DNA of 64,000 nt from Lysobacterales bacterium. GTDB lineage: Bacteria > Pseudomonadota > Gammaproteobacteria > Xanthomonadales > SZUA-5. Positions 1-64,000 of the stretch are shown piece by piece. The notes below the pieces were generated by a model, which made no database searches, was not told where the DNA came from, and saw only the letters and a list, made by a program, of their open reading frames with translations. The translations under genes and the position numbers were made by a program. Position 1 is the stretch's first letter. The number at the start of each line of letters is the position of its first letter. The stretch is taken from NCBI GenBank assembly GCA_019187485.1, contig JABAQR010000017.1:1-64000 (forward strand), written 5' to 3'.

Positions 1-912
1 GGGGCCTCGGTCGATGGCCTCGGCGCGATGCGCGCGCGCCGCGCGCTCGGCCGAGGCTGGCTGCTGCGGCCGTGGCTGATGCAGCCGCGCGCGCGCCTGC
101 GCGCGGCTGCGGCGCAGCTCGGGATCGCATGGATCGAGGATCCTGCGAACACCGATCCGCGCCACGACCGCTCCTGGCTGCGGCAGGCCGTGTGGCCGCT
201 GCTGGCATCGCGTTTTCCGGTGGCCGGCGAACGCTTCGCGCGGCTGGCGGCGCATGCAGCCGCAGTCGCGGACCAGATGGAATCCCTGGCGGCCGCTCGT
301 CTGGCCGAACTCGGCGATGCCGAGGGCACGCTCTGCGTGCGTGGCCTGCTCGGTCTGGATGAAGCGCTCTACGGTGCCGTGCTGCGTCTGCACGCGCGTC
401 GCCGCGGCCTGGCTCCGCCGGGATTCCACGAACTCGGATGCCTGCGCGAGGAGGTGCTGCGCGCGGCACCGGATGCGAACCCGCTGCGGCACTGGCAGGG
501 CCATGTGTACTGCCGCTATCGCGATCGCCTGTACCTGCTGGCGGTGGCCGCGGTGCGCCCGGCACCGGACTACGAACTGGAATGGCCGGCGGACACCTCT
601 TCGCTGTCGCTGCCGGCCGGCCTCGGCCGCCTGGAATTGGTTGCCGCAGACGGCGCGTCGTTGCCGGCTCCGCCTGGGCTGTGGGTGCGCAATCGCCGCG
701 GCGGCGAGCGCATGCGCCCGGCGGGTGGTGCGCACCGGCGCGATCTGCGCCTGCTGCTGCAGGAGCGTGGCCTTCCACCCTGGGAGCGCGCGCGGCTGCC
801 GTTGCTGTGGCGGGGTGCGGATCTGCTGGAGGTGCCGGGTGTGGGACGTTCGGTATCCGGTGTGGAGCTGCTCGGTGCGACAAGTTTGCGGTGGTGCCCG
901 GCTTCCGCCTGA
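1..912 (+). CDS. tilS: tRNA(Ile)-lysidine synthase, C-terminal part (5' end outside window)
   Basis: The reading frame is open from base 1 (..GASVDGLGAM..) and runs 303 codons to the stop, so the N-terminal PP-loop ATPase domain with its SGGxDS motif lies upstream of the window. The visible part begins with the TilS segment RPWL..R..L.., followed by the family-typical 'IEDPANTD..HDRSWLRQAVWP' region, which positions the tRNA. The rest matches the middle and C-terminal substrate-binding domains, ending in an RRGGERM..GG stretch typical of the TilS C domain. TilS makes lysidine at C34 of tRNA-Ile(CAU), so it reads AUA instead of AUG. The internal ATG at 28 is not the true start. Confidence 0.9.
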   Translation, partial: GASVDGLGAMRARRALGRGWLLRPWLMQPRARLRAAAAQLGIAWIEDPANTDPRHDRSWLRQAVWPLLASRFPVAGERFARLAAHAAAVADQMESLAAARLAELGDAEGTLCVRGLLGLDEALYGAVLRLHARRRGLAPPGFHELGCLREEVLRAAPDANPLRHWQGHVYCRYRDRLYLLAVAAVRPAPDYELEWPADTSSLSLPAGLGRLELVAADGASLPAPPGLWVRNRRGGERMRPAGGAHRRDLRLLLQERGLPPWERARLPLLWRGADLLEVPGVGRSVSGVELLGATSLRWCPASA

Positions 913-986
913 GTCCGACCGTGGTTGGCAAGTCGCCATGTCCAAGCTGCTACGATGGAGGCGTCGATGCTTGGGGACATGTGGCG

Positions 987-1268
987 ATGGGCAAGTGGGT
1001 GCTGGTGCTGGCGGTAGTGGCCGTCGCAGTGTGGTGGTTCTTCCTGCGCGATCCGGTCGAGGTGGCCTATGGCAAGTGTCTGGCGCGGGTCGAGGCGGGT
1101 GCGCAGGTCGATTCGAATGCGGATGCGAGCGAGATCGAGAAGTCGCTGGCGAGCGCGATGCAGGGCATGGGGCAGGCCGTCGGCAAGGCCGGCTGCGACG
1201 CCATGCGCGAGGTGTGTCGCGAGAATCGCGAGGGTGCGATCTGCAAAGCGGTGCTGGCGCAGTTCTGA
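987..1268 (+). CDS. small membrane-anchored protein, function unknown
   Basis: A 93-residue protein begins MGKWVLVLAVVAVAVWWFF, one hydrophobic helix near the N terminus that looks like an uncleaved anchor or signal. A soluble tail of about 70 residues follows, with four cysteines (GKCLA, KAGCD, REVCR, AICKA) spaced as could form two disulfides. The tail is helical and charged, and would face the periplasm. The start was taken at the ATG directly before the hydrophobic stretch; a much longer frame upstream overlaps tilS and is a shadow. It lies 74 bases after tilS on the same strand. No family recognised. Confidence 0.6.
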   Translation: MGKWVLVLAVVAVAVWWFFLRDPVEVAYGKCLARVEAGAQVDSNADASEIEKSLASAMQGMGQAVGKAGCDAMREVCRENREGAICKAVLAQF

Positions 1269-1383
1269 GCAGCTCGCGGGTCGGGTGGATTCGTTCGCAC
1301 GGATACGGGCCACGATCCTGCCCGACCGGGCGTACAGGTGTGCCGCGGGCGGTGCGGACGGGATTCTGCTCGTCGTCGCACCC

Positions 1384-2184
1384 TCAGACGTGCAGCAGGC
1401 GGCCGAGCAGCAGCAGCGCTACCAGCAGTAGCCAGGCCGCGAATACGCCCCGCAGGCGCCTCACCGGCCAGCGGTGCGCGAGGCTGGCGCCGAGCGGCGC
1501 GGTCAACACCGACAGCGAGCCGACCATCAGCGCGAGCCTGAAGTCGACCAATCCGACCGCCCAGCCGGACAGCGTCGGCGGCGTGCGCGCGCACATGTAG
1601 CCGAGGGTGCCGGCGAGCGCAATCGGCAAGCCTGCCGCTGCCGAAGTGGCGATGGCGCGGGTCAGTGATGCGCCCAGACGGTACAGCAGCGGTACCGTCA
1701 GCGAGCCGCCGCCGATGCCGACGGCCGCAGACACCGCACCGATCGCGAGTCCGCCGGGAACGAGCCAACGCGGTGACAGCGGTGCCCCCGCCACATCCGC
1801 CACGAGGCGCGGGCGCGACATCTGCCAGGCTGCGTATCCACAAAAAGCGGCGACGAACAAGGTCAGCGCCGTCGCCGGCACGTGCGCGACCAGCAGGGCA
1901 CCGCCGCCGCTGCCGAGCAACAGGCCCGGCGCCAGCCAGGCGAGCGCCCGCACGTCCACGGCGCCGCGCCGATGGTGCGCCCAGGCGCTGGCCGTCGCCG
2001 TCACGCAGATGCTGGCCAGCGAGGTTGCGACCGCCGCGTGCAAGGCATCCGCGGCGGCGACCCCGCGGCTCGGCAGCCAGAAGGCGAGCGCCGGAACCAC
2101 GACCAGTCCGCCGCCGACGCCGAGCAGCCCCGCGAGCACTCCGGCGAGTGCGCCGATCAGCATCAGAGTCAGGATTTCGAGCAT
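1384..2184 (-). CDS. sulfite exporter TauE/SafE family membrane protein
   Basis: A 266-residue polytopic membrane protein with about eight hydrophobic helices in two halves. Each half carries the glycine-rich family signature near its start: GVGGGLVVVPAL in the first and GIGGGSLTVPLL in the second. These are hallmarks of TauE/SafE (DUF81) transporters, which export sulfite, sulfoacetate or related anions. The start (MLEILTLMLIGALAGVLAG) was placed at the ATG immediately before the first helix; the frame extends 95 codons further upstream without membrane or conserved content. Substrate cannot be inferred from the neighbours, slt (divergent) and the small membrane protein (convergent). Confidence 0.85.
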   Translation of the reverse strand: MLEILTLMLIGALAGVLAGLLGVGGGLVVVPALAFWLPSRGVAAADALHAAVATSLASICVTATASAWAHHRRGAVDVRALAWLAPGLLLGSGGGALLVAHVPATALTLFVAAFCGYAAWQMSRPRLVADVAGAPLSPRWLVPGGLAIGAVSAAVGIGGGSLTVPLLYRLGASLTRAIATSAAAGLPIALAGTLGYMCARTPPTLSGWAVGLVDFRLALMVGSLSVLTAPLGASLAHRWPVRRLRGVFAAWLLLVALLLLGRLLHV

Positions 2185-2344
2185 TCCTGGCGAGACCTCG
2201 TCGAGAACCATCCGTGTCGGGTGATGGATCGCCGACGGGATCGTGGCGATCTGGCGTGGAGGGTTCGCCGGATTCAGGAAAACTCTCAGGAATACCGGTG
2301 AACTGGCTGTAAACTCGTGTGTCGATTCTTCCGATCCTGCTGCG

Positions 2345-4282
2345 ATGCTGCGCACCATCCTCGCCTGCCTGCTGCTGTGCGCCAACCTGTGCGGCGCCGT
2401 GGACCTGGCCTCGCAGAGGGCGAAGTTCCAGATAGCCTGGCGCATCGCGCAGGCCGGTGGCGATCCCATGATCGCCGCGCGTGGGCTCGAAGCCTACTCG
2501 CTGTTTCCCTACCTGGGGGCGGAACGCCTGCGTCGGCAGGGCGCCAAGGCGGACTTCGAGCACCTGGCGGCCTTCCTGAACGCGTATGGCGACACGCTGC
2601 CCGGTCGGAAGCTGCGTGCGGCGAGCCTGGAGCGGCTCGGGCGTGCCGGCCGTCATGCCGAGTTCCTCGGCATTTACGTGCCGGATGAGGCCGACGTGAA
2701 CCTGCGCTGTCAAGCCTGGACCGCGCGGCGAGCAATCGGTCAGCCCGGCGACGCCACCGTCGAAGCACTGGAGCTGTACGCGGGACTCGACCGCGAGCGC
2801 GTCGACTGTCGTCCGCTGCTCGCGCACCTGCGCAGTGGTGGCCATCTGACCGCCGTGCGTGTGCGCGAACGCGTCGAAACCGCACTCGCCGCTGGTCAGA
2901 TCGGGCTTGCACGCTGGCTGCTCGCGGACTTGCCGGTGGCCGAACAGCCGGGCATGCAGCGGCGCGTGCTCGCCCGCGCCGATGCGGCTCTGGCCCTGCG
3001 GGAGGCGGTCCAATGGCCGGCCAGCGCGGACAGCGCCGAGGCAGTGGCGCTGGCCTTGCAACAGTACGCGCGCAAGGACGCGCCGGCGGCCGAAGCTCGC
3101 TACCAGGCGATGCGCAAGCGCCTGCACTTCAACGAGGAGCAACGTGGTCGCATCGAGGCCGAGATCGCGCGTTACGCCGCAGTCGAAGCCCTGCCGCAGG
3201 CGGCTGCGCTGCTACAGCGTGTTCCGGCCGCCGCCTTCGACGACAATCTGCGCGAATGGCAGGTGCGCTACCACCTGCGACGCCTGGAGTACGCGCAGGC
3301 GCTCGTCGGTCTGGACGGCATGGATCGGACCTTGCGCGCGCAATCGCGCTGGCGCTACATCCGTGGGCGCGTGCTGGAGCTGCTCGGGCGTCCCGAGGTG
3401 GCGCGTGCGGACTTCGCCGTCGCTGCAACCGAAGCCAATTTCCACGGTTTCCTCGCTGCCGACCGGCTGGACGCGGCCTATGCGATCTGTCCCGCCGACG
3501 GCTTGCTCGACGTAGATCGCGCGCTCGCGGTACTGCGGCTCGGTGGCGTGCAGCGCGCACTCGAGTGGCAAGCGCTTGGAGAGATCGAGCGCGCACGCGC
3601 CGAATGGTTCGACCAGTTGCCCCGGCTCGACCCCGACCAGCGTCGCACGGCCGGCCTGATCCTCAGCCGGGAAGGTCTGCACGAATGGGCGATCTTCACG
3701 CTCAACACCGAAGCACTGCTGCGTCAGTACGAGGCACGATTCCCCCTGCTCTACACCGAACCGGTGGCTCGGTACGCGCAGGTGGCCGGACTGCCGGTGC
3801 ATTGGGTCTACGGTCTGATCCGTGCCGAGAGCGCCTGGAATGCGCGTGCGCTTTCGCCGGTGGGCGCGCGCGGGCTGATGCAACTGATGCCGGCGACCGC
3901 GGTCGCAGTCGCGAAAACCCTGGGCGTGCGCGCCGAGCCGTTGACCGATCCTGTCCACAACATCCGCCTGGGCACCACCTATCTCGGTCGCCGGGTCAAA
4001 GGCCTGGGTGGCAACGCGGTGCTTGCCACCGGTGCCTACAATGCCGGCATCGGGGCGGTACGGCGCTGGATCGACGACCCGCTGCCGCCCTGGGACTTGT
4101 GGATCGAGACCGTGCCCTACAAGGAGACCCGCGAGTACATCGCACGCGTGCTTGCATTCTCGGTGCTCTACGACTGGCGCATCGACGGCAGTCCGGCGCG
4201 GTTGTCGGCGCTGATCCCGGGGCTGTCCGAGGATTCCGGTCCGGCGCCGGTGGCGTGTCCGACGATGATCGCGGGAAACTGA
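2345..4282 (+). CDS. slt: soluble lytic murein transglycosylase
   Basis: 645 residues, the length of Slt70. An N-terminal signal peptide (MLRTILACLLLCANLCGAVD) is followed by a long helical superhelix domain (about residues 25-450). The C-terminal goose-lysozyme-like SLT domain has catalytic Glu at about residue 495 in LIRAESAWN, then SPVGARGLMQLMPATA and the GAYNAG motif. It cleaves the MurNAc-GlcNAc bond in peptidoglycan to give 1,6-anhydro-MurNAc ends, in the periplasm. The start was chosen at the ATG that opens the signal peptide; the frame is open 34 codons upstream but without such a sequence. Divergent from the TauE gene and convergent with coaE, 27 bases apart. Confidence 0.93.
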   Translation: MLRTILACLLLCANLCGAVDLASQRAKFQIAWRIAQAGGDPMIAARGLEAYSLFPYLGAERLRRQGAKADFEHLAAFLNAYGDTLPGRKLRAASLERLGRAGRHAEFLGIYVPDEADVNLRCQAWTARRAIGQPGDATVEALELYAGLDRERVDCRPLLAHLRSGGHLTAVRVRERVETALAAGQIGLARWLLADLPVAEQPGMQRRVLARADAALALREAVQWPASADSAEAVALALQQYARKDAPAAEARYQAMRKRLHFNEEQRGRIEAEIARYAAVEALPQAAALLQRVPAAAFDDNLREWQVRYHLRRLEYAQALVGLDGMDRTLRAQSRWRYIRGRVLELLGRPEVARADFAVAATEANFHGFLAADRLDAAYAICPADGLLDVDRALAVLRLGGVQRALEWQALGEIERARAEWFDQLPRLDPDQRRTAGLILSREGLHEWAIFTLNTEALLRQYEARFPLLYTEPVARYAQVAGLPVHWVYGLIRAESAWNARALSPVGARGLMQLMPATAVAVAKTLGVRAEPLTDPVHNIRLGTTYLGRRVKGLGGNAVLATGAYNAGIGAVRRWIDDPLPPWDLWIETVPYKETREYIARVLAFSVLYDWRIDGSPARLSALIPGLSEDSGPAPVACPTMIAGN

Positions 4283-4309
4283 AGCACTCAGCGCGGAGCG
4301 CACTTGCAT

Positions 4310-5032
4310 CTATTCGCGCACTCCGACCCACGTCGGGGGTGCATTGATCGCGGAGGAGAGCGCAGCCGTGGTTTCGTCGTGCGCCGTTCGCGGCCGATGC
4401 GAACCTGGGCAGGCCATGGCAAGCGCATGGTAACGTCGATGCACCGCCTGCGCCTGGATGCGCAGCTCGGCGAGGCCGGCGCTGTTGCGGATCACATCGT
4501 CGGCGTTTGTGAGGCGGGTTTGCCGATCGGCCTGCGTGGCGATCATCGCCCGCGCGGCCTCTGCCTCGATGCCATCGCGCGCCATCAGCAGTTGCGCCTG
4601 CACCCGCAGGGAGGCATCGACGACGAGTACGCGATCCACCCAGCCGTAGCCGCCGCTTTCCACCAGCAACGGCACCACCAGCAGCACGTAGGGTCCACGG
4701 GCACGCTCGACCTGGGTGCGCGCCTCGGCGCGGATCCGCGGGTGCAGGATCGCCTCCAGACGCGCCCGCTCCTGAGCGTCGGCGAACACGATCGCGCGCA
4801 ACGCGTGACGGTCGAGGCTGCCGTCGGACGCGATCACCTGCTCGCCGAAGGACGTGCGGATTTCCTGTAGCGCCGGTTGACCCGGCCGTACCAGTTCGCG
4901 CGAGATCAGATCGGTATCGACCACCGCAGCGCCGAGTTCGGCGAGCGTCGCCGACACCGTCGACTTGCCCGAGGCGATGCCGCCCGTCAGTCCGACCACA
5001 TAGGGTCCGAGACGCGGCGCCGTCGCGCTCAC
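4310..5032 (-). CDS. coaE: dephospho-CoA kinase
   Basis: 240 residues with the P-loop GLTGGIASGKST about 15 residues in, then DTDLISRELV and LHPRIRAEA, all typical of CoaE. It phosphorylates the 3'-OH of dephospho-CoA, the last step of CoA synthesis, in the cytosol. The start is a GTG whose bases overlap the pilD stop (GTGA), a translational-coupling arrangement. It is about 30 residues longer than the usual 200-210; the extra is a C-terminal tail after RRYHALA with no recognisable motif. Last gene of the pilB-pilC-pilD-coaE run, an arrangement seen in many gammaproteobacteria. Confidence 0.93.
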   Translation of the reverse strand: MSATAPRLGPYVVGLTGGIASGKSTVSATLAELGAAVVDTDLISRELVRPGQPALQEIRTSFGEQVIASDGSLDRHALRAIVFADAQERARLEAILHPRIRAEARTQVERARGPYVLLVVPLLVESGGYGWVDRVLVVDASLRVQAQLLMARDGIEAEAARAMIATQADRQTRLTNADDVIRNSAGLAELRIQAQAVHRRYHALAMACPGSHRPRTAHDETTAALSSAINAPPTWVGVRE

Positions 5033-5892
5033 ACCGAAAACACCGGCAGCCAAGCGCTGATCGTGGGTGCGAAGATCAGCCAGGCGAAGCCGGCGACGGC
5101 GATGTAGGGGCCGAAGGCCATCGGCACCTGCGCGTCCTGTCCACGCAGCAGCAGGATGCCGCCGCCGACGATCGCGCCGACCACGCTGGAGATCAGCACG
5201 ATCGGCAGGATCGCGCCGGTGCCGAACCAGGCACCGAGGGCCGCGAGCAGCTTGAAATCGCCATAGCCCATGCCTTCCTTGCCGGTCAGCAGCTTGAAGC
5301 CCCAGTAGACTGTCCACAGACTGAGGTAGCCCGCCGCCGCGCCGAGGATCGCCTGCCGTGCGTCGACGAACAGCGGCGGCAGCGAAAGCAGCAGTCCTGC
5401 CCACAGCAGCGGCAGAGTCAGGCTGTCCGGCAGCAGTTGCGTGCGCGCGTCGATGCCGGTCAGCGCCACCAGCGTCCAGGTCAAACCGACCGCGGCGAGT
5501 GCCTCGAAGCCGATCCCGAAACGCCACACGCACAGCGCGGTGACGATGCCGGTCAGCGCCTCGACCAGCGGATACTGGAGGGAGATGCGTGCCCCACAGG
5601 CGCGACAACGCCCCCGCAGGAGCAGGAAGCTCAACAGCGGAATGTTGTCCCGGGCGCGGATCGGCGTCAGGCACTGCGGGCAATGCGAGCGCTCGGCCAC
5701 CAGGCCAGGTGGGGGGGGCGTCGATTCCTGGGCCTCGGCCTCGCAGGCGTCCAGCCGCCACTGGTATTCCAGCAGCGGCGGCAGACGCAGGATCACCACA
5801 TTCAGGAAACTGCCGACCACCAGCCCGAGCAACCCCGCCGCGGCGATCGCCACGGTGGGCTGCTGCTGCAACAGCGTCAGCAGCTCGCTCAG
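5029..5892 (-). CDS. pilD: type IV prepilin peptidase / N-methyltransferase
   Basis: 287 residues if started at the CTG that overlaps the pilC stop (CTGA). The frame holds no ATG or GTG near the expected start; TTG at 5871 (280 residues) and GTG at 5853 are the alternatives. N-terminal A24_N domain with two CxxC pairs (HCPQCLTP and CRACGAR) binding zinc; aspartyl protease residues in GID (..ALTGIDARTQLLPD) and in GYGDFKLLA. About eight membrane helices. It cleaves prepilins after Gly and N-methylates the new Phe. It should serve both the PilB/PilC machinery next door and the T2SS pseudopilins GspG-K at 48-51 kb. A C8 run encodes Pro-Pro in the N-terminal part. Confidence 0.93.
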   Translation of the reverse strand: MSELLTLLQQQPTVAIAAAGLLGLVVGSFLNVVILRLPPLLEYQWRLDACEAEAQESTPPPPGLVAERSHCPQCLTPIRARDNIPLLSFLLLRGRCRACGARISLQYPLVEALTGIVTALCVWRFGIGFEALAAVGLTWTLVALTGIDARTQLLPDSLTLPLLWAGLLLSLPPLFVDARQAILGAAAGYLSLWTVYWGFKLLTGKEGMGYGDFKLLAALGAWFGTGAILPIVLISSVVGAIVGGGILLLRGQDAQVPMAFGPYIAVAGFAWLIFAPTISAWLPVFSV

Positions 5893-7145
5893 ACCACCGC
5901 CGCGAGCTTGAAGATCGGCAGGTACATGCCGATGACGAGACCGCCGACCAGCGTGCCGATGATCACCATGATGAAAGGCTCGAGCAGGCTGGAGAGCGCA
6001 TCCACCGCGTTGTTGACTTCCTGCTCGTAGAACTCGGCGGCCTTGACCAACATGGTGTCGAGGGCACCCGATTCCTCGCCGATCGCGGTCATCTGCACCA
6101 CCATCAGCGGGAACAGGTTGACCTGCTTCATCGCGAGGTTGAGCTGGTGGCCGACGGCGACATCTTCCTTGATGCGCTTGGTGGCTTCGTCGTAGATGAT
6201 GCTGCCGGTCGCGCCTGAGACGGTCTCCAGCGCTTCCACCAGAGGCACGCCGGCGCGGAAGGTGATCGCGAGCGTACGGCAATAACGCGCCACCGCGGAG
6301 TTGTGCATGATCTGGCCGATGATCGGAAGGCGCAGCATCAGGCGATCCATCAGCCTCGCGAAGTTTCGCGAACGCCGCATCGCCGTGGTGAAGGCGAACA
6401 CGGCGCCCACCGCAGCCAGCAGCATCGCCCACCACCAGGAGACCATGAACTCCGAAGCGGTGACGATCATTCTCGTGAAGGCCGGCAGGTCCGCGCCGAA
6501 GCCCTTGAACAGCGCCTCGAATTGCGGCACCACGTAGATCAGGATGATGGCCGAAACCAGGATGGCGACCGCGATGACCGCGGCGGGGTAGAACAGCGCC
6601 TTCTTGATCTTGCCCTTCAGGGTCTCGATGTTTTCCTTGTAGGTGGCGATCGTGTCGAGCACGGTGTCGAGCACGCCGGCCGATTCGCCGGCGCGCACCA
6701 GATTCACGTACAGCTCGTCGAAGTAGGCGGGGAACTTGTTGATCGCTTCGGACAGCGAGGAACCGCCCTCGATATCGGTCTTGACCGCAACCAGCATGTC
6801 CTTGAGACGCGGATTGTTTTGACCGCCGCTGATCATCTCGAAGCTCTGCACCAGCGGTACGCCCGCCTTCATCATCGTCGCCAGCTGACGGCTGACCACT
6901 GCGATGTCGCGCGGTTTGATCGCGGAGCCGGAGGCGCCGAAGATGGATCTGCGCTTCTCCTGCACCTTGGTGGCATTGATGCCCTGTTTGCGCAGCGCCG
7001 CCTTGACGAGGTTGGCGTTCTTGCCAAGTTCCTCGCCCTTGAGCTTCATGCCGCGCTTGTCGGTGCCCTCCCAGGTGAAGGTCTGCAATTGGCCGATGCC
7101 GCGGTTAACCGGGGCTTTGGCGCGGGTCGCGGTCGCGGTGGCCAT
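5889..7145 (-). CDS. pilC: type IV pilus inner-membrane platform protein
   Basis: 418 residues with two repeats of the GspF/T2SSF domain. The first holds VSRQLATMMKAGVPLVQS and the second RTLAITFRAGVPLVEALE; three long hydrophobic helices are visible (about residues 180-205, 230-250, 385-410). PilC is the platform through which the PilB ATPase drives pilus assembly. It lies 3 bases after pilB and its stop overlaps the first codon of pilD, so the run is one transcription unit. Paralogue of gspF at 46.8 kb but much closer in type to PilC (no GspF-type N terminus, has the basic KRGMKLKGE segment). Confidence 0.95.
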   Translation of the reverse strand: MATATATRAKAPVNRGIGQLQTFTWEGTDKRGMKLKGEELGKNANLVKAALRKQGINATKVQEKRRSIFGASGSAIKPRDIAVVSRQLATMMKAGVPLVQSFEMISGGQNNPRLKDMLVAVKTDIEGGSSLSEAINKFPAYFDELYVNLVRAGESAGVLDTVLDTIATYKENIETLKGKIKKALFYPAAVIAVAILVSAIILIYVVPQFEALFKGFGADLPAFTRMIVTASEFMVSWWWAMLLAAVGAVFAFTTAMRRSRNFARLMDRLMLRLPIIGQIMHNSAVARYCRTLAITFRAGVPLVEALETVSGATGSIIYDEATKRIKEDVAVGHQLNLAMKQVNLFPLMVVQMTAIGEESGALDTMLVKAAEFYEQEVNNAVDALSSLLEPFIMVIIGTLVGGLVIGMYLPIFKLAAVV

Positions 7146-7148
7146 GGT

Positions 7149-8879
<1,731 letters not shown>

Positions 8880-9190
8880 GGCCAGCGCCAAACCTCGTGA
8901 GACTTCTGCGGAATGTAGCCCAAGCCCCCGTCTGGCGGAAGTAGTTCACTTCCGGGGTTTGCGCTCTGCCGCGCATGGCCTTGGGTGTGCGGCGAATGGC
9001 CTATGCGGGTGCGGGCATGATCGGTTGTCGTTGGTTCAGGTGCGGCCGCGGCAGGACTGGTGAGTTCAAACGCCAGGTTGCGCATACGCGGGGGGCTTCA
9101 TGTGCCTAAAATCAACGACGTACATGCCCAAACCGCGTGCAGATCAGGATCTGGTCGCGAGCCTGGCGTTATCTTCAGCTAAATGAATGG
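8880..9190. other. intergenic region upstream of pilB, no gene seen
   Basis: No frame here gives a recognisable protein; in particular no prepilin (G-F-T-L-x-E followed by a hydrophobic helix) is present on either strand. The pilB promoter must lie here. The only element noted is a short hairpin, CGGAAGT/ACTTCCG with loop AGTTC at 8936-8954, about 60 bases upstream of the pilB start, which could be an operator but has no further support. Confidence 0.5.
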
Positions 9191-9366
9191 GGTGACGATC
9201 GGCATTGTCGCCGGAACTTCGATTGCGGCAGCCTATCCATGAGTTCGAGCCAAGCAGGCTCGGCTCTGGTTCACTCCTCCCCCAATGGTGAACCTTCGGT
9301 AGTGCCGGGAACTCCCCAGCCCGCGCTACTCCCCAGGCCCCGGGCGCCTCCCCAACGCCCGGGGCC
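9191..9366 (+). ncRNA. candidate structured RNA: four hairpins in series
   Basis: Four consecutive inverted repeats lie in a region without a credible ORF: GGTGACGAT-CGGC-ATTGTCGCC (9191-9212, 9 bp with two G-T pairs), CGAGCC-AAGCA-GGCTCG (9246-9262), GGTTCAC/GTGAACC (9268-9294) and GGCCCCGGGCG/CGCCCGGGGCC (9336-9366, 11 perfect pairs). The series ends 64 bases before the next gene. It could be a small RNA ending in the last hairpin, or a structured 5' leader of the Wzy-like gene. The orientation is inferred only from that layout. I could not match it to a known family such as 6S RNA. Confidence 0.3.
9336..9366 (+). terminator. strong GC hairpin, possible terminator
   Basis: Perfect 11-bp stem (GGCCCCGGGCG with CGCCCGGGGCC) around a 9-base loop, followed by GTCTATTTCC. 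The tail has only short T runs, so intrinsic termination is possible but not textbook; the structure is the last of the series starting at 9191. Confidence 0.35.
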
Positions 9367-9429
9367 GTCTATTTCCGGTCCAGTTCCTTTCCGTCAGCGT
9401 GTGGATGGCGCGCGTACTCGCGTCGCCGG

Positions 9430-11085
9430 ATGATCGCGCCGATGGAAACCGCACGTTCCGAGCACCCGCCGCGCACCCCCGTTCCCCTGCTCCTCGGTGC
9501 GATCGCATGGTCGACTCTGGCGGTCCTTTCGCAGGGTTCGGAACCGCTCAAGGCTGCCGGTCTGGCCGCGGTCGCGGCGCTGCTGCTCTTGTCGTGCGGC
9601 CTGCCGACCGCGGCGGCGCTGCGTCCGCTCGCGGCCCTTGCCATCGCGGGATGTGCGTGCACTTGCCTCGCTCTCGAGCCCTGGGCTGCGCTCACCGGCA
9701 GCCAGGCGCGCGCGATGGGATTCGTCAGCCTCGGCGCGGGGCTGGTGCTCGCGACGCATGCCGCGCGGCTCACCGACGCGCAGCGCACCCGCCTGCATGC
9801 GGGTTGCTCCCTCCTCGCCGGCCTGGTCGCCGGTTACGTGCTGGCGCAGCGCTTCGGCCTCGATCCCTGGTCCTGGCATGGCGCCGACCCGCTGCGACCC
9901 GCTGCGACGCTCGGCAATGCCAGTGTGCTGGCTGGATGGCTGCTGCTGACGCTGCCGCTCTGTGCCGCGTTGGCCTGGGCGCGGTGCAGTTGGGTCTGGG
10001 GATCGCTGGCGGGGCTGCAACTGGCCGCTCTGCTGGCCAGCGGCACGCGCAGCGCCTGGGTCGGATTGGTCGCGATGGTCTTGTGGCTGCTGTGGCGCCG
10101 CTGCGGCTGGCGCCGCGTGCTGGCGCCGCTGCTGGCGCTGGCCCTGGTGGGCTCGCTGTTGCTCGCCTGGCGACCGGCCTCGGTGGCGGATCGGGCACGA
10201 CTGTGGCCCGCGGCGGCCGCGGCCTGGCTCCAGCCGGGCGCTCTGCCCGATCTTTTCGACAACGGCGACGCCTTGCGTCCGGCCCGCCGATGGCTGGGCT
10301 ACGGACCGGATCAGCAACGCGCGCCTCTCGACGCCGCGCTCGCCGCTGCCACACAGGTACGTTCCGGGGCCACCGGCTGGGACGCCGACCGGGCACACCA
10401 ATGGCTACTCGATGGCCTGCTGCAGTGGGGTGCCTTCGGGCTCGCCGCCTGGTGCTGGCTGCTCGTCGCCGTGGTCGCGACTTTGCGACGAGCCCTGGCG
10501 GAGCCCGGACAGGTGATCGAGGCACGCGCGCTCGCCGTCGCGCTCGGAGCCTGGATGCTGCATCAGCAGTTCGCCTTCGCACTCAATGCCGATCAGGCGC
10601 TGGCGCTGCTGCTCGCCGGCTGCGCGCTCGGCCTGCGCGCGCAGCCGGTTGCGCGCACTGGCCTGCCCGCGGGGATGATCGCGTTGCCATTCCTGGCCTG
10701 TTCTGTCGCGATGTTCGTGAATGGACGCTGGCCCTGGACCGAGGTGCTCGCGCCGGCGCTTGCGGCCGAGACCTCCTTTGCGCGCGGCCAGGCCGACTAT
10801 GCCGCCGCGCTCGCGGCACCGGACGAAATCGCGCACCTGAGGCAGGCGGCGTCTGCCTTCGAGCGCGCTGCCGGCCTGCGCCGCTATGATCGCGACGCGG
10901 CGCTGGCGGCGGCCAGTTCCTGGGTGGAGGTTGCGGTACTCGCTGCCGACCCGATCGCGCTTGCCAAAGCCCGTCGCTGGACAGCAGCCGTGGCCGCGAT
11001 CACGCCGGCCGATGCCCGTCTGGAGCGACTGCGCGCACGCATCGAAGCGGCCCAGGCGCGCATCGGATCTGGGTCGGGCGGGTGA
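9430..11085 (+). CDS. O-antigen ligase/polymerase-like (Wzy_C family) membrane protein
   Basis: 551 residues with about 10-12 hydrophobic helices, then a soluble C-terminal region of about 110 residues rich in Ala-helical repeats (TPR-like). Family hallmarks are GNASVLAGWLLL, the SGTRSAWVGL motif and the large-loop AHQWLLDGLLQWG..G segment, which matches the AHN-x-x-L-x-E-x-G box of Wzy/WaaL/PglL proteins. Such enzymes move a lipid-linked glycan to lipid A, a growing polymer or a pilin. Standing next to the pil genes it might be a pilin O-oligosaccharyltransferase, but this is only inference. The start at 9430 has no clear RBS; an in-frame ATG at 9442 is equally possible. Confidence 0.7.
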   Translation: MIAPMETARSEHPPRTPVPLLLGAIAWSTLAVLSQGSEPLKAAGLAAVAALLLLSCGLPTAAALRPLAALAIAGCACTCLALEPWAALTGSQARAMGFVSLGAGLVLATHAARLTDAQRTRLHAGCSLLAGLVAGYVLAQRFGLDPWSWHGADPLRPAATLGNASVLAGWLLLTLPLCAALAWARCSWVWGSLAGLQLAALLASGTRSAWVGLVAMVLWLLWRRCGWRRVLAPLLALALVGSLLLAWRPASVADRARLWPAAAAAWLQPGALPDLFDNGDALRPARRWLGYGPDQQRAPLDAALAAATQVRSGATGWDADRAHQWLLDGLLQWGAFGLAAWCWLLVAVVATLRRALAEPGQVIEARALAVALGAWMLHQQFAFALNADQALALLLAGCALGLRAQPVARTGLPAGMIALPFLACSVAMFVNGRWPWTEVLAPALAAETSFARGQADYAAALAAPDEIAHLRQAASAFERAAGLRRYDRDAALAAASSWVEVAVLAADPIALAKARRWTAAVAAITPADARLERLRARIEAAQARIGSGSGG

Positions 11086-11194
11086 GCAGACCTGCCGACG
11101 GCAACGCAAGGAGAGCCCGGCAATGCGCTGGACAGGTTGATCATGGGCGCGTTATCATGCCGATCTTTTCTCTGCCAGATCCTCGGAGATCGAC

Positions 11195-11329
11195 ATGAAG
11201 CGCACCTTTCAGCCGAGCAAGCTCAAACACGCTCGCACCCACGGTTTCCGTGCACGGATGGCCACCAAGAACGGCCGCGCCGTGCTCAACCGCCGTCGCG
11301 CCAAGGGCCGACACAAGCTGATCCCCTGA
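11195..11329 (+). CDS. rpmH: 50S ribosomal protein L34
   Basis: 44 residues, [20 protein letters not shown].. ending in ..GRHKLIP, unmistakable bL34 at full length. Very basic, lies in the large subunit near the exit tunnel. A GGAG sits 7 bases before the ATG. It leads rpmH-rnpA-yidC. In most relatives dnaA and the origin adjoin rpmH; here a Wzy-like gene ends 109 bases upstream, and no DnaA-box cluster was seen in that gap. Confidence 0.98.
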
Positions 11330-11339
11330 ACCGCGGTCG

Positions 11340-11747
11340 ATGCCGGGAGCGCGCTTCCCGCGACCAGCCCGGCTGTTGCTGCCGAGCGAGTTCGACAGAG
11401 TGTTCCAGAGCGGCCGGCGCGAGCGCGGCCGTTTTTTTGTTTGCGTGGTGGCTGTCGGCGTCGGTGAAGCGGCGCGCATCGGCTTCGCGGTCGGCAGGAA
11501 GCACCTGCCGGCGGCGCATGACCGCAACCTCGTCAAACGCCTGGCGCGCGAGAGCTTTCGTCTGCGTCGCGCGCGCATGCCGCAGGTCGACTTGGTGCTC
11601 GTGCCCGGCCGCGACGTGGTTCGCGGCGACCGGCGCAGCCTGCGAGCAGACCTCGACGCTCTGTTCGACCGCCTGATTACCGCGCCGCCCACCCCCGATC
11701 CCGAGCGCCGGCCAGATTCCGCCGCTGGCGGAGAAAACACACGATGA
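11340..11747 (+). CDS. rnpA: ribonuclease P protein component
   Basis: 135 residues. The RNR-type signature GRKHLPAAHDRNLVKRLARE and the preceding RIGFAVGRK are characteristic; the protein helps the RNA subunit trim 5' leaders from pre-tRNA. It begins 10 bases after rpmH and its stop overlaps the yidC start (ATGA). The small gene yidD that usually separates rnpA from yidC is absent, so rnpA is directly coupled to yidC. Confidence 0.95.
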   Translation: MPGARFPRPARLLLPSEFDRVFQSGRRERGRFFVCVVAVGVGEAARIGFAVGRKHLPAAHDRNLVKRLARESFRLRRARMPQVDLVLVPGRDVVRGDRRSLRADLDALFDRLITAPPTPDPERRPDSAAGGENTR

Positions 11748-13474
11748 GCAACTTGCGTCTGTTCCTGCTGCTCGCACTGGCCATGGTCGGTTTGCAGTTG
11801 TGGTCGGCCTGGCAGACCGACTATGGCCCGAAGTCCGAGTCTGCGGCGCCTGCAGCGACAACCGCGACAACCGCGACAACCGCGCCTGCCACCGGCGACG
11901 CCAGTGTCCCGATTGCGAATCCAGGCTCCGGCGGTGCGGACGGCGAAGTGCCGAGCGCACCGACCGAGGGCGTGGCGCCGCCCGTCGTCGCCGATGCGCC
12001 GACGGCCGCCGAGGCGCACGATCGACGCGTCCTCGTCGCCAACGACAAACTGCGGCTGACCGTGTCCACGCGCGGCGCCGAGATCCGCATTGCCGAATTG
12101 CTGACCTATCCGATCAGCCTTCAGCGCAGGGATGTGCCGATCAAGCTGCTCAATGAGGAACTCGAGCGCTATTTCGTCTCGCAGACCGGCCTGGTCGCGG
12201 CCGACGGCCGTCCGGCGCCGACCCACACCGCCGAGTACGCCATCGACGGCGATCATTTCGAGCTCGCCGACGACGCCAACGCGGTCGAGGCGGTGTTCCG
12301 CTGGAGCGACGCGTCGGGAATCGTGGTGCGCAAGATTCTGCGACTGGAACGCGGCAGTTTCGTGGTGCAGGTTCGCCACGAGATCGAGAACCAGTCCGCG
12401 GCGCCGTGGAGTGGCAGCCAGTACCGGCAGATGCAGCGCGTGCCGCCGCCGCGGCCAGCCGCATTCGCCTTCAACAACCCCGAGCTGTACGCCTACGTCG
12501 GCGCCTCGGTCTACAGTCCGGACGAGAAGTACCAGAAGCTCAAGTTCGACGACTTCGCCGAAGAGCCTTACCGGCGCAGCTTCGCTGGCGGCTGGTCGGC
12601 GATGCAACAGCATTATTTCGTGGGCGCCTGGGTGCCGGATGTTGCCGAGCCGACCAGCTACGAGACCTCGATTCTGCCGCCGAACGGCTTGTTGCCGACG
12701 CGTTACCTGATGCGCCAGAAGTCGCCGGTGTTGACGCTTGCGCCGGGTGCCAGCGGCAGCGTTGGTGCACGCCTCTACCTCGGGCCGAAGTTGCAGGGCC
12801 AGTTGCCGAAGGTCGCCGAGGGTCTGCAGTACACGGTCGACTACGGCATGGTCGCCTTCATCGCCCAGCCGCTGTTCTGGGTCCTGTCCTGGATCCACAA
12901 GCTGGTCGGCAACTGGGGACTTTCGATCATCCTGCTGACCCTGCTGGTCAAGCTCGCCTTCTACCGACTGTCCGAGTCGCAGTACCGTTCGATGGCAAAG
13001 ATGCGCAGGCTGCAACCGCGCCTGGAGCAACTGAAGGAACGCTTTGGCGATGATCGCCAGAAGATGGCGCAGGCGCAGATGGACCTGTTCAAGCAGGAAA
13101 AGGTCAATCCGATCGGGGGCTGCCTGCCGCTGCTGCTGCAATTGCCGGTGTTCTTCGCCTTGTATTGGGTGATCTTCGAGGCGGTGGAACTGCGCCAGGC
13201 GCCGTTCTTCGGCTGGATCGCCGACCTCTCCGTCAAGGATCCGCTGTACATCTTGCCGATCCTCAACGTCGCGGTCATGTGGTACACGCAGAAGCTGTCG
13301 CCGACGCCGGGCATGGACCCGGTGCAGAAGAAGGTGCTACAGACGATGCCGTTGGTGTTCGGCGTGCTGTTCGCTTTCTTCCCGGCGGGCCTGGTGCTCT
13401 ACTGGCTGTCCAATGGCCTGCTCGGCCTGGTGCAGCAGGTGGTGATCACCAAACGCATCGAATCCAGCAAGTGA
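11744..13474 (+). CDS. yidC: membrane protein insertase YidC
   Basis: 576 residues, the gammaproteobacterial long form. N-terminal anchor helix (LRLFLLLALAMVGLQLWSAW), a low-complexity Thr/Ala linker made of repeated ACAACCGCG codons near residues 35-55, a periplasmic beta-supersandwich domain to about residue 350, then the insertase core with the conserved hydrophilic-groove Arg in helix TM2 (..LVKLAFYRLSESQYRSMAKM) and GGCLPLLLQLPVFFALYW. It inserts and folds inner-membrane proteins, including F0 subunits such as AtpE and AtpB encoded at 22-24 kb. Confidence 0.96.
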   Translation: MSNLRLFLLLALAMVGLQLWSAWQTDYGPKSESAAPAATTATTATTAPATGDASVPIANPGSGGADGEVPSAPTEGVAPPVVADAPTAAEAHDRRVLVANDKLRLTVSTRGAEIRIAELLTYPISLQRRDVPIKLLNEELERYFVSQTGLVAADGRPAPTHTAEYAIDGDHFELADDANAVEAVFRWSDASGIVVRKILRLERGSFVVQVRHEIENQSAAPWSGSQYRQMQRVPPPRPAAFAFNNPELYAYVGASVYSPDEKYQKLKFDDFAEEPYRRSFAGGWSAMQQHYFVGAWVPDVAEPTSYETSILPPNGLLPTRYLMRQKSPVLTLAPGASGSVGARLYLGPKLQGQLPKVAEGLQYTVDYGMVAFIAQPLFWVLSWIHKLVGNWGLSIILLTLLVKLAFYRLSESQYRSMAKMRRLQPRLEQLKERFGDDRQKMAQAQMDLFKQEKVNPIGGCLPLLLQLPVFFALYWVIFEAVELRQAPFFGWIADLSVKDPLYILPILNVAVMWYTQKLSPTPGMDPVQKKVLQTMPLVFGVLFAFFPAGLVLYWLSNGLLGLVQQVVITKRIESSK

Positions 13475-13572
13475 GAAAAACGCGCCAGCGGTGAAAGTCG
13501 GACCGTGAAAATGAAGCAGTTTTTCGGTTCGCTGTTCTCTTCGGCTTTTCTCCATTCGTCGCTGCGAGTGCC

Positions 13573-14916
13573 ATGCCCGCGCCGTCGCCTGTCACCGACA
13601 CCATCGCCGCCATCGCCACACCCGCAGGATCCGGCGGCATCGGGGTGCTGCGCCTCTCCGGCCCACAGGCGCTGGCCATCGCGCGGGTCTTCCTGGGCAG
13701 TCCCGCGAAGCCGCGTCATGCGCACCGCTGCCGTTTCCGCGACGCCGGCGGCGATGTCATCGACGATGGCCTGCTGCTCGCGTTCCCGGCGCCGCATTCC
13801 TACACCGGCGAGGACGTCGTCGAACTGCAAGCTCACGGCGCACCCGTGCTGCTGGCGGCCCTGCTGCGACGCTGCATCGAACTCGGCGCGCGACATGCGC
13901 GGCCTGGCGAGTTCAGTGAGCGCGCTTTCCTGAACGGCAAGCTCGACCTCGCACAGGCGGAGGCCGTCGCCGACCTGATCGCAGCCGGTTCCGAGGCCGC
14001 AGCGCGCGCCGCGATGCGCTCGCTCGACGGCGAGTTCAGCCGGCGCGTGCATGCGCTCGGCCGGCAATTGGTCGAACTGCGCGTCTACATCGAGGCGGCG
14101 ATCGATTTTCCCGAGGAGGAGATCGACTTCTTGCGTGGCGACGAACTGCGCGCGCGTTTCGCCGCGGTCGACTTGATCCTGCACGAGTTGCTCGCCGGCG
14201 CGCGTCGCGGCCAGCGCCTGCGCGACGGCCTGCGCGTCGCGATTCTCGGCGAGCCGAACGTCGGCAAGTCGAGCCTGTTGAATGCGCTCGCCGGGCATGA
14301 TCGAGCGATCGTGACGGCAATCCCCGGTACTACGCGCGACGTCCTGCTCGAACACCTCGATGTCGACGGCCTGCCGGTGACCGTCGTCGACACCGCCGGC
14401 CTGCGCGAAACCACCGACGAGGTCGAGTCCGAAGGCATCGCGCGCGCCAGGCGCGAGGCGGCGAAGGCGGATCTGGTGCTATGGGTGGTCGACGAGAGCC
14501 GGGACTCGGGACCCGGTGCCCGGGGCGCGGCCAGCTCCCGGATCACAGTCCACAACAAGCTCGACCTGAGCGATGCCGAAGCCCGCATCGAGCGTCGTGC
14601 CGACGGCACCCACGTTCACCTGTCGGCAAAGACCGGTGCCGGTCTGCCGCTGTTGCGTCGGGTGCTGCGCGAGCACGCGGGCCTCACCGAAGGCAGCGCC
14701 GGCGACTTCAGTGCCCGCGCCCGGCATGTCGATGCGCTCGAGCGCTGTCGCGCCGCACTTGCGACAGCGCGCGCGCAAGCGTTGACCGACGGCCACGGCG
14801 AACTCGCCGCCGAGGAACTGCGGATCGCACACGAGGCCCTCGGCGAGATCACCGGCCGGATGCGTGCGGACGAGCTGCTGGGAGCGATCTTCGCTTCCTT
14901 CTGCATCGGAAAGTAG
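13573..14916 (+). CDS. mnmE: tRNA uridine-5-carboxymethylaminomethyl modification GTPase
   Basis: 447 residues. N-terminal tetrahydrofolate-binding domain (TIAAIATPAGSGGIGVLRLSG), helical domain, and an inserted G domain with GEPNVGKSSLLNAL (G1), TTRD (G2), DTAGLRE (G3) and NKLD (G4). It ends in FCIGK, carrying the invariant C-terminal Cys. With MnmG it installs the cmnm5 group at wobble U34. Follows yidC by 98 bases, as in many proteobacteria, and may share its transcript. Confidence 0.97.
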   Translation: MPAPSPVTDTIAAIATPAGSGGIGVLRLSGPQALAIARVFLGSPAKPRHAHRCRFRDAGGDVIDDGLLLAFPAPHSYTGEDVVELQAHGAPVLLAALLRRCIELGARHARPGEFSERAFLNGKLDLAQAEAVADLIAAGSEAAARAAMRSLDGEFSRRVHALGRQLVELRVYIEAAIDFPEEEIDFLRGDELRARFAAVDLILHELLAGARRGQRLRDGLRVAILGEPNVGKSSLLNALAGHDRAIVTAIPGTTRDVLLEHLDVDGLPVTVVDTAGLRETTDEVESEGIARARREAAKADLVLWVVDESRDSGPGARGAASSRITVHNKLDLSDAEARIERRADGTHVHLSAKTGAGLPLLRRVLREHAGLTEGSAGDFSARARHVDALERCRAALATARAQALTDGHGELAAEELRIAHEALGEITGRMRADELLGAIFASFCIGK

Positions 14917-14980
14917 CAGCGCGTTCGATGGATGCCGAGTCGGGACGTTTCCATTGGCTGGCACAGCAGGTTAGGCGACA

Positions 14981-15346
14981 ATGAACATCTTCAAGATCTT
15001 CACCATCGAGGCTGCACACCGGCTGCCGAACCTGCCGGCCAGCCACAAATGTTCGCGTCTGCATGGACATTCCTTCCGCATCGAGCTTCACCTCGTGGGG
15101 CAATTGCAGCAGCCGCAGGGTTGGGTGATGGATTTCGCCGACGTGAAATCGGCCTTCCTGCCGATCTTCGAGCAGATCGACCACCACTATCTCAACGAGG
15201 TGCCCGGGCTCGAAAACCCGACCAGCGAGTGCTTGGCGGAGTGGATATGGGATCGATTGAAGCCGCACCTTCCGCAGTTGTCCGAGGTGGTGATCCACGA
15301 AACTTGCACGGCTGGCGCGCGTTACCGTGGGCCGCAGTCGGACTGA
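14981..15346 (+). CDS. queD: 6-carboxytetrahydropterin synthase
   Basis: 121 residues of the PTPS/QueD family. Zinc ligands are visible in [10 protein letters not shown] and in RLHGHSF; the catalytic Cys in [10 protein letters not shown] and the C-terminal Glu in VIHET complete the set. It converts 7,8-dihydroneopterin triphosphate to 6-carboxytetrahydropterin in queuosine (tRNA G34) synthesis. Lies 64 bases after mnmE, another wobble-position modification gene. Confidence 0.95.
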
Positions 15347-15423
15347 ATGTGGAGTCGGCGAAGCTGACGGGCGAAGCCCGCGCGCGGCTATGCTATCGGC
15401 GGTGAAACCGGAGAAACGAAGCC

Positions 15424-16005
15424 ATGGTCAAGGCACTGTGCGCGGGATTCGCAGCGATCTGGCTGTCGCTCGCCGGAAGCGCGCAAGCGATCAACCACGC
15501 CGGTGTCGAGATCGCCCCCTTCGTGCGCGTCGAAGGGCAGTCGCGGCCATGGCCGCTGGTCGGCTCGGCGCTGGTGCATCGCAGCTTCATTCCCTTCTAC
15601 GGCCTGGCCATGCACGCGCCCTCGCATGCGCTGTCCGAGGGCGACATCAGCAAGGGTCTGATGCCGCTGCGGATCACGCTGGTGTGGTACGCGAACTCTC
15701 TGCCCAAGGATCAGGTAGTGGACCATTTCCGCAAGTTGTTCTGGCAGACAACCAGCGAACAGACGCGACGCTCGATCGGCAATCGCCTCGACAAGTTCTT
15801 GGCGGTGCTGCCGGCGGCGGTTCGCGGCCAGACGATCATTTTCGACTATTCCCCGGACGGCGGCATGATTGTGACCGTGCAGGGCGGCGGTCGCGGACAC
15901 TTCGCCGGCATCGACTTCAATCGGGGCCTGCTGTCGATGTGGTTGGGCCCGAAGGCAGACGAGACCGTGCGCAAGAAGCTGACCACGTTGCCGGAGCATG
16001 AATGA
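15424..16005 (+). CDS. exported chalcone-isomerase-like protein
   Basis: 193 residues with a signal peptide (MVKALCAGFAAIWLSLAGSAQA). The mature part matches the bacterial 'chalcone isomerase-like' family in length and in segments such as VGSALVHRSFIPFYGLAMHAPS and ITLVWYANSLPKDQV. Members are exported proteins of unknown substrate; there is no evidence of flavonoid chemistry here. Begins 77 bases after queD. Confidence 0.75.
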   Translation: MVKALCAGFAAIWLSLAGSAQAINHAGVEIAPFVRVEGQSRPWPLVGSALVHRSFIPFYGLAMHAPSHALSEGDISKGLMPLRITLVWYANSLPKDQVVDHFRKLFWQTTSEQTRRSIGNRLDKFLAVLPAAVRGQTIIFDYSPDGGMIVTVQGGGRGHFAGIDFNRGLLSMWLGPKADETVRKKLTTLPEHE

Positions 16006-16455
16006 GTGTTGCGCCGGGCGGGTCCGGCCCGTGAGGGATGAGACGTCGGGCGCGCATTGCCGGCTTTCGGATCGAGCGCGCAATCGGTTGCCTTCATGAG
16101 CAGGGGCCTGGGATTGGGCGGACTCGACTTGGACTGGAGGGCCCTGATTGGACTCGTTCGGGCCGGTCGGGCTTCGGTCTGACTTCTCGCCGGTTCGTCG
16201 TTTTCGCGTCGGTCGGATAGAGATGCACGGAATGCCAAGGGCGCAACGGGAAATATCGAGGATGCGGAGCGCTGTTGCAGCCCCCGTGGCTGCTTGCCAC
16301 CGTTCGCATCCATGACTTTCGGGCGCGGGGCAACGGTCGCTGCGATGACACGGCGCGATGCGAATGGTTTTCTTGCGGGCCTTCGGCCGGGCGGCCCGTT
16401 TCCGCTGCGAATTGCGGGTACGCCGGACTGCGGTTCCGGATAGGCACCCGAGCGA
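16006..16455. other. 450-base intergenic region, no gene seen
   Basis: Neither strand shows a credible coding frame. A 22-base stretch at 16020-16041 (GGGTCCGGCCCGTGAGGGAT..) recurs with two changes at 43871-43892 after purL. The rest is the upstream region of the phasin promoter. Confidence 0.5.
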
Positions 16456-16497
16456 TGTTGCACTGCAACAAAAATGAGCGTATGCTGCACCGCAACA
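16456..16497 (+). promoter_or_regulatory. phasin promoter with two PhaR-like palindromic operators
   Basis: A perfect 7-1-7 palindrome TGTTGCA-C-TGCAACA (16456-16470) is followed, centre to centre 27 bases later, by a near copy TGCTGCACCGCAACA (16483-16497). A sigma-70-like promoter fits exactly: -35 TTGCAC at 16458-16463 and -10 TATGCT at 16481-16486 with 17 bases between, so one palindrome covers each promoter box. TGC/GCA palindromes of this kind are associated with PhaR, the repressor that senses polyhydroxyalkanoate granules and controls phasin genes. That PhaR is the regulator here is inference. Confidence 0.65.
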
Positions 16498-16522
16498 TGG
16501 GCAGTTCCCTGAGGAGAGCGAA

Positions 16523-16900
16523 ATGTACGAGCAAGCGAGCAATCAGTTTCTGGCCCTGTCCAAGCAGGCCGCCGAGTCCTTCATCAAGGCCAATGCGATC
16601 GCAGTCGATGGCTTCGAGAAGCTGATGGACATCCAACTGAAGACCATCGAGGACCGGGTCAAGGTCGCCACCGACCTCATGGGCCAGGTCGGCGAAGTGC
16701 GCGATTTCGAAGCCGCCCGCGCCACGTGGCCGAAGAGCGTGGGTCTGGTCAAGGATTCCGCCGAAAAGTTCTATGCGACCAGCCAGGAAGTGGTCGGCGT
16801 GTTCACCCGGACTGGCGAGGCCTTTGGCCAGCTGTTCCGCGGCAGCGTGGAGGCCGCCAACGACACCGTGAGCAAGGCGAAGGCCGCCAAGGCTCGCTGA
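16523..16900 (+). CDS. phasin family protein
   Basis: 125 residues, all amphipathic helix, with the phasin family pattern: FLALSKQAAESFIKANAIAV near the N terminus and a C terminus rich in Ala/Lys (VSKAKAAKAR). Phasins coat polyhydroxyalkanoate granules. GAGGAGAG lies 5-12 bases before the ATG. It is monocistronic, with its own operator-bearing promoter and a strong terminator. No pha synthesis genes are in the window. Confidence 0.88.
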   Translation: MYEQASNQFLALSKQAAESFIKANAIAVDGFEKLMDIQLKTIEDRVKVATDLMGQVGEVRDFEAARATWPKSVGLVKDSAEKFYATSQEVVGVFTRTGEAFGQLFRGSVEAANDTVSKAKAAKAR

Positions 16901-16987
16901 GCCCCACCGTCGTCGCCCTGCGGCGACGGGTGCGCAAGAGGCGACGCGACGATCGGTCCCCTCCCCTGAGATTCGTGTCGCCATTGC

Positions 16988-17023
16988 CCCCCGGTTGGCT
17001 CTGCCAGTCGGGGGTTTTTATTT
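16988..17023 (+). terminator. rho-independent terminator of the phasin gene
   Basis: A 12-bp stem (CCCCCGGTTGGC with GCCAGTCGGGGG, two G-T pairs) closed by loop TCT and followed by TTTTTATTT. It lies 88 bases after the phasin stop and 62 bases before the convergent MAPEG gene end. Confidence 0.9.
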
Positions 17024-17084
17024 CCGCAGCCCGCAGGCGACAACCCCGCAATACACAAACGACTCTGAAGCATCGGAGGCCGGC

Positions 17085-17459
17085 TCACGCAGCGTAGGCG
17101 TACATTGCTACCCAGCAGCCGGTCGCGAGTGCCCAGGCAAGACTGCGCAAAGTTGGGCGGTCGGCGAGATAGCAACCCAGATGGGCCAGGCGGAAGCCGA
17201 TGAAGCACGCTGCCAGCAGGTCCAGGCTTGCCTGGTCTGCCCGCAACTGGTGGCCGATGATGGTCGCGACAGCGAAGGGTGGGAAGGCCTCGAAAGCATT
17301 CAGGTGCGCCCAGTGCGCGCGTTGGCGAAAGCCCGTCAGACCTTCCTGGAAATGACGTGGGCGGCGGTTGTTGAAGCCGGGTCCGGAGAACTTGGCGACC
17401 GCGGTCGACAACAGCGGCAGGAAGGCAGCGATCAGCACGCACCAGTAGGCGATCGTCAT
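17085..17459 (-). CDS. MAPEG family membrane protein
   Basis: 124 residues with four hydrophobic helices (first: MTIAYWCVLIAAFLPLLSTA). The pattern N..R...F...L.G...R...AH.N..EAFPPFAVA, followed by an R-AH-cluster (FRLAHLGCYLADRP..R), is that of the bacterial MAPEG group related to glutathione-linked eicosanoid enzymes; substrates are unknown in bacteria. The start was set at the ATG 12 bases after a GGAG. A second MAPEG protein lies at 59968-60390. Confidence 0.8.
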   Translation of the reverse strand: MTIAYWCVLIAAFLPLLSTAVAKFSGPGFNNRRPRHFQEGLTGFRQRAHWAHLNAFEAFPPFAVATIIGHQLRADQASLDLLAACFIGFRLAHLGCYLADRPTLRSLAWALATGCWVAMYAYAA

Positions 17460-17534
17460 CGGCGGCTCCGCAGGGATGGGAGCGCCGAGTATCGCCTGCC
17501 CCGGTCGGGCGCGCGCTACCCGCGACGTGCGAAC

Positions 17535-17780
17535 CCGGAGGTTTCGTGAAGTCTCAAGGAAATGGTTCGATTTCGTTGTTGCGACGTGGAAATCCGACCA
17601 TGCTTCGCGCTCGCGGATCGGACGTGCCATTTCCTTGCTCATGCGACCCTCGCTCGCTCTCTGCGCGGTCTCTTGGTTGCTCGTCGCCGCAATGAGACCG
17701 TCATTCCTCCTCCTCACCCTCGATCCCGGCGCAAAGCCCTTCGCGATCATCCGCGTGACTTCACGAAACATCCGGGCTAG
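17535..17780. repeat. REP-like element pair in inverted orientation
   Basis: CCGGAGGTTTCGTGAAGTC (17535-17553) is the inverted copy, with one mismatch, of GACTTCACGAAACATCCGG (17757-17775). The right-hand copy is part of a 43-base unit (17738-17780, from CCCTTCGCGATCATCC to GGGCTAG) that recurs at 22098-22140. Between the two arms lies a further inverted pair, AAGGAAATGG (17556-17565) with CCATTTCCTT (17627-17636). The whole fills the gap between the MAPEG gene and the FHA-phosphatase gene and has no credible ORF. Confidence 0.6.
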
Positions 17781-17819
17781 CGTCCATCCCCAGTCGCCCC
17801 TGTGTGTGAACCTGTCGGG

Positions 17820-19370
17820 ATGTTCCTGTCGCTGTTGAGTGGCAACCAGAAGGGCCGGGTGATCAGGATCGAGCGCGACGGAATCCTCGGGCGCGATCCG
17901 GGCGTCGTCTATGCGATCGACGATCCCACCGTCTCGCGCCGCCACGCGGAATTGCTGCTTACCCGCGATGGTTGCATCGTGCGCGATCTCGGCAGCGCCA
18001 ACGGCACCGAGATCAATGGCGCGCGCCTGACGGGCGAGCGTGTGTTGTCCGAGGGCGACATCGTCGGGCTGGGTCGGGTCACGTTGCAGTACACCGGGCA
18101 ACTGGCGGGCACCGTTCGCGGCGACGGACTGCCCGCCGTGGCGGTCGAACAGACCTTGTCGCCGGCTTGCTCGGACTCCGATTTCGTCAGGCCGATGCTG
18201 GCGGCCATGCGCAGCGAGCAGACCAATGCCGAGGCACAGGCCGTAGCAATCCTGCAGATACTGATCGAGGGACTGCCCGGTGCGGCACGTGCAAGCCTGG
18301 TCGACTGGAAGGCCGGTCGCATCCTGGCGCGCGCACCGGCTGGTGCGGAAATCTCGCGCGGCACGCTGTTTCGCGCGCTGGCAGCGTTGAAGTCGGCACC
18401 CAAGGGCGTCGCCGTGTGGACCGCGGACGATTGCGCGGCCCTCGCACGATCACTGTCCCTGCCCGAGATTCCGTCCTTCATCGCGCTGCCAGTGGAGCAT
18501 CCCGTCGGACTACTGATCGAGGCCGGCGTCGAGCAGGCCGCGCCTGCCCACAATCCGGGGCTCGACCGGTTTGTGGACGTCGCGATGCTGCTGCGGATTC
18601 CGTTGGCAGCAATCCGCTCGCAGGCGGCAGCCGCTTCGCGCAAGATGCGCGATTCGGACCTGCGCCTTGCGCAACGCATCCAGCAACGTCTGTTGACCCC
18701 GCCGCCGGAGCAGATCGACGGCTTCGAGCTGGCCTGCAGCTACACGCCGGCGATGATGGTCGGCGGCGACTTCTTCCACATCGAAAGGCACGGCGAGGAA
18801 CTCGCGGTGCTGATCGGCGACGTCTCGGGCAAGGGCGTTTCCGCCGCGATGTACATGGCCTATCTGGTCGCCGACCTGCGTCACCAGTTGAAATCCAATA
18901 TCGGCCCGGCCGAGCTGCTCGAGAACCTGCAACGTTCGCTGATTCCCGTGCTCGAACCGGGTATGTTCGTAACCGTGGCGGCGGTGTTCGTCAACACCCG
19001 CACCGGCATGTGCAGGGTCGGCTTGGCCGGGCACTCGGCGCCGGTGCTGCGCACGTCGGCGCGCAAGGTGATCGAGATGGGTTTGGACCCCGGATCGCCG
19101 ATCGGGACCGACAGTTCACTTGCCGTGCGCGAGCAGCGCCTCGCGCTCGCCCCGGGCGATTGCCTGGTACTGACCACCGATGGCGTGGAAGAGGGCGAGA
19201 ACAGCACCGGCGATCCCTACGGAAAAGCGCGTCGCGATCAGGTGCTGATCTCCTGCGACAGCGCTGGCGAGATCAACCAGGCGTTGCGCAAGTCCTTGAT
19301 GGAGTTTGTCGGCAAGGACCGCTCGACCGACGACTTGACGATCATCTGCCTGGGTCGCCTGCGTGGCTGA
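17820..19370 (+). CDS. FHA domain / PP2C (SpoIIE-type) serine phosphatase
   Basis: 516 residues from the ATG at 17820. The FHA domain occupies about residues 1-90 (GRDP..; SRRHAELL; GSANGTEING), binding phosphothreonine. A GAF-like segment follows (about 110-270), then a linker helix (RIQQRLLTP) and a SpoIIE/RsbU-type PP2C domain (about 285-516) with VGGDFF, GDVSGKG and STDDLTIICLG metal-site motifs. Such phosphatases usually dephosphorylate STAS anti-anti-sigma proteins; a STAS gene converges on it 153 bases away, followed by two more FHA genes. This suggests one partner-switching module in which phospho-Thr signals enter through FHA domains. Confidence 0.85.
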   Translation: MFLSLLSGNQKGRVIRIERDGILGRDPGVVYAIDDPTVSRRHAELLLTRDGCIVRDLGSANGTEINGARLTGERVLSEGDIVGLGRVTLQYTGQLAGTVRGDGLPAVAVEQTLSPACSDSDFVRPMLAAMRSEQTNAEAQAVAILQILIEGLPGAARASLVDWKAGRILARAPAGAEISRGTLFRALAALKSAPKGVAVWTADDCAALARSLSLPEIPSFIALPVEHPVGLLIEAGVEQAAPAHNPGLDRFVDVAMLLRIPLAAIRSQAAAASRKMRDSDLRLAQRIQQRLLTPPPEQIDGFELACSYTPAMMVGGDFFHIERHGEELAVLIGDVSGKGVSAAMYMAYLVADLRHQLKSNIGPAELLENLQRSLIPVLEPGMFVTVAAVFVNTRTGMCRVGLAGHSAPVLRTSARKVIEMGLDPGSPIGTDSSLAVREQRLALAPGDCLVLTTDGVEEGENSTGDPYGKARRDQVLISCDSAGEINQALRKSLMEFVGKDRSTDDLTIICLGRLRG

Positions 19371-19523
19371 AGCGGTGTGGGGCGGGGTGCACCGACGGAA
19401 ACGATTGCCGGGGCGATGATCCTCTCTTGCGGGGCCGTTCCTCGCGTTCCCCGGTGCGACCCGTGGGAGCGCGTGGCGGCCCCGGTGCGCGTCCGTCGGG
19501 AGACGCTTGCGCGCCGCCGCATC

Positions 19524-20042
19524 CTATTGGCCCTTGAACCAGGCGAGCAGGCGTGCGAACAGGCCGGGCTTCGGCGCCTGTTTCGCACCGAGCAGATCGG
19601 CCGCCTGACGGCCAAGGGATGGGCTTGGCGAGGCCATTCTGGGGGCGCTCGACGAAGCGCCCAGAATGTCGGCGGCAGCCTTACCGATCGCCGGTGCCGA
19701 GCTCGGGTCGTTGCCGAGCGCGCTCGCGATGTCGGCGGCGATCATGAACAGCTTGCTGAAGCCCGACAGGTCGAAGACCTGCCGCACGCTCGGCGCCAGG
19801 CCACACAGGCGCATTGCGCCGCCGCCGGTTTGCACCTGCTTTGCGAGCGCGAGCAGCACCCTCAGGCCGGCGCTGCTGACGTAGCTGATCCCTGACAGAT
19901 CGACGACGAAGCGCCGTTCGCCGGCCGCAGTGAGATCGTGCGCGGCCAGTTCGAAGTCGGCCGAGGTCTCGGTGTCGAGACGCCCGTTCAAGCGCAGAAC
20001 GCGGAAATCCTCCTGGATTTCGCTGCCGATTTCGAGTGCCAT
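19524..20042 (-). CDS. STAS-domain anti-sigma-factor antagonist with C-terminal tail
   Basis: 172 residues. Residues 1-105 form a SpoIIAA/RsbV-like STAS domain with the phospho-acceptor loop DLSGISYVSSAGLRVLL. Residues about 110-172 are a low-complexity Ala/Ser/Pro tail ending in a short amphipathic segment (LFARLLAWFKGQ) that could bind membrane or a partner. Such proteins bind an anti-sigma kinase when unphosphorylated and are recharged by a PP2C phosphatase; the likely one is encoded convergently at 17820. Third gene of the minus-strand operon, 7 bases after the FHA gene. Confidence 0.85.
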   Translation of the reverse strand: MALEIGSEIQEDFRVLRLNGRLDTETSADFELAAHDLTAAGERRFVVDLSGISYVSSAGLRVLLALAKQVQTGGGAMRLCGLAPSVRQVFDLSGFSKLFMIAADIASALGNDPSSAPAIGKAAADILGASSSAPRMASPSPSLGRQAADLLGAKQAPKPGLFARLLAWFKGQ

Positions 20043-20049
20043 GCGAACC

Positions 20050-21063
20050 TCAAAGCAAGCGGAAGTTGAACTGGGCGGGTCCGACCGACAGCGTATCACC
20101 GTCGGCCAGCACATGTTCCTGCACGACATTGCCGTTGACTTTGACCTGGCCGCTGGCGGCGACATCGCGCGCACTGAACCCGGCGCGAGTCATGACGATC
20201 TCCAGATGACGTTTGGCGATGCCGGCGGCCGACAACTGCAGATCACAACCGGTGTCGCTGCCGATGCTCACCGGCTTCAGGCCGAGCGTCTGCACCACCG
20301 AACCCGCTTCGGGGTTGCGCGGCTCCAGACGCCCCTGGCGAAACACCACGGTGGCATCCGGGTTGCGTGAACTCCGGCCGCTGGCACGTGGTGCGCCAAC
20401 CGTGACGGCTGGCGCCATCGGCGACGCGGGCGTTGCTACCGCCACCGGCGCAGCCGCTGCCGGGGACGCCGCGGCAGCCGGGCTCGACGCCGCGGCTGCG
20501 GAATCGACGGGCATGGGCGTGCCGGGTCTGATTGGCACCGCGATCACGGTTGCTTCGGAGAGCATCGGTGGCGTGATCGCCACCATGCGCTCGGTGTCCT
20601 CATCGTTGCCGTCGAGTTCGGCTTCGCTGGCGACCACGGCGAGGAAGCGTTCTTTCAGCGCGAGCGCCTGTGCGCGTGCCGCACCGACCGTTCGAATGCG
20701 CGAATCGACCGCCTCGACGCGTTTTTTCGTCTCCGCCTCGTCGAACTCACCCAAGGCATGGCGGAAGTCGATCTCCTCGCGGTCCAGGCTTGCTGCGCTG
20801 AAGCTCGCCTCCAGTGCGGCCAGTTCGGTGCGCAGCGAGCGGTAGAGATCGCCGACGCTCTGCTTCAGTGGCGCAGCCTGCGAGGCGAGTTCGGCCATGC
20901 GCCGCCGATAGTCGTCCTGGACGCGCTGGTAGACCTCGACGGATACCTTCTCGCGCTGGGCTTCCATCGCTTTCAGGCGCTCGCTCAGCTGGTCGTGTTC
21001 GCCCTTGATGCGCGCCAGGGTTTCGATGGCGCCGAGGTCGATCTTGTTCAGGTCCACGGACAT
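20050..21063 (-). CDS. coiled-coil protein with C-terminal FHA domain
   Basis: 337 residues. An N-terminal coiled coil (about 10-165) with long Glu/Lys/Arg heptads (IKGEHDQLSERLKAMEAQRE) is followed by a Pro/Ala-rich linker (about 180-235) and an FHA domain (about 250-337) with IGSDTGCDLQL, KRHLEIV and GQVKVNGNVV. The motif SxxH is changed to KRH, so phosphothreonine binding may be weakened. GGAG lies 5 bases before the ATG. Middle gene of the cNMP-FHA / FHA / STAS operon; probably a scaffold. Confidence 0.8.
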   Translation of the reverse strand: MSVDLNKIDLGAIETLARIKGEHDQLSERLKAMEAQREKVSVEVYQRVQDDYRRRMAELASQAAPLKQSVGDLYRSLRTELAALEASFSAASLDREEIDFRHALGEFDEAETKKRVEAVDSRIRTVGAARAQALALKERFLAVVASEAELDGNDEDTERMVAITPPMLSEATVIAVPIRPGTPMPVDSAAAASSPAAAASPAAAAPVAVATPASPMAPAVTVGAPRASGRSSRNPDATVVFRQGRLEPRNPEAGSVVQTLGLKPVSIGSDTGCDLQLSAAGIAKRHLEIVMTRAGFSARDVAASGQVKVNGNVVQEHVLADGDTLSVGPAQFNFRLL

Positions 21064-21100
21064 GGCGTCTCCAGACGGAAGGACGGGCAGGGGCGATGCA

Positions 21101-21979
21101 TCAAAGCGGTTCGACTCGCAGTTCCACCGAGCCGAAACGCAGCACATCGCCGGCGGTCAACGGCCGTGCCTGGCCGGTTGCGACGCGTGCGCCGTTGATG
21201 AAGGTTCCGTTGGTGGTGCCGACTTCCTCGCGCAGGAACAGCATGCCGCCTTCGTTAATCACCTTGGCGTGTCGTCGGGACAGGCTGCGCTGGCCATCGA
21301 GCGGACCCAGGTTGATTTCCGGCAGCAGACCGGTGACCGGATCCGGTCGGCCGATCAGCAACTCCGGTTTGTCCGTGTTGAGTGCGAACTCCGCGCCGCT
21401 GTCGACGTGCACGAGCTTGACCGGTTGGCCGAGCTTGCCGGGGTCGACGACCTCGGCGCGACGGGTGGGCGTGAGCTGCGCCAGCCTGGGCACTTCACCG
21501 CGCACCGTGGTGCGTGGTGGTTCAGGAGTCGGTGCCGGCGCCGGATCGACGCCGGTGGGTGCTGGCGCGGGTGCCGGAGCGGGCCGCTCGCCGTCCGCGC
21601 GCAACTGCTCGATTTCCACGTGCGCAGATTGCAGCTGCTCTTCGGTACGACGCAGGCGTGCGACCAGCTTGCGCATGATCCTCACGGCGATTTCGAAGTT
21701 GTCGCGCAGCATGCCTGCGAAGGCGGCGCGGTCCACCCGCAGCAACCGCGCCGGTGTTACCGCGCGCACCGACGCGAAGCGCGGCTGGTCCTCCAGGATC
21801 GCCATTTCGCCGAAGAAATCGCCGGGGCCCAGAGTGGCGAGCGGCGTCGGACCACGCGCACCGCGCAGCACCTCCAGCGTGCCGGCCTCGATGATGTACA
21901 TCTCGCTCCCGGCGTCGCCTTCGCGGAACACGTAGTGGCCCGCGGTCATGTCGACGAACACCGGTTTCTGATCGCTCAT
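21101..21979 (-). CDS. cyclic-nucleotide-binding domain / FHA domain protein
   Basis: 292 residues. Residues 1-120 are a cNMP-binding (CRP-type) beta-roll with FREGDAGSEMYIIEAGTLEV and the phosphate-binding-cassette region GPGDFFGEMAILEDQPRFAS; no HTH follows. A helix and a Pro/Ala-rich linker (about 130-160) join it to a C-terminal FHA domain with LLIGRPDP, SRRHAKV and GTTNGTFING. It probably couples a cyclic-nucleotide or other ligand signal to phosphothreonine binding. First gene of the operon; 38 bases separate it from the next. Confidence 0.85.
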   Translation of the reverse strand: MSDQKPVFVDMTAGHYVFREGDAGSEMYIIEAGTLEVLRGARGPTPLATLGPGDFFGEMAILEDQPRFASVRAVTPARLLRVDRAAFAGMLRDNFEIAVRIMRKLVARLRRTEEQLQSAHVEIEQLRADGERPAPAPAPAPTGVDPAPAPTPEPPRTTVRGEVPRLAQLTPTRRAEVVDPGKLGQPVKLVHVDSGAEFALNTDKPELLIGRPDPVTGLLPEINLGPLDGQRSLSRRHAKVINEGGMLFLREEVGTTNGTFINGARVATGQARPLTAGDVLRFGSVELRVEPL

Positions 21980-22097
21980 CGGAGGGCTCGGCGGGACACG
22001 GCGGCGAGGCCGCGAGTATGCCGAGCGGTGGAATGGAGCGGCAAGCCGCGGAACCGGGAAGCAGGAACCGCGCGGGCATCAGCAGTCCAAGGCTCAC

Positions 22098-22140
22098 CCT
22101 TCGCGATCATCCACGCGCCTTCATGAAGCATCCGGACTAG
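22098..22140 (+). repeat. second copy of the 43-base REP-like unit
   Basis: CCCTTCGCGATCATCC..TCATGAAGCATCCGGACTAG matches 17738-17780 at 37 of 43 positions in the same orientation. The core CTTCATGAAG is itself palindromic. It sits between the start of the cNMP-FHA gene and the atp promoter hairpin. Confidence 0.6.
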
Positions 22141-22213
22141 AGCCCCCGCTCCAACATTCGACCATCGAACCGTCGATTCCAGGTTGCGGGGGCTTTCTGC
22201 CGACCCATATACT
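22141..22213 (+). promoter_or_regulatory. atp operon promoter overlapped by a hairpin
   Basis: A -10 box TATACT (22208-22213) has a -35 candidate TTGCGG (22184-22189) 18 bases upstream. The -35 box lies inside the right arm of a perfect 9-bp inverted repeat, AGCCCCCGC (22141-22149) with GCGGGGGCT (22186-22194), which may end transcripts from upstream or act as an operator. The first gene, atpI, starts 60 bases downstream. Confidence 0.5.
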
Positions 22214-22272
22214 TTCGCTGATTTTTCACCCGGCCCTGCTTGCTTCGGTCGGCAACGGTTTCGGGGTGGTGC

Positions 22273-23788
<1,516 letters not shown>

Positions 23789-23851
23789 TCCGTCCCACGA
23801 CCGCGAAGGCTGGCGATCGCCTTGGGGCGGTCGCCATTACGGAGTAAAGCG

Positions 23852-24328
23852 ATGAACATCAATCTGACTCTGGTCATCCAGGGGCTCGCATTCTTCGCGA
23901 CCGCCTGGCTGGTCATGAAGTTCGGCTGGCCGTACATCATCCGCGCGATCGAGGAACGGCAGAAGAAGATCGCCGATGGCCTCGCCGCTGCCGAGGAAGG
24001 CAAGAAGGCGCTCGCCTCCGCCAGCGAAAAGCAGGATCAGGTGATCCGCGAGGCGCGTGGCGAAGCCGCGGGCATCCGCGACCGCGCCGAGAAGGAATAC
24101 GCGAGCATCCTCGACAAGGCCAAGGCGGACGCGATCGCCGAAGGCAACCGCCAGAAGGCGATCGCCATCGCCGAGATCGAGACCGCCGCGCACCGCGCCC
24201 GCGAGGAGCTGGCGCACAAGGTGGCCGAGCTCGCGGTGAAAGGCGCCGAGCGCCTGATCCGCAAGGAAATCGATGCCAAGGCGCACAAGCAGTTGCTCGA
24301 CGATTTGATCAGCGAGATCGCGCGATGA
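23852..24328 (+). CDS. atpF: F0F1 ATP synthase subunit b
   Basis: 158 residues: one N-terminal membrane helix ([20 protein letters not shown]) and a long charged Ala/Glu/Lys helix that dimerises to form the peripheral stalk. Start at the ATG preceded by GGAG (23841), not the ATG ten codons upstream. Overlaps atpH by 4 bases (ATGA). Confidence 0.96.
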
Positions 24329-24858
24329 GCAACACCCTCACCCTGGCGCGCCCGTATGCGCGTGCCGCCTTCGAACTCGCCAAGGGCGAGGGTGCCGCCG
24401 CCGCGTGGTCGAACCGGCTCGGCTTCGCCGCGCAGGTCATCGGTCAGTCGGCGGTGCAGGCGCTGGTCGGCAGTCCCAAGCTCGGGGCGGCCGACCGCGT
24501 CGCGCTGTTTCTGCCCGAGGGCGAGACGGCCGACGGCAGCTTCGCGCGCTTCCTGACCCTGCTCGAGGCCAACCAGCGCTTGCCGCTGCTGGCCGAGATC
24601 GCCGGGCTCTACGAGGAGTTGCGCGCCGACGACGAACGCACCTTGAAAGTGCGCGTCAGGAGCGCGCTGCCGATCGACCCGGCGCAGCAGCAGCAGCTCG
24701 TCGGGGCGCTCGCCAAGCGCTTCGATCGCGCGGTCACGCTCGACGTCGTGCTCGACCCCGAGCTGATCGGCGGCGCGGTCGTCGAGGCCGGCGACATCGT
24801 CATCGACGGCTCGTTGCGCGGCAAGCTCGCCCGCCTGCGCGCCGAACTCGTCCAGTAA
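24325..24858 (+). CDS. atpH: F0F1 ATP synthase subunit delta
   Basis: 177 residues, N-terminal six-helix region starting [15 protein letters not shown] and C-terminal [14 protein letters not shown] motif with the final [13 protein letters not shown]. It ties the peripheral stalk to the top of the alpha3beta3 head. Start overlaps the atpF stop; a 60-base gap precedes atpA. Confidence 0.96.
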
Positions 24859-24918
24859 TACCCCGCCGCGCCCGCCCAGCGGCGCGCGGCACGAATTCAC
24901 TATCCGGATCCATTCGCC

Positions 24919-26466
<1,548 letters not shown>

Positions 26467-26474
26467 TTGAAGCA

Positions 26475-26580
26475 GTGAGTGGTGAATGGTGAGTGGTGAA
26501 TGGCGAAAGCCTGCACACCGCGACACCGCGCTACTCACTACTCACCACTGAGCGCGGCACAGCCGCGCGGACCACTCACA
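26475..26580 (+). repeat. composite inverted repeat, GTGAGT type (atpA-atpG junction)
   Basis: Left arm at 26475-26503 repeats GTGAGTG/GTGAATG; right arm at 26531-26549 is the complement (CTACTCACTACTCACCACT). It is followed by a hairpin GCGCGGC-ACA-GCCGCGC (26552-26568) and a further ACCACTCAC. The element lies between the atpA stop and the atpG start and would fold in the mRNA. Same architecture as the elements at 27460 and 29046. Confidence 0.8.
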
Positions 26581-26596
26581 GCGAGCGAAGCGAGCC

Positions 26597-27459
26597 ATGG
26601 CAGGCGCAAGAGAAATCCGGACCAAGATCAAGAGCGTGCAGAACACCCGCAAGGTGACGCGCGCGCTGGAGATGGTGTCGGCCAGCAAGATCCGGCGCGC
26701 GCAGGACCTGATGAAGGCTTCGCGTCCGTATGCGCGACTGATGCGCCAGGTGATCGGCCACGTCGCCAAGGCCAACACCGAGTACCAGCACCCCTTCCTG
26801 GTCGAGCGCGAGGAGGTCTCGCACGTCGGCTATGTGATCGTCTCCACCGACCGCGGCCTCTGCGGCGGCCTCAACGCCAACCTGTTCCGCCGCCTGCTGG
26901 CCGACATGCGCCAGTGGCAGGAAAAGAAGGTGCAGGTCGACGTGGTCTGCATCGGCCAGAAGGCGACCGCCTTCTTCAAGCGGCTGAAGGTGAACTTCGT
27001 CGGCTCGGTCACCCACCTCGGCGAGAAGCCGCGCGTGGAAGCCCTGATCGGCGCGATCAAGGTGATGCTCGACAGCTACATGCAGGGACGCGTCGACCGC
27101 CTGTTCCTCTGCTACAACGATTTCGTCAACACCATGACGCAGAAACCGACGATGAGTCAGTTGCTGCCGTTGCCGCCGGCAGACGACATCGACAGCAAGC
27201 ACGGTTGGGACTACCTCTACGAGCCCGGCGCGCCCGAGATCATGGATCACGTGTTGACGCGCTACATCGAGAGCCTGGTCTATCAGGCGGTGCTCGAGAA
27301 CCTCGCCAGCGAGCACGCCGCGCGCATGGTCGCGATGAAGTCCGCATCGGACAACGCCACCAAGCTCATCGGCGAGCTGACCCTGGTCTACAACAAGGCC
27401 CGCCAGGCCGCGATCACGCAGGAAATCAGCGAGATCGTGGGCGGCGCGGCAGCGGTTTA

Positions 27460-27460
<1 letters not shown>
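26597..27460 (+). CDS. atpG: F0F1 ATP synthase subunit gamma
   Basis: 287 residues: [27 protein letters not shown].. start and the C-terminal helix ([20 protein letters not shown], ..[12 protein letters not shown]) form the central coiled-coil rotor; [11 protein letters not shown] lies in between. Rotates inside alpha3beta3. Its stop codon is directly continued by the left arm of the next repeat. Confidence 0.98.
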
Positions 27461-29038
<1,578 letters not shown>

Positions 29039-29045
29039 CGGCGGC

Positions 29046-29137
29046 AGTGAGTGGTGAGTAGTGAGTGGTGAGTAACAGCTCGTACTCGCAGGCTCTTACT
29101 CACTACTGAGCGCGGCGCAGCCGCGCGCACCACTCAC
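29046..29137 (+). repeat. composite inverted repeat, GTGAGT type (atpD-atpC junction)
   Basis: Left arm 29046-29074 (AGTGAGTGGTGAGTAGTGAG..), right arm CTTACTCACTACT at 29095-29107, then hairpin GCGCGGC-GCA-GCCGCGC (29110-29126) and CACCACTCAC. The 3' half is nearly identical to that at 27520-27567, although the two spacers share little else. Confidence 0.8.
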
Positions 29138-29202
29138 CCGACGAAAAGGGTTCGACAGGGCCCGAAGCAACATCCAATGGCAGCAGAGGTAGTCCGTAGC
29201 CC

Positions 29203-29628
29203 ATGAGCACCATCCGCGTCGACGTCGTCAGTGCCGAGCACGAGGTTTTCCGCGGCGAGGCCAAGCTGGTGGTTGCCACTGGCGAGATGGGCGAGCTCGG
29301 CATCGCGCCGCGCCACGCGCCGTTGATCACGCGCCTGAAGCCCGGCCAGGTGCGCGTGATCCAGCCGAACGATGAGGAACTGTTCCTGTACGTGTCCGGC
29401 GGCATCCTCGAGGTGCAGCCGACGGTGGTCACCATCCTCACCGACACCGCGGTGCGTGCGGCCGACCTCGACGAGGCCAAGGTGCGCGAGGCCAAGGAAG
29501 CCGCCGAACGCGCGATCGCCAACCAGATGGACGCCAAGGAAGTCGCCGCCGCCCAGGCCGAACTCGCCGCACTCGCCGCGCAGTTGCAGGCGATCGACCG
29601 CTTGCGCAAGATGGGTCAGAAGCACTGA
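29203..29628 (+). CDS. atpC: F0F1 ATP synthase subunit epsilon
   Basis: 141 residues: N-terminal beta sandwich ([33 protein letters not shown]) and C-terminal helical hairpin ([19 protein letters not shown]..). It couples rotor to head and inhibits ATP hydrolysis. Last gene of the operon; no obvious terminator follows. Confidence 0.97.
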
Positions 29629-30114
29629 AAGCGCGGGCAGGGATCGCACGCCTGTGGCCACCGCCCGCGATGGCCTGGCGTTTTCCGAAATTCGCGTCCA
29701 CGCAAAGGCGCGGCCACGCGATCGGCCGACACCCCAGACGCGACTGCGTGCCTCCATACTGTGACGTCGCGGCTGGATTCCGGCGCGTTCGCTGCCGGTT
29801 GATCGGTTGAGTTGTGTTAGCGTTGCCGCCCAGCGTAATGACAGGCGGTTTCCGATGCATTCTGGCCCGAGGCGAGGCGAACGAAGCGTGCCAATCGGCG
29901 GCATGCGCGGCGTGCCATGCGCCGACTTCGATGCTCGCAACGGCATGCGGACTGCGGCCGGAGGTTGCGACTGGGCCGCGGCGATGACCAGCAACGGTCC
30001 GTTCGGGCCGGATGACGCAGAAATGATCGTCGTTTCTCTCGCGGCCCTGCGCGGATTTTCGATGCCCGCGGGCATTCGTCCAACGGTGACGGTGATCGAC
30101 TCGGGGAACGCGCC
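29629..30114. other. intergenic region upstream of the borosin-like cassette
   Basis: Separates the atp operon from the two-gene cassette. The 15-mer TTGAGTTGTGTTAGC at 29807-29821 recurs, with one change, at 56850-56864 upstream of a large exported protein, suggesting a shared promoter element. A 93-codon frame from 29855 to 30136 overlaps the next gene's start but has lower third-position GC (about 72 %) than its neighbours and no recognisable domain; it is not called. Confidence 0.45.
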
Positions 30115-30339
30115 ATGTCCAGGCTGCTGCGACTGATGCGAGAACTCGGGGCCGACGCGGCCCTGGCGCAGGAGTATCACAACGATCCGCAGGCTGTGAT
30201 CGCGCGCTACGACTTGTCCACCGAGGAGCGCGATGCGCTGTTGGGCAAGGATTATGCGGCGATCAAGCGCCTGACCGGCCTCAAGGATGGCCAGTTCGCG
30301 ACCAACAGCACCGTCAAGGCTTACGACGGCCGCGACTGA
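30115..30339 (+). CDS. putative borosin-type RiPP precursor peptide (split borosin)
   Basis: 74 residues. Residues 1-56 are predicted all-helical: LMRELGADAALAQEYHNDP, then QAVIARYDLSTEERDALLGK and DYAAIKRLTGL. From memory this pattern matches the Shewanella SonA precursor (L-G-x-D-A-x-L-x-x-x-Y...N/D-P-x-A-V, L-T/S-x-E-x, K-x-L-x-G), whose helical 'borosin binding domain' resembles a LigA fold. The last 18 residues (KDGQFATNSTVKAYDGRD) would be the unstructured core whose backbone amides are methylated; SonA also ends in a Gly/Asp-rich tail. The stop is 10 bases before the methyltransferase fusion. An alternative reading is a stand-alone LigA-like helical protein, but the partner gene argues for a precursor. 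Confidence 0.8.
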   Translation: MSRLLRLMRELGADAALAQEYHNDPQAVIARYDLSTEERDALLGKDYAAIKRLTGLKDGQFATNSTVKAYDGRD

Positions 30340-30349
30340 GCCCGCGACC

Positions 30350-32866
30350 ATGCGCACGTTCCGTCCTCTGTTGTCGGCACTGCTGCTGGTTGGAGTGGCC
30401 GGGGTGGTGATCGCCGCAGAATCGCTGGATGAGCGCATCGCGCAGATCGAGCGCATCAACCGCACCCAGCCTTGGGAGGCTTCGGCGGCGTTGATCGAGG
30501 CACTCGGTCCCGACCGCACCCAGCTCAGCGAAGCGCAGCGATTTCGGGTGGAGCTGATCGAGTCTCGGAACCTGGCGCTGAAAGGCGACTACGAGCGCGG
30601 ACTCAAGCTCGCGCAGTCCTTGTTGCAGCGCGATGTGCCACCAGAGTTGCGGATCCGCGCGCTGACCCTGGCGGTCAACATCAGCGTCAATGTTTCCGAC
30701 TATCCGGGCGCCTTCGGCTGGCTCGAGGAGGGTCTCACCCTGCTCGATCGCATTCAGGCCCCGCAACCGCGCCTGCTGGGCATGGCCTCCTACCTGTACC
30801 TGCGTGTCGGCGAGGAGCGCGCGGCGCTCGCCTACGCCCGCCAGGCGCTGGAAGTCGCGCACGGTACCGGCGATCCACGCGACGAATGCCTGGCGCTGTC
30901 CGACCTCGCCATCGCGCTGGATCTGACCGGCAATCCGGGCGAAGCCGAATCGATGAGCCGCGCCCAGATTGCCGCCTGCGACCGCGCCGGCGATCCGGTG
31001 TTCCGAGCCGATGGTTACAAGGGCGTCGGCAAGGTGCTGGTAGCGCAGGAGCTGTACGCACAGGCGATTCCCTGGCTCGAACAGGCGCGTCGGCAGTTCC
31101 AGGCGGCCGGTTTTACTTCCGGCTACCTGGAGACTGGCGTCACCCTCGGCCGGGCATTGCTGAATTCGGGCGCTCCGCTGCGACGTGCCCGCGCGCTGGT
31201 CGATGAGGCGCTGCCCGTCTTCGAGCAACAGCAGGCCCGCGACAACATCGAGACGGCGCGCACGCTGCTCGCGCAGATTCTCGCGCGCGAAGGTAATGCC
31301 GCCGGTGCCCTCGAACAACTCCAGCTCGCGCGCATCGCGCACAACGAACTCGATGAAATCGCGCGCGAGCGCCGCCTGGCCTGGCTGCAAATGAAATTCG
31401 ACACCCAGGCCAAGGAACAGCGGATCGCCGAGCTGCAAGGTGAGCGCGAACTGCAGGCGGCCGAACTCGAGGCGCGCTCACGGGCGCAATGGCTGCAGGG
31501 CCTCGGTCTGCTTGCGCTGCTGCTGGTCAGCGCGTTGCTGCTCTCGCTGCTGGCGCGTGCGGTCGGTGAACGCCGGCGCTTCCGTGAGTTGTCCGAGCGC
31601 GACGGCCTGACCGGCTTGCGCAACCACCAGAGCGCCTTGCGCGCCGGCCACTCGTTGCTGCTGCGCTGCCGTCGCGACGGTCGCCGGCTCACCGCGATCG
31701 TCGCCGACATCGATTATTTCAAGCAGATCAATGATCGCCACGGTCACGCCGCCGGCGACGAGGTGCTGCGTCGCCTGGGGAAACTGCTGCTCGAAGTATT
31801 TCCGAAGCGGGCGGTGGTCGGGCGCAGCGGCGGCGAGGAGTTCACGATGCTGGTGGATGGCGCCGTCGAGCAGGCGCGCTACCTCGTCGAGGACTTGCGG
31901 CGGCGCATTGCGCCCTTCGAGTTTGAACAACGGCGCATCGACTACAGTCTCAGCTACGGCTTGTGCGAGGCCGACCCCGACGCAACCCTCGAAACCGTGT
32001 TGCGCAGTGCCGACATGGCGTTGTACGAGGCCAAACGCAACGGTCGCAACCGCGTCGTCGACGCGGCCGCTGCGAGCCTGTGCGCCCGCAGCGAACCGGG
32101 CCTGGTGGTGGTTGGCAGCGGCATCCAACTCGGGCGCCACCTGAGTCAACGCGGGCTGTCGGAAATCCAGGAGGCCGAGCGCGTGCTCGTGCTCACCGAT
32201 GGCGCCGCGCACGCGATGATCGCCGAGCTGCGCCCGGACCTGATTGACCTGCGCGTGCATTACGCGCCCGGCAAGGATCGCCGCCAGACCTACCGTGAGA
32301 TGGAAGCGGCGATCATGGCCGAAGTGCTCGCCGGCAAGCGCGTCTGTGTGGTCTTCTACGGCCACCCAGGCGTATTCGCCGATGTCCCGCACGCGGTGGT
32401 GCGCAAGGTTCGGGAGGCCGGCCTGAGCGCACGGATGGAACCCGGGATCTCTTCCGAAGCCTGTCTGTACGCGGACCTTGGCATCGATCCGGGTCGCCAC
32501 GGCGTGCAATCGCTGGAGGCCACCCAGTTCCTGCTGGAAGAACGCGAAATCGATACCCGCAGCCTGCTGTTGCTGTGGCAGGTGGCGCTGACCGGTGATA
32601 CCGCCTGCGTCCGCTTCCACGCCGAGCCGCAGGAACTGCAGCGGCTGGTCGAGCGCCTGCAGCGCGACTACCCGCCCGAGCATGAAGTGATTCTGTACGA
32701 GGCCGCGCGCCTGCCAGTGGAGCCTTTCCGCGCCGAGCGCATGCCGCTGCGCGACCTGGCGCGCGCGCACTACGAGGAATACACCATGCTGGTGGTGCCT
32801 GCTTGCGCACCGCGCCCGTCCAACCTCGCCGCGAGACTGCTCCAGGTGGCGCGCACCGGAGGCTGA
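30350..32866 (+). CDS. TPR - transmembrane - GGDEF - borosin alpha-N-methyltransferase fusion
   Basis: 838 residues. 1-22: signal or anchor helix. About 25-350: TPR-like helical repeats, probably periplasmic. About 350-378: coiled coil. About 382-403: membrane helix. About 412-570: diguanylate cyclase with DGLTGLRNH, DIDYFKQINDRHGH and intact GGEEF at 494-498; no RxxD inhibitory site precedes it. 583-838: SAM-dependent tetrapyrrole-methylase fold of the borosin type (VVVGSGIQLGRHL, YGHPGVFADV, MEPGISSEACLYADLGIDPG, LLLWQVALTGD). Tyr638, Arg644, Tyr648 and Tyr670 fit the OphMA Tyr63/Arg72/Tyr76/Tyr98 set: Arg-to-Tyr 4 and Tyr-to-Tyr 22 match exactly, and the first interval is 3 shorter. Predicted role: c-di-GMP synthesis plus iterative backbone N-methylation of the peptide encoded just upstream. 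Start ATG chosen at the signal helix. Confidence 0.85.
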   Translation: MRTFRPLLSALLLVGVAGVVIAAESLDERIAQIERINRTQPWEASAALIEALGPDRTQLSEAQRFRVELIESRNLALKGDYERGLKLAQSLLQRDVPPELRIRALTLAVNISVNVSDYPGAFGWLEEGLTLLDRIQAPQPRLLGMASYLYLRVGEERAALAYARQALEVAHGTGDPRDECLALSDLAIALDLTGNPGEAESMSRAQIAACDRAGDPVFRADGYKGVGKVLVAQELYAQAIPWLEQARRQFQAAGFTSGYLETGVTLGRALLNSGAPLRRARALVDEALPVFEQQQARDNIETARTLLAQILAREGNAAGALEQLQLARIAHNELDEIARERRLAWLQMKFDTQAKEQRIAELQGERELQAAELEARSRAQWLQGLGLLALLLVSALLLSLLARAVGERRRFRELSERDGLTGLRNHQSALRAGHSLLLRCRRDGRRLTAIVADIDYFKQINDRHGHAAGDEVLRRLGKLLLEVFPKRAVVGRSGGEEFTMLVDGAVEQARYLVEDLRRRIAPFEFEQRRIDYSLSYGLCEADPDATLETVLRSADMALYEAKRNGRNRVVDAAAASLCARSEPGLVVVGSGIQLGRHLSQRGLSEIQEAERVLVLTDGAAHAMIAELRPDLIDLRVHYAPGKDRRQTYREMEAAIMAEVLAGKRVCVVFYGHPGVFADVPHAVVRKVREAGLSARMEPGISSEACLYADLGIDPGRHGVQSLEATQFLLEEREIDTRSLLLLWQVALTGDTACVRFHAEPQELQRLVERLQRDYPPEHEVILYEAARLPVEPFRAERMPLRDLARAHYEEYTMLVVPACAPRPSNLAARLLQVARTGG

Positions 32867-33097
32867 GCTTGCCCGCGCAGTTGCGCGAGTTTGGGTGAGG
32901 CGCTCGTCGGGACGCCAGGTCCGCGAGGGATACCCCGTCGCCCGTGGATGGCCAGCACGCGCATCGAGCGCATGGGCGATGACCTTGCGAAGTCACGTCC
33001 GGGCCTTCGCCGGACTCGGCGTGGGCTGGCGGATCCGGGATGGGCTCGTCCAGCCGCCGTCTCTTGCCGACGTGGTGTCCGGCCGAGCGCATCGCCG

Positions 33098-34423
33098 TCA
33101 GGGCCAGACGATGGTCGCACGTAGCCCCGGATCGGCTTGCGCGAACTCGACGCGCGCACCGTGGTGGACGGCGATCGCCCGCACCAGGGCGAGACCGATG
33201 CCGGCCCCGGGACTGCTGCGAGCCGGATCGCCACGGAAAAAGCGCTCGCCGAGGCGTGCGAGCAGATCGTCGGGCACGCCCGCGCCGTGATCGCGCACGC
33301 TCAGACGGGCCTCGTCGGAGAGCTCGACCTCGATATCGCCGGCGCCGTGGTTCAGCGCGTTCTCGATCAGGTTCTGCAACAACTGGAACAGCAGATGGCG
33401 ATCGACGGGGACGCTGCACGCTCCGATCCGCGCACGCAGCCTGCGTCCGGCTGCCTGCACGACCGGTGCATAGGTCTCGACGGCATCGCCGACCACGCGA
33501 TCCAGCGTCAGCGGTTCGGCGCTGCGCTCGTAAGCACCCGCCTGCAGCCGCGCCAGGCGCAGCAGAGCGGCGAAGATCGACAGCAACTGGTCGATGTCGG
33601 CAAGACTGGTTTCGACCGCGGAGCGCACCCGTGCGTCGGGTTGCGGATTCGCGAGCAGTCCCTCCAGGCGCTGGCGGGCCGCTTGCAGCGGACGTCGCAA
33701 ATCGTGCGCGAGCTGGCTGGACAGTTCGCGCATGCCGTCGATCAGGCGCTGCAGGTCCGCGAAGACGTCGTTGAAGCGCGTCGCCAGCTCATCGATCTCG
33801 TCGCCGCCCGCGGCCACCGGCAGCCGCCGTCCCAGATCGCCTGCGCGGATCGCGTCGGCGTCGGCGGCGAGTGCGCGCAGGCGGCGGCGCAGACGCCAAC
33901 TGAACCAGGCCGCCGCGAGCGCGGCCAGCGCCAGCACCGCCAGCGAGGTCCAGGCCAGTTGCACGCCGAGATGGCGGTCGAAGCTCGCCAGCGGCGAGCG
34001 CCGCGCGACCAGCAGGGTGCGGCCTCCGAACAGGCGATAGATCTGGCCTTCGGCGACGTGGCCGTCGCCGCTGCGGAACTCCACCCAGGCGCGGTCGAGT
34101 GCGTCCGTGGCGACTGGCCAGGATCCGAGATTGCCGGCCAGAGGCCGACCGGCGTGGTCGACCAGCAGGTAGAGATCCCCCGGGTCCAGCTCTCGTTGCA
34201 CGCGCTCGTCGATGCGTGCGACCAGGCCGGCCAGACCGTGTTCGTGGAACTCGACTTCGAGATCCCAACCATCGCGCTCGATCGCGGCGCGCGCTTCGTC
34301 GCGGATATGGCCCACGGCCTCGCGGTAGATCGGCCACATCAGCAGTGCCACGAGACCGCCGATCAGCAGCGGCAGGGCGACCGCGAAGCGGAAGAAAGCG
34401 CTGCGGGGCAGGGGGCCGGTCAC
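33098..34423 (-). CDS. sensor histidine kinase
   Basis: 441 residues. Two membrane helices (about 10-30 and 155-178) bracket a periplasmic domain of about 125 residues. A HAMP domain (RLRALAADADAIRAGDLGRR) is followed by a HisKA segment with phospho-acceptor His in SSQLAHDLRRPLQAARQRLE and an HATPase domain with QNLIENALNHG (N box), DHGAGVP (G1) and PGAGIGLALV (G2). It lies 11 bases after its response regulator. The Arg-Arg after the H box (normally K-T/S or R-T) is mildly unusual. Confidence 0.92.
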   Translation of the reverse strand: MTGPLPRSAFFRFAVALPLLIGGLVALLMWPIYREAVGHIRDEARAAIERDGWDLEVEFHEHGLAGLVARIDERVQRELDPGDLYLLVDHAGRPLAGNLGSWPVATDALDRAWVEFRSGDGHVAEGQIYRLFGGRTLLVARRSPLASFDRHLGVQLAWTSLAVLALAALAAAWFSWRLRRRLRALAADADAIRAGDLGRRLPVAAGGDEIDELATRFNDVFADLQRLIDGMRELSSQLAHDLRRPLQAARQRLEGLLANPQPDARVRSAVETSLADIDQLLSIFAALLRLARLQAGAYERSAEPLTLDRVVGDAVETYAPVVQAAGRRLRARIGACSVPVDRHLLFQLLQNLIENALNHGAGDIEVELSDEARLSVRDHGAGVPDDLLARLGERFFRGDPARSSPGAGIGLALVRAIAVHHGARVEFAQADPGLRATIVWP

Positions 34424-34434
34424 CGTCGCCGGCC

Positions 34435-35121
34435 TCAGTTCGCGTCCAGTCCCAGTCGGTAGCCGACCCCGCGCACGGTGTGGATCAGCGGCCTGGCTTC
34501 GCGATCGACCTTCTGGCGCAGGTTCGAGATATGCACGTCGATCACATTGGTCTTGGGATCGAAGTGGTAGTCCCAGACGCCTTCGAGCAGCATCGTGCGC
34601 GTGACCACCTGGTCGCGGTGGCGCATCAGATATTCGAGCAGCGCGAACTCCTTGGGTTGCAGCTCGATGCGGCGCTCGCCGCGGCGCACCAGGCGTTTCA
34701 GCCGGTCGAGCTCGAGGTCGGCAACGCGCAGCGCGGTGGCTTCGCCGTGGTCCTGGGCGACGCGTGGTCGCCGCAGCAGCGCCTCCACCCGCGCCAGCAG
34801 TTCGGTCAGTGCGAAGGGCTTGATCAGGTAGTCATCGCTGCCGGCGCGCAGGCCAGCGACGCGGTCGTCGACCTCGCCGAGCGCGCTCAGGATCAGCACC
34901 GGCACGTTCGAATTGCTGGCGCGCAGGGTGCGCACGATGGTCAGCCCGTCCACTTGCGGCAGCATGCGATCCAGCACCAGGAGATCATAGGGCTCGCTGC
35001 TGGCCAGCAGCAGGCCGTCGCGGCCTGAGGCCACGGCCTCGACCTTGTGGCCAGCCTCGCGCAGCGCGCGTGCCACGAACTCGCGGGTGTTGACTTCGTC
35101 CTCGACCACCAGCACGCGCAT
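34435..35121 (-). CDS. OmpR/PhoB-family response regulator
   Basis: 228 residues. Receiver domain with acidic pocket VVEDE, phospho-acceptor Asp51 in LLVLDRMLP, conserved Ser/Thr (ILSAL) and Lys (DDYLIKPFALTELLAR). The C-terminal winged-helix domain contains LQPKEFALLEYLMRHRDQVVTR and NVIDVHISNLRQKVD..TVRGVGYRL. It should act with the adjoining kinase. Its ATG overlaps the stop of the upstream DUF6491 gene (TGATG). Confidence 0.94.
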   Translation of the reverse strand: MRVLVVEDEVNTREFVARALREAGHKVEAVASGRDGLLLASSEPYDLLVLDRMLPQVDGLTIVRTLRASNSNVPVLILSALGEVDDRVAGLRAGSDDYLIKPFALTELLARVEALLRRPRVAQDHGEATALRVADLELDRLKRLVRRGERRIELQPKEFALLEYLMRHRDQVVTRTMLLEGVWDYHFDPKTNVIDVHISNLRQKVDREARPLIHTVRGVGYRLGLDAN

Positions 35122-35591
35122 CAAGGCGTCTCCCGCGGCAAGGGGGACGGCGGCTGTGGTGGCGAGCCCGTCTCCGGTGGCCGGAAGCGCATGTCCAGCT
35201 TCAGCAAGGCCTCGTGGTCGAGCGCGCGGATCTGGCGGATGCGGCAGGCGCGGCCATCGCGCAGCAGGATCGAAGATCCGCGTGCGCGCAGCTGATTGCG
35301 TCCGGGACGCTGGAAATCGGCGAGCCGCAACCAGATCTCCTTCTCGATGCCCGAGCAGCGCTCGCGCAGATCGATCAGGTAGGGCTCCTCGCGGCCCAGC
35401 CACAGCACCAGGGCCCGCTCGTGCAGCGACTGCCACCCGCGCACGCGGAAAAAGCGCACCACGGTCAGCGGCTCGCCGGCGATCGCCTCGAGATCGGCGT
35501 AGACCTGTTCATCGGCCGCCACGACCATGCGCACCGGCCCGGCGATCAGTGCGATGGCGGCGAGCAGCGGCAGGAGCGGGCGCCGAAACAT
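35121..35591 (-). CDS. exported DUF6491-like protein
   Basis: 156 residues with a signal peptide (MFRRPLLPLLAAIALIAGPV). The mature part resembles small exported proteins of Lysobacterales annotated DUF6491: FRVRGWQSLHERALVLW, a Cys in RERCSGIEKE, and the final DGRACRIRQIRALD. Two Cys may pair. It is the first gene of an operon with the response regulator and kinase, so it may report to, or be controlled by, that system. Start taken at the second ATG because it opens the signal sequence. Confidence 0.6.
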   Translation of the reverse strand: MFRRPLLPLLAAIALIAGPVRMVVAADEQVYADLEAIAGEPLTVVRFFRVRGWQSLHERALVLWLGREEPYLIDLRERCSGIEKEIWLRLADFQRPGRNQLRARGSSILLRDGRACRIRQIRALDHEALLKLDMRFRPPETGSPPQPPSPLPRETP

Positions 35592-35735
35592 GCGCGCACG
35601 ATAGCAAGCGCGCATCCGGCGATCGGCGGGAGGCGCATTAAGGGACGTTTAGTCAGGCGGGGAATCGCGTTCGCGCGAAGATGCCGACAAACTGGGCAGC
35701 GCACCGTCCGGAGGGCGTCGATTGCGCCCGCGACG

Positions 35736-36263
35736 CTACCCGGGCAGCCACCCGCCCAGCGCGGCGAGCGCCGCGGCCGAATAGGCGCCCGCAACCGCGT
35801 CGTCGGCCATCGCACCGATGCCGCCGCCGAGTTCGCGGTCCAGACGCGCGGCCGGCCACGGTTTGACGATGTCGGCGATCCGGAACAGCAGGAAGCCTGC
35901 GACCAGCATCGCCAGCAGCCAGCCGGGTTCCGCCAGCCGCGGCCAGGTCAGGGTGCCGGCGGCGAGCGTCAGCCATTGGCCGACCCATTCGTCCACCACG
36001 ATCGGCGCGGCATCGTCGCTGGCCAGCGCGCGGCAGGCCCAGCCGGCGGCAGCGACTCCCGCCGCGAACAGCCCCGCGGCCAAGCCGAGGTTCCACCACC
36101 ACGGCCAGTGCTGCGCGCCGCCGGCCCAGAACAGCAGCACCGCGGCGGCCGACCCGGTGGTGCCGGAGGCCCAGGGCGAGAGCCCGCTGCCGGCGCCGCA
36201 GGCGAGCAGGCCGAGCGGATGGCGCAGCAGGATGCGCGCCTCGCGGCGGATGTCGCGGCTCAC
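35736..36263 (-). CDS. pgpA: phosphatidylglycerophosphatase A
   Basis: 175 residues with several hydrophobic helices and the PgpA motif set: GSGLSPWASGTTGS, DDAAPIVVDEWVGQ, and FRIADIVKPWPAARLDREL followed by GIGAMADDAVAG. It dephosphorylates phosphatidylglycerol phosphate in the inner membrane. Last gene of ribH-nusB-thiL-pgpA, overlapping thiL by 4 bases. Confidence 0.95.
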   Translation of the reverse strand: MSRDIRREARILLRHPLGLLACGAGSGLSPWASGTTGSAAAVLLFWAGGAQHWPWWWNLGLAAGLFAAGVAAAGWACRALASDDAAPIVVDEWVGQWLTLAAGTLTWPRLAEPGWLLAMLVAGFLLFRIADIVKPWPAARLDRELGGGIGAMADDAVAGAYSAAALAALGGWLPG

Positions 36264-37234
36264 CCGAAGTGCTCGTAGCCCGCCACCGGCGGCGCGATCA
36301 CGCGACCGGCGTGGTCGAGGACGTGCACGCCCTCGCCGGGCCCGAGGCTGCCGATGCGGGTCAGCGGCACGTGGCAGGCATGGGCGATTTCCGCCAGTTG
36401 TGCTTCGTCCTCCGGTGCCAGCGCGAAACAGAGTTCGTAGTCGTCGCCGCCGAGCTGCAGGCGCAGGCGGCGTGCCGGGTCGATCTCCAGCGGCGCGAGC
36501 GCGCGCGAGACCGGCAGCGCATCCGCTTCGATGACCGCGGCGACGCCGCTCTGCCGGCAGATGTGACCCAAGTCGGCGGCGAGGCCGTCGGAGACGTCGA
36601 TGCAGGCGTGCGCCAGTCCGCGCAGGGCCTGTCCGAGCGCGACCCGCGGCGTCGGCCGCGCCAGCCGCTGCGCGAGGCGCGTGCGCGCGAGCTTGGCCTC
36701 GCCGTCCTGGGGATCCAGGCGCGTGCCGCGCAGCGCGAGTGCGGCGGCGGCGTCGCCGAGGGTGCCGCTGACATAGACCGCATCACCCGGACGGGCGCCG
36801 TTGCGGCGCAGCGCCTGGCCGGCCGGCACGCTGCCGATCGCGGTCAGCGTCAGCGCCAGCGGCCCGCGCGTGGTGTCGCCGCCGACCAGCGCCGTGGCGT
36901 GCGCATCCAGCAGCGCCAGCAGGCCCGCGACCAGCGGTTCGACGTAGCCGGGATCGAGGCTGGGCACGGTCAGTGCGAGCGTGCACCAGCGCGGGGTCGC
37001 GCCCATCGCCGCGAGGTCCGAAAGATTGACCGCGGCGGCCTTGTAGCCGACATCGGCCGGGTGCGCGTCCTGCGGGAAGTGCACGCCGGCGACCAGGGTG
37101 TCGGTGCTGACCACCAGCTCTTCGCCGGCGGGCGGCGCCAGCACCGCGCCATCGTCGCCGATGCCCTGGCGCACGCCCTCGCCACCGCGCACGCGCGCCT
37201 TCAACGCATCGATGAAGGCGAATTCGGTGGGCAC
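36260..37234 (-). CDS. thiL: thiamine-monophosphate kinase
   Basis: 324 residues from a GTG start (VPTEFAFIDALKAR) 10 bases after nusB. AIR-synthase-like fold with GIGDDGAVL, VSTDTLVAGVHFP, NLSDLAAMGATP, GGDTTRGPL and DVSDGLAADLGHIC. Phosphorylates ThMP to the cofactor ThDP. The linkage with nusB and pgpA is widespread in gammaproteobacteria. Confidence 0.96.
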   Translation of the reverse strand: MPTEFAFIDALKARVRGGEGVRQGIGDDGAVLAPPAGEELVVSTDTLVAGVHFPQDAHPADVGYKAAAVNLSDLAAMGATPRWCTLALTVPSLDPGYVEPLVAGLLALLDAHATALVGGDTTRGPLALTLTAIGSVPAGQALRRNGARPGDAVYVSGTLGDAAAALALRGTRLDPQDGEAKLARTRLAQRLARPTPRVALGQALRGLAHACIDVSDGLAADLGHICRQSGVAAVIEADALPVSRALAPLEIDPARRLRLQLGGDDYELCFALAPEDEAQLAEIAHACHVPLTRIGSLGPGEGVHVLDHAGRVIAPPVAGYEHFG

Positions 37235-37244
37235 GGCGGGCGGC

Positions 37245-37679
37245 TCAGCGCGTTTCCGCGGTGCGCGCGTTGCGGGCGACGCGGTCGAGCACGGCATTGA
37301 CATAGCCGTGGCCGCCCTCGGCGCCGAAGTCGCGCGCGAGTTCGATCGCCTCGTTGATCACCACCTTGTACGGAATGTCCAGCCGGTGCAGCAGTTCGAA
37401 GGTGGCGAGCCGCAGGGTCGCGCGCTCGATCGCGTCGATCTCGTCGATGCCACGGTCGGCGCAGGGCGCGATCGCGCCGTCGATCTGCGCCAGTTGCGCC
37501 TCGACCCCGAGCAGCAGTTCCGAGAAATAGGCGCCGTCGGCGATCGCCATGTCCTGTTCCTCGTTGAACTGCTCGATGATGCGCCGCATCGGGCCGCCGC
37601 CGATCTGCCACTGGTAGAGCGCCTGCAAGGCGCGGCGGCGGGCGCGCGCACGCTCGGGGAAGGGACGGGTGGGCTTCAT
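37245..37679 (-). CDS. nusB: transcription antitermination factor NusB
   Basis: 144 residues, all-helical: ARRRALQALYQWQIGG near the N terminus and DIPYKVVINEAIELARDFGAE..YVNAVLDRVA near the C terminus. With NusE (S10) it binds boxA RNA of rRNA operons. The ATG overlaps the ribH stop (ATGA). Longer in-frame upstream sequence translates the ribH gene out of frame and is discounted. Confidence 0.97.
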   Translation of the reverse strand: MKPTRPFPERARARRRALQALYQWQIGGGPMRRIIEQFNEEQDMAIADGAYFSELLLGVEAQLAQIDGAIAPCADRGIDEIDAIERATLRLATFELLHRLDIPYKVVINEAIELARDFGAEGGHGYVNAVLDRVARNARTAETR

Positions 37680-38149
37680 GCGAGCTGCTCCAGTTGCGCC
37701 TGCAGGTTGAGCTGCTCGATCACCGTCAGCGCGGCGTCGGCGCCCTTGTTGCCGGCCTTGCCGCCGGCGCGGTCGAGCGCCTGCTCGAGGGTGTCGACGG
37801 TGAGCACGCCGAATCCGACCGGCAGGCCGTGGTCGAGCGCCACCTGCATCAAACCGTTCGCGGCGCCGCCGGCGACGTAATCGAAGTGCGCGGTGTCGCC
37901 GCGGATCACGCAGCCGAGCGCGACGATGCCCACGAAGGCGCCACTGCCGGCCAGCTTGTCGGCGGTCGGCGGCAGCTCGAAGGCGCCCGGCACGCGCACC
38001 AGCGTCAGTTGCGCTTCGGCAACGCCGTGGCGCAGCAGCGCGTCGCGTGCGCCCTCGACCAGGCGCGCGACCACCAGCTCGTTGAAGCGCGAGGCGAGCA
38101 GGGCGATGCGCCCCTGCGGCGGCGCGTAGCTGCCTTCGATGCGTTGCAT
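37676..38149 (-). CDS. ribH: 6,7-dimethyl-8-ribityllumazine synthase
   Basis: 157 residues: SRFNELVVARLVEGARDAL, VPGAFELP, the phosphate-binding GCVIRGDTAHFDYVAGG and the catalytic His in it, and FGVLTVDTLEQALDRAGGKAGNKG. Last-but-one step of riboflavin synthesis. First gene of the operon in this window; the upstream gap (137 bases) shows no FMN riboswitch that I can recognise. Confidence 0.97.
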   Translation of the reverse strand: MQRIEGSYAPPQGRIALLASRFNELVVARLVEGARDALLRHGVAEAQLTLVRVPGAFELPPTADKLAGSGAFVGIVALGCVIRGDTAHFDYVAGGAANGLMQVALDHGLPVGFGVLTVDTLEQALDRAGGKAGNKGADAALTVIEQLNLQAQLEQLA

Positions 38150-38286
38150 GGATCAGTTCCGCGGACGGGTCTGTCAGTCTACTGTGTGCGACCGCGTCGC
38201 GTGCGGAGTGGCCCTGGCATCCGTCATTGACCATTCGGTTGCGCATGGCGCACCCTAACGGCCCTTTTCCGCGACTGGCGATCTCC

Positions 38287-38967
38287 ATGAGCAGCGAAGC
38301 GGTGGCATCCCACCAGCGCGAGCGCCTCGAGGAGCTGCTGAACGCCCTCACGCACGGGATCGGTGCGGTGGTGGCGCTCGCGGGAGCCGCGGTGCTGATT
38401 ACCCTGGCCTCGGTTTACGCCGATGTCTGGGCGATCGTCGGTTCGGCCGTGTACGGCAGTTCGCTGTTGCTGCTCTACGTGGCATCCACCCTCTACCACG
38501 CGATCCACCACGCGCCCACCAAGGCGCGTCTGAAGATCTTCGATCACTGCATGATCTACGTGCTGATCGCCGGCACCTATACGCCGTTCACGCTGACCAG
38601 CCTGCGCGGAGTCTGGGGTTGGACCCTGTTCGGCCTGATCTGGGGCCTGGCGGTCGCCGGCGTGATCTTCAAGCTCTTCTACACCGGGCGCTTCAAGGGC
38701 CTGTCGACCGCGATCTACCTCGCGATGGGCTGGCTGGTGGTGATCGCATTGGATCCGCTGATGCGTTCGCTGCCGGGTTCGGCCTTCGCCTGGTTGCTGG
38801 CCGGCGGTATTGCCTACACCGCTGGTACCCTGTTCTACATGAGTCGGCGACTGCCTTATGCGCACGCCATCTGGCACGCCTTCGTGATTGCCGGCAGCGT
38901 TTGTCATTTCACGGCGGTGCTGATCCAGGTGCTGGCGCCAGCGGCGAGCCCGCTCGTGGGTTCCTGA
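38287..38967 (+). CDS. hemolysin III / PAQR family membrane protein
   Basis: 226 residues with seven hydrophobic helices. Hallmarks are EELLNALTHGIGAVVAL, STLYHAIHH, FDHCMIYVLIAGTYTPFTL and the final HAIWHAFVIAGSVCHF, whose His/Asp/Ser residues form the predicted metal site. Bacterial members (TrhA/YqfA) influence membrane-energy and lipid homeostasis. Start at the ATG in MSSEAVASHQRERLEE. Confidence 0.92.
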   Translation: MSSEAVASHQRERLEELLNALTHGIGAVVALAGAAVLITLASVYADVWAIVGSAVYGSSLLLLYVASTLYHAIHHAPTKARLKIFDHCMIYVLIAGTYTPFTLTSLRGVWGWTLFGLIWGLAVAGVIFKLFYTGRFKGLSTAIYLAMGWLVVIALDPLMRSLPGSAFAWLLAGGIAYTAGTLFYMSRRLPYAHAIWHAFVIAGSVCHFTAVLIQVLAPAASPLVGS

Positions 38968-39166
38968 GCATCCGACGCCGTGCGAGGGCAGGAGAAGGCT
39001 TGGCTGGACGGGTTCTGGATGGCTTCGGGCTGGTCGTTCCCGCACGACTGTGCACCTCCGGTCTTCGCCGAAAATTCCCCCGGCAGGCCGGGAACTTCCC
39101 GCGCTCGGCGTGGTCCGAGGAGCCCTCGGTCATTGCCGCGGTCGTCCAACCAACTGGAGTTTCCCC

Positions 39167-39910
39167 ATGCGCTTTGCTCTCGGAGTGGCCGTCTGCGGCC
39201 TGCTGACCGGTACCGTGGCCTTCGCCGACGATTCCCTCAAGTCGGCGGTTGAAGCCGCGCTGAAAACCTTCGACCCCGCGCTCAAGGTCGAGGAGGTGCG
39301 CGAGACGCCGATCGAGGGGATCTACGAAGTCACCCTTCCGGGTCAGGTGGTGTACACCACCGCCGACGCCAAGTATTTGCTGCTCGGCCCGATGCTGCAG
39401 GTGGCGGACAAGACCGACCTGACCGAGGAGAGGCGTGCCGAACTGCGTCGCGGCCTGCTGTCGCAGGCGCCGAGCAGCCAACGCATCGTGTTCAAACCCA
39501 AAGGTCAGGTCAAGCACACGGTGGCCGTGTTCACCGACATCGATTGCGGCTATTGCCGCGAACTGCACAAGCACATGACCGAATACAACGACCGCGGCAT
39601 CCAGGTTGAATACCTGATGTTCCCGCGCGCCGGCGTCGGCTCCGACTCCTTCCGCAAGGCGGTGGCGGCCTGGTGCTCGAAGAATCCTCAGGAGACCCTG
39701 ACCAAGGCCAAGGCCGGCGAGGATCCGGGCAACGGCAGCTGCGTAAACCCGGTCGAGGCGCAGTATCAGCTCGGACAGCGCATGGGCGTCAACGGCACGC
39801 CGACGCTGGTATTTCCCGATGGCCACGTGGCGCCGGGCTACGTGACGCCCGAGCAGCTGGAGCAGCAGTTGACTCTGGCCGAGAAGCGTCTCGCCGAAGC
39901 CGGCAAGTAA
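39167..39910 (+). CDS. dsbC: thiol:disulfide interchange protein (disulfide isomerase) DsbC
   Basis: 247 residues. Signal peptide (MRFALGVAVCGLLTGTVAFA), N-terminal dimerisation domain (residues about 22-80), linker helix and a thioredoxin-fold domain with the active site DCGYCRELHK and cis-Pro loop NGTPTLVFPDG. A second Cys pair (WCSKN, GSCVN) is the usual structural disulfide. It reshuffles wrong disulfides in the periplasm, and could serve Cys-containing T2SS substrates such as the protein at 56967. GGAG lies 10 bases before the ATG. Confidence 0.95.
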   Translation: MRFALGVAVCGLLTGTVAFADDSLKSAVEAALKTFDPALKVEEVRETPIEGIYEVTLPGQVVYTTADAKYLLLGPMLQVADKTDLTEERRAELRRGLLSQAPSSQRIVFKPKGQVKHTVAVFTDIDCGYCRELHKHMTEYNDRGIQVEYLMFPRAGVGSDSFRKAVAAWCSKNPQETLTKAKAGEDPGNGSCVNPVEAQYQLGQRMGVNGTPTLVFPDGHVAPGYVTPEQLEQQLTLAEKRLAEAGK

Positions 39911-40004
39911 CAGGTCCGCCGGGCCGACGGCGCGGGCGGACAGCGTCCTGCCCCGTTGTCGGCGCGTATGATCCGCGCCCTCAACCGCGGTGCTTCCCGC
40001 CCCG

Positions 40005-43000
40005 ATGCCGATCCGCACACTGCCCGGGGCTTCGGCCCTGTCCTCGTTCCGCCTGGATGCGCTGAACCGCCGGCTCGCGACTCTGGGTGCGCGCGCCGCG
40101 AGCGTCCGTGAGGAATTCGTCCTCGCTGGCGCGGACGGAGTGGCCGACGAGCATCTGGCGAAGGTACTGCAATGGGGCGGTGTTGCGCGCGTCGATACCG
40201 TACTGCCGATGCGCTGGGTGGCGCCGCGTCTGGGTACGCGTTCTCCCTGGTCGAGCAAGGCCACCGACATCCTGCATCGCTGCGGTCTGCGGGTCGAGCG
40301 CGTCGAGCGCCTGCTGTGCTACCGCTTCCGCGAGTGGCCCGCCGACGCGGCCGCGGCCGCCGCGGTCGAGCAAGCCCTGCACGACCCGATGACGCAGAGC
40401 GTGCTCGCCGATCGCACGCGCTTCGGCGAGCTGTTCGCGCACCCGGTGCCGGCGCCGCTGGCGCACATCGCCACCGATGTCGCGAGCCTGCGCGCGGCGA
40501 ACGCGCGCCTCGGCCTCGCGCTCAGCGAGGACGAGATCGAATACCTCGCCATGAGCTACGGCGAACTCGGGCGCAGCGCCAGCGATGCCGAGTTGATGAT
40601 GTTCGCGCAGGCCAATTCCGAGCACTGTCGGCACAAGGTCTTCAATGCCAGCTGGAGCATCGACGGCGTCGACCAGTCCTCCAGTCTGTTCGGTCACATT
40701 CGGCACACGCACGCGTGCACGCCGCAGGGCACCCTGGTGGCCTACAAGGACAATGCGGCGGTGCTCGAAGGACACGCCGGCGCGCGCTTCTTCGCCGACG
40801 CCGATGGCGTCTACCGCGCGCACGTCGAGCCGATCCATCTCGCGATCAAGGTCGAAACCCACAACCACCCGACCGCGATTGCGCCCTTCGCCGGCGCCGC
40901 CACCGGCGCCGGGGGCGAGATTCGCGACGAGGGCGCCACCGGCCGCGGCGCGAAGCCGAAGGCGGGGCTGACCGGCTTTTCGGTCTCGCACCTGCGTCTG
41001 CCCGACGCGCCGCAGCCCTGGGAGCGCGCGCGCCCCTTGCCGCAGCAGCTCGCGAGTCCGCTGCGGATCATGACCGAGGGTCCGCTCGGAGCGGCCGCCT
41101 TCAACAACGAATTCGGACGCCCGGCGCTCGGCGGCTATTTCCGCACCTTCGAGCACTATCCGGACGACGACGCACGCGGTCACGCCTACGACAAGCCGAT
41201 CATGATCGCCGGCGGCCTCGGCAATCTGCGCGAAGGCGATGTCGCCAAGCGCAGTCTGCAACCCGGCGATGCGGTGATCGTGCTCGGTGGCCCGGCGATG
41301 CTGATCGGCCTCGGCGGCGGGGCTGCGTCCTCGCAGGCCAGTGGTGTCGGCAGCGCGGCGCGCGATTTCGCCTCGGTGCAGCGCGACAACGCCGAGATGG
41401 AACGCCGCTGCCAGGAGGTCATCGATCGCTGCACCGCGCTCGGCCACGCCAACCCGATCGTGTCGATTCACGACGTCGGCGCTGGCGGCCTGTCGAACGC
41501 GATCCCGGAACTGCTGCACGACAGCGCAGTCGGCGGCGAGATCGACCTCGGCGCGGTACACAACGACGATCCGGGCATGAGCCCCATGCAGATCTGGTGC
41601 AACGAAGCGCAGGAACGCTACGCGCTGGGCGTGCGCGAGGTCGACCTCAACCGCTTTGCCGCCATCGCCCGCCGCGAACGCTGCCCGTACGCGCTGGTGG
41701 GTCACGTCACCGCCGATGAACGGTTGCGGGTGCGCCTGCACGGCAGCGACGTGATCGACCTGCCGATGGGCGTGCTGTTCGGCAAGGCGCCGAAGATGTA
41801 CCGCGTGGCGCATGGGTATCGGGCGACGCCCGGGCCTGCGTTCGATCCGAGCGCGATCGACGCGCAGGACGCATTGCTGCGCGTGCTGCGCTTCCCGGCG
41901 GTCGCGAACAAGTCCTTCCTGATCACCATCGGCGACCGCACGGTCGGCGGCATGAGCCACCGCGACCAGATGGTCGGCCCGTGGCAGACCCCGGTCGCGG
42001 ATGTCGCGGTCACGCTCGCCGATTTCGAGGGCTACACCGGCGAGGCGATGTGCATGGCCGAGCGTACGCCGCTGGCGCTGCTGGACGCACGCGCCGCGGC
42101 GCGCATCGCGGTCGGCGAGGCGCTGACCAACCTGTGGGCGGCGCCGGTGGCGCGCCTGGAGGACGTCAAGCTCTCGGCGAACTGGATGGCGGCGGTCGGC
42201 GACCCGGTGGCCGATGGCGCGCTGTGGGCGGCGGTCGAGACGGTCGGCCGCGAATTGTGCCCGGCGCTCGGTCTTGCCATCCCGGTCGGCAAGGACTCGC
42301 TGTCGATGCGCGCGCAGTGGCGAACCGAGGACGGCCGTGATTGTCGCAGCGAGGCGCCGGTGTCGCTGATCGTCAGTGCCTTCGCGCGCCTGGCCGACGT
42401 GCGCGCGACGCTGACGCCGCAGTTGCGGCATGTCGACGGGACGAGCGCGCTGTGGCTGGTCGACCTCGGTGGCGGCCGTCGTCTCGGCGGTAGCGCGCTC
42501 GCCCAGGTGTACGGCCAGCTCGGCGATCGCCCGCCGGACCTCGACGACGCCGCCGCATTCCGGCGCGCGCTCGAGTGGCTGACGGCCGAGAAGGCGAGCG
42601 GGCGCATCCTCGCCTGGCACGACCGCAGCGATGGTGGCCTCATCGTCGCCGCGCTGGAGATGGCCTTCGCCGCGCGTTGCGGTCTCGAACTCGATGTCGG
42701 CGAGGACGCGGCGTCACTGGCGACGCTCTTCAACGAGGAACTCGGCGTGCTCGTCGAGGTGGCCGAGGTCGATGCCGTGGCCTTCGCCGCCGCTGCCGGT
42801 ATGGCGGGGGCACGGGTGCGCCGCATCGGCCGTGCACGCGCCGATGCGCGCCTGCACGTGCACGGCGGCGGGTGCGAGCTGATCGCCGCCGACATGGCCG
42901 AACTGCTGTGCACCTGGTCGCAGACCTCCTGGGGCGTGCAGCGCGGGCGCGACAACCCGGAGTGCGCCGACGAAGAACACGCACGTCTGGCCGACTACGG

Positions 43001-43835
43001 CGCACCCGGTTTGCAGGAGACGCCGGGTTTCGACGTCGAAGCCGACATCGCCGCACCGTACATCGCCCGTGGCCTGCGTCCGCGCGTCGCGGTGTTGCGC
43101 GAGCAGGGCGTCAACGGTCAGTTGGAGATGGCTGCGGCTTTCACCCGCGTCGGCTTCGAGGCGGTCGACGTGCACGTCTCCGACCTCGAATCCGGCCACC
43201 ATCTGCTGCGCGACTTCAAGGGCCTCGCGGCCTGCGGCGGCTTCTCGTACGGGGACGTGCTCGGCGCCGGCCAGGGCTGGGCCAAGGGCATTCTGCACCA
43301 CCCGCGGCTCGCCGACGCTTTCCGAAGCTTCTTCGAGCGCGCGGACAGCTTCACGCTGGGCGTCTGCAACGGCTGCCAGATGCTCAGCGGCCTCGCCGCG
43401 CTGGTGCCCGGGGCGGAAGGCTGGCCGCGTTTCCTGCGCAACCGCTCCGAGCAGTACGAGGCGCGCCTGGTGCAGGTGGAGGTGCTGGATTCGCCGAGCG
43501 TGCTTCTCGCCGGCATGGCCGGTTCGCGCCTGCCGCTGGTGGTCTCGCACGGTGAGGGCCGCGCCGACTGGGACGGTGGCTCGATGCCTGCCAGCACCCG
43601 CCCGGCGCTGCGCTTCATCGAACCCGACGGCCGCGTCGCGCAGGCATACCCGGCCAACCCGAATGGTTCACCGGACGGATACACCGGTTTCACCACCGCC
43701 GACGGCCGCGCGCTGATCCTGATGCCGCATCCGGAACGTGTGTTCCGGCGCGTGCAGCTCAGTTGGGCAGCGGTCGGTGGCGAGGCGAGTCCCTGGCTGC
43801 AGATGTTCCGGAACGCACGCGTGTGGGTGGGGTGA
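40005..43835 (+). CDS. purL: phosphoribosylformylglycinamidine synthase
   Basis: 1276 residues, the single-chain large PurL. N-terminal PurS-like domain, linker, two AIRS-like halves ([33 protein letters not shown]) and a C-terminal class-I glutaminase domain with nucleophile Cys in [10 protein letters not shown] and His/Glu in PHPERVFR. Converts FGAR to FGAM using glutamine and ATP. The GTG at 39990 is an alternative start. A composite repeat follows directly. Confidence 0.97.
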
Positions 43836-43839
43836 GGCG

Positions 43840-44208
43840 GTGAGTAGTGAGTGGTGAGTGGGTCATCGTAGGGTCCGACCCGCGAGGGATGAAGCCTGGT
43901 CGCTCCGGTCGGGCTGAACGGCGTGGAACGCAAAGTACGCAAGGGACGCAGAGGACAGCGGAAGCAAAATCGTCCGCCCGCTCTTGTCTTTCCTTGCGTA
44001 CTTTGCGCCCCTTTGCGTCCACAAACAGGCGCTGCGATCAGCGCGGAAACTCAGGGACAGTTCCTGGTTCCTTCCTGGTAAGAGCCGAAAACGTGCAGGC
44101 CCGGGCGCGATCCAGGCCCCGCGATAGAATCCAGTCACACACCCATCCCTCGCCGCGCGCACCGATCTGCCGGCTGTTACTCACTACTCACTACTCACTA
44201 CTCACCGC
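43840..44208 (+). repeat. nested composite inverted repeat (GTGAGT type outer, ACGCAAAG type inner)
   Basis: Outer arms: GGTGAGTAGTGAGTGGTGAG (43840-43862 region) and TTACTCACTACTCACTACTC.. (44177-44208). Inner arms: CGCAAAGTACGCAAGG (43929-43944) and its exact reverse complement CCTTGCGTACTTTGCG (43992-44007), continued by GGACGCAGAGG against CCCCTTTGCGTCC. The 380 bases between purL and the next gene hold no ORF beyond this structure. A 22-mer at 43871-43892 resembles 16020-16041. Confidence 0.75.
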
Positions 44209-44217
44209 TTTCCAGCC

Positions 44218-44844
44218 ATGTTCGGCCCCCTGAAAACTCTGCTGTTCCTCGCGGTGCTGTGGCTGCCGCTGTCCTTCTTCGTCTGGTTCTACTTCGCGCA
44301 GCTGTTCGTGACCCCGATCGCCGGGCTGGCCAACTGGGTGCTGGAAACCTGGCTGCCGGCCGTGTTCGACGGCTACGAACAGAGCCGTCACCTGCTGGCC
44401 TTCTTCACCACCTTGCCGCTGGATCCGGCGATGCTCTCCGGTATCGACACCAGTCAGGGCACGCCGGCGGTGGTCATCGAGATCAATCCGATGATCTACG
44501 GGTACTGCATCCCGGTGCTGGTAGGCCTGGTCATGGCGACGCCGCTGCGTGGCGTGCAACGGTTGTGGCAGATCGGTTTCGGACTTGCGATGCTGACCGC
44601 CGTGCAGACCTTCGGCAGCGTTTTCGACGTGCTCAAGAACCTGGGGCTGCGTGCGGGTCCGGCCGGTGCCCAGGCGGTCGCCGATGCCGGCATCTCGCTG
44701 GACCTGATCGCCTTCTGCTACCAGTTCGGGTACCTGGTATTGCCGGCAATCACACCGGTGATCCTGTGGGTGCTGTTCAACCAGGCCTTCATCCGCAGTC
44801 TGGTCACCGAGGATGCGCTGCCGGGAACCGCCGCGCATGACTGA
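44218..44844 (+). CDS. membrane protein resembling exosortase-H-associated protein
   Basis: 208 residues with about four to five hydrophobic helices (first: LLFLAVLWLPLSFFVWFYF). The segment VVIEINPMIYGYCIPVLVGL followed by ..ATPLR..RLW and CYQFGYLVLPAITPVILW recalls, from memory, the membrane protein encoded beside exosortase H in Lysobacterales. No exosortase or IPTL/PEP-CTERM substrate is in the window, so the link is unproved. It lies 48 bases before gspE on the same strand and just after the repeat element; its first codons follow the right arm by 9 bases. Confidence 0.5.
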   Translation: MFGPLKTLLFLAVLWLPLSFFVWFYFAQLFVTPIAGLANWVLETWLPAVFDGYEQSRHLLAFFTTLPLDPAMLSGIDTSQGTPAVVIEINPMIYGYCIPVLVGLVMATPLRGVQRLWQIGFGLAMLTAVQTFGSVFDVLKNLGLRAGPAGAQAVADAGISLDLIAFCYQFGYLVLPAITPVILWVLFNQAFIRSLVTEDALPGTAAHD

Positions 44845-44892
44845 GGTCCAGATGCCGTCCCTCCACCAGTCGCCGCTCAGGGGCCCGCGCGC

Positions 44893-46644
44893 GTGAACGA
44901 AGTCGACGAACAGGACGTGGGCGAACCGGTCGCCCTGCGGGCACCGACCGAGGTCGGGCAGCTCGACGAGCGCATCTGCCAGTTCCTGGTGCGCAAGGGC
45001 CGGCTCAAGGAAGCCGATCTTGCGCGCGCTCGACGGGTACACGAGGAGCAGGCCGAGGTCGGCCTGGTGTCGCTGCTGACCCGCTTGGGTCTTGCCTCCG
45101 AGCGCGATGTCGCCGAGGCGCTCAGCGAGCTGCTAGAACTGCCGCTGCTGTCTGCCAAGGACGCGCCCGAAGTGCCGCCGGCCGGCGTGCAACTGTCGGT
45201 GCGCTTCCTGAAACAGTTCCACGTAGTGCCGGTGGCTGAAACCGAACGAACGGTCCGGCTGCTGGTCGCCGATCCGCAGGACAACTACGCGCACGACGCG
45301 GTCGCGCTCGCCACCGGCAAGACGATCGAGACCGTGGTCGGCCTGCGCAGCGAGATCGACGATCTGATCGAGCGCTACCACGGCCAGGGCCGTTCGGCGA
45401 TGGGCACCATCGTCGAGAATCTCGAAGGCGGCGGCGATGGCGGCGAGGACGATGTCGAACACCTGCGCGACCTTGCTTCCGAAGCGCCAGTGATCCGCCT
45501 GGTCAACCTGATCATGCAGCGCGCGGTCGAGCAGCGCGCCTCGGACATCCACATCGAGCCCTTCGAGAGCCGCCTCAAGGTGCGCTACCGCATCGACGGC
45601 GTGCTCCAGGAGGTGGAATCGCCGCCGGCCAGTTCCACCGCCGCCGTGATCAGCCGCATCAAGATCATGGCCAAGCTCAACATCGCCGAGCGCCGCCTGC
45701 CGCAGGACGGCCGCATCATGCTGCGCGTGCAGGGCAAGGAACTCGACCTGCGCGTGTCCACGGTGCCGACCAGCTACGGCGAAAGTGTGGTCATGCGCAT
45801 CCTCGACCGCGAGAGCGTGGTGCTGGACTTCAAGGCGCTCGGCTTCACCGACGAGTTCCTGCCGAAGTTCCTGAACGTGCTGGAGATGCCGCACGGCATC
45901 ATGCTGGTCACCGGCCCCACCGGTTCGGGCAAGACCACCACGCTGTACACGGCGCTCAGCAAGATCAACACCCCCGAGGTCAAGATCATCACCGTCGAGG
46001 ATCCGGTCGAATACCAGTTGGAAGGCGTCAACCAGATCCAGGTGAAACCGCAGATCGGCCTCGACTTCGCCAGTGCGCTGCGCTCGATCGTGCGCCAGGA
46101 CCCCGACATCATCATGATCGGCGAGATGCGCGACCTCGAGACCGCGAAGATCGCGATCCAGTCCGCGCTCACCGGCCATCTGGTGCTGTCCACGCTGCAC
46201 ACCAACAATGCCGCCGGCGCGGTCACGCGCCTGCTCGACATGGGCGTGGACGACTACCTGATGTGCTCGACCGTCAACGGCGTGCTCGCGCAGCGCCTGG
46301 TGCGCAAGCTCGACCGCGAATCCAGCCAGCGCTACCTCGCGCTGCCGGAGGTCATCGAGGAGCACAAGCTGCGCAACTACACGCGCCACACGCCGATCTA
46401 TCTGCACCGTCCGATTGCATCGGAGCGCAGCGCGACCGGCTACCTCGGGCGGACCACGATCATGGAGTTCCTGACCATGACCGATCCGATCCGGCGCCTC
46501 GTCATGCAACACGCCGACCACGGCAAGATCGAGGCGCTGGCGCGCGAGGAAGGCATGCGCACGATGTACGAGGACGGCATCGCCAAGGCGCTGACCGGCC
46601 TCACGACGATCGAGGAGGTGCTGCGGGTGTGCCAGGAGAACTGA
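44893..46644 (+). CDS. gspE: type II secretion system ATPase GspE (XpsE)
   Basis: 583 residues from a GTG. Two N-terminal helical subdomains (to about 185), then the ATPase core: SDIHIEPFESRLKVRYRIDG, Walker A GPTGSGKTTT, EDPVEYQLEG, DPDIIMIGEMRDLETA and GHLVLSTLHTNNA. The zinc-binding tetracysteine insert usual in GspE is missing: the corresponding segment reads HRPIASERSATGYLGRTTIMEFL with no Cys. GspE powers pseudopilus growth from the cytoplasmic side through GspL. First gene of the gspEFGHIJKLMND operon. Confidence 0.96.
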   Translation: MNEVDEQDVGEPVALRAPTEVGQLDERICQFLVRKGRLKEADLARARRVHEEQAEVGLVSLLTRLGLASERDVAEALSELLELPLLSAKDAPEVPPAGVQLSVRFLKQFHVVPVAETERTVRLLVADPQDNYAHDAVALATGKTIETVVGLRSEIDDLIERYHGQGRSAMGTIVENLEGGGDGGEDDVEHLRDLASEAPVIRLVNLIMQRAVEQRASDIHIEPFESRLKVRYRIDGVLQEVESPPASSTAAVISRIKIMAKLNIAERRLPQDGRIMLRVQGKELDLRVSTVPTSYGESVVMRILDRESVVLDFKALGFTDEFLPKFLNVLEMPHGIMLVTGPTGSGKTTTLYTALSKINTPEVKIITVEDPVEYQLEGVNQIQVKPQIGLDFASALRSIVRQDPDIIMIGEMRDLETAKIAIQSALTGHLVLSTLHTNNAAGAVTRLLDMGVDDYLMCSTVNGVLAQRLVRKLDRESSQRYLALPEVIEEHKLRNYTRHTPIYLHRPIASERSATGYLGRTTIMEFLTMTDPIRRLVMQHADHGKIEALAREEGMRTMYEDGIAKALTGLTTIEEVLRVCQEN

Positions 46645-46655
46645 GTGCGAAAGCC

Positions 46656-46801
46656 GGAAAAAGGAAAAAGGAAAATGGAAAAGGGAAGATCAACAGCTCG
46701 TTTGCATCAGGCGCCGGGGTACGCGCCGGCGCGCTCTTCCTATTTCCTTTTTCCTTCTTCCTTTTTCCCCGCGCCTTCGGCGCCGCGGGCGCCGGAGGCG
46801 C
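46656..46801 (+). repeat. composite inverted repeat, GGAAAAA type (gspE-gspF junction)
   Basis: Left arm 46656-46687 repeats GGAAAAA/GGAAAAT units; right arm 46737-46769 is the complement (CTTCCTATTTCCTTTTTCC..). Two short GC hairpins follow: GCGCC-TTC-GGCGC (46771-46783) and GCGCC-GGA-GGCGC (46789-46801). The gspF ATG is 4 bases further on. Confidence 0.8.
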
Positions 46802-46805
46802 GCTG

Positions 46806-48020
46806 ATGCCCGCTTTCCGCTTCAAGGCGGTCGCTCCCAGCGGCGAGGTGCTGCAGGGGCAGATGGACGCCGCCAGCACCGACGAGGTGGTGGCGCGGCT
46901 GCACGAGCAGGGCAACCTGCCGCTGGAGGCGATTCCTGCCGAGCAGGCGCAGGGGGTGGGCCTGGGTGCGCTGTTCCGCTCCACCGGGGTGTCGCAGGCG
47001 GACGTCGCCCAGTTCACGCAGCAACTGGCCACGCTGGTCGGCGCCGGGCTGCCGCTCGATCGCTCCCTGCTGGTGCTCGCCGAACTCGCCGAGACGCCGC
47101 GGCTGAAGCGCCTGGTCGATCGCATCCGCGACGAGGTCCGTGGCGGCGTCTCGCTGTCGGAGGCGCTCGAGCGCCAGCACGGGGTGTTCTCTCGGCTGTA
47201 CGTCAACATGGTGCGCGCCGGCGAGCTCGGCGGCACCCTCGACCACACGCTGACGCGCCTCGCGCAGTACCTGGAGCGCAACCAGGAACTGAAGTCCAGC
47301 GTGGTCTCGGCGATGATCTATCCCTGCATCCTGCTCTTGCTCGCTGGCGGCGCGCTGATCTTCCTGCTGGTGTTCGTGATCCCGAACTTCATGCCGCTGT
47401 TCGAGCAGCTCGGCGGCGAATTGCCGATCCTGACCCAGATCGTGCTCGCCTTTGCCAATGCAGTGCGCTACGGCTGGTGGGCTTTCGCGCTGGCGATCGC
47501 CGGCCTCGTCGTCTACTTCCAGCGCCAGTTCCGCGATCCGGTCACGCGCCTGGAATGGGATACGCGGCTGTTGAATCTCAAGTGGATCGGCGACATCCTG
47601 ACCAAGGTCGACACCGCGCGTTTTGCGCGTACCGCCGGCACCCTGCTGAAGAACGGTGTGCCGCTGCTGTCGGCGATGTCGATCGCCAAGAACGTGCTCG
47701 GGAACTCCGCGCTCGGTGCGCAGGTCGAGACAGCGACGGGCGAGGTCAAGACCGGCGGCGGCCTCGCCCACGCGCTCGCGACCGGCAAGCGCTTCCCGCG
47801 GATGGCGCTGCAGATGATCGCGGTCGGCGAGGAAACCGGCCAGCTCGACGACATGCTGCTGCGCGCGGCCGACACCTACGACCGCGAGGTGCGCACAACG
47901 ATCGACCGCATGATGGCCGCCTTCGTGCCGGTGATGACGATCCTGCTGGCGGGCTTCATCGCGATCATCGTCATCTCGATGGTGATGGCGATCCTGAGTC
48001 TCAATGAACTGGTGGGTTGA
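46806..48020 (+). CDS. gspF: type II secretion inner-membrane platform protein GspF (XpsF)
   Basis: 404 residues with two GspF domains (QFTQQLATLVGAGLPLDRSL; RFARTAGTLLKNGVPLLSAM) and three membrane helices (about 170-195, 220-240, 375-400). It is the platform linking GspE and the pseudopilus. The ATG was chosen at MPAFRFKAVAPSGEV, the standard GspF start; the frame is open upstream through the repeat because of its composition. Confidence 0.96.
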   Translation: MPAFRFKAVAPSGEVLQGQMDAASTDEVVARLHEQGNLPLEAIPAEQAQGVGLGALFRSTGVSQADVAQFTQQLATLVGAGLPLDRSLLVLAELAETPRLKRLVDRIRDEVRGGVSLSEALERQHGVFSRLYVNMVRAGELGGTLDHTLTRLAQYLERNQELKSSVVSAMIYPCILLLLAGGALIFLLVFVIPNFMPLFEQLGGELPILTQIVLAFANAVRYGWWAFALAIAGLVVYFQRQFRDPVTRLEWDTRLLNLKWIGDILTKVDTARFARTAGTLLKNGVPLLSAMSIAKNVLGNSALGAQVETATGEVKTGGGLAHALATGKRFPRMALQMIAVGEETGQLDDMLLRAADTYDREVRTTIDRMMAAFVPVMTILLAGFIAIIVISMVMAILSLNELVG

Positions 48021-48030
48021 CGGAGTGGGT

Positions 48031-48534
48031 ATGGAGAAGTCGATGGAATACCGTTTGCGTGACAAGGCCAGGCTGCTGGCGCTGTGCTTGCTGGATGCGC
48101 AGCGTCTGCGTCCGCGTGCGTGCCGGACCGGCATCCGCCAGCAGGGTTTCTCGCTGATCGAGATGCTGCTGGTGCTCGGCATCATCGCCTTCATTGCGAC
48201 CATGCTGGCGACCAACATCTTCGGCAACCAGCAGCGCGCCAATGTGCGTGCGGCGCAGGCCGCGGTACGCAAGGTCGCGACCAATGTCGACCAGTTCTAC
48301 CTCGACACCGGCAGCCTGCCGAGCAAGATCGAGGACCTGGTCACGCGACCGGCGAATGCCGCCAACTGGAGCGGTCCGTACATGAACGAGTCGCAGCTCA
48401 AGGATCCGTGGGGCACGCCCTTCGTGATCAAGGTGCCGGGCGAAGGCGGTCACCCGTACTCGGTGATCTCGCTCGGATCCGACAAGGCGCCCGGCGGCAA
48501 GGACAACGCCGCGGACATCGACAACAACCAGTGA
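48031..48534 (+). CDS. gspG: major pseudopilin GspG (XpsG)
   Basis: 167 residues. The prepilin cleavage site is QQG|FSLIEMLLVLGIIAF, after an unusually long 39-residue basic leader. The mature protein has the GspG C-terminal pattern PYMNESQLKDPWGTPFVIK.. ending in a calcium-loop-like DNAADIDNNQ. It forms the pseudopilus shaft. GGAG lies 6 bases before the ATG at 48031; a second ATG at 48043 would shorten the leader by four residues. Confidence 0.95.
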   Translation: MEKSMEYRLRDKARLLALCLLDAQRLRPRACRTGIRQQGFSLIEMLLVLGIIAFIATMLATNIFGNQQRANVRAAQAAVRKVATNVDQFYLDTGSLPSKIEDLVTRPANAANWSGPYMNESQLKDPWGTPFVIKVPGEGGHPYSVISLGSDKAPGGKDNAADIDNNQ

Positions 48535-48556
48535 TGCCGGGCCCTCGCGGGCGGCC

Positions 48557-49168
48557 ATGAATGCTGAACGGGCAAATGCGGGATTGGGGGCGGGGGGCTG
48601 GGGCGCACGCGCCCCCGGCAACCGCGGACCGGCCGCGCCTGCGATTCGCTCTCGCGCGGAATCGTCTGCCCTTCCCGGAGTCGGGCCAGGCACCCCAGCC
48701 CCCAGCCTCCAGCCCCGCCCTTCGCGCGTTCGCGGCTTCACCCTGCTCGAGATGATCGTCGTGCTGCTGATCGTGGCGACGATGGCCGCGCTGCTCGGCA
48801 CCTCCGTGGTCGGGCGACTGGAAAGCGTCAAGGTGGCCACGGCGGCACGCGATCTGACCGCAGCGCTGCGCTACACCCGCAGCCAGGCGATCCTGCATCG
48901 CCAGGAGAAATTCCTGGAAGTCGACCTCGAGAAACGCAGCTACCTCGCACCCGGCCGGGCCGACGTGGCATTGCCGGAGGGCGTCGAACTGAAACTGCTG
49001 ACCGCGCGTTCGGAGGTCAGCGACGCCCAGACCGGGCGCATCCGCTTCTTTTCCGACGGCGGATCCACCGGCGGCCGCGTGACCCTGATCTCGGGCGGCC
49101 GCGAATGGAAGGTCAAGGTGTCGTGGCTGACCGGCGAAATCGAGCTGGATGACGGGAGGAGGTCGTGA
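48557..49168 (+). CDS. gspH: minor pseudopilin GspH (XpsH)
   Basis: 203 residues. The cleavage site VRG|FTLLEMIVVLLIVATM comes only after a leader of about 60 residues, whose codons form the inverted repeat at 48579-48719. No ATG, GTG or TTG lies between the repeat and the cleavage site, so the long leader appears genuine. The mature protein has GspH features: YTRSQAILHRQEKFLEVDL, and a C-terminal ISGGREWKVKVSWLTGEI. Stop overlaps the gspI start. Confidence 0.88.
   Translation: MNAERANAGLGAGGWGARAPGNRGPAAPAIRSRAESSALPGVGPGTPAPSLQPRPSRVRGFTLLEMIVVLLIVATMAALLGTSVVGRLESVKVATAARDLTAALRYTRSQAILHRQEKFLEVDLEKRSYLAPGRADVALPEGVELKLLTARSEVSDAQTGRIRFFSDGGSTGGRVTLISGGREWKVKVSWLTGEIELDDGRRS
48579..48719 (+). 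repeat. composite inverted repeat, GGGGCTGG type, inside gspH leader
   Basis: Left arm about 48579-48604 (TTGGGGGCGGGGGGCTGGGG..), right arm 48690-48719 (CACCCCAGCCCCCAGCCTCC..). The arms are complementary in blocks and separated by about 85 bases. All of it is translated within the gspH leader. Similar in position and layout to the GGAAAAA elements in gspI and gspJ, though with a different arm sequence. Confidence 0.65.
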
Positions 49169-49674
49169 GACAGGAAAAAGGGAAAGGGAAAAGGCCAAAG
49201 GGAAGAGCGCGAGCGCGCTGCCTCCATTTTCCTTTTTCCTTTTTCCTTTTTCCACGCGCAGCGCGGCGCCAGCCGCGCCAGCGTGGCTTCACCCTCATCG
49301 AGGTCCTGGTCGCCTTCGTGGTCTTCGTCGCGATCTTCGGCGCGGTGCTGCAAGCGTTGGGGATGGCGCTGCGCAACACCCGGCGCTCGGCCGAGGTCAG
49401 CGAGGCGGCGCTGTGGGCGCAGTCGCGGCTGGACGCGCTCGGCACGGTCGAAGAGCTGGAGGAGGGGACCGAGAGTGGCGAGTTCAACCGCCGCTACCGC
49501 TGGGAACTGGACGTGCGCAAGCAGGAGATCGCGCGCGCGGATGGCATTTCCGCAGACAACTTTCCGGTCGATCTCTACCGCGTCGAACTGGTGGTCTCCT
49601 GGGGCGAGCGCGGTCGTGAAAACCGTCAGAGCTTCGTTACGATGCGTTCGAAGCTGAAGGAAGGGCAATTCTGA
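49165..49674 (+). CDS. gspI: minor pseudopilin GspI (XpsI)
   Basis: 169 residues from a GTG that overlaps the gspH stop (GTGA). The cleavage site is QRG|FTLIEVLVAFVVFVAIF after a leader of about 41 residues, most of it encoded by a GGAAAAA-type inverted repeat (KGKGKRPKG.. and ..HFPFSFFLFP). The mature part has GspI features: MALRNTRRSAEVSEAALWAQ. GspI nucleates the pseudopilus tip with GspJ and GspK. Confidence 0.9.
   Translation: MRQEKGKGKRPKGRARARCLHFPFSFFLFPRAARRQPRQRGFTLIEVLVAFVVFVAIFGAVLQALGMALRNTRRSAEVSEAALWAQSRLDALGTVEELEEGTESGEFNRRYRWELDVRKQEIARADGISADNFPVDLYRVELVVSWGERGRENRQSFVTMRSKLKEGQF
49172..49278 (+). repeat. composite inverted repeat, GGAAAAA type, inside gspI leader
   Basis: Left arm 49172-49205 (GGAAAAAGGGAAAGGGAAAA..), right arm about 49221-49253 (CCTCCATTTTCCTTTTTCCT..), followed by hairpin GCGCGGC-GCCA-GCCGCGC (49261-49278). 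The hairpin is the same 7-bp stem as in the atp-operon elements with a different loop. Confidence 0.8.
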
Positions 49675-50435
49675 TGGGGCGGGAAAAAGGAAAAGGGAAA
49701 AGGGAAAACGGGAAAGCCGCGCCTCCGCTCTCCCCTTTTCCCTTTTCCCTTTTCCTTTTTCCCGCTGGCGGCGTCCGCCGCCGGCAAGCGGGCTTCACGC
49801 TGATCGAACTGCTGGTCGCGATGACCCTGGTGGCGATGCTGATGGTGCTGGTCTACGAGGGGCTGCGCAGCGGCCAGAAAGCGGCCGACAGCGGCCAGGA
49901 CTTCATCGACCGCAGCAACCGCCTGCGCATCACGCACGAGTTCGTGCGCCAGCAGTTGTCGCGCCTGATGCCGCTGGCCTACAAGCAGGACCAGAGCAAC
50001 GGCAAGCTTTACGTGTTCGAGGGCGATTCCGAGAAGGTGCGCTTCGTCGCGCCGATGCCGGGTTACCTCGGCTATGGCGGCACCTATGTGCAGGAACTGG
50101 AACTGATCCGCGATGGCCGCTGGCGCTCGCTGGTGTTTCGGCACTGGCTGCACAACGGCTTCGACGAGAAGGAGATCGATGACGACGAGCCGCCGATCTT
50201 GCTGCTGGCCGGCATCAAGGACGGCGGCTTCCGCTTCCGTGGACTGAACCCCGAAGGCAAGGTCGGCGACTGGGACAAAGACTGGAAGGACGCGCAACTG
50301 ACCCCGATCGAGATCAAGCTCGAACTCCAGATGAGCCCCGACAGTCGCATCGACTGGCCACTGCTGGAAGTGGTGATGATGGTGGACGGTGGCGCGACGC
50401 GTGGCTTCAACGCCGGCTCCCTGCCGTCGGGATGA
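49674..50435 (+). CDS. gspJ: minor pseudopilin GspJ (XpsJ)
   Basis: 253 residues; the ATG overlaps the gspI stop (TGATG). Cleavage site RQAG|FTLIELLVAMTLVAML after a leader of about 40 residues (MGREKGKGKRENGK.., ..SPFPFSLFLFPAGG) that is almost wholly encoded by an inverted repeat. The mature protein has the GspJ length and features such as ITHEFVRQQLSRLMPL and GGFRFRGLN. Overlaps gspK by 4 bases. Confidence 0.92.
   Translation: MGREKGKGKRENGKAAPPLSPFPFSLFLFPAGGVRRRQAGFTLIELLVAMTLVAMLMVLVYEGLRSGQKAADSGQDFIDRSNRLRITHEFVRQQLSRLMPLAYKQDQSNGKLYVFEGDSEKVRFVAPMPGYLGYGGTYVQELELIRDGRWRSLVFRHWLHNGFDEKEIDDDEPPILLLAGIKDGGFRFRGLNPEGKVGDWDKDWKDAQLTPIEIKLELQMSPDSRIDWPLLEVVMMVDGGATRGFNAGSLPSG
49680..49782 (+). 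repeat. composite inverted repeat, GGGAAAA type, inside gspJ leader
   Basis: Left arm 49680-49714 (GGGAAAAAGGAAAAGGGAAA..), right arm 49728-49763 (CTCTCCCCTTTTCCCTTTTC..), spacer only about 13 bases, followed by hairpin GGCGGC-GTCC-GCCGCC (49767-49782). A long near-perfect stem would form in the mRNA starting two codons after the ATG. Confidence 0.8.
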
Positions 50436-51388
50436 GTAGCGTGCACCGCACATCGTCGACTCCACGCACGGTCCAGGCGCGTCACAGGCGCTCGCGCCAG
50501 CGTGGCGTCGCGCTGGTGCTGGTGCTGTGGGTGTCGGTGCTGATCACCGTGCTGCTGGCCAGCTTCAGCCTGAGCGCGCGGGTCGAGGCGCTGCAAGGCC
50601 GCAACCTGCTGGATTCGACGCGTGCCCGCTACGCCGCCGAGGCCGGTCTGCACCGCGCTGCCTATGAGTTGCGCGGCAACAACCCGGACACCCGCTGGGT
50701 GGCCGACGGTCGCGTCTATCCCTTCGAGTTCGAAGGCGCCGAGATCGAGGTGCAGTTGTACGACGAGACCGGCAAGGTCGACCTGAACGTGACGGACCCG
50801 CTGCTGCTGGCGGCGCTGTTCGAAATCGTTGGCAAGCTCCAGAAGCCGGCCGCCGAAGCGCTCGCGGCGGCGGTGGTCGACTGGCGCGATCCGGACGACC
50901 TGCTGACGCTCAACGGTGCCGAAGCCGATCAGTACAAGTCCGAGGGGCGCAAGTACAAGCCGCGCAACGCGCCCTTCGAGACCGTTTCCGAACTGCAACA
51001 GGTGCTCGGCATGAGTTTCGAGCTGTACCGGGAACTCGAACCGCTGCTGACCATCTATTCCGGGCGCGCGCAGCCAAACCCGGCCTTCGCCGCCCCCGAG
51101 GTCCTGCAGATCCTGCCCGGCATGAATCCAGACCTGGTCCAGTTGTTCGTTCGGCAGCGCGAAGCGATCGCTCCCGGTCCGGCGGGCGCGGCCGGTGCCG
51201 GGCTCGCGTTGCCGGACGGTACGCCCGTGGTGGCGCAGGGTGGAGGGCTTACGTACACTATCCGGTCCCGTGCGCAACTGCCGGGCGGGGCCAAGACGAG
51301 CCTGGAAGCCACCATCCGCCTCGGCGCGAGCATGGTGGCGCGCCGGCCCTTCCGCATCGTCCGCTGGCGCGACGGCGAATCTCGCTGA
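50432..51388 (+). CDS. gspK: minor pseudopilin GspK (XpsK)
   Basis: 318 residues. The leader (basic, about 25 residues) ends at RQRG|VALVLVLWVSVLITVLL; GspK typically lacks the Glu5 of other pilins, as here. The large globular domain has LYDETGKVDLNVTDP, VVDWRDPDDL and the helix-hairpin-like FETVSELQQVLGM. GspK caps the pseudopilus tip. No simple-repeat element lies at this junction. Confidence 0.94.
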   Translation: MSSVHRTSSTPRTVQARHRRSRQRGVALVLVLWVSVLITVLLASFSLSARVEALQGRNLLDSTRARYAAEAGLHRAAYELRGNNPDTRWVADGRVYPFEFEGAEIEVQLYDETGKVDLNVTDPLLLAALFEIVGKLQKPAAEALAAAVVDWRDPDDLLTLNGAEADQYKSEGRKYKPRNAPFETVSELQQVLGMSFELYRELEPLLTIYSGRAQPNPAFAAPEVLQILPGMNPDLVQLFVRQREAIAPGPAGAAGAGLALPDGTPVVAQGGGLTYTIRSRAQLPGGAKTSLEATIRLGASMVARRPFRIVRWRDGESR

Positions 51389-51528
51389 CGTGCCGCCGTG
51401 CGTCGGCCTGCGAGTCGCCGCTGCGGCATCAGGATGTTTGCGGGCTCCTTCGCGACTCTCCCGGGAAACCGGGATGGGAGCAGAAACCAACCCGAACGAT
51501 TTTCCCGACGACCCGGCGCAGCGACCCG

Positions 51529-52656
51529 ATGCTCGATCTGATCCAGAAACCGCTCAGGCGCCTGAGACAACGCTACGAAAAGAGCGGCCTCGCCCAATTC
51601 CTGAGCTGGTGGCGCAGCGAGCTGCTCGCCGCGCTGCCGCCGGCTTGGCGCGAATGGTTGGCACCCGAGCGCGCGGTCGTCACTTTCACGCCGGGCACCG
51701 ACGGCTGGCGCTTGCGGCGTGTGCGCGCCGGCAAGATCGAGGCGGATCTGGAGGCGATCGCCGAGCGCGATGCGCTGACCCAGGCCAGCGAACGACTGCG
51801 CCCCGAGCACGAGGATCCGCGTCAGGTGCTGCTGCTGCCGACCGAATGCACGCTGCGTCGGCGCCTGACTCTGCCGCTCGCCGCCGAGGAGCATCTGGCC
51901 TCGGTACTCGCCTTCGAAATGGATCGGCAGACGCCCTTCCGCGCCGACCAGGTCTACTTCGACCACCGCATCGCGCGGCGCGACGCGGCGGCACGGAGCA
52001 TGCTCGTGGAATTGCTGGCGGTGCCGCGCACGGTGCTCGACCAATTGCTGCAAGGCCTGGGCAACCTGCCGCTGGATGCCGCCGACGTCGCCGTCGCCGG
52101 TGTGCCGGCCGGGTTCAACCTGCTGCCCGGCGAGCGGCGCGCGCGGCGCGTCGACAAGCGCCTGCGCCTGAACCTGATCCTGGCGGTGTCCGCGGTGGCG
52201 CTGCTGTGGCTGGTGATGCTGCAATCGCTGGCGCTGCGCGAACAGGCGATCGAGCGCCTGGACGAGGAACTGGCCGCTTCGCGCACCGCCGCGATGCAGA
52301 GCGCCGAGTTGAAGCGCCAGTTGCGCGATGCCATCGAGGGCGCGAACTTCCTCGCGCGCAAGAAGGCCGAACAGGCGGTGACCGTGGACGTGCTTTCCGA
52401 GATCACCCATCTGGTGCCCGACGACACCTGGCTGGAGCGGCTGTCCTTCGTGCAGAACCAGGTGCAGTTGCAGGGCCAGTCGGCGCGTGCCGACAAGCTG
52501 ATCGGCATCCTGACCAAGTCGCGTTGCCTTGCCAACCCGCAGTTTCAGGGGATCATCACCCCCGATGGCGCCACCGGCAAGGAGCGCTTCACCCTCGTCG
52601 CCGACCTCAAGACCGGAGTCTGTCATGGCACTGACGCTGTTGCCGGCTCCCGGTAA
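51529..52656 (+). CDS. gspL: type II secretion protein GspL (XpsL)
   Basis: 375 residues. Cytoplasmic actin-like domain (residues about 45-195, with LLLPTECTLRRRLTLPLAAEE and FEMDRQTPF), one membrane helix (about 212-232) and a periplasmic PilN-like ferredoxin-fold domain (LVPDDTWLERLSFVQNQ..). It anchors GspE and pairs with GspM. It starts 140 bases after gspK, the largest gap of the operon; nothing recognisable lies in it. Its end overlaps gspM by 32 bases. Confidence 0.92.
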   Translation: MLDLIQKPLRRLRQRYEKSGLAQFLSWWRSELLAALPPAWREWLAPERAVVTFTPGTDGWRLRRVRAGKIEADLEAIAERDALTQASERLRPEHEDPRQVLLLPTECTLRRRLTLPLAAEEHLASVLAFEMDRQTPFRADQVYFDHRIARRDAAARSMLVELLAVPRTVLDQLLQGLGNLPLDAADVAVAGVPAGFNLLPGERRARRVDKRLRLNLILAVSAVALLWLVMLQSLALREQAIERLDEELAASRTAAMQSAELKRQLRDAIEGANFLARKKAEQAVTVDVLSEITHLVPDDTWLERLSFVQNQVQLQGQSARADKLIGILTKSRCLANPQFQGIITPDGATGKERFTLVADLKTGVCHGTDAVAGSR

Positions 52657-53233
52657 GGGCAAACCGGTTGCGATCGGCCTGACGCTGTTCGCGCTGGTGA
52701 TCGCCTATCTGTTGCTGTTCCACGGTTTCTTCGCGCAGCACATCGATTACGCCACGCAGATCGCCGAACTCAAGGACAACGAGCTGCGCTTCCGCCAGGA
52801 AGCAAAACTGCGCGGCGAGATCGAGCAGCGGCTGGCCGAGGTGCGCCAGTTCCAGGCCGGCGCCAACTACTTCCTGCCGGAGGAGAGTTTCGACCTCGCT
52901 GCCGCCAATCTGAATAGCCAGATCAAGCAGACCATCGCCGACAAGGGTCGCGATCCGCAGCGCTGCCAGTTGATCAGCAGCCAGAACGAGCGTCCCACCG
53001 CGCCCGAACCTTACCAGCGCGTAGTCGTCAAGGTGCGCATGCGCTGTGACCTCGACGATCTTGCCGAGATCCTCTACGAACTCGAGAACGCAACCCCCTT
53101 CCTGTTCGTCATCGAACTCAACCTGTACATGCAGCAGATGTTCCAGGGCGGCATGCCGCAGCCGAATCTCGGCGACATGGACGCGCGTTTCGATGTGTAC
53201 GGATACATCCGTCAGCCCGGAGGCAAGGGATGA
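52625..53233 (+). CDS. gspM: type II secretion protein GspM (XpsM)
   Basis: 202 residues with one N-terminal membrane helix (VAIGLTLFALVIAYLLLF), a coiled coil (AELKDNELRFRQEAKLRGEI) and a small periplasmic ferredoxin-like domain (VVVKVRMRCDLDDLAEILYE). Partner of GspL. The ATG lies inside the 3' end of gspL; longer upstream frames have no support. Two Cys (QRCQL, MRCDL) may form a disulfide. Confidence 0.9.
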   Translation: MALTLLPAPGKGKPVAIGLTLFALVIAYLLLFHGFFAQHIDYATQIAELKDNELRFRQEAKLRGEIEQRLAEVRQFQAGANYFLPEESFDLAAANLNSQIKQTIADKGRDPQRCQLISSQNERPTAPEPYQRVVVKVRMRCDLDDLAEILYELENATPFLFVIELNLYMQQMFQGGMPQPNLGDMDARFDVYGYIRQPGGKG

Positions 53234-53952
53234 CGCGCCGCGATCCCGGCCAATGGGCCACCCTGATCCTCGGCGGGCTGTGCGGGTTGCTGGCGCTGCT
53301 GGCCTTGCTGCAGACGCTCGGCATCGGTTCCGGCTACCGTCTGCTTCAGGACGAGCCGGCCGCGCTCGACGAAGATCTGAAGCGACCGATGCAGCAGATC
53401 GAGTTCAAGCTGCCCGAATTCGCGAGCTACGCCGAGGTGGCGGCACGGCCACTGTTCACCTCCGATCGCAAGCCGCGGCCGATCGACGACAAGGCCACCG
53501 CCGCACCGGCCGGAGATGCGCCGCCGCCGGTGCCGCTGAACGCCACGCTGCTGGCGGTACTCATTGATCCGGCGTTGCAGATGGCGGTGCTGCGCGACAA
53601 CGCCAGCAGCGCGGTGATCCGCGTGCGTCGCGGCATGCCACTGCCCGGCGAACTCGCCGGCTGGACGCTGCAGGAACTCGAGCCGCGCAAGGCACTCTTC
53701 GATGGTGGGCCGCAGCAGGGTACCGCCGAGCTCAAACTCGACATGTCGAAGTCGCCCACCGCGTCCGCGCCGCCGCCGGTGCCGCCGCCGGGCGTTCCGC
53801 CGCAACCGCCCGGGACGCCCGCAGTGCCCACCGCAGCCTCGCTGCCGACCGACGAGGCGGCGCGCCAGGCCGAGGTGCAGAGGATCATCGAACAGCGCCG
53901 CGCCCAGATGCGCGCGGAGGCCGAGAAGATGCAGCAGCAAGGGAAGCAGTGA
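53230..53952 (+). CDS. gspN: type II secretion protein N, GspC-like (XpsN)
   Basis: 240 residues: one N-terminal membrane helix (ATLILGGLCGLLALLALLQT), then an HR domain typical of GspC (ARPLFTSDRKP.., LLAVLIDPALQMAVL, VRRGMPLPGELAGWTLQELE), a Pro-rich linker and a C-terminal coiled coil (QAEVQRIIEQRRAQM). It bridges the inner-membrane platform and the secretin GspD; in Xanthomonas this role is taken by XpsN, in the same position before xpsD. Overlaps gspM by 4 bases. Confidence 0.85.
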   Translation: MTRRDPGQWATLILGGLCGLLALLALLQTLGIGSGYRLLQDEPAALDEDLKRPMQQIEFKLPEFASYAEVAARPLFTSDRKPRPIDDKATAAPAGDAPPPVPLNATLLAVLIDPALQMAVLRDNASSAVIRVRRGMPLPGELAGWTLQELEPRKALFDGGPQQGTAELKLDMSKSPTASAPPPVPPPGVPPQPPGTPAVPTAASLPTDEAARQAEVQRIIEQRRAQMRAEAEKMQQQGKQ

Positions 53953-53962
53953 GGAGAACAGG

Positions 53963-56311
53963 GTGACGAATGGATTCCGACCGGGCGCATTCGCGCTCAC
54001 CTGCCTGATCCTCGTCGGCTGCGCCGGCGGGCCGTTCGCGCGCCCGGATGCCGGACCGGAGACCGCCGACAGCGCCCAGCGCGAACGCGTCGCCGAAGTG
54101 GCGCGCGCGATGAGTGAGGAGGAGGACGCCGCGCCGACCGCGCGCACCGCGACCGCCGGGAAACCAGCGGAAGCGGCGGCCGAGACCAAGGAAGGCGATG
54201 TGCGCCAGCCCGGCAATGGTCGGTTGATCGACCTCGAGGCCGCGCGCGTTCCCGCCCACCGCCCACCCGAGAAGGGCAAGGCCAGCTTGAACTTCGCCGA
54301 CCTGCCGATCGCCGACGTGGTCAAGATGATCCTCGGCGACCTGCTCGGCGAGAACTACATCATCGCCGCCGGCGTCTCCGGCACCGTGACCTTCTCGACC
54401 GCGCGTCCGGTGACCCCCGAGCAGGCCTTCTCGATCCTCGAGATGCTGCTCTCGTGGAACAACCTCGCGCTGGTGTACGTCGACGGCCAGTACTCGGTGG
54501 TGCCCTCGGCGACCGCGGTGCGTGGCAACCTCGTGCCGCGCGTGGGCCCGGCCGCATCCGCGCGCGGCTACGAGGTGCGCGCGGTGCCGTTGCAGTTCAT
54601 CGCGCCCACCGAGATGGAGAAGCTGCTGCAGCCCTACGCGCGCGAGGGCGCGATTCTCAAGGCCGACAACGCGCGCGCACTGATCATGCTCGGCGGCACC
54701 CGTCGCGAACTCGAGAACTACCTGTCCACCATCGAAGTCTTCGACGTCGACTGGATCAAGGGCATGTCGATCGGCCTGTACACGCTGGAGCAGGTCGAAG
54801 CCAAGGTGCTCGGACCGGAACTCGATCAGATCTTCGGCGAACAGTCGCAGTCGCCGCTGGCGGGCATGTTCCGCTTCGTGCCGATCGAGCGCCTCAACGC
54901 GATCCTCGTGATCACCCCGCAACAGCGCTATCTGGACGAAGCCGAGCGTTGGATCGCGCGCCTGGACAAGGGCGGCAACCAGCCCGGCGTGCGCCTGTAC
55001 GTCTACGACGTCAAGAACGTCAAGGCCACCGATCTCGCCGATCGCCTGAACGACATCTTCGGCGGCACCGGCGGCGACGCCAGTCGCGCGGCGACCGCTT
55101 CCGCCGCCGGTGGTGTCGCGCCCGGTCTGCAGCCGATCGAGATGTCGTCCTCCACTGGCAGCGCCCTGAACCTGCGTTCTCCGACGGGCGAGAAGGCGGG
55201 CAACGACAGTCGCAGCGCCCCCGGCACTCCGCCGGGGGGGGGCTCGCAGCCGCCGGGAGGCCTGCCACCGGGTGGCATCGCGCCGGGAGCAACCGCTGCC
55301 GATGGCGGCCTCGCGATCGTCGAGGGCGAGGAGATCCGCATCACCGCGGTGGAAGAGAACAACCAGTTGATCATCCGCTCCACGCCGGGGCAATACGAAG
55401 CGATCCGCGGCGCGATTCGCAAGCTCGATTCGGTGCCGCTGCAGGTGCACATCGAGGCGCGCCTGCTCGACGTCAGCCTCACCAATGGCCTTCAGTTCGG
55501 CGTGCAATGGTATTTCGAGGATGCGTTGAGCCGCCTGGCGCCACCCGATGTAGACGATGGCGACGACGACAGCGGTGCGCTCAAGGGCGCGATCCGCGGC
55601 GACACCTTTGGCGAGATCACCCGTGCCGGCACCAACTGGATCTTCGCCGGGCGGCGCGCGGGCGCGCTGGTCAGCATGTTGCAGAACGAGGGCGACGTGA
55701 AGGTGCTGTCGGCGCCCTCGGTACTGGTGCTCAACAACACTGAGGCTTCGATCAACGTGGGTCAGCAGATCCCGGTGGTCAGCAGCTCTTTCGTCAACCC
55801 GATCACCCAGCCGGGCGCGGGTTCGCTCGGCCAGAACCAGTTTCAGTTCCGCGATACCGGCATCATCTTGAACGTCAAACCGCGGGTGAATCCGGGTGGG
55901 CTGGTGTTCCTCGAGGTGCAGGCTGAACAGAGCACGCCTGGCCCTGCCGACACCGCATCCGAGTTCGGCGGCAATGTGCCGGTGGACCGCAAGAGTATCG
56001 AGACCGAGGTGGCGGTGCAGAGCGGCGACACCGTGTTGCTCGGAGGCCTCATTCAGCAAAACGACAGCGAAGCCCAGTCCGGCATGCCCGGGTTGATGAA
56101 GATCCCGGTGCTCGGCAAGCTCTTCGGCCGCACCCAGAAGGACAACTCGCGCAAGGAACTGCTGGTGCTGATCACGCCGACCGTGATCCGCGGCGGCGCC
56201 GAGGACGCACGCGAGCTCACCGAGGAATACAAGAAGCGCTTCCAGGGCCTGTCGCCGCTGATCCGCGACATGGAAGCTGCCGAGAGCGCGCGCCGCGCGC
56301 TGCAGAACTGA
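53963..56311 (+). CDS. gspD: type II secretion secretin GspD (XpsD)
   Basis: 782 residues from a GTG preceded by GAGGAG (53951). Lipoprotein-like signal with lipobox LVGC (TCLILVGCAGG). N0-N3 domains (LNFADLPIADVVKMILGDL; VRAVPLQFIAPTEMEKLL; VYDVKNVKATDLADRL) and a C-terminal secretin channel (VLSAPSVLVLNNTEASINVGQQIPVVSS; GGLIQQNDSEAQSGMPGLM). An inserted Gly/Pro/Ser-rich linker (about 415-440) is encoded partly by a run of nine G (55234-55242). It forms the outer-membrane pore. Confidence 0.96.
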   Translation: MTNGFRPGAFALTCLILVGCAGGPFARPDAGPETADSAQRERVAEVARAMSEEEDAAPTARTATAGKPAEAAAETKEGDVRQPGNGRLIDLEAARVPAHRPPEKGKASLNFADLPIADVVKMILGDLLGENYIIAAGVSGTVTFSTARPVTPEQAFSILEMLLSWNNLALVYVDGQYSVVPSATAVRGNLVPRVGPAASARGYEVRAVPLQFIAPTEMEKLLQPYAREGAILKADNARALIMLGGTRRELENYLSTIEVFDVDWIKGMSIGLYTLEQVEAKVLGPELDQIFGEQSQSPLAGMFRFVPIERLNAILVITPQQRYLDEAERWIARLDKGGNQPGVRLYVYDVKNVKATDLADRLNDIFGGTGGDASRAATASAAGGVAPGLQPIEMSSSTGSALNLRSPTGEKAGNDSRSAPGTPPGGGSQPPGGLPPGGIAPGATAADGGLAIVEGEEIRITAVEENNQLIIRSTPGQYEAIRGAIRKLDSVPLQVHIEARLLDVSLTNGLQFGVQWYFEDALSRLAPPDVDDGDDDSGALKGAIRGDTFGEITRAGTNWIFAGRRAGALVSMLQNEGDVKVLSAPSVLVLNNTEASINVGQQIPVVSSSFVNPITQPGAGSLGQNQFQFRDTGIILNVKPRVNPGGLVFLEVQAEQSTPGPADTASEFGGNVPVDRKSIETEVAVQSGDTVLLGGLIQQNDSEAQSGMPGLMKIPVLGKLFGRTQKDNSRKELLVLITPTVIRGGAEDARELTEEYKKRFQGLSPLIRDMEAAESARRALQN

Positions 56312-56356
56312 GCCGCGCGGCCAGACACCTTGAAGTCATCCAGGAAGGAGACACCG

Positions 56357-56830
56357 ATGAACCCGAACCCGTCCAAGCTACGCACCCGCGCCCGCCAGTG
56401 GGGGCTGCTTGCGGCCTGCGCGCTCGCGCTGGCCGCCTGCGGCAGCCGCACCACCCGCCCGGACGTTGCACCCACGTCGCCCAGGCTGGCCCCCGAGGAG
56501 GCGGTCAAGCAGCGCGCCCTGAAGCGCTGGGACCTGCTGATCGAGCGCAAGTTCGATGAGGCCTACGCGCTGCTCTCGCCGGGCTACCGCGAAGTGCATC
56601 CGCAGGACGCCTACACCAAGAGCATGAAGGACCGTCCGGTGCAGTGGACGCGCGTGCTCTTCCAGGGCGTCGAGTGCGAATCCGACCGTTGCACCGTCGA
56701 GATCCAGGTCAACGCGCAGTTCCAGATGCCGGTGATGCGCGTCGGTACTGTGGATGCATTGAATGTCGTCACCGAATCGTGGATCCTCAGCGACGGCGAA
56801 TGGTATCTGGTGCCCAGCACTGATCGTTGA
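56357..56830 (+). CDS. small outer-membrane lipoprotein, NTF2-like tail, function unknown
   Basis: 157 residues. Signal with lipobox LAAC (LLAACALALAACGS), Ser/Thr/Pro linker, then a domain of about 100 residues: RALKRWDLLIERKFDEAYAL suggests an NTF2/SnoaL-like cone, followed by beta strands (CTVEIQVNAQF, NVVTESWILSDGEWYLV). AAGGAG lies 6-11 bases before the ATG. It follows gspD by 45 bases and may be the last gene of the operon, but is not a known T2SS component; it might be a pilotin or a substrate. Confidence 0.65.
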   Translation: MNPNPSKLRTRARQWGLLAACALALAACGSRTTRPDVAPTSPRLAPEEAVKQRALKRWDLLIERKFDEAYALLSPGYREVHPQDAYTKSMKDRPVQWTRVLFQGVECESDRCTVEIQVNAQFQMPVMRVGTVDALNVVTESWILSDGEWYLVPSTDR

Positions 56831-56837
56831 CCGGCTG

Positions 56838-56866
56838 TTGCGCGCCGGTTTGAGTTGTCTTAGCAT
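56838..56866 (+). promoter_or_regulatory. candidate promoter of the exported-protein gene
   Basis: -35-like TTGCGC (56838-56843) and -10-like TAGCAT (56861-56866) are 17 bases apart. The 15-mer TTGAGTTGTCTTAGC (56850-56864) overlapping the -10 recurs with one change at 29807-29821 upstream of the borosin-like cassette. Confidence 0.4.
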
Positions 56867-56966
56867 CCGTAGCGCTCTTGTCTAACCTTGCCGCAAAGAG
56901 GGGAATCCCCGAATCGGAGTGAGGTTGGCAGTAGGCGAAGCCCTGTAGTTGACTAGGAGTGTTGTA

Positions 56967-58559
56967 ATGAAAAAGAACACCATGGCGACTGCCATCGTTG
57001 CCGGCCTCGCCGGCGTCGCAGGCATCGCGAACATCTCTACCGCTGTGAACCTGAACCCGGATGGCGTGGGTCAGGTCCTGATCTACCCCTACTACACCGT
57101 CAACGGTGGCAACACGACCGTCCTGTCCGTGGTCAACACCACCGACGCCGGCAAGGCCGTCAAGGTGCGCTTCAAGGACGCCCGCAACTCCCGCGATGTC
57201 CTCGACTTCAACCTGTACCTGTCCGAGTACGACGTGTGGACTGCGGCGGTGTTCTCGCTGGCCGATGCCGGCCCGGCGAATGTCGTCACCGACGATACCA
57301 GCTGCACGGTCCCGGGCATCGAGTCCGGTATCTTCCAGTTGCCGACGCTGGCCGACGGCCGTCGTTACTTCCCGTTCCGTACCACGCTGTTCACGGATTT
57401 CACCGCCTCTGCGTTGACGTCCCCGACGCGTACCCGTGACGGCTATGTCGAGATGATCGAGATGGGCTCGATCCCCTACGACAGCCCGAACGGCTTCGGC
57501 TTCTTCCTGACGCACATCAACAACCGTCCGGCGGACTGCACCTTCCTGGAGGCTGCCTGGTTGTCCTCCGGTACCCCGGGTGGCAGCGGCATCTGGTTCA
57601 ACAACCCCTTCGTTGACCTGGAAGCCCCGACCGGCGGTCTGTTTGGCGGCGCGGCGATCGTCGATGTGGCGGATGGCACGTACATCAACTACAACGCCGA
57701 AGCCATCGACGGCTTCTCGGCGGCGATCCAGCACGGTGCGCCGTCCGGCGCGAACCCGACGATCGGCCAGGCCAACGGCCCGACCCCGGGCGTGGTGACG
57801 TCCTACGTGTTCGATCGTGGTCGCCTGATCACCAGCAACTGGCTGACGGCCAACCAGGGCGGCGTCAATGCCGTCGCGGCGGTCCTGATGCGTGAGGCGG
57901 TGTTCAACGAGTACGAAGTGGATCCGGATCTGGGTGCTGGTTCCGAGTGGGTGGTCACCTTCCCGGTCCGTCACCTGTTCACGACCGCTCCGAACACGAC
58001 GCGCGCGCCGTTCACTGTGGGCTGGAACTTCTGCGAACGTGTGTCTGGCCGTATCTACAACCGTGAGGAAGACACCTTCCGCGTGTTCGATTTCTCGCCG
58101 CAGGTTGGTAACCCGTCCCTGTGCTGGGAAGCGAACCCGCTGTGGTTCACGCGAGTTCCGGTTGCTGCCAACAGCAGCACGCCGATCCTCGGCGCGCCGG
58201 GTGCGGGTGGTGGTGCGGTGGCTCTGTGGGCCGGTGTTCCGACCTATCTTTCGCTGTTCGGGATCATCCAGAAGACGTTCAACAACGGCTGGTTCTGGCT
58301 GGGCTTCTATGATCCGGACGCGATCGACGCGGGCGGTATCCTGTCGCCGCTGCTGCGTCCGCCCCTCACCGAGACCGCTCCGCCGGCCGGCACCACGCCG
58401 GACAGCTTCTTCGGTCTCCCGGCGGTTGGCTTCTGGGCACTGCGTGTCCTGAACGTCAATCAGGGCGCTGGTCTGCAGGCTTCCTACGGTGGCGCGTATC
58501 CGCACCGTTCGTCGCGCGCCTGCTTCAAGGGCGCCTTCGGCACGACTCCGTGCGATTGA
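56967..58559 (+). CDS. large exported protein, probably abundant, function unknown
   Basis: 530 residues. Signal peptide about 1-32 (MKKNTMATAIVAGLAGVAGI..). The mature protein is rich in beta strands, aromatic residues and Asn/Thr/Gly, with six Cys (SCTV, DCTF, FCER, LCWE, ACFK, PCD). The N-terminal motif GVGQVLIYPYYTVNGGNTTV is found in exported proteins of related bacteria without known role. It has no PEP-CTERM or autotransporter tail. Codon choice (many GGT, CGT) differs from neighbours and suggests high expression; AGGAG precedes the ATG and a very strong terminator follows. Its place after the T2SS operon makes it a plausible secreted substrate. Confidence 0.65.
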   Translation: MKKNTMATAIVAGLAGVAGIANISTAVNLNPDGVGQVLIYPYYTVNGGNTTVLSVVNTTDAGKAVKVRFKDARNSRDVLDFNLYLSEYDVWTAAVFSLADAGPANVVTDDTSCTVPGIESGIFQLPTLADGRRYFPFRTTLFTDFTASALTSPTRTRDGYVEMIEMGSIPYDSPNGFGFFLTHINNRPADCTFLEAAWLSSGTPGGSGIWFNNPFVDLEAPTGGLFGGAAIVDVADGTYINYNAEAIDGFSAAIQHGAPSGANPTIGQANGPTPGVVTSYVFDRGRLITSNWLTANQGGVNAVAAVLMREAVFNEYEVDPDLGAGSEWVVTFPVRHLFTTAPNTTRAPFTVGWNFCERVSGRIYNREEDTFRVFDFSPQVGNPSLCWEANPLWFTRVPVAANSSTPILGAPGAGGGAVALWAGVPTYLSLFGIIQKTFNNGWFWLGFYDPDAIDAGGILSPLLRPPLTETAPPAGTTPDSFFGLPAVGFWALRVLNVNQGAGLQASYGGAYPHRSSRACFKGAFGTTPCD

Positions 58560-58585
58560 TCCTCGGGTCGTAGTTGCAAGCAGTT

Positions 58586-58617
58586 CGGAAGGGGGGCGCA
58601 AGCCCCCCTTCCGTTTT
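58586..58617 (+). terminator. rho-independent terminator with GCAA tetraloop
   Basis: Perfect 12-bp stem (CGGAAGGGGGGC / GCCCCCCTTCCG) closed by GCAA and followed by TTTT, 27 bases after the stop of the exported-protein gene. Confidence 0.9.
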
Positions 58618-58787
58618 CTGCGTCCGGCAGAGAGGCATCTTTGGAAGTGTCAGGCATTCGCTGTCGAGACAGTTATCCGCACAAGGCTGGATCGGTGGTG
58701 GTGGCGACACTTGAGCCCGGGATCGCCCCCGTAGCGAATGCAGAATCCTCGCGAATGACGCGCCGGTCCGGCGCCCGGAGCTTCCGC

Positions 58788-59960
58788 ATGAAAGTCCCAG
58801 AAGCCGTACCACTGGTCAGGCTGAAGACCGAGCGTCGGTCCAATCATCCCTGGATCTTCCAGAAGATGGTGGAGAAGCCTGACCCCAAGCCACGTCCTGG
58901 CACGGTCGTGGACATCGAGGACCGAAGCGGCGCCTGGGTGGGCCGCGGCTTCTACAACGGCCATTCGCGCATCGCGCTGCGCGTGCTGACCGAACGCCGC
59001 GAGGAGGCCGTGGATGCGGTCTTCTTTCGGCAACGCATCGCGCGCGCGCTGCGACTACGGCACGAAATACTGCGGCTGGAAGACGTCACCGACGCCTACC
59101 GCGTCGTGCATTCCGAGGGCGATGATCTCAGCGGCCTGATCGTCGACCGTTTCGCCGACACGCTGGTCATCGAGTATTTCTCGGCCGGGATGTGGAAGCA
59201 GCGCGACGTCATCCGGCGCGCACTTGCCGAGCACTTTCCCGAGCATCCGTTCTACTGGTTTGCCGAAGAACACGTGGCCAAGCAGGAGAGCTTCGATTGT
59301 TCGGCGCCAACGCCGCCACCGCCGACCACCGTGCGTGAGCACGGACTTTCCTTCAAGGTCGCACCGGGCCTGAAGCACAAGACCGGTTTTTTCGCCGACC
59401 AGCGCGACAACCGCAAGCGCCTCGGCGAGTTCGCTGCCGGTCGTCGCGTGCTCGACCTCTGCTGCAACTCCGGTGGCTTCGCGGTCTATGCGAAGACGGC
59501 CGGCGCCAGCGAGGTCGTTGCGATCGACCTCGACGAGGAGGTGCTCGAGCTCGCGAAGCAGAACGCGCGCCTCAACCGTGCGCAGGTTCGCTTCGTGCAC
59601 GCCGACATCTTTCCCTGGCTGCGCGACGCCGCCAACAACGGCGAGCGCTTCGACACCGTGATCCTCGATCCAGCGAAAATGACGCGCGACCGCGAGCAAC
59701 TGATCCCGGCGCTGAAGAAGTACCTCGACATGAACAAGCTTGCGATGGGCGTGGTCAAGCCGGGTGGCATCCTGCTGAGCTGCTCCTGCACCGGTTTGGT
59801 CAGCGAGGAACAGTTCCTGGACATGCTGCGTCGCGCCGCCTTCTACGCGAACCGTACGCTCCAGCTGCTCGAAGTACGAGGGGCCGGCGCCGACCATCCC
59901 TGGCTGGCGCACGTGCCGGAGTCGCGCTACCTCAAGGCGGCATTCTGTCGGGTGTATTGA
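58788..59960 (+). CDS. rlmI: 23S rRNA (cytosine-C5) methyltransferase RlmI-like
   Basis: 390 residues, close to RlmI (396). N-terminal PUA domain (VRLKTERRSNHPWIFQKMVE), EEHI-like central domain (FAEEHVAKQESF) and a Rossmann SAM domain with TGFFADQRDNRK, VLDLCCNSGGFAVYA, DLDEEVLELAKQNA and the catalytic-Cys segment LLSCSCTG. It methylates a cytosine in 23S rRNA. The start was set at the ATG eight bases after GGAG; 49 codons of open frame upstream carry nothing of the family. Confidence 0.9.
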   Translation: MKVPEAVPLVRLKTERRSNHPWIFQKMVEKPDPKPRPGTVVDIEDRSGAWVGRGFYNGHSRIALRVLTERREEAVDAVFFRQRIARALRLRHEILRLEDVTDAYRVVHSEGDDLSGLIVDRFADTLVIEYFSAGMWKQRDVIRRALAEHFPEHPFYWFAEEHVAKQESFDCSAPTPPPPTTVREHGLSFKVAPGLKHKTGFFADQRDNRKRLGEFAAGRRVLDLCCNSGGFAVYAKTAGASEVVAIDLDEEVLELAKQNARLNRAQVRFVHADIFPWLRDAANNGERFDTVILDPAKMTRDREQLIPALKKYLDMNKLAMGVVKPGGILLSCSCTGLVSEEQFLDMLRRAAFYANRTLQLLEVRGAGADHPWLAHVPESRYLKAAFCRVY

Positions 59961-59967
59961 TGCCTTC

Positions 59968-60390
59968 TCACCAGACCCGCACCGCTGCGCGCCAGGTCAG
60001 TGCGATCAGCGGGAGGGTTGACAAGAAAAACAACGCAAAGCGTAGTTCGATGACGTTGAGCAGCGCCTGCACCAAGCTGTGTGCTACCCGCAGCGCCACG
60101 TAGGACCAGGCCAGCCACAGGCTCCACGGACTGGTGTCGCCGGTGATCGCCAGAACAAGTACCAGCGCATACCAGATGGTCGGCTGCTCCATCAGGTGAT
60201 TGTAGTTGTCCGCCTTCCAGCGCACTTTCGGCGGCAGCGTACTCATCTGTTCGCCGCGCGGGGCGTTCGGATCGAGACGCATCCGCAAGCGTCGGATTGC
60301 CGGGATGCGTGTCAGATACATCCAGGTCCACATGACCAGCGTCCACGCAATCAGCGCGACGACCGGACCGAGCAGGGGACTCGCATGCAT
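59968..60390 (-). CDS. MAPEG family membrane protein
   Basis: 140 residues with four hydrophobic helices (LLGPVVALIAWTLVMWTWMY first). The loop WKADNYNHLMEQPTIWYALVL and the segment SYVALRVAHSLVQALLNVIELRF are the MAPEG hallmarks (N-x-x-E-x-P, R-x-x-H). Different subgroup from the paralogue at 17085. Convergent with rlmI, 7 bases apart. Start at the first ATG of the pair ATGCATG. Confidence 0.85.
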   Translation of the reverse strand: MHASPLLGPVVALIAWTLVMWTWMYLTRIPAIRRLRMRLDPNAPRGEQMSTLPPKVRWKADNYNHLMEQPTIWYALVLVLAITGDTSPWSLWLAWSYVALRVAHSLVQALLNVIELRFALFFLSTLPLIALTWRAAVRVW

Positions 60391-60530
60391 CGTCAAGCCT
60401 CGGGTATCCACGCGCCACGTCTCGGGGCGCGGCACTCGTTGCACAGGAACGGAGGATGCCATTTCCACAAGCGCCGGGCGATGCTGCCGTTTCCGTGGAC
60501 AAAGCGCCAGCGGCGGAGCGGCCCGAGGGG

Positions 60531-62438
60531 TCAGCGCCGTGGATCGTAGTGCGTGCGTGTGAATTCGCGTGCAAAGGCCAATAGATCGGAGAGGTTCGCG
60601 ACCGCGGCAACCAGCCAGCCTTGTTCCTGGTGTGCTTTCGTGAGCCAGCCGAAGGCCTTCGCGTAGTAGTGGTTGGCCTGCTTGCCGGCCCAGGTGCCGG
60701 GGATGTTGAGCGCCAGGGTGCCGCCACCGCCGGCCTGCTTCAGCGCCCTGCCGCAGACCTCGATGCCCGGCGTGCCCTGCTCGTCCGGCGTGTCGAACAT
60801 CGTCGAGGCGCCGTCGTCGGAAACCACCAGGATGTGCGTCGGCCGGCGCAGCTTGACGCGCTTGGCGTGGGTCTCGCGCAGGGTCGGCAGCGGGAACTGG
60901 GTGCCGCCCCCGTAGTAGCCGGTCAGCACGCGCAGGCAGTCCTCGGCCGATCGCACGAAGCCCCTGGTGCTCATGACCTGCTCGCGACTGGCCCACAGCG
61001 TCACTTGCACGGCGGCACCCACGCGCAGCGCCGACAGGCAGATCACCGCACCGGCGAGCGCCGGCCAGGACAATTGCGTCGCCGGGTTGGGCATCGACCC
61101 GGAGCTGTCGACATAGACATCGAGATCGAGCGGCTGGCGCTGCGGCTCGCGCCCTGGCTGCGTGCCCCAGCGGCGCTGCACCGTGGTCAGGCCGGGGATC
61201 GGCCGCGGCGACAGCGTCAGGCTCTGGCGCCAGTCGATCGCTTCGATCGGATCGCCCGGCTCCCAGGGATCGAGGCCCTCCGGAATCGGGTCTTCGCTTT
61301 CCGCCGACGGCAGCGTCGGGAAGGGCACCAGATACGGTCGCGCGCGCTCCTCGTAATAGCGGATGGCCGCCTTCTGGTGATCGAGCTTGAGGCCGGCCAG
61401 GCGCAGCAGCTCGCCATACTGGTAGGGGTCGCGGCACTGGCCGGGGGTGGTCTTCGCGGCGCTCTCTCGCGTTGCGCCCGGCGACTCGCCTTCCAGCGCT
61501 GCCGCATCGTCGTCGCCCTCGCCCTCGGCGAGCTCGGCGGCCGGGTGCGGGATCTCGCCGAGTTCCTCGGGATCCATGCCGGTCAGTCCTTCCGGCTGGC
61601 CGCCGTCGCCGGCGTCCTTGGTGTCCATCAGGGATTGCAGGCCCTCGCCGGCGCGCGCGTCCTCGATCAGGTAGGGCATCACCAGCACCGCATAGCGGCC
61701 GATACCCGACAGCCAGTGGCGCGCGTGGTGGCGCACGAGACGCGCGGCGAGCCGCGCGTCGACCTCGATGACATCGTTGGTCAATGGGCGCGCCACCAGC
61801 GTGGTTTTTTCGACCGTAGACGGCAGCTCCGATTCCTGGAGCTCCGCCTGAGGGCCGGCATCCACCGGCGCCGTCGGAGTTTTCAACACCCGCCCGCAGA
61901 GACTGCCGCGCTCCATGCCCCACAGCAGTTCGTAGGTGCGCAGGTAGAGCGTCCACAGCTTGCTGGACTTGCCCTGCTTCGTGCCCTTCACGACGGCCTG
62001 CATCAGTGGCGGCATGCGCAGCCCGGCGCTGCGCATCAGGCGGTCATTGATCAGCAGGTCCGTGTAGAGGTTGGCGACCATCGGCGCGTGCTGCGCCAGC
62101 GTCGGCAGCGCGGGCAGCATCCGCGCCAGCGAGCGCGTGTGCTCGGTGATCGAGGCTGGCGCGTAAACGTGGTGGCCGATCTCGTGCGCCAGTACTTCCA
62201 CCGCGTAGTCGCCGATGCCGAGCCTGCACACGCCCTCGAGGTCGATCACCACGGTCTGGTCGACCAGGCGGATCATCGCGAAGCTGCTGCTCAGTCCCTG
62301 TTTCTTCGCCGCCGCGCTGGTCTCCAGCAGCAGCGGTGGCTTCAGGCGCGTGTACGGGCTCCACGCCGCGAGCGCGTCCGGCCACGCGGCCGACCAGCGC
62401 TCGGCAAGGGTGGGCGGCTGGGTGGCTGGACGCGTCAT
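60531..62438 (-). CDS. VWA-domain protein with N-terminal zinc-metallopeptidase-like domain
   Basis: 635 residues. About residues 85-130 carry VEVLAHEIGHHVYAP, an HExxH zinc motif (AHEIGHH) of a gluzincin-like peptidase. A Glu/Asp/Gly-rich linker (about 285-350) leads to a C-terminal VWA domain with MIDAS motif DLDVYVDSSGSMPN, YYGGGTQFPLP and HILVVSDDGAST. Cytoplasmic, no signal. It lies 37 bases after the unknown gene and the MoxR gene, giving a MoxR/unknown/VWA unit; MoxR ATPases with VWA partners act as chaperones on large complexes. The fused peptidase-like part is unusual and could process the target. Confidence 0.8.
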   Translation of the reverse strand: MTRPATQPPTLAERWSAAWPDALAAWSPYTRLKPPLLLETSAAAKKQGLSSSFAMIRLVDQTVVIDLEGVCRLGIGDYAVEVLAHEIGHHVYAPASITEHTRSLARMLPALPTLAQHAPMVANLYTDLLINDRLMRSAGLRMPPLMQAVVKGTKQGKSSKLWTLYLRTYELLWGMERGSLCGRVLKTPTAPVDAGPQAELQESELPSTVEKTTLVARPLTNDVIEVDARLAARLVRHHARHWLSGIGRYAVLVMPYLIEDARAGEGLQSLMDTKDAGDGGQPEGLTGMDPEELGEIPHPAAELAEGEGDDDAAALEGESPGATRESAAKTTPGQCRDPYQYGELLRLAGLKLDHQKAAIRYYEERARPYLVPFPTLPSAESEDPIPEGLDPWEPGDPIEAIDWRQSLTLSPRPIPGLTTVQRRWGTQPGREPQRQPLDLDVYVDSSGSMPNPATQLSWPALAGAVICLSALRVGAAVQVTLWASREQVMSTRGFVRSAEDCLRVLTGYYGGGTQFPLPTLRETHAKRVKLRRPTHILVVSDDGASTMFDTPDEQGTPGIEVCGRALKQAGGGGTLALNIPGTWAGKQANHYYAKAFGWLTKAHQEQGWLVAAVANLSDLLAFAREFTRTHYDPRR

Positions 62439-62475
62439 GCCGACGGCGCGTGGCCGGTCAGGAAGGGCGGAGCGT

Positions 62476-63468
62476 TCACGCCAGCGCCAGTACCGTCGCC
62501 GCGTGCGACCACGCATGCGTCAACACCAGCGTGTCTGCGCTGGCTGCGGCGCTGGTGATCGCGCCCAGCTCGGCGACTGCCAGGCGCAGCCCGGGGCCGC
62601 TCAGTTGCACCCCCTGCAAGCGCCAGCCCGCAGGCAATGCGAGCTGCGCCTTCACCGCTCCCTCGCCATGCGGCTGCACGCAGGCGCCAAAGGCGTCGGC
62701 GTGCAGCGAGTAGCGCGCCCCGGCGGCCGCGAGCAGCAACTCGCCCTCATGGAACACCACCAGCGGCGGCTCGGCGAAGCGACCCCCGAAACCGATGAAG
62801 GCACCGACGCGCGCCGCCACGCGCGGTCGCGTTTCCGCGGGTGCGTCCGGGCGGTACCAGCGGTCTGCGAACATCTGCTCCAGCATCGTGTCCTGCCAGC
62901 GCTCCAGCGGCAGCCCGAAGCAGATCGCCAGCAGCTCGCGCTCCAGCCCGCGCGCACGCTCGAGCGCGCTGTCGCGAAAGTGCACCATGCCGTGGCGCCA
63001 GGCGGCCACCTGCGCGGCGTGCAGCAGTTCCTCCGGCGAGCGAGCGCGCGCGGCGAGCGCGGCGAGCGTGTCCAGCCAGGCCTCGCCGCCGCCGTGCGCG
63101 CTCCAGTGCACCAGCGCGTTCGCCACCGCGGTCAGCAACGCCGCCGGTTGCGTCGCCAGCAGCGTCGGTGCGCGCTGCGCCAGCAGCTCCCAGCCGCGCA
63201 GGATGATGCCGGCGCGACCCGAAGGCCCGATCCAGCGTTGGCCGAGCAGCGACAGCGTCAGGTCGTAGGCAGCGTCGGCGGTCGCCGGCACCGCCGCGGG
63301 CGCGACCTTCGCGACCGCCGCGACCAGCGCGTCCACCGGCCCGGCCAGCAGCTCGGAAAAGGCTGCGGGCTCGATGCCCGGCCAGCGTTGCTGGGCCAGC
63401 GCATGGCGCCGGTTGTACTCGGCGCGCCCGCCGCGCAGCACCTCGGCGAAGGCCGCACAGACGTTCAT
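62476..63468 (-). CDS. protein of unknown function between MoxR and VWA genes
   Basis: 330 residues, Ala/Leu-rich. Residues about 1-200 look all-helical (CAAFAEVLRGGRAEYNRRH, LTLSLLGQRWIGPSGRAG), 215-330 mixed with beta strands (FGGRFAEPPLVVFHEGELLL, GWRLQGVQLSGPGLRLAV). No catalytic motif seen. Its ATG overlaps the moxR stop (ATGA), so it is translationally coupled. Possibly an adaptor between the ATPase and the VWA-peptidase. Confidence 0.65.
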   Translation of the reverse strand: MNVCAAFAEVLRGGRAEYNRRHALAQQRWPGIEPAAFSELLAGPVDALVAAVAKVAPAAVPATADAAYDLTLSLLGQRWIGPSGRAGIILRGWELLAQRAPTLLATQPAALLTAVANALVHWSAHGGGEAWLDTLAALAARARSPEELLHAAQVAAWRHGMVHFRDSALERARGLERELLAICFGLPLERWQDTMLEQMFADRWYRPDAPAETRPRVAARVGAFIGFGGRFAEPPLVVFHEGELLLAAAGARYSLHADAFGACVQPHGEGAVKAQLALPAGWRLQGVQLSGPGLRLAVAELGAITSAAASADTLVLTHAWSHAATVLALA

Positions 63469-64000
63469 GCCTGCACCAGCCAGCGCAGGTAGTTGGTGTA
63501 ACGCTGGTGCAGCGATTTCAGCAGCAGCAGGTCGTCGTGCAGATGCCCGTAGAGCTTGCCGCCCTTGCCGACCGCGGCGATCTGGCGCTCGATGCGCGCG
63601 AGTCGCTTGCGCACCTCCGGCTCTTCGACGCCGTCGAGGCCCTGCTGCAACTCGGCCGCGAGCTCCGCCACCGGATCCTTGCGGTCGAGGTCGAGCTGGT
63701 CGTACTCCTTGCAGCTCGCATCGAAGAGGTGGCGCAGCCAGCCGATGCGGTCGGAGCGGAAGCCGGTGTGCGCCGGCGACTGGAAGAAAGGCGAATCGAG
63801 GTCCGGCTTGAGCTTGTCGTTGAGCACGAAAGGCAGCACCTGGCGCAAATCCTCCAGCGACACCTCGGCCGAGCCGCGGAACCAGGCCAGCGCCTTGGCG
63901 TAGCTGATCAGCGTCATCAGGTTGCGTACCGACAGCCCGTTCTTCGTGTGGCAGCCGAGGTCCTTGAGGCGATCGCGACCATCGTCCTGCGCGGTCAGCC
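63465..64000 (-). CDS. MoxR-type AAA+ ATPase, C-terminal part (5' end outside window)
   Basis: 178 codons are open to the window edge. The lid subdomain GLSVRNLMTLISYAKALAWF followed by SLEDLRQVLPFVLNDKLKPD is typical of MoxR/RavA ATPases. A C-terminal helical extension (about 80 residues, CKEYDQLDLDRKDPVAELAA..) follows. Walker A and B motifs would lie beyond base 64000. The internal ATG at 63917 is not the true start. Confidence 0.85.
   Translation of the reverse strand, partial: LTAQDDGRDRLKDLGCHTKNGLSVRNLMTLISYAKALAWFRGSAEVSLEDLRQVLPFVLNDKLKPDLDSPFFQSPAHTGFRSDRIGWLRHLFDASCKEYDQLDLDRKDPVAELAAELQQGLDGVEEPEVRKRLARIERQIAAVGKGGKLYGHLHDDLLLLKSLHQRYTNYLRWLVQA

Follow-up and report, generated by a model that had tools for sequence, protein, structure and literature searches.

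Borosins and related peptide systems

The closest described counterpart of the genes reported here is SonA/SonM from Shewanella oneidensis, a split borosin of type IV (PDB 7LTC), in which the precursor SonA is a separate protein with a five-helix binding domain and a C-terminal core, and in which L63 and I65 of SonA are the methylated residues (PMC8429565). Mutants of Y58, R67, Y71 and Y93 lowered the activity of its methyltransferase, SonM (PMC8429565). In OphMA and other fungal fused borosins the core lies on the enzyme itself. A likeness of another kind is offered by the RRNPP receptors (Rap, NprR) with their Phr-type peptides, where a TPR superhelix is encoded beside a small peptide gene. 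The legend to Figure 1 of a further paper also lists GGDEF as one of the domains in borosin architectures already published (PMC11395268).

A pair of genes comparable with these systems lies on the plus strand of the window, the whole stretch of 64,000 nucleotides that was analysed. As in SonA/SonM, the precursor is separate and has a five-helix binding domain and a C-terminal core; unlike SonM, the enzyme carries TPR, transmembrane and GGDEF parts on the same polypeptide, and the core reads TNSTVKAYD where that of SonA reads YLVISHG. The methyltransferase fold and signatures are shared with OphMA, but here the core has its own gene and the enzyme bears signalling domains. With regard to RRNPP receptors, homology is claimed for the TPR fold only; the TPR domain in the window differs in that it is predicted to be periplasmic and signals through a GGDEF domain, and the peptide is predicted to be N-methylated. 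Going by the published figure legend, the pair is not the first of its kind. The borosin types in such drawings of GGDEF architectures reportedly come from Imani 2022 and Cho 2022. A TPR sensor or a one-to-one pairing in trans was described in none of the open-access papers found, and the novelty of these two traits is not certain.

The precursor gene and its tail

A sequence-only reading of this DNA had described a 74-residue open reading frame at 30115-30339 and, after a 10-base gap, a second gene running to 32866. This layout holds, with a gap of exactly 10 bases (30340-30349). The small gene (30115..30339) encodes a SonA-type borosin precursor of 74 residues, identified by its match to SonA, by a family profile and by Foldseek. 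Searched alone against the sequences of solved structures, the precursor matched SonA (7ltc_B) with an E-value of 9e-5, and a profile of 32 relatives, from the building of which SonA was left out, found SonA at 1.3e-17. The AlphaFold2 model has five helices over residues 3-54, followed by a disordered tail. SonA chains were the best Foldseek matches of this model (probability 1.00, TM-scores by target of up to 0.90), though with weak E-values (no lower than 0.06), which a length of 74 residues would lead one to expect; OphMA structures were also among the matches. The earlier statements that the small protein has a helical domain and shares the SonA pattern are therefore borne out. Precursor alignment, AlphaFold2 and Foldseek together delimit a five-helix borosin binding domain at residues 1-56 (30115..30282). 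The sequence opens directly with this helical domain and no signal peptide was seen.

Residues 58-74 (30286..30336) form the disordered core tail, as judged from the alignment of 32 precursors and from pLDDT values below 50. A flexible C-terminal tail had been proposed before; its length, given then as 18 residues, is 17 in the AlphaFold2 model. The clade-A tail motif TN[SGH]T[IV]xA[YH][DE] is kept among the 32 precursors, and the core in the window is TNSTVKAYD. In the alignment, S65 falls opposite L63 of SonA and V67 opposite I65, with tail spacing that differs by two residues. S65 and V67 are accordingly predicted, from the sites known in SonA, to be the most likely positions of alpha-N-methylation (S65 to V67, 30307..30315). 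The chemistry can be tested directly on the predicted core and methylation sites.

The methyltransferase domain

The signatures YGHPGVF, MEPGISSEACLYADLGIDPG and LLLWQVA, which had led to the C-terminal domain of the second protein being called a borosin methyltransferase, are all present. Alignment with SonM places a SonM-type alpha-N-methyltransferase domain at residues 585-822 (32102..32815), in which 108 of 238 aligned residues (45%) are identical. The catalytic residues Y58, R67 and Y71 of SonM correspond to Y638, R644 and Y648 (32261..32293). Likewise, Y93 corresponds to Y670 (32357), F99 to F676 (32375), E146 to E723 (32516), W166 to W743 (32576) and Q167 to Q744 (32579), all eight residues being kept, while E173 of SonM is replaced by D.

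When the last 259 residues were searched against solved structures, SonM was matched at 7e-62, OphMA at 2e-36 and the best cobalamin methylase, a precorrin methyltransferase, at 3.5e-4. Profile and structure searches against SonA/SonM and OphMA, which the sequence-only reading had proposed, matched both halves of the pair to SonA/SonM; the borosin identity of the domain stood, and no grouping with cobalamin or siroheme methylases was seen. Pfam names the large protein TP_methylase (E 1e-22) and, below cut-off, the small one LigA, from which the pair might be taken for a cobalamin- or siroheme-type methylase with a LigA-like dioxygenase subunit. The probability of this reading is negligible in view of the distance between the SonM and precorrin methyltransferase E-values, the SonA chains at the top of the structural matches of the small protein and the peptide-methylating residues that are kept, and the cobalamin/siroheme identity was rejected on these grounds. 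A grouping of the methyltransferase and precursor with the Shewanella split borosin SonA/SonM is supported by these comparisons, and N-methylation of the precursor is very likely.

The sensor, the membrane segment and the cyclase

The longest open reading frame of the second gene opens at 30287. The ATG at 30350 is preferred because it gives a signal-peptide-like start (MRTFRPLLSALLLVGVAGVVIAAES) and agrees with the homologues. The product has 838 residues (30350..32866) and is, according to the reading frame, Pfam, homology and hydropathy, a TPR/transmembrane/GGDEF/alpha-N-methyltransferase fusion. A fused N-methyltransferase had been noticed in the sequence-only reading, but its TPR, transmembrane and GGDEF partners were missed; of all parts, the fusion to a TPR sensor and a GGDEF diguanylate cyclase tells most about function.

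A hydrophobic segment at the N-terminus (residues 3-22, 30356..30415), recognized by hydropathy and kept in homologues, is a signal peptide or an anchor. It precedes a TPR superhelix, predicted to be periplasmic (residues 23-377, 30416..31480; AlphaFold2 and Foldseek), whose model has a mean pLDDT of 92.5. Its nearest Foldseek matches are peptide-binding TPR domains, namely LGN and Rap with Phr pheromones, and NprR and complexes of Rap with peptides are also among the matches; the TM-scores are about 0.5-0.6 and TPR folds are generic. Cys180 (30887-30889) and Cys210 (30977-30979) are both present in 96 of 96 homologues, while few other TPR columns are more than 85% conserved. A disulfide or redox switch formed by these two invariant cysteines is possible.

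Hydropathy further reveals a transmembrane segment at residues 379-407 (31484..31570), with a basic stretch after it. We infer a topology in which the TPR domain lies in the periplasm and the GGDEF and methyltransferase domains in the cytosol, where the signal-peptide-free precursor would meet the methyltransferase. The GGDEF diguanylate cyclase domain (residues 417-568, 31598..32053; Pfam GGDEF E 1e-32) has an intact GGEEF active-site motif (31829..31843, by alignment). The active site is intact in the homologues as well, the metal-binding residues are kept, and D453, D455, F457, K458, N461 and D462 are invariant. The RxxD inhibitory site upstream of GGEEF is absent from the aligned cyclase of the window and from nearly all clade-A cyclases, and is present in many of those in clade B (clades described below). 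Judged by its active-site residues, the domain would make c-di-GMP.

Relatives in Lysobacterales and the origin of the fusion

The methyltransferase is carried by 144 of 300 Lysobacterales genomes, and 60 more methyltransferase loci were drawn from named genomes. SonM is found beside two Lysobacterales clades in a tree of 99 methyltransferase domains. Clade A, which includes the window, has the gene order precursor, TPR-GGDEF, methyltransferase; in clade B the methyltransferase comes first, followed by a precursor whose tail is acidic and then by TPR-GGDEF. The fused proteins, including that of the window, form one nested group within clade A (support 96), and thus the fusion arose once. A Dokdonella metagenome-assembled genome (L046:688-6762) contains two complete units of precursor and fused TPR-GGDEF-methyltransferase in tandem.

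Clade-B and clade-A precursors align with an hhalign probability of 97.5% (E 6e-12), and a clade-B precursor profile returned SonA as its first match (E 3e-5). On this profile evidence, the small proteins of clade B are genuinely related to the precursors of clade A. Six loci (L131-L136, family f9) have very short precursors of about 57-62 residues between the methyltransferase and the TPR-GGDEF gene, with the tail E-[LM]-[VI]-C-x-x-x-P-acidic, and these are barely detected by profile. In several clade-B loci (L122, L124, L125) a gene for a GNAT-type acetyltransferase adjoins the methyltransferase gene, and is possibly a further tailoring enzyme. Two acidobacterial small proteins (L065:2544-2792 and L069:2729-3004), whose genes run antiparallel to the methyltransferase gene, have a weak binding-domain match and a tail rich in proline and aspartate.

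Pairing of precursor and TPR-GGDEF genes

A TPR-GGDEF protein is encoded beside, or fused to, the methyltransferase at 75 of 75 Lysobacterales loci with enough flank, the sole exception (L100) being a locus cut by a contig end. Outside the order, none of about 40 sampled loci (Legionella, cyanobacteria, Acidobacteriota and others) was so classed. Precursor reading frames lie directly before a TPR-GGDEF gene in 91 of 92 cases, and the remaining one precedes a second precursor that does. None of the loci in these counts was selected for a GGDEF gene, and a random gene should rarely stand beside one, because the window's own genome has only 35 GGDEF matches.

The pairing also holds at a distance from the methyltransferase. 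With the clade-B precursor profile, 15 precursors (L181-L195) distant from the methyltransferases found were picked in the same 300 genomes, a sixteenth pick (L196) being set aside since it has a methyltransferase; all 15 lie directly before a TPR-GGDEF gene, and their genomes carry a methyltransferase elsewhere. What is conserved is thus the combination of peptide and cyclase, to which methylation is supplied either in cis or in trans. As the pairing persists without a methyltransferase domain on the cyclase or nearby, the TPR-GGDEF sensor is likely to be the functional partner of the precursor, with the methyltransferase in the role of a shared modifier.

The same observation bears on an explanation that stays within the cell. 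GGDEF catalysis needs dimers. The borosin methyltransferase SonM needs a dimer as well (PMC8429565), and the two dimer-dependent domains are fused here. The unmodified precursor, which starts with a helical domain and has no signal peptide, could then act in the cytosol with nothing sensed outside, its docking altering GGDEF dimerisation, or the TPR/GGDEF state could time methylation. However, clade B and the 15 orphan pairs keep the pairing although their cyclases have no methyltransferase domain, and such intracellular gating is held to be unlikely.

At two tandem loci (L197, L198), one methyltransferase is followed by two precursor/TPR-GGDEF pairs. Arrays at these two loci and at L048, L127 and L140 comprise two or three precursors, at least one TPR-GGDEF gene and a single methyltransferase, and the cores differ between copies. 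In the reverse direction, a precursor was found upstream of 17 of 19 strong TPR-sensor matches in eight genomes; two TPR-GGDEF genes of one genome (G037) had no detectable precursor. Each of the 96 genomes in which a clade-B-type precursor was strongly detected also has a methyltransferase.

Borosins and other RiPPs that have been studied are mostly described as natural products (PMC8429565, PMC11395268). By analogy, the peptide might be an ordinary secreted antibiotic or metallophore, its production switched by c-di-GMP, with the cyclase a mere operon regulator. The tandem loci have one cyclase per precursor and not per operon, the clade-A tail is conserved and not diversified, and no conserved exporter, peptidase or immunity gene lies nearby in six fused homologues, which together render this origin of the pairing quite improbable. 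The near-constant adjacency of a sensor suggests instead that Lysobacterales borosin peptides are signals, not antibiotics.

A possible peptide-to-c-di-GMP circuit

For bacterial split borosins, the one-to-one pairing of precursor and TPR-cyclase points to a role in peptide-to-c-di-GMP signalling. The pair in the window is probably an N-methylated peptide/c-di-GMP signalling module, a split borosin built into a membrane signalling protein. In the proposed mechanism, the cytosolic precursor would use its helical binding domain to dock on the dimer of the methyltransferase domain, and its tail would thread into the active site to be alpha-N-methylated, most likely around S65/V67 by comparison with SonA. 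In relatives, the methyltransferase may sit on another protein, encoded by a neighbouring gene or elsewhere in the genome. Across one membrane helix, the periplasmic TPR superhelix would control a c-di-GMP-making GGDEF domain, the domains themselves being evident and their activity presumed. After release by a peptidase, the peptide would belong to the TPR-GGDEF sensor as its dedicated partner, and a single circuit would link the N-methylated peptide with c-di-GMP output, as the gene pairing implies. The peptide considered as a candidate TPR ligand, N-methylated or plain, is TNSTVKAYDGRD.

Peptide sensing by the TPR domain is a prediction on which a co-variation test gave mixed results. In clade B, tail and TPR distances co-vary beyond the GGDEF and binding-domain distances (partial r 0.30, 0 of 1000 permutations), whereas in clade A, that of the window, such co-variation is absent (partial r -0.06). 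Because of this difference, the receptor model is treated as a working hypothesis. The lack of a conserved adjacent peptidase or exporter gene, the generic TPR fold and the two G037 cyclases without a precursor also count against the signalling module. A wider proposal, conceivable but more doubtful, is that N-methylated borosin peptides serve autocrine or paracrine signalling in Lysobacterales: each would have a TPR-GGDEF receptor encoded directly downstream, and one methyltransferase would serve several pairs in a genome; in the window, maker and receptor would be a single polypeptide.

Genome and surroundings of the window

One methyltransferase was found by searching the genome of the window. 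Another contig carries, on its minus strand, a second precursor (MNRTLAFLESLG...) whose tail is acidic, together with a TPR-GGDEF gene of its own (L004:5064-7138, equivalent to C39:33063-35137). This pair is preceded by a GNAT gene, inside which the assembly stops. A genome of the same genus (G059) has the order methyltransferase, GNAT, precursor, TPR-GGDEF; therefore a second methyltransferase beside the C39 pair may simply be unassembled and is not taken to be truly absent. A precursor-like match on a further contig (C21) of the same genome falls within the reading frame of a transposition-type gene and was taken to be a chance match.

Upstream of the precursor in the window, no c-di-GMP riboswitch or other Rfam element was found, and a promoter scan gave nothing beyond chance level. 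Around six fused homologues there is no conserved biosynthetic neighbourhood (peptidase, exporter). Directly upstream in the window are the ATP synthase genes for the alpha, gamma, beta and epsilon subunits (24919-29628); the borosin pair stands outside this operon, with 486 bases between them.
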